The notes under the pieces: generated by a model | Told to the model about the DNA's origin: nothing | Database searches by the model: none | Seen by the model: the letters and a program-made list of their open reading frames with translations, nothing else | NCBI GenBank assembly: GCA_947478955.1 | Contig: CANJXJ010000010.1 | Coordinates: 1 to 41,344, forward strand | Reading direction: 5' to 3' | Source of the DNA: Alphaproteobacteria bacterium | GTDB taxonomy: Bacteria; Pseudomonadota; Alphaproteobacteria; Paracaedibacterales; CAITNM01 | DNA length: 41,344 nucleotides | Made by a program: the position numbers and the translations under genes | Part shown: positions 1 through 41,344 of the stretch, piece by piece | Numbering within the stretch: position 1 is the stretch's first letter | Layout of the letters: every line of letters starts with the position of its first letter

Positions 1-273
1 AAACTTCAACCGATCCATCTGGTACTATTTACTGCCCCCAGAATGAAAAGATCTCGTTTCGCACAAAAACTTCAATTATCACGATAACATGAAATAATAA
101 AAGTGCAAAAAAGTATTATGTCCCAAATAATTTTATTAAAATTTTAAGTTTATGACATGAAAAATGGGGGAATGGCTTGATGCAGATCCTATGGTCAAGC
201 CAGAGGGAAACGAGAGAGATCAAGCCAGAGGAAAATCAAGGAGACGAGAAGAAAGATGATGTAAAACCCCATC
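1..273. other. Intergenic region without a recognisable gene
   Basis: No convincing coding frame is present on either strand in the first 273 bases, which are AT-rich. The only structure I see is the palindromic repeat material at 173-231, listed separately. The stop codon of the SnoaL-like gene on the minus strand closes the region. Confidence 0.6.
173..231. repeat. Dispersed palindromic repeat fragment (CAAGCCAGA family)
   Basis: TGGCTTGA at 173-180 and TCAAGCCA at 195-202 form a perfect 8-bp inverted repeat with a 14-nt loop. The right arm runs on into TGGTCAAGCCAGAGGGA (192-208), a 17-base string found again exactly inside flgH at 27453-27469. A second partial copy, TCAAGCCAGAGG, follows at 220-231. 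The shared string and the stem-loop suggest a family of small mobile palindromic elements. The element boundaries are not defined. Confidence 0.55.
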
Positions 274-618
274 TCAAAAGGGGCGCGCGTCAAAAAATAG
301 TTCAATTTTTGTAATAAGGCCATCTTGTAGGGTTAATAAAGAAGCTGTGGGAATGTTTCCAATAAGCGCTGGAAAGTCTACGTCATACACCACCAATGCT
401 TGCTCATTTGAACTAAATTTGGTCCGTACAGTAAGAGTTTGAAACAACGCCATAAACTTTTTTACAGCCTCCATCACGGGTTCTTTTCCCTTAAGTTCTG
501 CAAAAGGACTAATGAATTGAACATTAGAATGTAAATGCTTTTCCATAATATCAAGGTTTTTCTGGCCCATGGCGGTGTAGTATGCCTCAGCTACAGTTTC
601 ATTGGTTTTATTCATCAT
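274..618 (-). CDS. SnoaL-like / NTF2-fold protein
   Basis: A 114-residue protein of the SnoaL-like (NTF2 superfamily) type. It shows the usual pattern: an N-terminal helix (AEAYYTAMGQKNLDIMEKHL), a phrase of the kind F.SPFAELKGKEPV, and C-terminal beta strands ending in ELFFDARPF. Such proteins are small alpha+beta barrels acting as ligand-binding domains or isomerase/hydrolase-like enzymes; the substrate cannot be told. AGGAGA lies just upstream, 5 bases before ATG 618 and 8 before ATG 615, so either may be the start. It is divergent from the TetR gene at 676, and its promoter overlaps the palindrome between them, so it is probably the regulator's target. Confidence 0.7.
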   Translation of the reverse strand: MMNKTNETVAEAYYTAMGQKNLDIMEKHLHSNVQFISPFAELKGKEPVMEAVKKFMALFQTLTVRTKFSSNEQALVVYDVDFPALIGNIPTASLLTLQDGLITKIELFFDARPF

Positions 619-637
619 TATTGTCTCCTAAGGTTTG

Positions 638-666
638 TTGACGCTTGATATTGGTTATAGTAATCT
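638..666 (+). promoter_or_regulatory. Promoter of the TetR gene, probably leaderless
   Basis: TTGACG (638-643) and TAATCT (661-666) are 17 bases apart. The predicted transcription start falls at about 673-676, on or next to the ATG at 676. No Shine-Dalgarno sequence precedes that ATG, so the regulator may be translated from a leaderless mRNA. The -10 box is only a fair match to consensus. Confidence 0.5.
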
Positions 667-677
667 ATATCCAATAT
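648..677. promoter_or_regulatory. Palindromic operator between the SnoaL-like and tetR genes
   Basis: ATATTGGTTATAG (648-660) and CTATATCCAATAT (665-677) are inverted copies matching at 12 of 13 positions, separated by TAAT. The site lies in the divergent gap and covers the promoters of both genes. TetR-family dimers usually bind imperfect palindromes in exactly this position, so this is the likely site for self-control and control of the neighbour. Binding itself is inferred. Confidence 0.75.
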
Positions 678-682
678 GTCAA
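654..682 (-). promoter_or_regulatory. Promoter of the SnoaL-like gene
   Basis: Read on the minus strand, a perfect -35 box TTGACA (682-677) is followed after 17 bases by the -10 box TATAAC (659-654). A transcript would start near 647 and give a leader of about 30 nt with an AGGAGA ribosome binding site. The whole promoter is covered by the palindrome at 648-677, so a bound repressor would block it. Confidence 0.7.
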
Positions 683-1323
683 ATCTTAAAAGAAGAACTT
701 ATAATTCCCAAGCAAGGGATGAGCAAGCAGCACAAACTAAGACCCGCATTCTTGCTTCTGCACAAAAACTTTTTCAAACTGAAGGGTTTGAATGCGTAAC
801 AATTGAAAAATTGGCGCAGGATGCCAAAGTTTCATCACCTTCAATTTATGCACTGTTTAAATCTAAACGTGGTGTGCTTCGTGCCCTTATGGATGAAGCC
901 CTTCCTTTTGATAAACGGGAAGCCCTTGTGGAAAAAGCTAAACAAGCAAAATCAGCGCAAGAACATCTAATGATCTCTGCTAAAATTTCACGTCAAATGT
1001 ACGATGCCGAGAGAGCACAAATGGATATTTTCCGCAGCGCTTGTGGTTTAGCACCTGAGTTTAAAAAACTTGAAATAGAAAGAGAGCAACGTCGTTATCA
1101 ACGCCAAGAAGAAGGCATGAAAAAAATAGCGATGGAAAAATCGTTGATAAAGGGACTTAGTTTGTCAAAAGCAAGGGACATTCTATGGGCTTTCACCGGG
1201 CGCGATATGTATCGCTTATTCGTAGTTGAACAAGGATGGACATCAAATGCTTACGAAAAATGGTTAGCCCAAATGTTAATAAAAACATTGCTTGGAGAAG
1301 ATCAGCTTAAGTCACAATGTTGA
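676..1323 (+). CDS. TetR/AcrR family transcriptional regulator
   Basis: A 215-residue repressor of the TetR family. After a basic N-terminal tail, residues 21-70 carry the classic DNA-binding domain: TRILASAQKLFQTEGFE, then the helix-turn-helix (TIEKLAQDAKVSSPSIYALF) and the following K.K..L. motif. The remaining roughly 145 residues form the helical ligand-binding and dimerisation domain, which is too variable to reveal the inducer. The gene diverges from the SnoaL-like gene over a shared palindrome and so probably represses both. ATG 676 lies inside the operator and has no ribosome binding site. The gene is convergent with atpD, with 57 bases between the stops. Confidence 0.88.
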   Translation: MSNLKRRTYNSQARDEQAAQTKTRILASAQKLFQTEGFECVTIEKLAQDAKVSSPSIYALFKSKRGVLRALMDEALPFDKREALVEKAKQAKSAQEHLMISAKISRQMYDAERAQMDIFRSACGLAPEFKKLEIEREQRRYQRQEEGMKKIAMEKSLIKGLSLSKARDILWAFTGRDMYRLFVVEQGWTSNAYEKWLAQMLIKTLLGEDQLKSQC

Positions 1324-1380
1324 AGAGCCCTTGCTAAAAAGAAGCATGCTTAAAAAAACACCTTCAAAATTGAGAAATAC

Positions 1381-3618
<2,238 letters not shown>

Positions 3619-3647
<29 letters not shown>

Positions 3648-5181
3648 AACGACTTAAAAATTCATCTAGGAAGGTTTTTAATTTTTCTTCATGTTCAGCA
3701 CTTAATACGCCCGTATGGTTTATGGCGTAAAGCAATTCTGGTTCTTGGGTTTCAAGAAGGTGCAGGTATTCTTTTTCGAATTCCTTAATGCGTTCCACAT
3801 CAACTCTGTCAAGAAATCCACGTACTGCAGCAAAAAGAATAACAACTTCTTCGGCCAAGGAACGGGGTTTTTGCTGCCCTTGTTTTAATAGTTCTGTAAG
3901 TTTAGCGCCTCTGGACAAAAGCGCTTGGGTATTGGCATCAAGATCGCTAGCGAATTGAGAAAATGCTAGCATTTCCCGGTATTGAGCAAGTTCTAATTTT
4001 ATTTTACCCGCAACGCTTTTCATGGCTTTGGTTTGAGCAGCAGAGCCCACACGGCTAACAGAAAGCCCAACGTTAATTGCCGGACGAATACCTTGATAAA
4101 ACAATTCCGTTTCTAAAAATATTTGCCCGTCAGTAATTGAAATCACGTTTGTGGGGATATATGCCGAAACGTCCCCCGCTTGGGTTTCAATAATTGGCAG
4201 GGCCGTAAGTGAACCGCCACCAAGCTCATCATTTAATTTAGAGGCACGTTCTAAAAGCCGTGAATGCAAATAAAATACGTCACCGGGGTAAGCTTCACGC
4301 CCTGGTGGACGACGCAATAGCAATGACATTTGGCGATAAGCTACAGCATGCTTGGAAAGGTCATCATAAATAATTAAAGCGTGCATGCCATTGTCACGGA
4401 AATATTCTCCCATTGTACAAGCGGTATATGGGGCAAGATATTGCAGGGGCGCCGGGTCAGAAGCGGTTGCGGCAACGACAATAGTATAGTCCATCGCCCC
4501 ATGGTCTTTTAGGGTTTTGACCAGTTGTGCTACCGATGAGCGCTTTTGACCAATGGCTACATAAATGCAATACAAGTGCTTTTTAGGGTCGGGGCCCTTG
4601 TTAATCTCTTTTTGATTTAAAATCGCATCAATAGCGATGGTAGTTTTACCGGTTTGCCGGTCACCAATAATAAGTTCTCGTTGACCACGCCCAATTGGTA
4701 CTAGCGCATCAATGGCGGTAATACCGGTTAGCATTGGTTCATGTACAGATTTACGGGCTATAATACCAGGGGCCTTACGCTCAACTGGGGTGGGGGTGAC
4801 ATTTTCCAGGGGACCCATATCATCAATAGGATTTCCCAAAGCATCGACCACGCGTCCTAGTAATCCTTTACCTACATTCACGTTAACAATTTGATGGGTT
4901 CTACGCGCTTGGTTGCCTTCTTTAACAAGTTGGTCATTGCCGACAATCACTACGCCCACGTGATCAACCTCAAGGTTTTCAGCAATGCCACGTACTGGCG
5001 TACCGTCTTCAGTGATAATATCAACCCATTCGCCTGCTTGAACATTATCAAGACCATAAATGCGTGCAATGCCATCACCAACTGAAAGTACTATACCAAC
5101 CTCGTACGCATCAAAAGCTTGACCAGCATGATGTAGATTTTTTCTGATGATATCGCTGATTTCAGTAGCGCGATTTTGCAT
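3619..5181 (-). CDS. atpA: F1 ATP synthase subunit alpha
   Basis: The non-catalytic nucleotide-binding alpha subunit, 520 residues, full length. It shows the Walker A loop GDRQTGKT (173-180) and the [14 protein letters not shown] segment carrying the arginine finger that reaches into the beta catalytic site. It starts 5 bases after the atpH stop, with GAGG lying inside the atpH end as a ribosome binding site. The C-terminus overlaps atpG. Confidence 0.98.
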
Positions 5182-5186
5182 AAATT

Positions 5187-5762
5187 TTAAGCCTCTTTGA
5201 GTTGGTAAGACAGACGATCTAGGCGGCTTTTTAAACTATAGTCTAAGCAACGCTCATGAATAAAAGCTCTAAAACCACCTAAAAGTTCTGGGACTTGTGC
5301 GTGTTCAAATCGATAAGAGTAATTTGGATACATTTTTTTAAGTAAGCTCTCGATAGCACGAAGATGTTGTTCGTTAATAGATACGATTTCTATGCGAACA
5401 GGTATTGTGTCGGTTTGAATATCAACAAGAGCTTTAAAATCTTTAAAAAAATTTAAAAGCAAGGCACAACGCTTGTTGGTTGCAATCACCTTTAAGAAAT
5501 TCATAAATAGCTTAGAAAAGTTCATGAGTTTTCCAATTTCTTCAAAGATCTCAATGGCATTTTTTATACGAAGCAATTGACCTTTTAAGATATGAGCAAG
5601 ATCCAAATTATTTTTAAGCAGAGCTTCGAAAACGTTGATGTCATTCAAAACTGCTTCAAGACTTTTTGCTTCCAATGCTTCCTGATACAAAGCAGTTGCG
5701 TAACGCCCTGTTAGGCTTACTCGAAGCTGAACACGTTGAACTTGCATGTGTTGGCCCTGCAT
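5187..5762 (-). CDS. atpH: F1 ATP synthase subunit delta
   Basis: The delta (OSCP-type) stator subunit that ties the F1 head to the b-subunit stalk. At 191 residues it is slightly longer than usual. The N-terminal helical domain has [18 protein letters not shown]. The C-terminal part includes IPVRIEIVS and the family's ending with [28 protein letters not shown] 5762 has AGGAAA just upstream; a second Met at 5747 is possible. It is the first gene of atpHAGD. As in many alphaproteobacteria, the Fo genes are not next to it. Confidence 0.93.
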
Positions 5763-5895
5763 GTTTTCCTAAAGAAGATATACTTCTCCAAAGGGTAGCA
5801 TAGCAGCCCATGATGAGCAATTGGGCAAGGGTAATATTACCAACACGTTCACATAATTTCACGCATCATTTGAAACAGTGTTAAGGCTTTTCTTG

Positions 5896-6354
5896 TTACG
5901 CTTTACAGTGACTAGTTATCATCCAGGCCATTTTTTCATGTTCTTGAAGCCTGCCAATAAGAAAGTCTAAGGTTCCTTGATCTTGAGTTTTTGTCACACA
6001 TTCTATCGATTTTCTAAGAATGCCAATAACAATGCGATGATCTTTGGCTAATTCTTGCAACATTGAGGTTCCATCTTGGATCAGCCCTGCTTCCTTTACG
6101 CTCGCTACCTTTAAATACCCAGCCATAGAACCAGGCGCGTATTCCCCAAGCATCCGGATACGTTCAGCAATTTCATCAATAGCTTCAATCAACATTTCAT
6201 AATGGTTGCCAAAAAAATCATGTAGCATGGCAAAACGTGGATCTTCAACATTCCAGTGAAAATTTTGCGTCTTAACAGATAACACATAGGTGTTTGCTAA
6301 CAATTCGTTTAAGGAATCCACCGAAATTTTTATATCTTCTTTATCCAAATGCAC
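5896..6354 (-). CDS. dps: Dps-family ferritin-like DNA protection protein
   Basis: A 152-residue Dps/miniferritin. Family members form 12-subunit shells that oxidise and store iron with hydrogen peroxide, and many also coat DNA in stationary phase. The helix 1-2 pattern is clear: TQNFHWNVEDPRFAMLHDFF followed by EAIDEIAERIRMLGEYAPGS. It contains the His, Asp and Glu residues that form the inter-subunit ferroxidase site. It lies upstream of atpH on the same strand, with a 133-base gap that probably contains the atp promoter. The start is the only early Met. Confidence 0.93.
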   Translation of the reverse strand: MHLDKEDIKISVDSLNELLANTYVLSVKTQNFHWNVEDPRFAMLHDFFGNHYEMLIEAIDEIAERIRMLGEYAPGSMAGYLKVASVKEAGLIQDGTSMLQELAKDHRIVIGILRKSIECVTKTQDQGTLDFLIGRLQEHEKMAWMITSHCKA

Positions 6355-6428
6355 GGAATTTTACCTTTATCGATGTGCTTAATTCTAGATTCATTTAATC
6401 ATGAAATCGTTAAATCTTTGATAAAAGT

Positions 6429-6457
6429 TTGAAAAATTAACGCTGAATCACTATACA
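6429..6457 (+). promoter_or_regulatory. Sigma-70 type promoter
   Basis: TTGAAA (6429-6434) and TATACA (6452-6457) are 17 bases apart and would start transcription near 6464. Downstream lie the small broken locus at 6593-6790 and then the proline iminopeptidase gene at 6866. The promoter may therefore serve both, or may be a leftover of the decayed gene. Confidence 0.55.
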
Positions 6458-6592
6458 AGTAGTGTGGTAAAGGTGAAGAAATTATTTATTATGATCACAT
6501 GGTTAGACATCATACTTGAAAGCCTAATAATTTACTGGCGCGTAAACAAAAAACGTCACAAGCGGCACAAAATTAAAGTTGGAGAATTTGAA

Positions 6593-6790
6593 ATGATAGC
6601 TAGCGAAAGTATAGAAAAATGCCATCGTGGCTTATTGCGATCTTTCTGGCACTGGTTATGGGAATCAGATAGTTCTTTTTAATTTACTGATAACGAAGTT
6701 GATCGTTGCTTTTATGGACGTGGCGGCGGAAAAATTAATAATATTTATCGCTGCATATATGGAAGTGACGGTAAAAAAACTAATGACTAA
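6593..6790 (+). pseudogene. Broken small-protein locus with a repeated RCxYG motif
   Basis: I do not recognise this gene. ATG 6593 has a good ribosome binding site (GGAG at 6581-6584, 8 bases away) and encodes 29 residues before a TAA at 6680. The same frame then stays open to 6790 and encodes two degenerate repeats, DRCFYGRGGGKINN and YRCIYGSDGKKTND. In another frame, ATG 6619 encodes MPSWLIAIFLALVMGIR, which looks like a signal peptide. This suggests a small secreted repeat protein broken by a frameshift and a stop. An upstream in-frame extension to 6464 (GTG) or 6491 (ATG) also exists. Chance open frames cannot be excluded in so short a stretch. Confidence 0.35.
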
Positions 6791-6865
6791 AAATCAAAAG
6801 TAATTTTTGCGCAAATCACATGTTTGGCTTATTCTCAAGCAAAAGAACATTTGAAATTTAGCTAA

Positions 6866-7876
6866 ATGGATCATAACCGCATTCATGTTCCCCCTTCAGT
6901 TTACACACCAAACAAAACATTGAATGAAATTTTATATCCTGAAACTTCTGCTTATGACGAAGGGTACTTAAAGGTTTCTTCTGTTCACAACGTTTATTAT
7001 GCGCAATATGGCAATCCTGATGGCATACCCGTATTAGTTGTCCATGGCGGGCCAGGTGCAGGGTGTAATACTTCTCATGTGCGTGTATGTGACCCCACCT
7101 ATTTCCGGATTATTTGTCTGGATCAGAGGGGCGCTGTGCGCTCTCAGCCAATGGGTGAAATAAGGGAAAATACGACACTTGATCTTATTGCTGATATGGA
7201 AAAATTGCGCATGCATTTGAACATTGATCAATGGATTTTATGGGGTTTTTCCTGGGGAAGCGCTTTATCATTAGCCTATAGCCAACATTATCCTAATGCT
7301 GTCATAGGTTTAGTCTTACGTGGGGTTTTCTTAGGCCGTGAAGAAGAGTGCCTGCAACTTATCAACAACATGAAAGATCATTTCCCTGAAGCTTGGCAAG
7401 AATTTGCTGAATTTTTACCAGAGAATGAACGTCATGATTTATTAAAAGCATACTATCTTCGTGTAATCGATCCCGATCCTAAGGTACATCTGCCCGCTGC
7501 AAAAGCTTTCATGAAGTACGATATTATTTGTTCTACCTTGTTAAAACGTGACGATTTAGTCGAGCAATTTTTGGAAAACTCAGTCCAGGTGCTGTGCGTG
7601 ACGCGTATATTTATGCATTACGCCTACCACCAATGCTTTTTTACGCCCAATCAATTGCTCAATAATGCGCATAAAATTAAGCACTTACCCGTTACGATTA
7701 TTCACGGCCGTTACGATGTTATTACAAGGCCGCAAGCTGCTTATGAGTTGCATAAGGCGTTGCCGAATTCAAAACTAATTTTTATTCAAGATGCTGGACA
7801 CGCAGGGATAGAACCTGGAATTTCTACAGCTGTTGTCAAAACGTTTAATAACTTTAAGGAATGCAAAGAATTATAG
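6866..7876 (+). CDS. pip: Proline iminopeptidase (alpha/beta hydrolase, S33 family)
   Basis: A serine peptidase releasing N-terminal proline from peptides in the cytoplasm; 336 residues, slightly longer than typical. The oxyanion region is HGGPGAGCN, the nucleophile elbow GFSWGSALSLAYSQHYP, the catalytic Asp lies in IIHGRYDVITRP and the His in DAGHAG. Two departures from the usual pattern are GFSWGS instead of GGSWGS and DQRGAVRS instead of DQRGSGRS, so specificity may differ. ATG 6866 is used because the N-terminal LYPETSAYDEGYLKVSS is typical of the family. It is convergent with the enzyme I gene, with 14 bases between the stops. Confidence 0.88.
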   Translation: MDHNRIHVPPSVYTPNKTLNEILYPETSAYDEGYLKVSSVHNVYYAQYGNPDGIPVLVVHGGPGAGCNTSHVRVCDPTYFRIICLDQRGAVRSQPMGEIRENTTLDLIADMEKLRMHLNIDQWILWGFSWGSALSLAYSQHYPNAVIGLVLRGVFLGREEECLQLINNMKDHFPEAWQEFAEFLPENERHDLLKAYYLRVIDPDPKVHLPAAKAFMKYDIICSTLLKRDDLVEQFLENSVQVLCVTRIFMHYAYHQCFFTPNQLLNNAHKIKHLPVTIIHGRYDVITRPQAAYELHKALPNSKLIFIQDAGHAGIEPGISTAVVKTFNNFKECKEL

Positions 7877-7890
7877 TTTGTATTTAGGCA

Positions 7891-9657
7891 TCAAGAAAGT
7901 TGCGTTTGCTGAATCTGCGCCAGCTCCATTACTCGCTCCCTAATACTAAGATGCGCTGCCTTATAAGCAAAAGGATTATCGCTTAAGCAGTCATTCATAC
8001 AATCTTGAATAGACCAAATGTCCAGGCTTTGCACCATGTTTTCAATAGTTTCAACAGAATTTGGATTGATTGAAAAATAGCGTAATCCTATTCCCAATAG
8101 GGCCATGGCTTCAAGGGGACGGCTTGCCATTTCGCCGCATAAACTTACACTCACCCCTTTTGCATTGGCTTGATCAATAATTGTTTTAAGCATTTGCATA
8201 AAGGCACGAGAGAGGAAATCATAGCGCCTGCTCATGACCGCATCAGAGCGATCAATAGCAAAGAAAAATTGAAACAAATCATTACTGCCAATCGAAATAA
8301 AATCAACTAGATCTAGAAATTGCGTAAGCTGAAACACAACCGATGGCACTTCAACCATTGCGCCAACCCGAACGGTAGTAGGTGCGGCGTGACCTAAGTT
8401 TTTTTCACGATCAAGTTCTTTTTGTAAAAGCTCCCTGACAAAGCGCATTTCTTGGGCTTCGCTTATCATGGGAAACATTATGTGCAAAGGCAGGTCTGGG
8501 TAATCGCACGTAACACGCGCCCTGATCATGGCACGTAGTTGCAAACGAATGAGAGATGGACGCTGAAGTGTAAACCTTGAATGTCGCCAACCTTTTGAAG
8601 GTTCCTTGAAACTTTTATGAAGTGATTGAAAGGTTTTATCGCCTCCTACATCAAGGGCCCGAAAAACAACAAATTTGTCTTTGGCCTTATTCATAACCTG
8701 CAGGTACAACCTGGTTTGGGTTTGGACATCAGGCCAACGCTCACTCATCATAAATGGAATTTCGGTTCTGTATAACCCAACCCCTTTTATTGTAGAACGC
8801 TCAAGGCATTCTAGGTCTTCATTTATGTTTGCATTAATAAGAATATGTACCGGTGTTCCATCCCGTGAAATGACAGCTCCTTTGGCGACAGCATCAGATG
8901 GTTTGCTAAATTGGGGCTTTTTAGAAGTATCATAATTGGCGACGATTGCACTTAAAGGGCGTACATAAATACGACCTAAATCGCCATCAACTAATAATTC
9001 ATCATTGTTATTAATAAACTTTTTAAGTTCAATAACACCGCCCACCACCGGAATACCCCTAGACCTTGCGATAATCATTCCGTGAGATAAAAAGCTATTA
9101 TCCTCAACCACCATCGCAACCAAGTTTGCTTGGTCAAATTGCATCATTTCAACTGGAGAAATGGTTTTAGCACACAAAACAATAGGTTTAGTTTTGTCTA
9201 TTTCAATTTCTTTTTTGGCCAAACATTGACGAACAAGTTGAGTAATTCCCCTAACTTCTTGGAAGCGCGCATGCCAGAAGCTATCGCCACCAAAGGCTAA
9301 ATCTAGATCTTCTAAAACTTTATCAAGCGCATACGCAATGTTTTGCTTACTTTGGATTTCATCGATAACACGCTGTTGCCATGCAGGGTCTTGCAATAAT
9401 GCTTTTTGTACTAATATCAACTCTCGATTTTGTTCTTGGAAAATATTAAGATTTTCACCACACAATTCTACGGCTTGATCAACCGCATGAAGAAATCGTT
9501 CTTCTTTTTGCTTAGTAGATAGTTGTGTATCTTCTGTATACTCGGGGTCATACATATAGGCATGGCCATGGGCAATGCCTAAGTTTAAACTCATTCCTTC
9601 AATAGTGATCTGTGGCTGGGTAAAAGGGGCTTTCTCATTCATGAATAGGGCGCCCAT
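7891..9657 (-). CDS. ptsP: Phosphoenolpyruvate-protein phosphotransferase (PTS enzyme I)
   Basis: Autophosphorylates with PEP and passes phosphate to an HPr protein. The phospho-His domain holds LSHGMIIARSRGIPVVGG, a variant of the usual GG.TSH.AI.AR. The C-terminal PEP-binding barrel has GVGLYRTEIPFM, VEVPS, SIGSNDLFQFFFAIDR and LCGEMASRP. At 588 residues it has the length of plain enzyme I and lacks the N-terminal GAF domain of the nitrogen-type PtsP usual in alphaproteobacteria. No HPr or EIIA gene is nearby, so a regulatory phosphorelay is more likely than sugar uptake. The start may be ATG 9657 or ATG 9642; neither has a clear ribosome binding site. A palindrome lies just upstream. Confidence 0.85.
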   Translation of the reverse strand: MGALFMNEKAPFTQPQITIEGMSLNLGIAHGHAYMYDPEYTEDTQLSTKQKEERFLHAVDQAVELCGENLNIFQEQNRELILVQKALLQDPAWQQRVIDEIQSKQNIAYALDKVLEDLDLAFGGDSFWHARFQEVRGITQLVRQCLAKKEIEIDKTKPIVLCAKTISPVEMMQFDQANLVAMVVEDNSFLSHGMIIARSRGIPVVGGVIELKKFINNNDELLVDGDLGRIYVRPLSAIVANYDTSKKPQFSKPSDAVAKGAVISRDGTPVHILINANINEDLECLERSTIKGVGLYRTEIPFMMSERWPDVQTQTRLYLQVMNKAKDKFVVFRALDVGGDKTFQSLHKSFKEPSKGWRHSRFTLQRPSLIRLQLRAMIRARVTCDYPDLPLHIMFPMISEAQEMRFVRELLQKELDREKNLGHAAPTTVRVGAMVEVPSVVFQLTQFLDLVDFISIGSNDLFQFFFAIDRSDAVMSRRYDFLSRAFMQMLKTIIDQANAKGVSVSLCGEMASRPLEAMALLGIGLRYFSINPNSVETIENMVQSLDIWSIQDCMNDCLSDNPFAYKAAHLSIRERVMELAQIQQTQLS

Positions 9658-9663
9658 CTTGTC

Positions 9664-9683
9664 ATTCCCGCGTAGGCGGGGAT
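9664..9683. repeat. Small palindrome of the dispersed CCCGCnnnnGCGGG type
   Basis: ATTCCCGC (9664-9671) and GCGGGGAT (9676-9683) form a stem with one mismatch around the loop GTAG. The GC-rich palindrome stands out from its surroundings and resembles the GTCATTCCCGC... repeats scattered through many bacterial genomes. It sits between ruvB and the enzyme I gene, directly upstream of that start codon, so it would form a hairpin in the leader. This is the only copy of this type that I noticed in the window. Confidence 0.6.
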
Positions 9684-9703
9684 CAAGGCATATATTGCTG
9701 TAC

Positions 9704-10696
9704 TCATGGGGTAGGAAGTCCTAGGTGTTGATAACCGGTAGGTGTTAACACTCTCCCACGACTTGTGCGCTGTATTAGCCCAAGCTGAATTAAGTATGGC
9801 TCTACAACTTCTTCAATGGTGTCAGTTTGTTCAGCAAGATATGCAGCAAGCGTTTCAACACCAACTGGTCCGCCGCTGTAATGGCTGGCCATGGCTTGTA
9901 AATACCGTAAATCTTGTTGATCGAGTCCTTTTTGGTCAACTTCTAAGCGGGCTAATGTTTGTTTCGCTGTTTGTGCATTTATATGATTACTTGCATAGAT
10001 CATGGCAAAATCGCGAATGCGTCTTAAGATGCGTCCTGAAATTCTAGGAGTGCCACGACACCTTGAGGCAATTTCTAAAGCAGCATCAGCATCTATGCTA
10101 ACGTTTAAAATCTTAGCTGCTCTTAGAATAATTTCTGCTAGTTCACTATGGTCATAAAACTGTAAACGCAAGGGGATACCAAACCGCTCACGAAGCGGCT
10201 GAGTTAATAAACCTGATCGGGTAGTAGCGCCAATTAAAGTAAATTTTGGCAGGTCTAAGCGGATAGATCGGGCAGCAGGCCCTTCGCCTATCATGACATC
10301 TAGCTTAAAATCTTCAATTGCTGAATATAAAACTTCTTCAACCGCGGGATTTAGACGGTGAATTTCATCAATGAATAAAACATCGTTCGGCTGTAAGTTC
10401 GTAAGGATTGCCGCCAAATCTCCAGCTTTTGAAATAATTGGGCCGGAAGTTGTTTTGAATCCTACTCCCATTTCACGAGCAATAATTTGCGCTAAGGTAG
10501 TTTTTCCAAGGCCTGGCGGTCCATGTAAAAGCACATGATCAAGCGCTTCTTGGCGTTTTTTTGCAGCATTGATATATACAAGTAAATTTTCCCGAAGAGG
10601 CTGTTGACCAATAAAATCATTAAGAATTATTGGACGAATGGTTGCTTCCCAATCGTCTTCAAACAAGGCTTCGGCATCGATTAAACGTTCAGCCAT
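9704..10696 (-). CDS. ruvB: Holliday junction branch migration helicase RuvB
   Basis: The AAA+ motor that drives branch migration of Holliday junctions together with RuvA. Its 330 residues are typical. Walker A GPPGLGKT is at 59-66 and Walker [11 protein letters not shown] near 105-114. The sensor stretch [19 protein letters not shown] and the C-terminal winged helix ending [14 protein letters not shown] are all present. The start overlaps the ruvA end by 8 bases, so the two are translationally coupled. The enzyme I gene follows after a 46-base gap holding a palindrome. Confidence 0.97.
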
Positions 10697-11306
10697 AACG
10701 AGCCTGGAATTCTTGTAAGGATAGCCTTACCAATGTTTCAAGTGTAATAGGAGGAGCCATTTTTTGGGCCGCTTTTGAAACAGCAGTTTCAGCATCATTT
10801 TTGCTATACCCAAGATTCATTAAAGCAGATATTGCATCATCAATTTCTGTTGAGGCCGGTATATTTGCATTAACATTTTGAGCTGATACACCAAAAACAA
10901 CTGGCAGATCTTTTTTGCCCTTAAGTTCTAATACAATACGGCTGGCAAGTTTCGGCCCGACGCCATCTGCCTTGGAAAGAGCGCTACTTTTCTGATTGAT
11001 AATTGCATCACCAATTTCTGCAGCGGTTAAGCTTGATAAAATGGACAACGCAACCTTAGCGCCAACCCCTTGAACAGATGTGAGAATGCGAAACCAATCA
11101 ACTTCTTGTTCAATCAAAAAACCACATAGGTGTGGCTGTTCATTACGCAATACAGTTTCTGTCCATAATACTAAAGGATCATTTAACCCAGGCAATTGAT
11201 GTAACGTTCTTTTTGAAACCAATACACGATACGCCACACCCATTACGTCAATGAGTACAGCGTCTTCATAAATACGGTCTAAAATGCCGGTTAGTTTAGC
11301 AATCAC
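10689..11306 (-). CDS. ruvA: Holliday junction branch migration protein RuvA
   Basis: The DNA-binding tetramer that holds the Holliday junction and loads RuvB. At 205 residues it is normal length. It starts [12 protein letters not shown]..., carries helix-hairpin-helix segments ([19 protein letters not shown] and [20 protein letters not shown]), and ends with the RuvB-binding domain ([23 protein letters not shown], where LMNLGYS is the family signature). The resolvase gene ruvC, often just upstream in alphaproteobacteria, is not here; a sdhE gene lies there instead. Confidence 0.96.
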
Positions 11307-11379
11307 AATAGTCTAATTTATTGTCTTTACCGAACTCTACCACAAAAAATAGATAGTTTAGAAATTTTTCCCAAATTAA

Positions 11380-11643
11380 CTATTGCAGAAAGGAAGTTTT
11401 ATTAAGGTCATGAAATTCAGCAATTTTTAAAATGATTGGCTGCAAATGGGTTGGGGTATTTTGTATCGATAAAACCCACTCTTGAATTTCACCATCTGTA
11501 TATTCTAGCAACTCTTTATAGGCTTTAATATCAGCATCTGAACACGCTTCAAGTGCATGTTTGGCAAAAGAAGATAAGATAAAGTCCCCTTCTTTGGTGC
11601 CACGGTAATGACTCTTATATATAAGTTTTTTTAACATACTCAT
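11380..11643 (-). CDS. sdhE: FAD assembly factor SdhE (succinate dehydrogenase assembly)
   Basis: An 87-residue protein of the SdhE/YgfY/Sdh5 family, which helps attach FAD covalently to the flavoprotein subunit of succinate dehydrogenase. The diagnostic motif is RGTKEGDFILSSF near the N-terminus (the conserved RG.KE), followed by a helical bundle with LLEYTDGEIQEWV. The genes for succinate dehydrogenase are not in this window. It shares the strand with ruvA, 73 bases upstream of it. The start is ATG 11643 or ATG 11637, neither with a strong ribosome binding site. Confidence 0.85.
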   Translation of the reverse strand: MSMLKKLIYKSHYRGTKEGDFILSSFAKHALEACSDADIKAYKELLEYTDGEIQEWVLSIQNTPTHLQPIILKIAEFHDLNKTSFLQ

Positions 11644-11745
11644 AAGTGTATACCAATAAATACATTACATTCAAAAAATCTTTTAAGAGTATATGCCCAC
11701 TTCCTTTGCTTGAGCAAAATACATTCTTTATTGTAAATCCAAATA

Positions 11746-11774
11746 TTGACTATGGAGAAAATATTTAGTACTCT
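11746..11774 (+). promoter_or_regulatory. Candidate promoter for the ATP/ADP translocase gene
   Basis: TTGACT (11746-11751) and TACTCT (11769-11774) are 17 bases apart in the 216-base gap before tlc. A transcript starting near 11781 would have a leader of about 118 nt. The -10 box is only a moderate match, so other promoters in this AT-rich gap are possible. Confidence 0.4.
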
Positions 11775-11898
11775 ACTACGTCAACTAAAAACTATTTTGA
11801 GTGGTTTTCACTTAAAATGAAGATAGTATACACAGCTTGAATGCCAAAGGCTTTCGGTAGTGTTTGCTATTTTTAACAACTTTAAGGTAAATAAAGAG

Positions 11899-13443
11899 AT
11901 GAGTAAAACAGATACTACTACGCCAGAGTTTACGGGCTTACGTGCTCGACTTTGGCCAATTCACGCACATGAACTAAAGAAATTTATTCCCCTTGGCATT
12001 ATCATGTTCTGCCTTTTGTTCAACTATACAGTTCTTCGTGACACGAAGGATTCATTGGTAGTTAACTCAGCGGGAGCTGGCGCAATTACATTCTTAAAAT
12101 TGTATTGCGTTACTCCAGCGGCAGTATTGTTTGTGATTTTGTATGCAAAACTCACAAACGTTATGACCCGTGAAAATGTGTTCTATGCTGTTGTTGCGCC
12201 ATTCATCATATTTTTTGGTATTTTTGGATTTATTATTTATCCAAACCTTCATATGCTTCACCCTTCAGTTGAATCAATTCAAGCCCTACATGCTGCTTAT
12301 CCAGCGCTAAGTGGATTCATTGATTTGTACGCATATTGGGCATTTTCTCTGTTCTATGTTCTTTCCGAAATTTGGGGAAGCGCGATGATTGCCCTTATGT
12401 TCTGGCAATTTGCCAACCATGTGGTGCGTCTACGTGAGTCAAAGCGTTTTTATGGTTTATTCGCCGTTATTGGAAATGCTGCGTTAGTGGTTTCAGGTCC
12501 TACAGTTATGTTTTGTTCTGAAAACATTAAGCATATGGTCCCAGCGGGTGTAGATCCTTGGCAGATTACTTTATATCTTCTAATGTCTACGGTTGTTATC
12601 ATGGGATTAATCGCTATGTACACATACCGTTGGATGCACAAAGAAGTATTAACTAACAAGTTGTACTTTAACCCTGAAGAAGATGGTGCCCCAAAGAAAA
12701 AGAAAAAAGAAAAACCAGGTCTTGGGGAAAGCTTCAAAATCATTATTCAGTCTCCTGAACTTGGTTTGATTGCGCTTTTGATCATGGCTTATGGTGTAAC
12801 TATTAACCTAGTTGAAGTTCAATGGAAAAACCAATTAGGCTTATTCTGTTCTGGTGATAAAGGACTTTTCAACTATTACATGGGTATTTTGTCGACCTCA
12901 ACTGGTATCTTCACCATTCTATTTGGACTGTTTGTTGGTTCAAATATCTTGCGTAAAGTAAGTTGGGCTAAAGCTGCGATGATTACTCCTTTGGTAATTT
13001 TGGTTGGTGGCGGAGCATTCTTTTGCTTTATCTTAGCAGAAGGCTTAATGGAACCGTTTTTGCAATTCTTTAACACCCATGCAATTGCTGCGGCAACCGT
13101 TATCGGTTTAGGTATCGTTGTTGTATCAAAAGCTATCAAATACATTTTGTTCGATCCCACAAAGGAAATGGCTTACATTCCATTAGATGATGAGCTAAAG
13201 ACAAAAGGTAAAGCAGCTGTTGACGTTATTGGTGGTCGTGCTGGTAAAGCCGGTGGAGCTTTTGTACAAAACATGTTGTTGATTGCATTTGCAACTAAAG
13301 ACGTTGTGGCAATTGCACCAATTGCATTTGCAGTGTTTGCGATCGTTGCAGTAGCTTGGCTATATGCTGTGAAAGCACTTTCTGTAAAAGTGACTGCAGC
13401 TGTACTCAAGAAAAAGCTAGAAACTGAAGCAAACGCAGTTTAA
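11899..13443 (+). CDS. tlc: ATP/ADP translocase (NTT/Tlc family)
   Basis: An inner-membrane carrier of about 12 membrane segments that exchanges host ATP for bacterial ADP, as in Rickettsia, Chlamydia and other bacteria living in eukaryotic cells. Family phrases include RARLWPIHAHELKKFIPLG, NYTVLRDTKDSLVV, VEVQWKNQL, ILFDPTKEMAYIPLDDELK and TKGKAAVDVIGGRAGKAGGA. A lysine-rich cytoplasmic loop (KKKKKEKPG) divides the halves. I use ATG 11899 (514 residues) because it gives the usual N-terminus; an in-frame GTG at 11860 would add 13 residues. Some NTT proteins carry other nucleotides, so the exact substrate is unproven. It ends at a strong terminator. Confidence 0.94.
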   Translation: MSKTDTTTPEFTGLRARLWPIHAHELKKFIPLGIIMFCLLFNYTVLRDTKDSLVVNSAGAGAITFLKLYCVTPAAVLFVILYAKLTNVMTRENVFYAVVAPFIIFFGIFGFIIYPNLHMLHPSVESIQALHAAYPALSGFIDLYAYWAFSLFYVLSEIWGSAMIALMFWQFANHVVRLRESKRFYGLFAVIGNAALVVSGPTVMFCSENIKHMVPAGVDPWQITLYLLMSTVVIMGLIAMYTYRWMHKEVLTNKLYFNPEEDGAPKKKKKEKPGLGESFKIIIQSPELGLIALLIMAYGVTINLVEVQWKNQLGLFCSGDKGLFNYYMGILSTSTGIFTILFGLFVGSNILRKVSWAKAAMITPLVILVGGGAFFCFILAEGLMEPFLQFFNTHAIAAATVIGLGIVVVSKAIKYILFDPTKEMAYIPLDDELKTKGKAAVDVIGGRAGKAGGAFVQNMLLIAFATKDVVAIAPIAFAVFAIVAVAWLYAVKALSVKVTAAVLKKKLETEANAV

Positions 13444-13477
13444 TAGCTGTTAAAAAACTATTATTAAGCTACTATGA

Positions 13478-13503
13478 GGGGTGCCTAAAGCACCCCTTTT
13501 TTT
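13478..13503 (+). terminator. Rho-independent terminator after tlc
   Basis: GGGGTGC (13478-13484) and GCACCCC (13490-13496) form a perfect 7-bp stem around the loop CTAAA, followed by seven T. The next gene's ATG starts at the very next base (13504), so any read-through transcript for that gene carries this hairpin in its leader. Confidence 0.92.
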
Positions 13504-16461
13504 ATGAAATTAAATTACGAAAACTTATATTCCCAACAGGGGTTAAACGAATTACATGAATGCTTTTTGCAATTTGTAAAAGCAAAAGATTCACATTTCG
13601 ACTTTCCACTCATTGAAACAGCTGAGTACTTGGAAGAATTTTTGTGTGAGCAGTTTGGGTTAAAGCAAGCCTTGGTTGCCGTATACAAGAACATTTCAGA
13701 GCACAGCCTAATTGCCTATGCTAAACGGCAATTTGTGCAGCGCCATGCGTTGAAAGCATTTCCTGAGCCTCAGGATGATTGGCAGCATCTGTACGCATTT
13801 ACCAATGCGGTAGCATTTGCCAATACCGCGTGTGATGCCCTTGAACATTCCAAGCCTATCTTAGATGATTTATCAAAATATGCATCCTGGGCTGTGCTTA
13901 CAACCATGGGAAAACAAAAACATAAACTGGATTCACTATTTAGTTTGCCAGAAAAAATTAACCCGCATTTTGCTTTACGAAATGTTCAAAAAGTAGATGA
14001 TACTTACATTACAACCACTCATAGAAACCGTGAGGGCTTTGGGTTAACAGACCCTGGTTTTTCAAATCCTCAATCAGCTAGCGAAGCACATTACTGCATT
14101 TTGTGTCATAATCAAGGTAAAGACAGTTGCCGTACCGGGTTAGCACAGAAGCCTAAGAAACCCGGATGTCCCTTAGACCTTAAAATCTCCCAAATGCACG
14201 CCCTAAAGCGCAGTGAATTGAACATTGCAGCCCTTGCGGTGATCATGATTGATAACCCCATGGTTGCAGCAACTGGTCACCGTATTTGTAATGATTGTAT
14301 GAAATCATGCATTTTTCAAAAACAAACACCAGTGAACACGCCTGGGGTTGAAACCAATATTTTAAATGCTGTGCTTAGCCTGCCTTATGGATTTGAAATT
14401 TATAGCTTACTTACCCGCTGGAATCCTTTAAATTTTGCCCAAGCATTGCCCGCCATTGAAACGGGTTACCAAGTACTTGTTGTAGGCCTTGGCCCGGCTG
14501 GATTCAGTTTAGCCCATTATCTTGAAAGAGACGGTCATAAGGTTATAGGGATTGATGGAGCTAAGCTTGAACCACTGCCAAAGCAGCTTTTGGAAAAAAA
14601 TCTCATAAAGGATATTAATACGCTGTATGAAAAACTTGATGAACGCATTCTCAGCGGCTTCGGCGGTGTTGCTGAATATGGCATTACGGTTAGGTGGAAC
14701 AAAAATTATTTAAAAATATTACGCCTACTGCTTGAACGCAGAAGCAATATTAAATTTTTTGGATCGACCCGTTATGGTGGTCAGATAAATGAAGGTAATT
14801 ATAAAACACTAGGATTAGATGCGGTCGCATTATGTACAGGAGCGGGAGCTCCGAAGCTGCCCAACATTCCAGGTGCTCTAACTCCCGGTGTGCGCTTAGC
14901 TAGTGACTTTCTAATGGCTCTACAGTTAACAGGCGCTGCTAAAAAAGATTCCCTAGCTAACTTACAAATTCTGGGCCCGATTTTAGTGATCGGTGGGGGA
15001 CTTACAGCAATTGATACAGCAACTGAAGCCAAGGCGTATTACACGGTTCAGGCTAAAAAATTTAAACATCGCTATAACCAACTGTTGGCAGCCTATGGTG
15101 AGGCGGAGCTAAAAAGGTGGTGGACACCTCAAGATCATGTTGATGCAGAGCAGTTGTTGACTGTTGAAGCAACAGACGTACGGATTATTTACCGCGCTGA
15201 TATAACGAATGCACCAAGCTACGCTCTTAATCATGAAGAGGTTGAAAAAGCCTTAGAAGAAGGCATTGTTTTTGAGCATAACCTTGTACCACTACGCATT
15301 GAAAAAGATAATGCAGGTCAGGTTAAAGGTTTATGGGCAATGCGGGGAGATATGCAAGAATTTCTTCCCGCCCGTTGCATTATTATGGCGGTGGGCACCC
15401 AACATGAACCTTTGAATGAGTACCATCCTAGTTTTGGCGATGCAAACCCTACTTATGCAGGTAGTGTAGTAAAGGCCATTGCAAGCGCCAAAAATGGTTA
15501 TAAGGCTATTAGCGATGAATTAAAATCTAATCCGCCTTTACCTAAAGTTAATTTGTTGCCTCTTTTAAAAGCGGAAGTAATCGCAATTTCCAGGCTGTCA
15601 AAAAATCTTGTTCAAGTTGAAATTAAGGCACCGCTTGCAGCTAAGACTTTTGAGCCTGGTCAATTTTACCGTCTTCAAAATTTTGAATCTCATGCACCAA
15701 TCGTTCATGATACGCGTCTATACATGGAAGCATTGGCACTTACACCTGTAAAGGTTGATAAAACAACTGGAATACTTACCTTTGTGATTGTGGAAATAGG
15801 CTGCTCGTCCATGCTGGTGCAATACCTCAAACCAGGTGAAGCCATTAGTTTAATGGGTCCAACAGGAACTCCTACAGATCTGCCTGCTAGCCAAAATGTT
15901 TTACTTGTTGGTGGGGGGCATTTTAATTTAGCCCTTATTCACCAAGCTGAAGCTTTAAAAGAAAGAGGCAATACAGTTCATTGGTTAGCTGGATACCGTT
16001 CAAGTACAGATAGAACGCATGCTAACGATATGGAAGTAACAACGGACAAAATGTGGTGGTATTACACAGAAGCCATTAAAAATGAACATTCTGGCAATAT
16101 TATTGATGGCCTACGTCACTTAAAAAATGAAAATATTTTACAAACAATTGATTGGCTTTTTGTGATGGGCTCAACCCCGATGCAAGAAGCAATTGCCAGG
16201 GAACTTCAATCGTTAAAAAGCATATTAAAACCCACACTCAACACAATTGCTAATATCAATATTCCCATGCAGTGTATGATGCAAGGTATATGTGGGCAAT
16301 GTGTTATAATGAACGAACAAGGCCCCCAGTTTTGCTGCAAAGCACAAGAATGGAGCATTGAATCCATGCCGTTTGAGGCATTGCAAAATCGAAGCAAGCA
16401 AAATAGCTTGCTGGAAAAAATATCACGCCTTTGGCTAAAGCATGTAAGCGAAAACGAATAA
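13504..16461 (+). CDS. Large FAD/Fe-S oxidoreductase (GltD-like core with PyrK/FNR-like C-terminus)
   Basis: A 985-residue multidomain flavoprotein. The middle has N-terminal Cys clusters (CILCHNQGKDSC, RICNDCMKSC) like the Fe-S part of glutamate synthase small subunit, then an FAD site (VLVVGLGPAGFSLAHYL) and an NAD(P) site (ILVIGGGLTAIDTATEA). The C-terminal third resembles the ferredoxin-reductase/PyrK module: FEPGQFYRLQ, LMGPTGTPTDL, and a 2Fe-2S-like cluster CMMQGICGQC...CC. It probably moves electrons between NAD(P)H and an unknown acceptor; the reaction is not identifiable. The start is the only possible ATG (in-frame TAA just upstream) and has no ribosome binding site, lying directly after the tlc terminator. 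Confidence 0.8.
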   Translation: MKLNYENLYSQQGLNELHECFLQFVKAKDSHFDFPLIETAEYLEEFLCEQFGLKQALVAVYKNISEHSLIAYAKRQFVQRHALKAFPEPQDDWQHLYAFTNAVAFANTACDALEHSKPILDDLSKYASWAVLTTMGKQKHKLDSLFSLPEKINPHFALRNVQKVDDTYITTTHRNREGFGLTDPGFSNPQSASEAHYCILCHNQGKDSCRTGLAQKPKKPGCPLDLKISQMHALKRSELNIAALAVIMIDNPMVAATGHRICNDCMKSCIFQKQTPVNTPGVETNILNAVLSLPYGFEIYSLLTRWNPLNFAQALPAIETGYQVLVVGLGPAGFSLAHYLERDGHKVIGIDGAKLEPLPKQLLEKNLIKDINTLYEKLDERILSGFGGVAEYGITVRWNKNYLKILRLLLERRSNIKFFGSTRYGGQINEGNYKTLGLDAVALCTGAGAPKLPNIPGALTPGVRLASDFLMALQLTGAAKKDSLANLQILGPILVIGGGLTAIDTATEAKAYYTVQAKKFKHRYNQLLAAYGEAELKRWWTPQDHVDAEQLLTVEATDVRIIYRADITNAPSYALNHEEVEKALEEGIVFEHNLVPLRIEKDNAGQVKGLWAMRGDMQEFLPARCIIMAVGTQHEPLNEYHPSFGDANPTYAGSVVKAIASAKNGYKAISDELKSNPPLPKVNLLPLLKAEVIAISRLSKNLVQVEIKAPLAAKTFEPGQFYRLQNFESHAPIVHDTRLYMEALALTPVKVDKTTGILTFVIVEIGCSSMLVQYLKPGEAISLMGPTGTPTDLPASQNVLLVGGGHFNLALIHQAEALKERGNTVHWLAGYRSSTDRTHANDMEVTTDKMWWYYTEAIKNEHSGNIIDGLRHLKNENILQTIDWLFVMGSTPMQEAIARELQSLKSILKPTLNTIANINIPMQCMMQGICGQCVIMNEQGPQFCCKAQEWSIESMPFEALQNRSKQNSLLEKISRLWLKHVSENE

Positions 16462-16480
16462 GTTTATACGAGGTATCAAA

Positions 16481-16882
16481 ATGCAAAAACCTTTACCCGC
16501 TACTCTAGGTGAACGATGGTCTGATAAAGTCGCGGAATTTGGCGGCAGCTGGACTTTTATTATCCTTTTTTCAATAATGATGAGTATTTGGATTGGCCTT
16601 AATTCTTGGGCTCTGTTTTTTCAACCATTTGACCCCTACCCTTACATATTTTTAAATTTAGTATTGTCATGCATAGCAGCACTTCAGGCACCCATCATTA
16701 TGATGAGCCAAAATCGCCAAGAAGCAAAAGATAGAATACGCGCAGAGCAAGACTATCAAATTAACCTCAGAGCCGAACATGAAATCCAGCAACTACGTCA
16801 TTGTTTGAAAGAACTTACAATTACTCAGCAAGATCATTTTAATAAGCTTAATGAAGCCATTAACAAGTCTAAAGCACTCTAG
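16481..16882 (+). CDS. DUF1003 family membrane protein
   Basis: A 133-residue protein with the DUF1003 signature: GERWSDKVAEFGGSWTFII, a membrane segment, PFDPYPYIFLNLVLSCIAALQAPIIMMSQNR, then a charged cytoplasmic helix (RAEQDYQINLRAEHEIQQL). It has two membrane spans. The family's function is unknown. ATG 16481 follows a GAGG ribosome binding site and lies 19 bases after the large oxidoreductase, so the two may be co-transcribed. Its TAG stop overlaps the TAG stop of the convergent potI within a CTAG. Confidence 0.9.
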   Translation: MQKPLPATLGERWSDKVAEFGGSWTFIILFSIMMSIWIGLNSWALFFQPFDPYPYIFLNLVLSCIAALQAPIIMMSQNRQEAKDRIRAEQDYQINLRAEHEIQQLRHCLKELTITQQDHFNKLNEAINKSKAL

Positions 16883-17682
16883 TGCATCGATGCCTTGCGG
16901 TGCATAATAAGGCCACTAATCAAAATACCAATGCTGACAATCCCCACAATAATTGTAGCCAGGGCATTCAGTTCCGGAGTGATTCCCGTTTTAACGCTAG
17001 AAAAAACTAATATGGGTAAGGTTGTCGCACCAGGCCCTGCTAGAAAGCTAGCAATGACGACATCATCCAAAGACAGGGCAAAAGCCAATAACCAACCGGC
17101 TAACAAGGATGGAAAAATTAGCGGAAGAGTTATTTTAAATAAAACAGTGGTGGGTTTTGCACCCAGATCCATAGCTGCTTCTTCTAATGATGTATCAAAA
17201 TCAATAAGCCGAGCTTGAATAACAAGGTACACATAAGACATAGTAAGGGTTATATGGGCAATGATAATTGTTAACATGCCTCGCTCAGACGGCCATCCAA
17301 TGGAACGCTCTAAAGTTACAAACATGAGCAAAAGAGCTAGGCCTGTGATAACTTCGGGCATTACGAGTGGCGCAGATATTAATCCACTAAATAACGTTTT
17401 GCCGCGAAAACGCTTAAACCGCACCATAATAATCGCCGCCATCGTCCCAAACGCCACAGCCATGGTGGCAACAATTGCAGCAATTTCAAAGCTGTTTAAC
17501 ACCGCGTGAATTAAAGCATCATCTTCAAATAATTTGGTATACCAACGGGTAGAAAAACCGGACCATACTCCTATAATCCTGGAATCATTAAAGGAATAAA
17601 CCATTAAGTACAAAATTGGTATGTATAAAAAACCATACCCAAAAATAAGCGCCCCTAAGTTAAATTTTGAAAACCTAATCAT
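16879..17682 (-). CDS. potI: Spermidine/putrescine ABC transporter permease PotI/PotC
   Basis: One of the two membrane permeases of a polyamine importer; 267 residues with about six membrane segments. It carries the BPD permease loop that docks with the ATPase (EEAAMDLGAKPTTVLFKITLPLIFPSLLAG). The phrase SLDDVVIASFLAGPGATTLP is typical of PotI/PotC, as is MVYSFNDS near the start. The ATG overlaps the potH stop by 4 bases. It is the last gene of the potFGHI run and is convergent with the DUF1003 gene. Confidence 0.93.
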   Translation of the reverse strand: MIRFSKFNLGALIFGYGFLYIPILYLMVYSFNDSRIIGVWSGFSTRWYTKLFEDDALIHAVLNSFEIAAIVATMAVAFGTMAAIIMVRFKRFRGKTLFSGLISAPLVMPEVITGLALLLMFVTLERSIGWPSERGMLTIIIAHITLTMSYVYLVIQARLIDFDTSLEEAAMDLGAKPTTVLFKITLPLIFPSLLAGWLLAFALSLDDVVIASFLAGPGATTLPILVFSSVKTGITPELNALATIIVGIVSIGILISGLIMHRKASMH

Positions 17683-18635
17683 ATGTGTGCTGCTTTCTCA
17701 GTTGCTTCTAACTGGCGATTTTTCAATATCATGATTGGCACAACAAATAATAGCACCATAAGAACTGCCACCGCACTTGCTAATGGCCAATTTCTGTTGT
17801 TAAAGAATTCCCACCAAAGCACGCGCCCAATAGTTACGGTTTCAGGACCACCAAGAATTTCTGGAATAACAAACTCGCCTATTGAGGGAAGAAATACAAG
17901 GATAATACCTGCAATGATTCCTTGCTTTGATAATGGCACTGTGATGCTCCAAAAAGCTCTCCACGGAGGGCATCCTAAGTCATGAGCTGCTTCGATAAAG
18001 TCATCATTTATTTTTATTAAGGAGGCATAAATTGGAAAAACCATAAACGGTAAATAGCAGTATATAATACCTAAACAAACTGCGGCATCGTTATCAAGTA
18101 GCTGCAATGGATCACTGATTATATGCAGTTTTAAAAGAATACTGTTAACAAGCCCCTTACTACTTAGCATTGCCATCCACGCATATACCCTAATAAGAAA
18201 TGATGTCCAGAAGGGCAAAGCAATCATTAGCAATAGCGGCATTCGAAGTGAAGATCTAACCCTTGAAATGCTGTAAGCAATCATGTAACCAATAATCAAG
18301 CAACCGACTGTTGAAAATAGGGCTATTCTTAAGGAACTAAACACCGCATGAATATAAAAATTATCTGTAAAAACTATCCAGTAGCTTTCAAAATGTAGTC
18401 TAATTTTTAAAAGCAGATCTGGGGTCCATTCCACAATATTTCGAAATGGTGGTATGCCTACTTGAAGTTCAGAAAAACTGATTTTGAAAATTATTAAAAA
18501 TGGAAAAAGAAAAAATAGCGCAAGCCAAGCATAAGGAATTGAAATCACAAGCCACTTATCGCGTAACTTTTTTCCTATATCGCGAAGCTCTCCCCAAAGG
18601 AAATCCCAAAAATGTTCGAGTAGTTGAACAATCAT
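17679..18635 (-). CDS. potH: Spermidine/putrescine ABC transporter permease PotH/PotB
   Basis: The second permease of the polyamine importer; 318 residues and about six membrane segments. The ATPase-coupling loop is EAAHDLGCPPWRAFWSITVPLSKQGI. Other family phrases are LPFWTSFLIRVYAW and PSIGEFVIPEILGGP. A roughly 30-residue N-terminal extension precedes the first membrane segment. Both ends overlap their neighbours by 4 bases (potG upstream, potI downstream), typical of a translationally coupled ABC operon. Confidence 0.94.
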   Translation of the reverse strand: MIVQLLEHFWDFLWGELRDIGKKLRDKWLVISIPYAWLALFFLFPFLIIFKISFSELQVGIPPFRNIVEWTPDLLLKIRLHFESYWIVFTDNFYIHAVFSSLRIALFSTVGCLIIGYMIAYSISRVRSSLRMPLLLMIALPFWTSFLIRVYAWMAMLSSKGLVNSILLKLHIISDPLQLLDNDAAVCLGIIYCYLPFMVFPIYASLIKINDDFIEAAHDLGCPPWRAFWSITVPLSKQGIIAGIILVFLPSIGEFVIPEILGGPETVTIGRVLWWEFFNNRNWPLASAVAVLMVLLFVVPIMILKNRQLEATEKAAHI

Positions 18636-19783
18636 ACGCTTAAAACGACTCCATTTTCAGGCCTCCAAAAAAGATAAACCTCATCGTCCCATTTTACGTC
18701 ACGCTCAGATAAACGTAGCAAATTGGGTAGGGATGCCTGAATTATTTTCCCCGATTCCAACTGCACGTGGTAAATACTTATATCGCCAAGATAGCCAATT
18801 TCGCGCACGATTCCCTTTGTGCAGTTTCTTCCCAAATGTGGGTTGGGCGTTGTTGATATCATGACTTTTTCTGGGCGAAGGGCCACTGTAACATTGGCCC
18901 CCACAGGCATAGATGCAGAATGGGTCACATATAATTCGCACCCTGCTTCTGATGATTCAATTACGACATGGTCAGGCTCATCTTCAATAACAACGCCTTC
19001 AAACATATTCATAGAACCAATAAATTCTGCCACAAACCTTGAATGGGGAAATTCATAAATCTCATGGGGTTTTCCAATTTGCCTAATTTGCCCTTCATCC
19101 ATTACGCCAATGCGGCTAGACATAGTCATGGCTTCTTCTTGGTCATGGGTTACCACAACGAAGGTGATTCCCACACGTTCTTGAATGTTGACCAATTCAA
19201 ACTGAGTTTTTTCACGAAGCTTTTTATCCAAAGCCCCCAAAGGCTCATCAAGCAGCAAGAGTTTTGGTCGTTTAGCAAGGCTACGCGCCAGCGCAACACG
19301 CTGTTGTTGCCCACCTGAAAGTTGTCCCGGTTTTCGGTCACGATATTTACGAAGTTGTACCAAATCGAGAACTTCATCTACACGCTCAGTAATTTGATTC
19401 TTTGAAAGTCGTTCTTGCTTTAAGCCAAAGCTGATGTTGTCTTGAACGGTCATATGCGGGAATAATGCATAAGATTGAAACATCATGCTCACAGGGCGTT
19501 TGTAGGGCGGAAGATCAGTAATATCTAAATCATCAATAACAATTCGTCCACTTGATGGTTTTTCAAGGCCAGCTAAGATACGAAGTAAAGTTGATTTGCC
19601 ACAGCCAGACCCACCAAGCAGTGCAAACAGCTCTCCTCGATAAATTGATAAAGATAAGTTTTTAACAGCAACCGTTGCCCCAAAATTTTTATTTATATTT
19701 TCAATTAAAACGTAGGGCTTAACTTTTGGATCTTGCCAGGGCTCTAGGTTTTTTAAAAATTCTCTGTTTCCAGCATTTGACAT
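18632..19783 (-). CDS. potG: Polyamine ABC transporter ATP-binding protein
   Basis: The ATPase of the polyamine importer, 383 residues. Walker A GGSGCGKS lies at 57-64, followed by the Q-loop ([12 protein letters not shown]), the ABC signature [14 protein letters not shown], Walker [13 protein letters not shown] and the switch His in VVTHDQEEA. The C-terminal TOBE-type domain ([14 protein letters not shown] ... [13 protein letters not shown]) is typical of PotA/PotG. It lies 11 bases downstream of potF and overlaps potH by 4 bases. Confidence 0.95.
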
Positions 19784-19794
19784 GTCATTTTTCC

Positions 19795-20925
19795 TTAGTA
19801 TTCATTAAGACGAATTTTGGCCCATACCCTGGTACGTTCACGTTCAAATTGTATTTCCTCATGCGTTTTTGGAGGAGTGTTTAAAAATAATTTTTTTAAT
19901 GTATTTTTCCCAGGATAAATACCTTCATTTTTTAAAACATCATCAGGTAGGTATTTTTTAGCACTACTTACTGCAACACCATGTTTTGTGTTTTCGCAAA
20001 TACGTGCGGCAATATGTGGCTTTAGCAAAAAGTTTATAAACGCATGAGCATTTTTAGGATGTGGTGCACCTTGCGGAATAGCCATTGCATCAATCCACAC
20101 AACACCACCTTCTGAGGGAATAAAGTATTCAATATGTTTACCCTGTTCTTTTGCTTCATCAATGGCTTGTTGTGCTTCACCAGACCAAACCAACGCTATT
20201 GCTGTATCACCTAAAACAATATCATTCACAACTCTTGAAGAAGTAAACCGCTTAACAAAGGGGCGCATTTTCATCAGATGGCGCGCTGCCAAATCAAGGT
20301 CTTCTGGCGACGATGAATTAGGATTTTTACCCAAATACAGTAACGCATATGGAATAACATCCACACCTTCTTCAAGTAATGAAATGCCTTGTTTGCTAAG
20401 CTTTTTAAGATTTTCAGGATCAAATAGTAAGCTCAAGTTTTGCGGAAATCCTTCAGGGAAAACTTGGTCCAAAATATCTTTATTGTAAACAATTCCAATC
20501 GTTCCCCAAAAATAAGGAAGAGAATAGGTAATGTCCTTATCAACACCTCGCATCCAGCGCACAACAAGCGAATCAAGTTCAGCAATATTTGGCAATAAAT
20601 TTTTATCTAGCTTTTGATAAACTCCTGCTTGAATTTGCCAGGCTACATAGGGATTTGTTGTTGGAAACACCACATCAAACCCGCTATTACTCGCAAGAAG
20701 CTTTGCCTCTAAAACTTCGTTATTATCGTAAGCATCCAAACGAACGGTTATGCCTGTCTCGGTTTCAAATTCTTTAATTGTTTCTGAATCAATTAACCCA
20801 TACCAACAATAAACGTTTACGTAGCGATCTTCAGCCTGTGCTGGAGATGGTTTAAAATAATACCAAACACCAGCGCTAAGCAGACTCACCAAAAGCAGTA
20901 AACGAAATAAAATACGAGAGAACAT
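19795..20925 (-). CDS. potF: Periplasmic polyamine-binding protein
   Basis: The substrate-binding protein that hands putrescine or spermidine to PotHI; 376 residues. An N-terminal hydrophobic segment (LLLLVSLLSAGVWYYF) is a signal peptide or anchor, followed by VNVYCWYGLIDSETIKEFETETGI, the typical start of the PotD/PotF fold. The phrases NSGFDVVFPTTNPYVAWQIQAGVYQKLD and MRPFVKRFTSS also match the family. The start codon follows the stop of the TauE/SafE gene directly (TAGATG), so the two are probably co-translated. Confidence 0.93.
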   Translation of the reverse strand: MFSRILFRLLLLVSLLSAGVWYYFKPSPAQAEDRYVNVYCWYGLIDSETIKEFETETGITVRLDAYDNNEVLEAKLLASNSGFDVVFPTTNPYVAWQIQAGVYQKLDKNLLPNIAELDSLVVRWMRGVDKDITYSLPYFWGTIGIVYNKDILDQVFPEGFPQNLSLLFDPENLKKLSKQGISLLEEGVDVIPYALLYLGKNPNSSSPEDLDLAARHLMKMRPFVKRFTSSRVVNDIVLGDTAIALVWSGEAQQAIDEAKEQGKHIEYFIPSEGGVVWIDAMAIPQGAPHPKNAHAFINFLLKPHIAARICENTKHGVAVSSAKKYLPDDVLKNEGIYPGKNTLKKLFLNTPPKTHEEIQFERERTRVWAKIRLNEY

Positions 20926-22008
20926 CTAACTACGCCAAACAATGCGATTAATTAGAAACTGTAATATCCCCACAAACACAGAAACAGATGTTAATGTTAT
21001 AATAGTATATTCCATTGGAGAATCATGGGCGTACTGCGCAATGGGTAACATCCAATTTTGATCAGGCATTGCTTGTATTTTTTTTAAAATCATTGGGAAC
21101 TTGTTAAAGAAATTTTTGCCATTGGACGTAGTTTGCCAGTTCACAAGCTTTAACTCAAAGTACATCTTTGATGCTATTGCCATTAAAACAAATGCACCAA
21201 TCACCTTTAAAACTTTAGGACTAAATTTATAAGCTAGCCGTGCCCCGATGATTGAGCCGATTACACTGCTGACCACCAGAATAGGGAGCAGCACAAAATC
21301 AACCGGTGCTTGGCCAACACTTGCGATAAAAGTAACAACAATATTTATGCCAAAACCAGCAAGCAAAGATGTTCCTGAAACCACAGGAGAACTACGACCC
21401 AACAAGTACATTAAAATAGGGGCCATCAGCAAGCTATTCCCACCGCCTAAGCTGGTAGTTACAGTTCCGGTAAAAAAGCCAACCCCAATAGGCACCAAAA
21501 TGCTCATTTCAACTCGGGACCTTAGAAAAATTTTATGCCACGGAAAATAAATCATCCAGCGGCGCATCATGGCCCCTTTTTCAGTTCTTGCACGGGTTGG
21601 ACGTTGCGATTGAATAAAAGTTACAACACTGCTTACGATCAAAACAAGGAATACAATAATTTTTAAAACTGCGTAGCTACCAGCTTTGGCTTCAACCAGA
21701 TGAAGCGCAAATTTTTCAGCCAATGCGCCAGCAAGCCCACCCACAAATAAATACCAAGCAAGACTAATATCAACATCCCGTTCTTGCTGATAGGCCAAAA
21801 AGCCGCTGAAATTTGTACCTACAGAATTATTTAATTGGGTTGAAATGGCAACTCCTGAGGGTATACCAATGCTCATCAGACTGGGGGTAATGATAATTCC
21901 ACCACCAATACCAAGCATAGAAGATATAATGCCTCCCCCTAAGCCAATTGCCAAAAGCAAGGGCAAGGATAAGTAGATGTCTGCCATCGGTAAGTATATA
22001 AGCTCCAT
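20926..22008 (-). CDS. TauE/SafE family sulfite/anion exporter-like membrane protein
   Basis: A 360-residue membrane protein of the TauE/SafE (DUF81) family. The two characteristic repeats are visible: GLGGGIISSMLGIGGGIIITPSLMSIGIP near the N-terminus and GFFTGTVTTSLGGGNSLLMAPILMYLLG in the second half. Known members move sulfite, sulfoacetate or other organic sulfur anions. Here the gene lies directly upstream of potF with its stop touching the potF ATG, so a role linked to the polyamine importer is possible but unproven. The start may be ATG 22008 or ATG 21987. Confidence 0.87.
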   Translation of the reverse strand: MELIYLPMADIYLSLPLLLAIGLGGGIISSMLGIGGGIIITPSLMSIGIPSGVAISTQLNNSVGTNFSGFLAYQQERDVDISLAWYLFVGGLAGALAEKFALHLVEAKAGSYAVLKIIVFLVLIVSSVVTFIQSQRPTRARTEKGAMMRRWMIYFPWHKIFLRSRVEMSILVPIGVGFFTGTVTTSLGGGNSLLMAPILMYLLGRSSPVVSGTSLLAGFGINIVVTFIASVGQAPVDFVLLPILVVSSVIGSIIGARLAYKFSPKVLKVIGAFVLMAIASKMYFELKLVNWQTTSNGKNFFNKFPMILKKIQAMPDQNWMLPIAQYAHDSPMEYTIITLTSVSVFVGILQFLINRIVWRS

Positions 22009-22064
22009 ACTTTCATGGTAGCTTAATTTTTATTAATTGTCAGGGCAGTATTATTTTTAAAAGT

Positions 22065-24783
22065 TCACCCAAAAATCCCTTTCAAAAGGTCTTTTACCAC
22101 TTTTTCAGGTTTGACCGACTTATCTTTTTTTTGATCATTTGAATTACCTGCATCGGGTGTAGCATTTGGTGCATCATTTGACGAATCTTTTTCCGATTTC
22201 TTATTCATGCCCGGTATAATTTTATCAAGCCCGGGAATCACTTTTCCAAGAGATTTTGAGATCAAATCGCCAGCACCTTTTTGCAAAAACAATTGTTGAA
22301 GTTGTTTAAGATCAAGGTTATAGCTTGGCTGGTCTAGTGGGCCTTTTATGGTGAATTTTAGTGGGGGCACATCTTTTAAAGCTGGAGCCGAAACTTCACC
22401 AGTAAAGCGCATTTGCCAATTCAACAGATCAGCTTGGCCTTCGGCTTTCATCTTAGCATCAGGCGCTTCAATGATTAAATCATTCGTACTAGCCAAACCA
22501 TTAACAATGGTGAATTTTCCGCTAGCATTAGAAAATGCTGTTTCACCTTTCCCACTAAAACCTCCTTGAAGGTTTTTGAGATCAAGTAAATTGCTAGGTT
22601 TTTTTAACATTCCCACAATTTTTCCCAGGTCGAATCCTTTAACAACACCGTCTTTTATGCTGAATTGCGCTTGCCCTTGCAGCTTGCTTACCCAATCGTG
22701 CTGAGAATTTCCGGTGGTTTTTAATTCTATTTGTCCCGACGCCTTACCTTGCCTAAAGTGGGCCGCCGCAGCTTGAATTTTTTCAATATTAATACCATCA
22801 AATTTTGCTGAAAGATTAATGCTTTGATTTTTTGCCGTTTCAACTAACAAAGCGCCATTGAGCTTTCCACCATACATATGCGCAGAAAAAGGAACAGCTA
22901 GTTTACCGGCATTTAGAGTAATCTCTGATTGCAGCACTTCAAAGACCAAGCCTCCTAAGGTAACTTTTGGCATGTTTACTTGTAAGCTCATGGTAAATGT
23001 TTGTAAGGGTAATTTTATAGGCGCAGAAGACCAGCGAGAATTTGCATTTGCCACAATACGCATAAGCTGATACCTAACCATTTCTGGTATATACAAGGTG
23101 CGCATCAAATAGACCGGAACATCTTGATGATAAGTTGTTAGCTGAATTGGATGAGCAGTAATCGTACCCACTATATGGGGCACGCTCTTGATCAAATCAA
23201 TCAAAATTTTTCCACCGGCAGATATATCGAATCCTGATTTGTCTTTTAGCTCAATACTTTGAATACTCAAATCAATTTCTGTTGGCTTAAATAAAACCGT
23301 GCTTTTACAGTTAATATTGTAATCGCTTAAATTAATATGCTCTAAGATTAATTTTCCTTTGGCAACTAAATTTTTAGTTCCTACTGAACCATCAAAAATG
23401 ATGTTCCCTTTGCTAACTGATACCTTTGCAGCAACATCCAAATTTTCATGGGCTGGAGTAAGCTTCAACTCAACTGCCGTTGGCCCGGAAAAAGGAAGGT
23501 CGTGACCAAAAAGTTGCCCCCACCGCTGCACATTTTGCATTTGCACATTGGCAACTGTTTGCTTTGTTTCTGTATTAAATTGAATGTTAGCTTCCGTGTG
23601 GGCATCGCCCAGTTGTACCATTGTTTTTTTAAATGTCAGGTTATTACCTTCAGATTTAAATACACCTTTGATATCAATAGGATCTTTTAAAAGTTGATTA
23701 AGCGTAAACCATTTTAGGATTTCTAAGTAGCGCGAACTGGAAATATGATATTCAAATTCCGCAAAATTCTTTGTAGAGCAATGAATATTAAAAGAATCTT
23801 CATGGTGCTTGAACTTAAGGTCTGTTTCGAAAAAATGAGTGGCAAGACTATAATTTGCCTGGCCAACGAGTTGCCCAACTGGGTGGCTCACACTCAAATT
23901 TTTAACAGTAACATGCTCGGAGCTAGCCTGTATTTCTCCTTGAGCATCTATGGCTTTTCGTAAATCAATTTTTTGATAAGGCAATTCTAATGTCAAAGGA
24001 CAATCCACCGAAGACGCCTTAAACTGCCCTATAAATTGTTGTTTTGAAACATCAACGGCGCCTTCTAATTTAAGATGCACCTTCTGTCCTTGATGGTTTA
24101 AATCCACATCAGCTTCTATGGGTGTTTTCTCATTCATATTTAAAATACCCGTAAGGATTTCTACATCAATGCGGTCTGCGCCGGAATCTGCCCGAATGCG
24201 CGCCTTATATGGCCCCATCAGTTCTTCGCTAGCACATTCTATGTTTAAATTTGAAAAACTCTTGGTCGTACCTTCTTTGTGATCAATGTAGTGTATGGTT
24301 GCGTTATAGATATCAAAACGTTTAACAACCAACCCCGCAGCTGCAGCATTTGTGGTTGTTGAAGCTGTTTGCTTAGGTTCTTTTTCTGATGGGGTTATGT
24401 TTAATTCCCAGTTCCCCTTCCCTGCTTTACTTTTTTCTAAGGTAATTTCGGGATTGTTTAAGCTAACGCTCTTAATAACAATTTTGCCCCTTAACAAATC
24501 AAACAAACTCAAAATAACTTCAGCACTTTTAATATTGACCATTTCTGGCTTACTTGAACCTGGGGCATTACCAACAACGACATCATGAATTTTAATTCGA
24601 GGGGTTGGCAGTATCTGTAAGCGTATAGCTCCCGTATTTATAGTTCTGCCAATTGTTTTTTGTGCATCGGCAATATATGGGGCCGCATAATCTGAAAAAT
24701 TAATAAAAAGTGGAACAATTCCTAGTAAAACAAACAGGAAAACAGAGGTATAAAGAAGCTTACGGGGTATAATCGTAACTCAT
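22065..24783 (-). CDS. AsmA-family protein with a disrupted or unusual start
   Basis: A large AsmA-like protein of the inner membrane facing the periplasm, a family linked to outer-membrane lipid traffic. It has the long beta-rich middle and the C-terminal AsmA domain (GQIELKTTGNSQHDWVSKLQGQAQF... through KGPLDQPSYNLDLKQL). The first in-frame ATG is at 24542 (825 residues), but the frame is open back to 24779 and encodes the expected membrane anchor (RKLLYTSVFLFVLLGIVPLF) and AsmA start (GRTINTGAIRLQILPTPRIKI). No ATG, GTG or TTG begins that part. ATG 24783 would join it if the C run at 24764-24767 (G on the plus strand) were one base shorter. Either a frameshift or a rare start codon is involved. 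Confidence 0.75.
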
Positions 24784-24839
24784 AAATAATTGTGTTATGG
24801 CACCATAGGAAATTAACGACGTAGATTCAAGTTGTTTGT

Positions 24840-24855
24840 TGGCACGCTTCTTGCA
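24840..24855 (+). promoter_or_regulatory. Sigma-54 promoter of the flgF operon
   Basis: TGGCACG (24840-24846), four bases, then TTGCA (24851-24855) match the -24/-12 consensus TGGCACG-N4-TTGCW exactly. Transcription would start near 24866, 28 bases before the flgF ATG. Sigma-54 control with an enhancer-binding activator is common for middle and late flagellar genes, including in alphaproteobacteria. Neither rpoN nor the activator gene is in this window. Confidence 0.88.
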
Positions 24856-24893
24856 CTTTCCAATTTAAGTAACGTAATAAATGGAAAAGAGAA

Positions 24894-25655
24894 ATGGTGC
24901 AACATATACATAAGCCTAATCACTCGGTACAAAAGCCCAATGCTGTTGCCCTATCTTCTCAAGAAGCACAATGTGTACGCTTAGCAACGTCAACAAATAA
25001 TTTAGCCAATGCAAATACTCCTGGATTTAAAAGTGAGTTGGTAAAACTTGTAAACACAACACAAAAGGGAAAAGAAGGACGAATTGTTCACTTTGTAAGC
25101 GCCAACAAGTCAGTAAGAGATACAACTGATGGTGCCTACCGCCAAACAGGCAACCCTTTAGATGTCTGTTTAAGTGGAAGGGGATATTTCATGGCTCAAA
25201 CCCCTCAAGGAAATCGCTTAACCAGAAATGGTCAGTTTACGCTTAGTGCCAATGGCGAGTTAGTTATGGCAAATGGATCCTATAAAATTTTAGATCAAAA
25301 TAACTCCCCAATTATTATTCCAACTAATGTTAAACATCTTACCATTCACACGCGTGGAGAAGTATATGCAGATTCAGTATTTGTTGGGCAAATTGGTGTT
25401 TTTTCCGTAGATAATCAACAAGAACAACTAAAAAATATAGGAAACAACCTCTTAGCTCCTTTAAAGCAACTCCCGGTTGTTTCCATAAAATACAACGTAA
25501 AACAATTTGGTCTAGAAGACTCAAACGTTTCCTCAATACGAGAAAGCATTTTAATGATCGAGATTTTACGCCAATACGAACACGCCCAAAAAATAATAGA
25601 TGAACAAGATCAAAGCAATAAAAAAGTACTCAATGTATCAACTAAGAATGTGTAA
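24894..25655 (+). CDS. flgF: Flagellar basal-body rod protein FlgF
   Basis: A proximal rod component of the flagellum, 253 residues. The N-terminal rod signature is a variant, LATSTNNLANANTPGFKSE. A D0-D1 core follows, with TDGAYRQTGNPLDVCLSGRGYFMAQTPQGNRLTRNGQFTLSANGELV, which is typical of FlgF/FlgG. The C-terminal SNVSSIRESILMIEILRQYEHAQKII is the matching helix. It is exported by the flagellar type III system without a signal peptide. First gene of the flgFGAH operon, directly behind the sigma-54 promoter; flgG follows after 10 bases. Confidence 0.92.
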   Translation: MVQHIHKPNHSVQKPNAVALSSQEAQCVRLATSTNNLANANTPGFKSELVKLVNTTQKGKEGRIVHFVSANKSVRDTTDGAYRQTGNPLDVCLSGRGYFMAQTPQGNRLTRNGQFTLSANGELVMANGSYKILDQNNSPIIIPTNVKHLTIHTRGEVYADSVFVGQIGVFSVDNQQEQLKNIGNNLLAPLKQLPVVSIKYNVKQFGLEDSNVSSIRESILMIEILRQYEHAQKIIDEQDQSNKKVLNVSTKNV

Positions 25656-25665
25656 ATAGGTAATT

Positions 25666-26466
25666 ATGGCTTCAGTTCAAAATGCTCTTAACATTGCGCG
25701 AACCGGTTTACAAAGCCAGGAAGCACTTTTAGCTGTTAAGACTCAAAACATTGCTTCACAAGGGGTTGATGCGTTTAAGCGTCAGTACTTAGTAATGTAC
25801 GACCTTCCATATGTGGATTATGGAAACTTAGGCGTCAACACATCGAAATCAGGTTCCATTGATACTACAGGAATTCAGATTGGTACCGGTGTTCAAGCAG
25901 CAGCTGTTTACAGGGTATTTTCTCAAGGTGAAGCAATTCAAACTGGCAGAAGTCTTGATGTGATGATTGATGGTGATGGCTTTTTGATGGTAACCATGCC
26001 CGATGGTACCATTGGCTATACCCGGGTTGGCAGCTTTAGCCGTGATCAAAACAACACATTAGTGATGCCCAAGACAGGATACACAATCCAACCTGGTATT
26101 ACTCTTCCAGCAAATACAATGAAAGTCTCCATTAACCAAGCGGGTGAAGTCTACGCAGAAACAAGCCCCGGGCAAGAAACCTTAGTTGGCCAATTACAGC
26201 TTGCCACTTTCTTTAACCCATCGGGCCTAAAGGCAATTGGAGACAGTTTGTTTGTAGAAACCAAAGCTTCAGGTCAAGCAGACAAAGGTATACCAGGCAC
26301 TAACAGGCGAGGATACCTAAAGCAAGCTTATCGTGAAGGATCAAACGTTAATGCCGTAGAAGAAATGACTGACTTAATCAAAATTGAAAAAGTCTACGAA
26401 ATGCTTACAAAAGCAGTTAAAACCGGTGATTCAATGATGTCGGCGGCAAATGGTATGGTGAGATAA
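25666..26466 (+). CDS. flgG: Flagellar basal-body rod protein FlgG
   Basis: The distal rod protein, 266 residues. It starts ALNIARTGLQSQEALLAVKTQNIASQGVDAFKR (the rod helix and its motif, degenerate at the usual N..TTGFKR). Typical phrases are TTGIQIGTGVQ, GEAIQTGRSLDVMIDGDGFL and TMPDGTIGYTRVGSFSRD. The C-terminal NAVEEMTDLIKIEKVYEMLTKAVKTGDSMM is the family hallmark. A ribosome binding site (AGGT) precedes ATG 25666. Its stop overlaps the flgA start by one base (TAATG). Confidence 0.96.
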   Translation: MASVQNALNIARTGLQSQEALLAVKTQNIASQGVDAFKRQYLVMYDLPYVDYGNLGVNTSKSGSIDTTGIQIGTGVQAAAVYRVFSQGEAIQTGRSLDVMIDGDGFLMVTMPDGTIGYTRVGSFSRDQNNTLVMPKTGYTIQPGITLPANTMKVSINQAGEVYAETSPGQETLVGQLQLATFFNPSGLKAIGDSLFVETKASGQADKGIPGTNRRGYLKQAYREGSNVNAVEEMTDLIKIEKVYEMLTKAVKTGDSMMSAANGMVR

Positions 26467-27311
26467 TGAAATTACTGATGTTGGCATATAGAGCATGGAC
26501 CATGCGGGCAAGCCAGATAAAAATTATAGGCAGTGATTTACGTTCCTCGCTAGTTTCCTTATGGCTTAATCGTAGGGTCCAACTCAACATAAAAAACTTT
26601 GTACGCTGCATAATTTTTCTTATGAGCATTGCTACTATAAATGCAGACGAGACCTCTTCAACACAGGGGTTTTCAAAGCAAGACCTGGTCAATTTTTTAC
26701 GACCTTTGCTTGGAGGAAAAATTAACACCAAAGATTTTGATATTGTTATTGAAAAAATGCCAACAGAAAGTGTTCCAGAAAATGTAAGTTTAAAGGAAGC
26801 AATTGTTGATGATGTGGTCATCCCCTCACAGCAACGTAGCTTTCAGGTTTCCTTAAAATTAAAATCAGGTGAAAAAATTTCTTGTTCAGGAAAAATTGAG
26901 TGGCTTGCTAATATCCCCATTCTACTTAGACCCATTGGGCCTGGTGACATTATCAATGTATCAGATGTTGGATATCAGTCGTATCCAGTTGACCAGTTAA
27001 CTGCAATGGTGGTGATGGATGGTAATGACATTGTTGGAAAATCATCAGCTCATACCATTATAAAGCCTGGGCTACCCGTTGAACGGTCATTACTTAAAAA
27101 CCCAACCATTATTAAACGAGGCGATATGGTTGATGTTGTGTATCGGAGCCAATGCCTTATCGTTAGCGCAAAAGCCCAAGCAACTCAAGATCTGGCTTGC
27201 GGAGATACAGGCACCTTTGAAACGCAACATGACAATATCAAACAAACAAAAAAAATATCAGCAAAGGTCGTAGGGCCAAGCACAGCGGAAATACTCCATG
27301 GATTTGCGTAA
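26466..27311 (+). CDS. flgA: Flagellar P-ring chaperone FlgA, with an inserted N-terminal stretch
   Basis: A periplasmic chaperone for P-ring (FlgI) assembly, 281 residues. The C-terminal SAF domain is clear: LLRPIGPGDIINVSDV, MVVMDGNDIVGKSSAHTIIKPGLPVERSLLK and IIKRGDMVDVVYRSQCLIVSAKAQA. The signal peptide (KNFVRCIIFLMSIATINADE) begins only near residue 43. The preceding residues include about 28 encoded by a palindromic insertion at 26497-26580. Removing these leaves an ordinary short n-region. The start overlaps flgG; no ATG, GTG or TTG lies between the insertion and the signal peptide, so the insertion is probably translated. Confidence 0.88.
   Translation: MKLLMLAYRAWTMRASQIKIIGSDLRSSLVSLWLNRRVQLNIKNFVRCIIFLMSIATINADETSSTQGFSKQDLVNFLRPLLGGKINTKDFDIVIEKMPTESVPENVSLKEAIVDDVVIPSQQRSFQVSLKLKSGEKISCSGKIEWLANIPILLRPIGPGDIINVSDVGYQSYPVDQLTAMVVMDGNDIVGKSSAHTIIKPGLPVERSLLKNPTIIKRGDMVDVVYRSQCLIVSAKAQATQDLACGDTGTFETQHDNIKQTKKISAKVVGPSTAEILHGFA
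26497..26580. repeat. Palindromic element inserted in frame in flgA
   Basis: The 19-nt arms at 26497-26515 (GGACCATGCGGGCAAGCCA) and 26562-26580 (TGGCTTAATCGTAGGGTCC) are inverted copies matching at 14 of 19 positions, including GGACC and AAGCCA at the two ends. The element is 84 bp, a multiple of three, and open in the flgA frame. Its left arm ends in CAAGCCAGA, the core shared with the repeats at 173-231 and in flgH. It resembles the Rickettsia palindromic elements, which also sit in frame inside genes. Confidence 0.6.
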
Positions 27312-28239
27312 AGTAATCCCTGTTTGGTGTAAGAACCCCACCTTAGTTTCCCCGGAACTTAGGCGAAAAGCGCATGGCGCCTTGAAAGCCTTAGTATCTT
27401 GGGATCCAGTGCAACTGATCAAAAAAATAGGAAAAATATTAACTAGGCCTTCTGGTCAAGCCAGAGGGACACTGTATGCGGTCTATATTCTATCCCTAAT
27501 CCTTGTGTTCCTTCCGGGCTGTAGCTTAGCGCGCAATCTCTCAACGATTGGTGAGCCACCGCAAATGAGCCAAATAAAGGATCCCCGCGATGTGCCAGGA
27601 TATGAGCCTATCAACATGCCAATGCCTGAACCCACGCGTGTTGCAGAAAAATCTACAAATTCCTTATGGCAAACAGGTTCTCGGGCATTCTTTAAGGATC
27701 AACGTGCATGCAAAGTTGGTGATGTGCTATCAGTTGAAGTACTTGTTGATCGCAAACAGTACATGCAAATGAATCCTGATATTGAACGTCAAAGCAGTCT
27801 TTCCACTACAGTTAATGAGTTATTTGGCCAGGCATTGCCTGTACAAAAGAGAATGGCTAAAGCTCTTCCAGGACAAAAAAATAGCACTCCAAAACCCTTA
27901 ACCACCTGGGCAGACGTTACAAGTAGCCCAGCTCATAAATCAACGGCAAAGTATGACGTGCAAGACAAAATGCAATTTAATATGGCAGCAGTGGTCGTAC
28001 AAATTCTTCCTAATGGAAATATGGTTATTCAAGGGCGTGAAGAAGTACGCCTTGTTAATGAACTGCGAGAAATAGAAATTAAGGGTGTTATCCGACGGGA
28101 AGATATCAGTTCAAACAATACAGTTGCTTCACAAAAAATTGCCCAGCTGCGGATTAGCTATGGTGGCAGAGGTGACCTTAGCGATGCACAGTCAGCGCCG
28201 TGGGGCCAGCAATATCTTAATAAGCTTTTGCCATTTTAA
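27298..28239 (+). CDS. flgH: Flagellar L-ring lipoprotein FlgH, with a long N-terminal extension
   Basis: The outer-membrane L-ring of the flagellar basal body; 313 residues against roughly 230-250 usually. The signal peptide and lipobox (YILSLILVFLPGCSLA) come only near residues 61-76. The mature part has the family motifs SLWQTGSRAFFKDQRACKVGDVL and MVIQGREEVRLVNELREIEIKGVIRREDIS...NTVASQKIAQLRISYGGRG. The extra 60 N-terminal residues are encoded by palindrome-rich DNA containing the dispersed repeat at 27448-27469. ATG 27298 overlaps the flgA end by 14 bases; a later start near the signal peptide is possible but no good ATG is present. Confidence 0.92.
   Translation: MDLRKVIPVWCKNPTLVSPELRRKAHGALKALVSWDPVQLIKKIGKILTRPSGQARGTLYAVYILSLILVFLPGCSLARNLSTIGEPPQMSQIKDPRDVPGYEPINMPMPEPTRVAEKSTNSLWQTGSRAFFKDQRACKVGDVLSVEVLVDRKQYMQMNPDIERQSSLSTTVNELFGQALPVQKRMAKALPGQKNSTPKPLTTWADVTSSPAHKSTAKYDVQDKMQFNMAAVVVQILPNGNMVIQGREEVRLVNELREIEIKGVIRREDISSNNTVASQKIAQLRISYGGRGDLSDAQSAPWGQQYLNKLLPF
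27405..27474. repeat. Dispersed palindromic repeat within the 5' part of flgH
   Basis: CCTTCTGG (27448-27455) and CCAGAGGG (27461-27468) form a stem with one mismatch around TCAAG. The string at 27453-27469 is identical over 17 bases to 192-208 at the start of the window. CAGTG near 27408 and CACTG at 27470-27474 may mark the ends of the element. It is read in frame as part of the extra N-terminus of FlgH. The exact ends are uncertain. Confidence 0.55.
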
Positions 28240-28285
28240 ATTTTTCTTCATACTAATTGTAGGAATTTTACTTTTGGAATTATCC

Positions 28286-28582
28286 ATGGTCGATGCGGTT
28301 AAGCCAAGTTTATTATCATCTATTACAATATCCCCTCAAAAAGCCTCTGGATCACCTGCAAATGCTGGGAATTTTGCAGATTTTTTTAAAACAGATATGA
28401 AGCAATTCATACATAAAGCTCATGAAGTTGAAGGAATGCTGACAAATTATGTAGGAGGAGTTGGTGACGTTGAAGCAATTGCTCCAAAATTTAAAGAATT
28501 GATGTTAGATTTTGAAGTCAAAACAAAAATTATTTCTTCACTCGCTAATATCTTAAAAACGTTAACGTCAATGAATATATAG
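28286..28582 (+). CDS. fliE: Small flagellar FliE-like basal-body protein
   Basis: A 98-residue protein directly after flgH, the length of FliE, the adaptor between the MS ring and the rod. The order of blocks fits FliE: a Ser/Pro-rich N-terminus, FADFFKTDMKQFIHKAHEVEGML, then a C-terminal helix (FKELMLDFEVKTKIISSLANIL) ending LTSMNI, comparable to the FliE ending ...NKLVEAYQEIMRM. That helix also resembles type III secretion inner-rod (YscI/PrgJ) proteins, which are related to FliE. ATG 28286 is preferred; an in-frame TTG at 28274 with AGGA upstream is possible. The frame also extends further upstream into flgH, which I take to be chance. Confidence 0.55.
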   Translation: MVDAVKPSLLSSITISPQKASGSPANAGNFADFFKTDMKQFIHKAHEVEGMLTNYVGGVGDVEAIAPKFKELMLDFEVKTKIISSLANILKTLTSMNI

Positions 28583-28723
28583 GAATTTCCCCATTTATAA
28601 GCATACTGCACGTAACAGTGATCAGTACCGCACCCCAAAGCTAGGCGAAGGAAAGGGGGAAGATAAAAATAAAAAATTGAAGATAAAATGAAAGAATAAA
28701 ATGTCATAAGAGATGGATAATAT

Positions 28724-28752
28724 TTGACAAAATTGCCTCCAGATCCTATATT
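28724..28752 (+). promoter_or_regulatory. Promoter of the tRNA-Met gene
   Basis: TTGACA (28724-28729) and TATATT (28747-28752) are exactly 17 bases apart. The predicted start near 28759 lies 3 bases before the mature tRNA. This is a near-consensus sigma-70 promoter, as expected for a stable RNA. Confidence 0.85.
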
Positions 28753-28761
28753 ACGCCTTAT

Positions 28762-28838
28762 GGCGGAGTAGCTCAGCTGGTTAGAGCACCGGAATCATAA
28801 TCCGGGTGTCGGGGGTTCGAGTCCCTCCTCCGCTACCA
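28762..28838 (+). tRNA. tRNA-Met (anticodon CAU)
   Basis: A complete 77-nt cloverleaf. The acceptor arm GGCGGAG pairs with CTCCGCT (first pair G-U). The D arm is GCTCAGCTGGTTAGAGC, the anticodon stem CCGGA/TCCGG with loop ATCATAA, the T arm GGGGG-TTCGAGT-CCCTC, and A73 plus CCA is encoded. The anticodon is CAT. The A32 loop and the body look like elongator tRNA-Met of alphaproteobacteria. A tRNA-Ile2 (lysidine-modified CAU) cannot be fully excluded by eye. The CCA end touches the stop codon of the convergent methyltransferase gene. Confidence 0.95.
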
Positions 28839-29498
28839 TCATTTTTTCCTAACAATTGTTAACCCATCGCCAATTGGTACCATGCAAATCTCTACCCGGG
28901 GATCAGTACTAATAAGGTCATTTAATTTACGAATTGCTTGGGTGCCTGGGTCATCATGAGTAGCATCAATAACACGCCCATTCCATAAAACGTTGTCAAT
29001 AAGGATAACGCCGTTTGCTTTGACAACTCTTAAGCTTTCCTCAAAGTAATTTAAGTAATTTCTTTTATCTGCATCGATAAAAATAAAATCAAATGATTGG
29101 TCATCAAAGGTTTTAAGGGTATCAAGGGCAAGTCCTACGGTTAGTTCAATACGGTTACTCACACCTGCATCTTGCCAATATTTGTTGGCAATTTTTGTCC
29201 ATTCAGGGTTCTTATCAAGGGCTGTAATACGTACTTCTGGCAGAGCCAAAGCCATGCACAGAGAGCTGTATCCCGTATAAGTACCTATTTCTAAAATACG
29301 TCCAGGATTAAAGATTTTTACAAGCATGGCGATAAACTGACCCTGCTCGGGCAAAATTTGCATGTTCCGCTCAGGCATGTTAGCGGTTTGTTCACGTAAT
29401 TTTTTCAACAAATCTGGTTCACGAACCCCTACTTGTAAAAGGTATTCACGCAATTGGGGCGTTAGCTGGATAGCTTTTTGATCTTGATACATACTCAT
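28839..29498 (-). CDS. O-methyltransferase (class I, SAM-dependent)
   Basis: A 219-residue methyltransferase of the caffeoyl-CoA/catechol O-methyltransferase type. The SAM-binding motif is ILEIGTYTGYSSLCMALALP, with ALDKNPEW as the acidic loop. FDFIFIDADKRNYLNYFEESLRVVKANGVILIDNVLWNGRV contains the metal-binding Asp and Asn positions of this family. The substrate is unknown. It lies downstream of the hppA terminator on the same strand and so probably has its own promoter in the 29499-29535 gap. Its TGA stop abuts the tRNA gene. Confidence 0.9.
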   Translation of the reverse strand: MSMYQDQKAIQLTPQLREYLLQVGVREPDLLKKLREQTANMPERNMQILPEQGQFIAMLVKIFNPGRILEIGTYTGYSSLCMALALPEVRITALDKNPEWTKIANKYWQDAGVSNRIELTVGLALDTLKTFDDQSFDFIFIDADKRNYLNYFEESLRVVKANGVILIDNVLWNGRVIDATHDDPGTQAIRKLNDLISTDPRVEICMVPIGDGLTIVRKK

Positions 29499-29535
29499 TA
29501 ATCAACTCGGCAAATAGTGATAATACTCTACAAAT

Positions 29536-29562
29536 AAAAAAACCCGCCGTGAAGCGGGCTTT
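29536..29562 (-). terminator. Rho-independent terminator after hppA
   Basis: Read on the minus strand, AGCCCGC and GCGGGTT form a GC-rich stem around TTCACG, followed by a run of T (the A run at 29536-29542 on the plus strand). It lies 18 bases beyond the hppA stop and separates it from the methyltransferase gene. Confidence 0.9.
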
Positions 29563-29580
29563 CTTATTTCTGAATTATTA

Positions 29581-31662
29581 TTAACGAGCAAGAATTGCTA
29601 ATAGCAACAATGCCACGATGTTAATAATCTTAATCATTGGGTTAATTGCAGGACCTGCGGTGTCTTTATATGGATCACCTACAGTGTCACCAGTAATGGC
29701 AGCTTTATGGGCCTCAGACCCTTTACCACCAAAGTGACCGTCCTCAATATACTTCTTCGCGTTATCCCAAGCACCACCACCTGATGTCATAGAAATAGCC
29801 ACGAACAATCCAGTAACAATGGTACCCATCAACATAGCGCCTAGGGCTGCAAAAGCTTCAGCTTGCCCCACAACACAGTTTACAATCACGTAAATTGCAA
29901 CCGGTGCTAGCACTGGCAACATAGACGGAAGAATCATTTCTGTAATTGCTGATTTGGTAAGCATGTCAACCGCAGCGCTATAATCTGGGCGGGCGGTACC
30001 TTCCATAATACCAGGAATTTCTTTGAACTGACGGCGCACTTCAACCACAACAGCACTTCCTGCACGTCCTACGGCTTTCATTCCCATAGAAGCAAACAAG
30101 AATGGCAACATACCACCAATTAGCAAACCAATAAGAACAAAGGGATCCTCTAAACTAAATTGCACCGAAAGGGATGGAAAATAGTGTTTAAGATCTTGTG
30201 TGTACGCAGAAAATAACACAAGTGCTGCAAGACCTGCAGAACCAATCGCGTATCCTTTAGTAACAGCCTTTGTTGTATTACCAACAGCGTCTAGAGCATC
30301 GGTGACTGTGCGAACTGACTTTGGTAGTTCAGCCATTTCAGCAATTCCGCCAGCATTATCGGTAACTGGTCCATAAGCATCCAGCGCTACAACCATACCA
30401 GCCAACGCTAGCATTGTTGTTGCTGCAACAGTGATCCCCAATATTCCAGCTGATAAATGTGCAACCAAAATTCCTATACAAATAATCACAACAGGAAGCG
30501 CGGTTGATTCTAGAGATACAGCTAAACCTTGGATAATGTTTGTCGCATGACCAGTCGTTGAAGACTGAGCAATGCTTCGCACCGGGCAATAGCTAGTAGA
30601 AGTATAGTATTCAGTAACCCATACCAACAAACCTGTAACAACCAAACCAGTCAATCCACAAATATGCAACGAGGTAACGCTAAAGCTTTGGTTATTAATC
30701 ACCATGGCTTCAGTTATTCCCCCAAACATATGGTTTGTTACCCAAAAAATTAATCCAGCAGAAATTACTGACGCGGCGAGTAATCCCTTATAAAGAGCCT
30801 TCATAATGTTATTGTCTTTGCCTAGGCGCACAAAAAACGTTCCAACAATTGATCCAACAATACACACAGCGCCTAATGCTAATGGGTACATCATGAGCTT
30901 TTGTTGTAGGTCGCCTGTGAAATAGATGGCCGCTAAAAGCATGGAAGCTACAATAGTTACCACATAAGTTTCAAACAAGTCAGCTGCCATTCCCGCGCAG
31001 TCACCAACGTTATCACCAACGTTATCTGCAATAACGGCTGGGTTGCGTGGATCATCTTCAGGAATTCCTGCTTCAAGTTTTCCTACAAGGTCAGCACCTA
31101 CGTCGGCACCCTTTGTAAAAATACCTCCACCAAGACGGGCGAAAATAGAGATAAGAGACGCACCAAAGCTTAAGGCAACCAATGCTTCCAAAAGTTGACG
31201 TTGCTCAACTTCTGCTTGAATTAAATAGAAATAATACAAAGCCACACCTAGCAACCCAAGCCCTACTACCAAAAGACCGGTAACAGCACCTGCTTTGAAT
31301 GCAATAGAAAGTGCAGGCGCCAAACCCTTACGGGCAGCTTCTGCAGTACGCACGTTAGCGCGTACGGACACATTCATGCCCACATAACCAGCACATCCCG
31401 ATAATAAAGCTCCTAATATAAACCCTATTGCCACTAGCTTTGACATAAAAAATCCAAGCAGAGCGGCTATTATAATGCCAACTACACCAATGGTGCTGTA
31501 TTGGCGATTAAGGTAGGCTTTTGCTCCTTCTTGAATTGCTCTTGCAATTTCTTGCATACGATCAGTTCCTGCGCTACACGCAAAAACACTACTAGCTGCG
31601 AAAATAGCATATATAATAGCTAATGCTCCGCAGCTAATAATTATTAATGATAAAGAATCCAT
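29581..31662 (-). CDS. hppA: Membrane H+-translocating pyrophosphatase (K+-independent type)
   Basis: Splits pyrophosphate and pumps protons across the inner membrane; 693 residues with about 16 membrane segments. The substrate-binding loop [48 protein letters not shown] is intact (key residues [20 protein letters not shown]). The second conserved stretch is [13 protein letters not shown]. The segment [21 protein letters not shown] has Lys where K+-dependent enzymes have Ala, which assigns it to the K+-independent class. It would recover energy from biosynthetic PPi and support the proton gradient. A strong terminator follows. Confidence 0.96.
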
Positions 31663-31790
31663 ATCCCATTAAGTTAAAAAGTTTCATACATTCCTTATAC
31701 TAAAAATTTGCATGGGCGTCCATTTATCGAATTATTACCGACGCTAAAAATGCTTTATCAAAAGGCTCGAGTTTCAAGCATGTCTGGTAT

Positions 31791-32255
31791 CTAGATTTTG
31801 TGAAAAGTAACGGTGCAACCAGGCAAAAGTGCTGTTAGACCGCCGTATTTTGTGTTTATATTTGTGATGTCTTGCGCATAAAATTGAACCCATGCGGAAC
31901 CTGATATTTTAATGGCTTCTGCAAGGTCCTCAATTGAAAGTTCTGATTTCCCTTCCGTGAAAGCTTTATAAAGCTGAACTTTATGCTGCTCAAACACCAC
32001 AACGTACTGTTTGTCCTTTAGAGCAATATCTCTTTTAAAGGGGGAAAACAATCGTTCACAAGGTTTTCCTGATGTTGGCAGGTCATCCAAGTATCTTCCG
32101 CAGGTTATGCCTTCAAAACCTGGTCGGCCTTGTTTCCAAAGAAAATATTTAGATGATATTATATCATCTGGTGTCTCTTCACACGCTGATGAATAGGCAT
32201 TTGAAAAAAACAAAAAAAGAGCTAAACCCCAATACCAAATGCCCTTAGTGCCCAT
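31791..32255 (-). CDS. Small secreted protein of unknown function
   Basis: Not recognised. About 154 residues with a clear signal peptide (GIWYWGLALFLFFSNAYSSA, likely cut before CEETP). The mature part of about 130 residues has four Cys (CEETP, GITCGRY, GKPCERL, LPGCTVTF), which could form two disulfides in the periplasm. I take ATG 32255 as start rather than 32270 because it leaves a typical n-region (MGTKG). The start overlaps the end of era by about 34 bases, so it may be co-transcribed with era. Confidence 0.7.
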   Translation of the reverse strand: MGTKGIWYWGLALFLFFSNAYSSACEETPDDIISSKYFLWKQGRPGFEGITCGRYLDDLPTSGKPCERLFSPFKRDIALKDKQYVVVFEQHKVQLYKAFTEGKSELSIEDLAEAIKISGSAWVQFYAQDITNINTKYGGLTALLPGCTVTFHKI

Positions 32256-33097
32256 GAACGTTGTTGCCAATCTTCTTCAACTTTAACAAATAGCTTTAAG
32301 TGTACGCGTCGTTCAAGTTGATTTTCAAGTTCCATTCTGGCTTCTAGTCCAATTTGTTTCAATGTTTGACCGCCTTTACCAAGCACAATTCCCTTGTGGT
32401 TGTCACGGGATACAACAATAGCCTGGCTAATTTTTACCGAACCATTATCAAATTCTTCCCAGCTTTCAGATTCAACAAAAATGTTATAGGGAATTTCTTG
32501 GTGCAGTTGCAAAAATACTTGTTCACGAGTTACCTCAGCTGCCCAAGAGCGCACCGGAATATTGGTGATTTGGTCTTCTGGGTACATCCATGGACCCTCT
32601 GGCATAATGCTGCACAAATATTTGGCTAGGTCATCAACACCATCGCTGTGCAATGCGCTGATCATAAATATGGATTTAACGTTTTCAAATGAATTAACTG
32701 TTGTAGCAATTTTTAAAAGCTTATCTTTTTCAATTAAATCAATTTTATTCAGGCAAACAATTAAGCCCTTTTTATGTTGCTGGCACAGTTGCTGAGCCAA
32801 TGGCATGTTGGGCTTTGTAACATCAATCATTAAAACGTTAGCATCAGAATCAGCACTAGCATCAAATGCTTCTTTAACCATCGCTTTATCAAGCTTTTTC
32901 TTTGCTTCAAAAATACCCGGCGTGTCTACTAATATAAGCTGACATTTATCTTTAAGGGCGATGCCCATAATTCGACTGCGCGTTGTTTGCACTTTTGGTG
33001 AAACAATCGAAACTTTTTGCCCAACCAATTGGTTTACAAGGGTAGACTTACCCGCATTAGGCGCCCCTAAAATGGCAATGAAGCCGCATTTTTCCAT
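32222..33097 (-). CDS. era: GTPase Era
   Basis: An essential small-subunit ribosome assembly GTPase that binds 16S rRNA; 291 residues, full length. The G1 motif GAPNAGKS is at 11-18, followed by DTPGIF (G3) and LNKIDLI (G4). The C-terminal KH domain has VLGKGGQTLKQIGLEARMELE. It ends RSWALRAFGIGV. The usual partners rnc and recO are not adjacent here. It overlaps the start of the downstream secreted-protein gene. Confidence 0.97.
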   Translation of the reverse strand: MEKCGFIAILGAPNAGKSTLVNQLVGQKVSIVSPKVQTTRSRIMGIALKDKCQLILVDTPGIFEAKKKLDKAMVKEAFDASADSDANVLMIDVTKPNMPLAQQLCQQHKKGLIVCLNKIDLIEKDKLLKIATTVNSFENVKSIFMISALHSDGVDDLAKYLCSIMPEGPWMYPEDQITNIPVRSWAAEVTREQVFLQLHQEIPYNIFVESESWEEFDNGSVKISQAIVVSRDNHKGIVLGKGGQTLKQIGLEARMELENQLERRVHLKLFVKVEEDWQQRSWALRAFGIGV

Positions 33098-33175
33098 AAA
33101 ACATTCGTAATTATTGTACAGATCACACCATAGCTGATGTTAGCCCTCTATGCCAAAAAGATTGTGATAAACAGA

Positions 33176-33673
33176 CTATTCATTTTTCCAGTAAGACACT
33201 GACCTTGCAAAAATCAATCCTACGATTGAAAGTCCAAAAATCAGTAAGCCTGGTTGCATCAATCTGCCATCATAAATGTAACTAACAAATTCAATAAAAA
33301 TTGCCGATCCCACCAATCGCGCAACATTTACTAAAGCTGCAGCACGTGACTTTGTTTCGGGAATTACATTAAGCGAAAGCGGATAAATAATATTAACCGG
33401 CACCACCATGGGCATTGCAAAACAACAAGCAACACTTCCAACCACAAAGATAGCTAGACCACACAAAATGACCTTGCGTAAGCCATAACGATCGCCCAGT
33501 GCCCCTGCATATAATGACCCAATACAATAGGTAATAAAGTTTAAGCCTAGGCACAGCTGTACTTTAGCGGGAGATAAACTAAATTGTTGCTGCATTTCTG
33601 GATAGCTAGGAATGAATATATCAACTTCCATGCCTGCCAAAAACATGATGAAGGCAACCGCGATGAATAACAT
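33176..33673 (-). pseudogene. MFS drug/proton antiporter (Bcr/CflA type) with a large internal deletion
   Basis: Only 165 residues instead of about 400. Residues 1-88 match the N-terminal three membrane segments of the DHA1/Bcr family (MEVDIFIPSYPEMQQQF, then GALGDRYGLRKVILCG, the MFS loop 2-3 motif). From residue 89 the sequence switches to the C-terminal end (VPVNIIYPLSLNVIPETKSRAAALVNVARL and two final helices). About 230 residues have been lost in frame, removing most of the pore. The reading frame remains open, so a small membrane protein may still be made, but transport is unlikely. Confidence 0.75.
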
Positions 33674-33841
33674 TAGGATTTCAGTTTTGTAACTTAATGA
33701 CTTTAATGTATTTTTGGATTGTCTAGCATCCTATAAAAAACTAAGGGATAGATGTTTCTTTATGGAATAGCGTCGTCGTAAAGGCACATGTTTTTAAGGT
33801 GTTGATTGGGTAAGGATAACAACTGAAAGGCAAATGAGAAA

Positions 33842-34429
33842 ATGACAACATTGGAAACAGATAATAAAAAACGATGTTTTGGAGAAAAGCCAGGACAACA
33901 ATTTTATGCAAAATATCATGATGAAGAGTGGGGTGTGCCCTCCCATGATGATGATCATTTATTTGAAATGCTGATTCTTGAAGGTGCCCAAGCAGGATTA
34001 AGCTGGGAGACAATTTTGAAACGACGAGAGGGATACCGCTTGGCATTTCACAACTTTGATGCGGTTAAGGTAGCGGCCATGTCAGATGAAGAATTAGAAA
34101 CGCAGCGGAGTAACCCTGCAATTATACGTAACCGCCTTAAAATATACGCAGCCCGTCAAAATGCTAAAGTATTTTTAGAAATTCAAAAAGAACATGGAAC
34201 GTTTGCTAAGTACTTATGGGGCTTTGTGGAAGGTAAACCAATTTTAAACCATTACCAACAACTCAAAGACCTTCCGGGAAATACGTCTTTAAGTGATGCT
34301 ATTTCAAAAGATTTAAAAAAACGCGGCATGACGTTTGTAGGTTCCACCATTATGTATGCCTATTGCCAGGCGGTGGGGTTAGTGAATGACCACCTTACAG
34401 ACTGCTGGAAATATGGGAAATTGAGTTAA
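33842..34429 (+). CDS. tag: DNA-3-methyladenine glycosylase I
   Basis: A base-excision repair enzyme removing 3-methyladenine from alkylated DNA; 195 residues. The family pattern is intact: RCFG (Zn-binding Cys), KYHDEEWGVP (Zn-binding His), LFEMLILEGAQAGLSWETILKRRE with the catalytic-pocket Glu, KKRGMTFVGSTIMYAYCQAVGLVNDH, and the final H...C pair (NDHLTDC) completing the zinc site. It is a single gene on the plus strand between two minus-strand groups. Confidence 0.95.
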   Translation: MTTLETDNKKRCFGEKPGQQFYAKYHDEEWGVPSHDDDHLFEMLILEGAQAGLSWETILKRREGYRLAFHNFDAVKVAAMSDEELETQRSNPAIIRNRLKIYAARQNAKVFLEIQKEHGTFAKYLWGFVEGKPILNHYQQLKDLPGNTSLSDAISKDLKKRGMTFVGSTIMYAYCQAVGLVNDHLTDCWKYGKLS

Positions 34430-34503
34430 GGCTCACGACAATATTTGCAAATTGTTGATTATAAGCCTCATCCAATAGTTTCTCTGATATCCAAATTAAA
34501 ATG

Positions 34504-35793
34504 CTAAATTTTATCTTTTTTCACTGGCACCAACACAATATAGGCAATCACAACTGCACCTAGGATATAGCAATAGTAAACTTGCCCAGCAATTATCAAT
34601 GGAGACACCCCTGACAATGTGCTGGCCAACAAAATTTGCGCGCCATAGGGGATAATTCCTTGAAACACACAGGAAAAAATATCAAGCCAGGCAGCAGTGT
34701 AATGATTAGGAATCTTATATCGGTGCGCGATCGTTTTTGCAATTTCGCCACTAAAGATAATTGCCACGCAGTTATTGGCAATCAGAACATCAAAAATTGA
34801 AACCAACCCACCAATAACTAATTGAGCGGAACGTTTGCTCAAATGATGTGCTTTACCAATAAAATCAGCCACATAATGCATAGTGCCCATTTCTTTTAAC
34901 ATACCCGCAAGGCCGCCCACAAACAAAGACAGCAAAAATATTTCTTGCATGCTTTCAAAACCCTTAGCAATATCTTTAACAAAACTGAGTATGCTGTATG
35001 CATGGTGAAAAAATCCAATTCCTCCTGCGACAATCAAACCTGAAATGAGGACCTGAAAAACATTTAAGCCGGCGAATGCTAATATAACTAACACCACATA
35101 AGGAACAACCAAAATTAAGTCGTAATCATTAACAATAGGTTCTGCGGCATGTGTATGAATAAGCCATAGAATAATCAGCATAATCACTGCTGCAATACAC
35201 GCAACTATCGAATTTAAAATTAATTTTTTCCGAAAATCAGCACCCTGCGAAAGCACAGCGGCAATAGTTGTATCCCCCACCGGTGATAAACTATCTCCAA
35301 ACATGGACCCGCCAATAACAGTTGCAATACCTAAATCAATCGGCAACACTCCATGGTTTGCAATACCTACCGCTATTGGGCCCATGGTAGCAATAGTGCC
35401 CATAGATGTTCCTATTGCAGTTGAAATAAAAGCCGCTGTTAAAAACAACCCGATCAGCACAAAATGGCTAGGAATCAAAGAAAGCACCAAATTAACCGTA
35501 GCATCTACACAGCCAATTGATTTCGTAACAACATTAAAAGCTCCAGCTAGCAAAAAGATTAAACACATCGTGACAATATCGCGGTGCCGTAGACCATCTA
35601 AAAAACTATTCAGCCGCTCTTGCATTGGGCCTTTTAGCAAAAAAAACGCAAGAAAAATTGCTGGAAGAATTGCAACGGTTGGGGCAATTTGATAGAAGGC
35701 GTGTTCAACCCCTTGCCAGGTGAACAAAAGTCCACTTCCTACAAATAACCCAAGAAATAAAAATATTGGTGAAAATAAAGTCAAAAAACGCAT
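34504..35793 (-). CDS. nhaC: Na+/H+ antiporter, NhaC family
   Basis: A 429-residue inner-membrane antiporter with about 11 membrane segments. The NhaC signature is clear: FISTAIGTSMGTIATMGPIAVGIA and IGGSMFGDSLSPVGDTTIAAVL, where GD..SP..DTT is the conserved ion-site motif. It probably exports Na+ in exchange for protons; some NhaC-type proteins carry organic acids instead. The gene has its own strong promoter (35946-35974) and a leader of about 145 nt whose stem-loop pairs with the ribosome binding site (GAGGA, ending 4 bases before the ATG), so translation may be regulated. Confidence 0.88.
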   Translation of the reverse strand: MRFLTLFSPIFLFLGLFVGSGLLFTWQGVEHAFYQIAPTVAILPAIFLAFFLLKGPMQERLNSFLDGLRHRDIVTMCLIFLLAGAFNVVTKSIGCVDATVNLVLSLIPSHFVLIGLFLTAAFISTAIGTSMGTIATMGPIAVGIANHGVLPIDLGIATVIGGSMFGDSLSPVGDTTIAAVLSQGADFRKKLILNSIVACIAAVIMLIILWLIHTHAAEPIVNDYDLILVVPYVVLVILAFAGLNVFQVLISGLIVAGGIGFFHHAYSILSFVKDIAKGFESMQEIFLLSLFVGGLAGMLKEMGTMHYVADFIGKAHHLSKRSAQLVIGGLVSIFDVLIANNCVAIIFSGEIAKTIAHRYKIPNHYTAAWLDIFSCVFQGIIPYGAQILLASTLSGVSPLIIAGQVYYCYILGAVVIAYIVLVPVKKDKI

Positions 35794-35799
35794 AACATC

Positions 35800-35853
35800 C
35801 TCGCTATTGGAAAATTTCTAAAAGGCAATAGAAATTTTCACATTCGCAGCGAG
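35800..35853 (-). promoter_or_regulatory. Stem-loop in the nhaC leader overlapping the ribosome binding site
   Basis: A perfect 11-bp inverted repeat (35810-35820 with 35829-35839, loop of 8) is enclosed by a second 6-bp stem, CTCGCT (35800-35805) with AGCGAG (35848-35853). In the mRNA the 3' strand of that outer stem is AGCGAG, which runs into the GAGGA ribosome binding site. A competing pairing, CTATTG (35804-35809) with CAATAG (35826-35831), excludes both stems and would free the site. This is the architecture of a translational switch. I do not recognise it as a known riboswitch class. Confidence 0.5.
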
Positions 35854-35945
35854 TACATAAAAGCCTGCCCGCGCTGTGATAAATCACGATCGTTTAGCAC
35901 AAAGGCAGTCATTTGAAGGAGTATTTTAAATCTATGCATGTGTTA

Positions 35946-35974
35946 ATCATATCGAGCCTTATAGTATCCGTCAA
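35946..35974 (-). promoter_or_regulatory. Promoter of nhaC
   Basis: On the minus strand, TTGACG (35974-35969) and TATGAT (35951-35946) are separated by exactly 17 bases. Transcription would start near 35939 and produce a leader of about 145 nt before the ATG at 35793. The promoter lies within 50 bases downstream of the accC stop, so nhaC is probably not dependent on the acc transcript. Confidence 0.7.
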
Positions 35975-35993
35975 AATATTTGACAAAAAATCT

Positions 35994-37340
35994 CTAACTA
36001 TTTTTGCTTAGGTGTTTTTCTAACCAATGAATATCATACTCGCCTTTGCGCATATCAGGATCATCCACAAGAATACGGTGCAATGGAATCGTTGTTTTAA
36101 TGCCATCAATCACATATTCATCCAGGCTACGTTTCACCCTTTGCATAGCTTCTTCGCGATTTTTTCCATGAACAATTAATTTAGCAACCATACTGTCATA
36201 ATGCGGAGGTACTACATATCCAGCATATAAATGACTATCAACACGAATTCCAAACCCGCCAGGAGAATGGTAAGAAATAACTTTTCCAGGAGATGGAGCA
36301 AATGTTTGCGGGTCTTCCGCATTAATACGGCATTCAATAGCATGGCCAGTGATTTTTATATCTTCTTGAGAAAATGATAAAGGGTACCCGGCAGCCACCA
36401 TAATTTGCTCTTTAATCAAATCGATGCCCGTTACCATTTCTGTAACGGGATGCTCAACCTGAATACGGGTATTCATTTCCATGAAAAAGAACTCGCCGTC
36501 TTCAAAAAGGAATTCAAGCGTTCCCACACCACGATAGCCCATTTTTTTAATGGCCTGATTAACAATTTCCCCAAGCTTATTGCGTTGCTCAGAAGTCAAA
36601 GCTGGTGAAGGTGCTTCTTCCCACACTTTTTGATGACGGCGTTGAATAGAACAGTCACGCTCACCAAGGTTTGCAACGTTGCCATGAGTATCACCTACAA
36701 CTTGTATTTCGATATGACGAGGGCGCCGCAAATAGCGTTCCATATATACTTCATCATTTCCAAAATTAGCTTTAGCTTCAACACCTGCAAGGCGGACCGC
36801 ATTCACTACTTCCTCATCAGACGTAGCGACTTTCATTCCCTTGCCACCACCGCCGGAAGTTGCCTTAATAATAACCGGGTAGCCAATTTTATTAGCCCAA
36901 TCCACGGCGTTATCAACAGTAACGGCCCCTGTCGTTCCCGGCACTACTGGAACTCCCAGTTCAATCATGGTTTTTTTAGCGGTGATTTTATCGCCCATCA
37001 TGGCGATATGCTGAGAAGTAGGACCAATAAAGGTTATACCATGCTCTTCAATCATTTGAGCAAACGTTGCATTTTCTGACAAAAATCCAAAACCTGGATG
37101 AATAGCATCAGCGCCAGTAATTTCTGCGGCACTAAGAATGGCGGACATTTTTAAGTAGCTATCTTTTGAAGAAGGAGGGCCGATGCATACGCTTTCATCA
37201 GCTAATCTCACGTGCTTGCAGCTTTCATCAGCCGTAGAATGTACCGCAACTGTTTTAATGCCCAGTTCCTTGCAGCCTCGCAAAATACGCAAAGCAATTT
37301 CCCCACGATTTGCGATCAGAACTTTTTCAAACAATTTCAT
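35994..37340 (-). CDS. accC: Biotin carboxylase subunit of acetyl-CoA carboxylase
   Basis: Carboxylates biotin on the carrier AccB with bicarbonate and ATP, the first step of fatty acid synthesis; 448 residues, full length. It starts [25 protein letters not shown]. The ATP-grasp loop is [12 protein letters not shown], followed by [28 protein letters not shown] and [14 protein letters not shown], which carry the Mg-ATP and bicarbonate residues. It begins 2 bases after the accB stop and forms an operon with it. Confidence 0.98.
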
Positions 37341-37342
37341 TG

Positions 37343-37801
37343 TTACTCAATAATCAACAGGGGTGTATCAAATTCAACAGGTTCAGAATCACGAACAAGG
37401 ATTTGTTTTACAACACCTGCTTTAGAAGCTTTAATCGGATTCATCACCTTCATGGCTTCGATGATTAATAAATTTTGCCCAACATTTATGCTATCACCAA
37501 TTTTAACATAGGGCATAGCGCCAGGCTCAGGAGATAAATAAACCGTTCCAACCATTGGAGATTTAACCACTCCAGGATGACCAGCAGGACTTGCTAAACC
37601 AGCTTGAGGCGCTTCAGTACTAACCACACCCATTGGCATTTGAGCAAAAGATGTTTGAACCATCTGTCGAGCCACACGAATTTTAACACCGTTGGCCTCA
37701 AATTCAATTTCTGAAAGATCCGTTTGTTTTAAGATTTCTGCCAATTCTTTAATGGCAGCCTTATCAAGTTTTCCAGCGGACATTTTTTCGCTATTTTTCA
37801 T
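37343..37801 (-). CDS. accB: Biotin carboxyl carrier protein of acetyl-CoA carboxylase
   Basis: Carries the biotin arm between AccC and the carboxyltransferase. The C-terminal biotinyl domain is complete: [19 protein letters not shown], then [13 protein letters not shown], whose Lys (118 from this start) takes the biotin, and [19 protein letters not shown]. The N-terminal part has the usual [27 protein letters not shown] prefer ATG 37801 (152 residues); the frame extends to 37843, and ATG 37783 is also possible. It is the first gene of accB-accC. Confidence 0.94.
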
Positions 37802-37990
37802 TAAACTTAAATTAGGTATAGAGCGGTTTTTGTATGGGGGCAAGAATATTCTTAGACTGATTGAGTAACTTAGCTTTTTGCTTTTATGATCATTGGATAG
37901 ATTTTGTTCTTTTGCAATATGGATTCGTTGAAGAAATGATCATGAGGCAAATATTTATAGGAATTGGAGTCGAATGCTTTGTTGACCCTA

Positions 37991-38172
37991 TTATGTTTTT
38001 AAAAAATTCTGAAGTACGTTACCCAGGGGTGGTGTCTTAGAGATGCATTCTTTATTTTTTAGATAAGAAGACTATCCAGCAGATTCATAAAACTTAATAA
38101 AATGCAGAAAATCATCCTCTGTGAGATTTTTAAAAATAAGCAAACTTATACTGATCTTCTGGTTAGTATTAT
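37991..38172 (-). pseudogene. Gene remnant, possibly the C-terminal end of a DUF2059-like protein
   Basis: The stretch between sua5 and accB has no intact gene. One minus-strand frame reads KISISLLIFKNLTEDDFLHF then IKFYESAG, a TAG stop, and continues SSYLKNKECISKTPPLGNV to a TAA at 37991. The phrase LTEDDF..FIKFYESAG resembles the C-terminal LTEEEL..LI.FYESPAGKK of DUF2059 proteins. This looks like a decayed gene end with one internal stop and no start. The rest of the gap (37844-37990) shows nothing beyond the presumed accB promoter region. Confidence 0.4.
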
Positions 38173-38180
38173 CATAAGCC

Positions 38181-39119
38181 CTACCCTTCTTCACAGGCCC
38201 TCTTTAACCGGTCATTAATCGCTGCGCCTATTCCTGTATCCGGAATAGGATTTACACCAATAGATGTGAAAGGTTCACGATCTAATTGATGCAGGTAGCT
38301 GAACAAATTCGCAGCTGCCTCGTTTAAATTTCCAGAAATACTCAGATTAAGGTTAGCATCAGCGCAGTCTTCAAACCCCAGCAGAGCCATGTCAGACTCT
38401 TTATTAAGCACATTCATCTTTAAAGGTCTTTGAGGAGCATAATGACGCTTTAACATACCCGGTGCTTTAATCGCCCCTTCAGTATATGCGTGAGTCACTT
38501 TTCCAAAGGGCGCCAAGTCATCTGCAGTAACCGCCCCTAGGCGCAGCAATGTCATTTGATCTTGAGTCATATCAAGAATGGTTGACTCTAACCCCACTGC
38601 GCACGATCCTCCATCAACTACAGGCACGCCATCGCCTAAGCTTTCTAATACATGATTAGCGGTGGTGGTGCTAAGGTTATTCGATCGGTTTGCACTAGGT
38701 GCAGCCAAAGGAAACGGCAAGCTGTTTAAAATCTCTAACGCTACAGGATGATTTGGCCTTCGAACCGCAACAGTGTTTAACCCCGCAAGGGCCAGCAATG
38801 ATAAAGGATGATTTTTCTTTAATTCCAAAACAAAACTAATTGAAACACCACGCTTCATCCAAAATTCATCCATCAGCTGCTTGGCAAATTCAGAAACAAT
38901 TGCCCATCTCTCAACCATTTCAATGGATGGCACATGCATAATCAGCGGATTAAATTGGGGACGGTTTTTCAATGTATAAATTTTAGCCACCGCTTCATCA
39001 CTGGTAGCATTGGCTGCAAGCCCATAAACTGTTTCGGTTGGAATGGACACAACCTGTTGATTGGTCAAATATTTTAGCGCTATTTCTATAGGTACAATTG
39101 GCATTAAAAACATATTCAT
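38181..39119 (-). CDS. sua5: L-threonylcarbamoyladenylate synthase (Sua5/TsaC2 type)
   Basis: Makes threonylcarbamoyl-AMP from Thr, bicarbonate and ATP for the t6A37 tRNA modification. The YrdC domain shows VSIPTETVYGLAANA, KNRPQFNPLIMH, LNTVAVRRPNHP, LAAPSANRSNNLSTTTANHV and DGGSCAVGLESTILD. A linker (GAIKAPGMLKRHYAPQRPL) leads to the C-terminal Sua5 domain, so this is the long form. The first in-frame ATG is at 39161, but 39119 (MNMFLMPIV) or 39104 are more likely because the earlier residues do not match the family and overlap the divergent ribH region. Confidence 0.93.
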   Translation of the reverse strand: MNMFLMPIVPIEIALKYLTNQQVVSIPTETVYGLAANATSDEAVAKIYTLKNRPQFNPLIMHVPSIEMVERWAIVSEFAKQLMDEFWMKRGVSISFVLELKKNHPLSLLALAGLNTVAVRRPNHPVALEILNSLPFPLAAPSANRSNNLSTTTANHVLESLGDGVPVVDGGSCAVGLESTILDMTQDQMTLLRLGAVTADDLAPFGKVTHAYTEGAIKAPGMLKRHYAPQRPLKMNVLNKESDMALLGFEDCADANLNLSISGNLNEAAANLFSYLHQLDREPFTSIGVNPIPDTGIGAAINDRLKRACEEG

Positions 39120-39206
39120 TTTTTCATAGCTTTTTATAGAACTTATTGTTTGACTAAGCAAACCAGAGTTCGGTATTGTTCAAATACTTGTATAGTTGAG
39201 GATAAT

Positions 39207-39677
39207 ATGCACCAACCCCATGTCGTAATTTTAGAAAGCAGACGTTTTCCTGACATTACCGAGCAATGGTACAACATTGCTGTTGGCGCGTTGACCCAAC
39301 AAGGCATAACCTTTAGCCGTGTTACTGTTCCTCATAGCGCTGATCTTTCTATTGCTCTGCGCATGTTGCTAGATACAGCGCACCATTCCGAAAGCACAAG
39401 TCTTAGGGCACCTGATGGGTATCTTGTGCTGGGACTTAACTATAAAGGTGATATGGCTGAAGAAAACCATCATTGTATTTGGGAAGCAATTCTTAATTTA
39501 GCAACAAATGCAGGCGTGCCATTTTCAAGTGTTTTAACTTTTGAAAAAGAAGGTGATGACCTAAGCAATGCTGCAACTCGTTATGCTTCTAAAATTCAGC
39601 TAGGCGTGCAGTCATTAGTAAATCTGATGATGCTCCGCCATCAACTTCTTAATCCTCCGTTTGCCGTAGCAGCTTAA
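39207..39677 (+). CDS. ribH: Divergent lumazine synthase (RibH-like)
   Basis: About 156 residues with the size, fold pattern and position (just before nusB) of 6,7-dimethyl-8-ribityllumazine synthase, the penultimate step of riboflavin synthesis. The N-terminal VVILESRRFPDITEQWYNIAVGAL and the final A..RY..K...G..SLVNLM match. However, the active-site blocks are altered: PHSADLSIALRM stands where .PGA.E.P is expected, and GLNYKGDMAEENHHCIW where G.VI.GET.H. is expected. The enzyme may be degenerate or changed in role. ATG 39207 has GAGGA upstream; the frame extends to 39150 with residues unlike the family. Confidence 0.7.
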   Translation: MHQPHVVILESRRFPDITEQWYNIAVGALTQQGITFSRVTVPHSADLSIALRMLLDTAHHSESTSLRAPDGYLVLGLNYKGDMAEENHHCIWEAILNLATNAGVPFSSVLTFEKEGDDLSNAATRYASKIQLGVQSLVNLMMLRHQLLNPPFAVAA

Positions 39678-39680
39678 ACA

Positions 39681-40139
39681 GTGTTTGAAAAATTAGAAAA
39701 AATTCACGGTAGTGCCCGTCATTTATCGCGTGTGGCAGCAGTTCAGGCTGTTTATCAGATGGAACAAAATCCTGATGATAGACAAGATGTGGTTCGCCAA
39801 TTCTTGCAAGCTCGCTTTAATGACGATGTTAAGGGAACAACTGAACCGGATCTTAATTTCTTTACAAGTATTACCAATTTTTTGGCCCATGACCTGAGTG
39901 TATTTGATCAACAAATTGCTGAGCACCTTACCGAACAATGGAAAATTGAACGCCTGCCAAGCCTAAGCCGGTCAGTGCTGCGTTGCGCTCTTTATGAGCT
40001 AACCCACGCCCCCACAGTTCCTACTCCGGTCATTATCAATGAATACCTCGAAGTCGCCAAAGGCTTCCTTGAGAAAAAAGATGTTGCATTTATCCATGGT
40101 GTGATTGACGTGTTAGCTGGAAAAATCCGTACATCATAG
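39681..40139 (+). CDS. nusB: Transcription antitermination factor NusB
   Basis: An RNA-binding factor that works with NusE (S10) at boxA in rRNA operons; 152 residues. Typical features are ARHLSRVAAVQAVYQME near the start, WKIERLPSLSRSVLRCALYEL, and the final VIINEYLEVAKGFLEKKDVAFIHGVIDVLAGKI, which is the family signature. It begins with GTG 39681, 3 bases after the ribH stop, without a clear ribosome binding site, so coupling to ribH translation is likely. The ribH-nusB pair is a common arrangement. Confidence 0.94.
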   Translation: MFEKLEKIHGSARHLSRVAAVQAVYQMEQNPDDRQDVVRQFLQARFNDDVKGTTEPDLNFFTSITNFLAHDLSVFDQQIAEHLTEQWKIERLPSLSRSVLRCALYELTHAPTVPTPVIINEYLEVAKGFLEKKDVAFIHGVIDVLAGKIRTS

Positions 40140-40218
40140 TCTTATTCTAAAAATAGATTATGAATATCAATCGATTTAGGTTAAATTATAACTTAAAAAT
40201 ATTTCTTTAGCGCTCTTT

Positions 40219-41114
40219 ATGATCCTGTTTCGCATTTTAATAATTCTTGGTGTTTCTTTCCTCGCATTCGCTGCAGCAACTAGCGCGCCTATAGACCGCC
40301 CCCTATACACACCTATCGATTCCGTGACCGAAATCAAGCATGCCTTTGGGCCAAGCACAGTACTTGTGTGTGACGCTGATGAAACAATTGGACAAGTGGA
40401 TTGCATGCCATGTAATTATGAAAATGGCAGGCAGCACAAAGAAGCAATGAAGCAATGATGCAATGATGCAATGATGCAATGATGCAATGATGCAATGATG
40501 CAATGATGCAATGATGCAATGATGCAATGATGCAATGATGCATTGTTGGCATGGCGTTTTATGAGTTAGCAATGGGAAAAAAATTTGATGTTGCAGATAG
40601 TGCGTTCTTTAAGTCTTTGTATGAGGTATTTGAAAGTGCCCCACATTCCTATAGCCTCACCGAAAAAGCATGGGGGTCTTTTCTAGCGTCAGCTCGAGCA
40701 AGTGGCTCCCCAACAATCATTATTTCATCTCGCAGTTTTTTCACAGATGGTGCAGACGCAGAACCCGCTCGTATAAAATTCTTTACAGATCTAGGTTTTG
40801 CAAGAGAGCACCTGCTTTATTCTGGAAGTGCAGACGATTGTAAGAAAGATGTAACCTTACATAAGTGGTTAGCTGATAAGCCAGAAATTACGCATATTGT
40901 TTTTATTGATAACTTGCGTGCTCATTGTGTAGAAATTACAGAATCTCTCCTTTTAGCAAAATATACGCGTACTGCATTTGAACACAATGCTTACTTAAGA
41001 TATTTTGAACGATTCCACCTAACTATTTTACATTTGCAATTACAAGCAGCTCATGATCGCAGAGTGCGCTTGACCGATGCCGAAATTCTGTTATGTAAAG
41101 ATGTAGAAGACTAA
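40219..41114 (+). pseudogene. DUF2608 HAD-like secreted protein split by an octanucleotide repeat
   Basis: The first part (ATG 40219, 79 residues) has a signal peptide (MILFRILIILGVSFLAFAAA) and HAD motif I (VLVCDADETIG). It ends at TGA 40456 within the first repeat unit. The second part (ATG 40551 to 41114, 187 residues) continues the same fold, with motif II (TIIISSRSFF) and the acidic motif (HIVFIDNLRAHC). The parts are in different frames with 11 repeat units and would be in frame with 1, 4, 7 or 10 units, but every unit adds TGA stops. DUF2608 proteins are HAD-superfamily proteins of unknown role in host-associated bacteria such as Legionella. The gene is probably inactive, or made as two pieces. 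Confidence 0.7.
40444..40547 (+). repeat. Tandem octanucleotide repeat (GCAATGAT)11
   Basis: Eleven perfect copies of GCAATGAT (40452-40539) are flanked by the variant units GCAATGAA (40444-40451) and GCATTGTT (40540-40547). Because 8 is not a multiple of 3, all plus frames pass through the same 24-base cycle, which contains TGA, so no plus frame is open. Each unit also holds ATG CAA TGA, with the stop overlapping the next ATG (TGATG). The minus strand is open in all frames and would read IIASLHHC repeats. Perfect units indicate recent slipped-strand expansion. Confidence 0.97.
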
Positions 41115-41344
41115 TGGCTTAAAGACTGAACAGGTTACTAAAAAATAATATTGAAAAAGAGGAATATATCTGCAATATTATTTTAATAACTACATTTAAT
41201 AAGAACCCTCTGCAAAATTTGAGACTAGGGGAAGATTTTAGTTTATTTGAGGAATACGCGGGGGATTTGAGAGAGAAAGAGTGGCATTTAACGAATTGTT
41301 TTCGTTATTAACCACCTTATTTGCTTAATTTTTAAGCGCCTTTA
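41115..41344. other. Intergenic end of the window without a recognisable gene
   Basis: No convincing open frame, RNA gene or terminator is visible here. The stretch is AT-rich. The string GAACCCTCTGCAAAATTT near 41203-41220 looks a little like an insertion-sequence end, but no partner end or transposase lies in the window. Confidence 0.4.

Follow-up and report, generated by a model that had tools for sequence, protein, structure and literature searches.

Perfect short direct tandem arrays with periods of 6–9 bp are known from bacteria as slippage repeats. The locus described here shares with them an array of this kind grown from a local seed, with a unit that is not a multiple of three. It differs in that the array lies inside a coding region and closes all of its frames. 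The GGGAATC repeat of Xanthomonas forms a dispersed family (PMC4692102), whereas here there is one array. Closer in form is the contingency octamer GCATCATC of hmwA, which is present in 12–15 copies (PMC3309571) and resembles the present array in unit length and copy number. However, the hmwA array is found in a putative promoter region, whereas this one is intragenic and no number of units opens the gene. The ATGA and TGATG overlaps of translationally coupled genes (PMC6728339, PMC10666635) have the geometry seen between successive mini-ORFs here. The present locus differs from them in having a series of two-codon ORFs that lack a Shine–Dalgarno (SD) sequence, in a pattern that is not conserved, and the last stop in this series overlaps no start in the right frame of the downstream ORF. 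With AphA (of the HAD class B acid phosphatases) and DUF2608 proteins, the interrupted gene shares a DxDET motif, which lies close to the N-terminus and follows a signal-like peptide. In contrast to these families, it reaches the cut-off of no family model, and no sequence match was found in the PDB.

The array occupies positions 40441..40542 (with no strand assigned) of the window, the whole stretch of 41,344 nucleotides that was analyzed, which comes from an uncultured alphaproteobacterium. It consists of about 12.75 units with a period of 8 (TRF score 191, combined with a listing of the units). The TRF call itself gives a period of 8 and 12.4 copies at 40444–40542. Eleven octamer units had been reported in the initial annotation, and the listing bears this out, with 11 perfect GCAATGAT units at 40452–40539 preceded by one GCAATGAA at 40444. 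In an alternative register starting at 40441, the same stretch reads as two copies of GAAGCAAT, then ten of GATGCAAT and a partial GATGCATT. The array exceeds chance by far. The longest perfect run at lag 8 comprises 83 matches; for 80 matches, log10 P per site is about −47. Among the other lags from 4 to 12, no run in the window exceeds 14.

This is the sole perfect array (period 4–60, at least 3 copies, at least 24 bp) in 441 kb of the genome, a sample made up of the window and twenty 20-kb stretches; the 400 kb of further contigs contain no such array. Three tandem units of the pattern were found at no second site in the genome and in none of 384 other alphaproteobacterial genomes. RNA folding over the array is not stronger than in shuffled sequences (z +1.7), and a promoter and terminator search of the region returned nothing exceeding the shuffles. 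Repeats of other kinds were seen in the sampled genome. A short repeat around AAGCCAGAGGAAAA (195–244; L035 6111; L040 4653; L042 4382–4478) is possibly a dispersed element. Long tandem repeats with triplet-multiple periods (L042 10229–10556 and L044 4907–5462, periods 21/42 and 54/36 bp) probably belong to genes for repetitive proteins.

The array divides a gene on the plus strand into two fragments, both delimited by translation and HMMER. The 5′ fragment (40219..40458) begins with ATG and runs for 79 codons to its first in-frame stop, the TGA at 40456–40458 in the second unit. It encodes a hydrophobic N-terminus resembling a signal peptide, followed by a HAD-type motif I (VLVCDADET). The 3′ fragment (40551..41114, 187 codons) carries ISSRS, similar to motif II, and FIDNL, similar to motif IV, and has neither a signal peptide nor motif I. 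The phosphatase motifs are thus divided between the halves. The protein has DADET close to its N-terminus and SSR and DN motifs further on, the pattern of HAD-type phosphatases; the split gene is of the HAD/class B acid phosphatase-like type and probably exported.

Relatives of the 3′ fragment were found in G009, a genome of the same genus (52% identity), and in G019, a genome of the same order (44%). Alignment with intact homologues had been suggested at the outset as a check. Both relatives turned out to be single uninterrupted ORFs of 268–269 amino acids without an array, and the homology of the window splits at the array. The 5′ fragment matches residues 7–84 of the intact homologue (E 2.5e-12, HMMER) and the 3′ fragment residues 86–255 (E 2.8e-44). 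With the intact G009 protein as the query, the matches in the window break exactly at the array (7–84 and 86–255), and a profile search agrees with this split. The DUF2608 label of the initial annotation is weak. The model PF11019 matches neither fragment and one of the two intact homologues (L011; 15.7 bits, E 0.011), below the Pfam gathering cut-off of 22.6. A structure model of the G009 protein, of low confidence (pLDDT 62, two sequences), gave AphA class B acid phosphatases as the best Foldseek hits (E 0.03), a weak likeness that is no more than suggestive.

The gene is present in three of the 42 genomes of the order, and a class-wide search found it in no further genus; by this distribution it is a sporadic accessory gene. 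Among the congener loci examined, only this genome has it behind nusB, and DNA similarity of those loci to the window stops at or before the nusB stop codon. Named genomes were also scanned: the window fragment returned no relative, and the homologue returned the G009 contig only. A search of plasmids gave no match.

The repeat unit can be traced to the gene itself. Comparison with the DNA of L010 places the seed of the array at 40441..40449 on the plus strand, in the conserved codons GAA GCA ATG (Glu-Ala-Met of QHKEAM). The corresponding DNA of G009 is CAGCACAAAGAAGCAATG, which encodes Q-H-K-E-A-M and matches the window up to the array. The seed AAAGAAGCAATG is identical in G009, a congener without the array. 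By this comparison, the unit is a copy of the gene's own GAA GCA AT(G), and the ATG codons of the mini-ORFs are therefore duplicates of a methionine codon that is conserved inside the gene. GAA-GCA-ATG would have been duplicated as an 8-bp tandem copy, the copy altered once from A to T, and the altered copy expanded to about 12 units, for which we infer replication slippage as the mechanism. A mutation may have come first with neutral expansion after it, or the other way round.

With a unit length of 8, which 3 does not divide, and a TGA in the unit, the array closes all forward frames; the frame scan found a TGA every 24 nucleotides in each of the three plus frames, exactly as the initial annotation had stated. 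On the minus strand, all three frames are open across the array. The two-codon ORFs (ATG-CAA-TGA) with TGATG junctions that had been described are present in the units. What had been overlooked is that each unit contains two ATG codons sharing a frame (ATG ATG CAA TGA), so that ATGA and TGATG overlaps are both present. We simulated whole-unit numbers from 0 to 30, and the gene never opens. The product has 79 codons, or 84–85 with 0–1 unit. Whole-unit changes alone therefore fail to explain the frame, and at least one other change must have occurred. How special is this arrangement? When octamers drawn from the genes of the window are tandemly repeated in silico, 41% close all plus frames, about 6.6% give a stop/start overlap and 1.8% give TGATG. 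The stop/start arrangement is uncommon, yet it requires no design.

We consider it very probable that the locus is a pseudogene of a sporadic, probably exported HAD/class B acid phosphatase-like gene, in which codons of the gene itself gave rise to an array by slippage. There are intact homologues, and compared with these the frame in the window is interrupted. The alternative of a broken gene, which the initial annotation had left standing, is supported by the uninterrupted homologues and by the failure of 0–30 units to open the frame. The array is presumably unstable, and the gene would be without function. Two points count against a pseudogene. Apart from the array, neither half contains stops, so that any decay would have to be recent, or else one of the halves could still be under selection. 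A perfect array of 12 units, the only one in the genome sample, could also in principle be selectively kept. A second gene in the window, for an MFS transporter (33176–33673, minus strand), is also decayed. It encodes 164 amino acids compared with about 390 in congeners, with both ends kept and the middle gone; such decay elsewhere in the window fits the pseudogene reading. Further along the window, an intact gene for 3-methyladenine DNA glycosylase (PF03352) lies at 33842–34429 on the plus strand; it overlaps an antisense ORF of 101 amino acids (33741–34046) that is probably spurious.

The array, its length or the frame break could have been made by short-read metagenome assembly. The genome is a draft of 69 contigs, and G009, its close relative, was binned from a metagenome. 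Assemblers can misjudge the length of an array; the unit number in the draft assembly is possibly inexact. However, an array of about 100 bp fits in one ordinary 150-base read, its flanks are collinear with the homologues and its unit derives from local sequence. We regard an artefact as unlikely.

Long perfect arrays of a non-triplet unit are the hallmark of phase-variable genes, and H. influenzae biogroup aegyptius, which has octamer arrays ahead of hmwA with 12–15 copies (PMC3309571), offers a precedent for a contingency locus, in which slippage of the array would turn the gene on and off. Here, however, none of the unit numbers from 0 to 30 yields an open full-length gene, and the array lies within the coding region rather than in a promoter. 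There is also no second such array in 441 kb, unlike in genomes known to rely on contingency loci. Classic phase variation by whole-unit change is ruled out for 0–30 units, in line with the earlier statement that a change in repeat number would restore no ORF, and a contingency locus is very unlikely.

The initial annotation had raised the possibility of a termination–reinitiation ladder. Ribosomes would stop at the TGA at 40456, restart at the overlapping ATG codons and step 8 nucleotides at a time toward the 3′ part, with the copy number tuning the yield of that part. On paper the path is continuous. The stop of the 5′ ORF at 40456 overlaps the ATG at 40458, every stop further on shares bases with the ATG that follows it, and following these junctions between successive mini-ORFs leads from TGA 40456 to ATG 40538. 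The overlaps of −1 and −4 nucleotides are those usual in bacterial coupling (PMC10666635, PMC6728339). However, the geometry is unremarkable, given the share of window-gene octamers that would produce such overlaps if repeated, and the starts are duplicated internal codons. The unit contains no SD-like sequence. In three gene pairs of E. coli, removal of the SD sequence lowered reinitiation by 60–90%, and in one pair abolished it (PMC6728339). Reinitiation also drops steeply as the distance grows (PMC10666635). We infer that losses would multiply across about 12 steps.

The exit from the series is also unfavorable. The last hypothetical mini-ORF (40538..40564, plus strand) is not a two-codon ORF as had been supposed. 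It reads M-H-C-W-H-G-V-L and stops at TGA 40562–40564, so that the stop lies 11 nucleotides past the first base of the downstream ATG at 40551. A second exit exists on paper: from the ATGA at 40561 a further ORF of two codons opens, and its stop codon starts 5 nucleotides ahead of the in-frame ATG at 40572. The product of the 3′ part alone would lack both the signal peptide and motif I, and as the catalytic motifs are split between the halves, it is not expected to be an enzyme. The relatives have one ORF and no array, with no conserved overlap or gene order. We found no report of a reinitiation ladder on a repeat array in bacteria in the open-access literature. With copied methionine codons, no SD sequence, an exit that overruns the downstream ATG and divided motifs, the proposal is unsupported and we consider it very unlikely. 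The same low probability is given to a copy-number-tuned ladder of two- or three-codon ORFs that leaks a little downstream polypeptide, or one that drains ribosomes and peptidyl-tRNA.

If TGA encoded tryptophan here, the unit would contain no stop and the array would be an in-frame switch, but we reject this reassignment, the least credible reading of all, on the stop usage in the window, where nine of 36 ORFs end in TGA, including the conserved ruvA and ruvB (identified by Pfam), and where readthrough would add up to 63 codons; TGA is an ordinary stop here, so reassignment cannot rescue the frame.

Ordinary slippage in a pseudogene is the most likely account of the array in this split gene. 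Should the ladder prove real after all, it would add a new type of translational control, one tuned by copy number. As a pseudogene, the locus is a clean case of an 8-bp slippage array built from a gene's own codons that mimics designed start–stop overlaps, and it cautions that ATG/TGA periodicity need not mean regulation.
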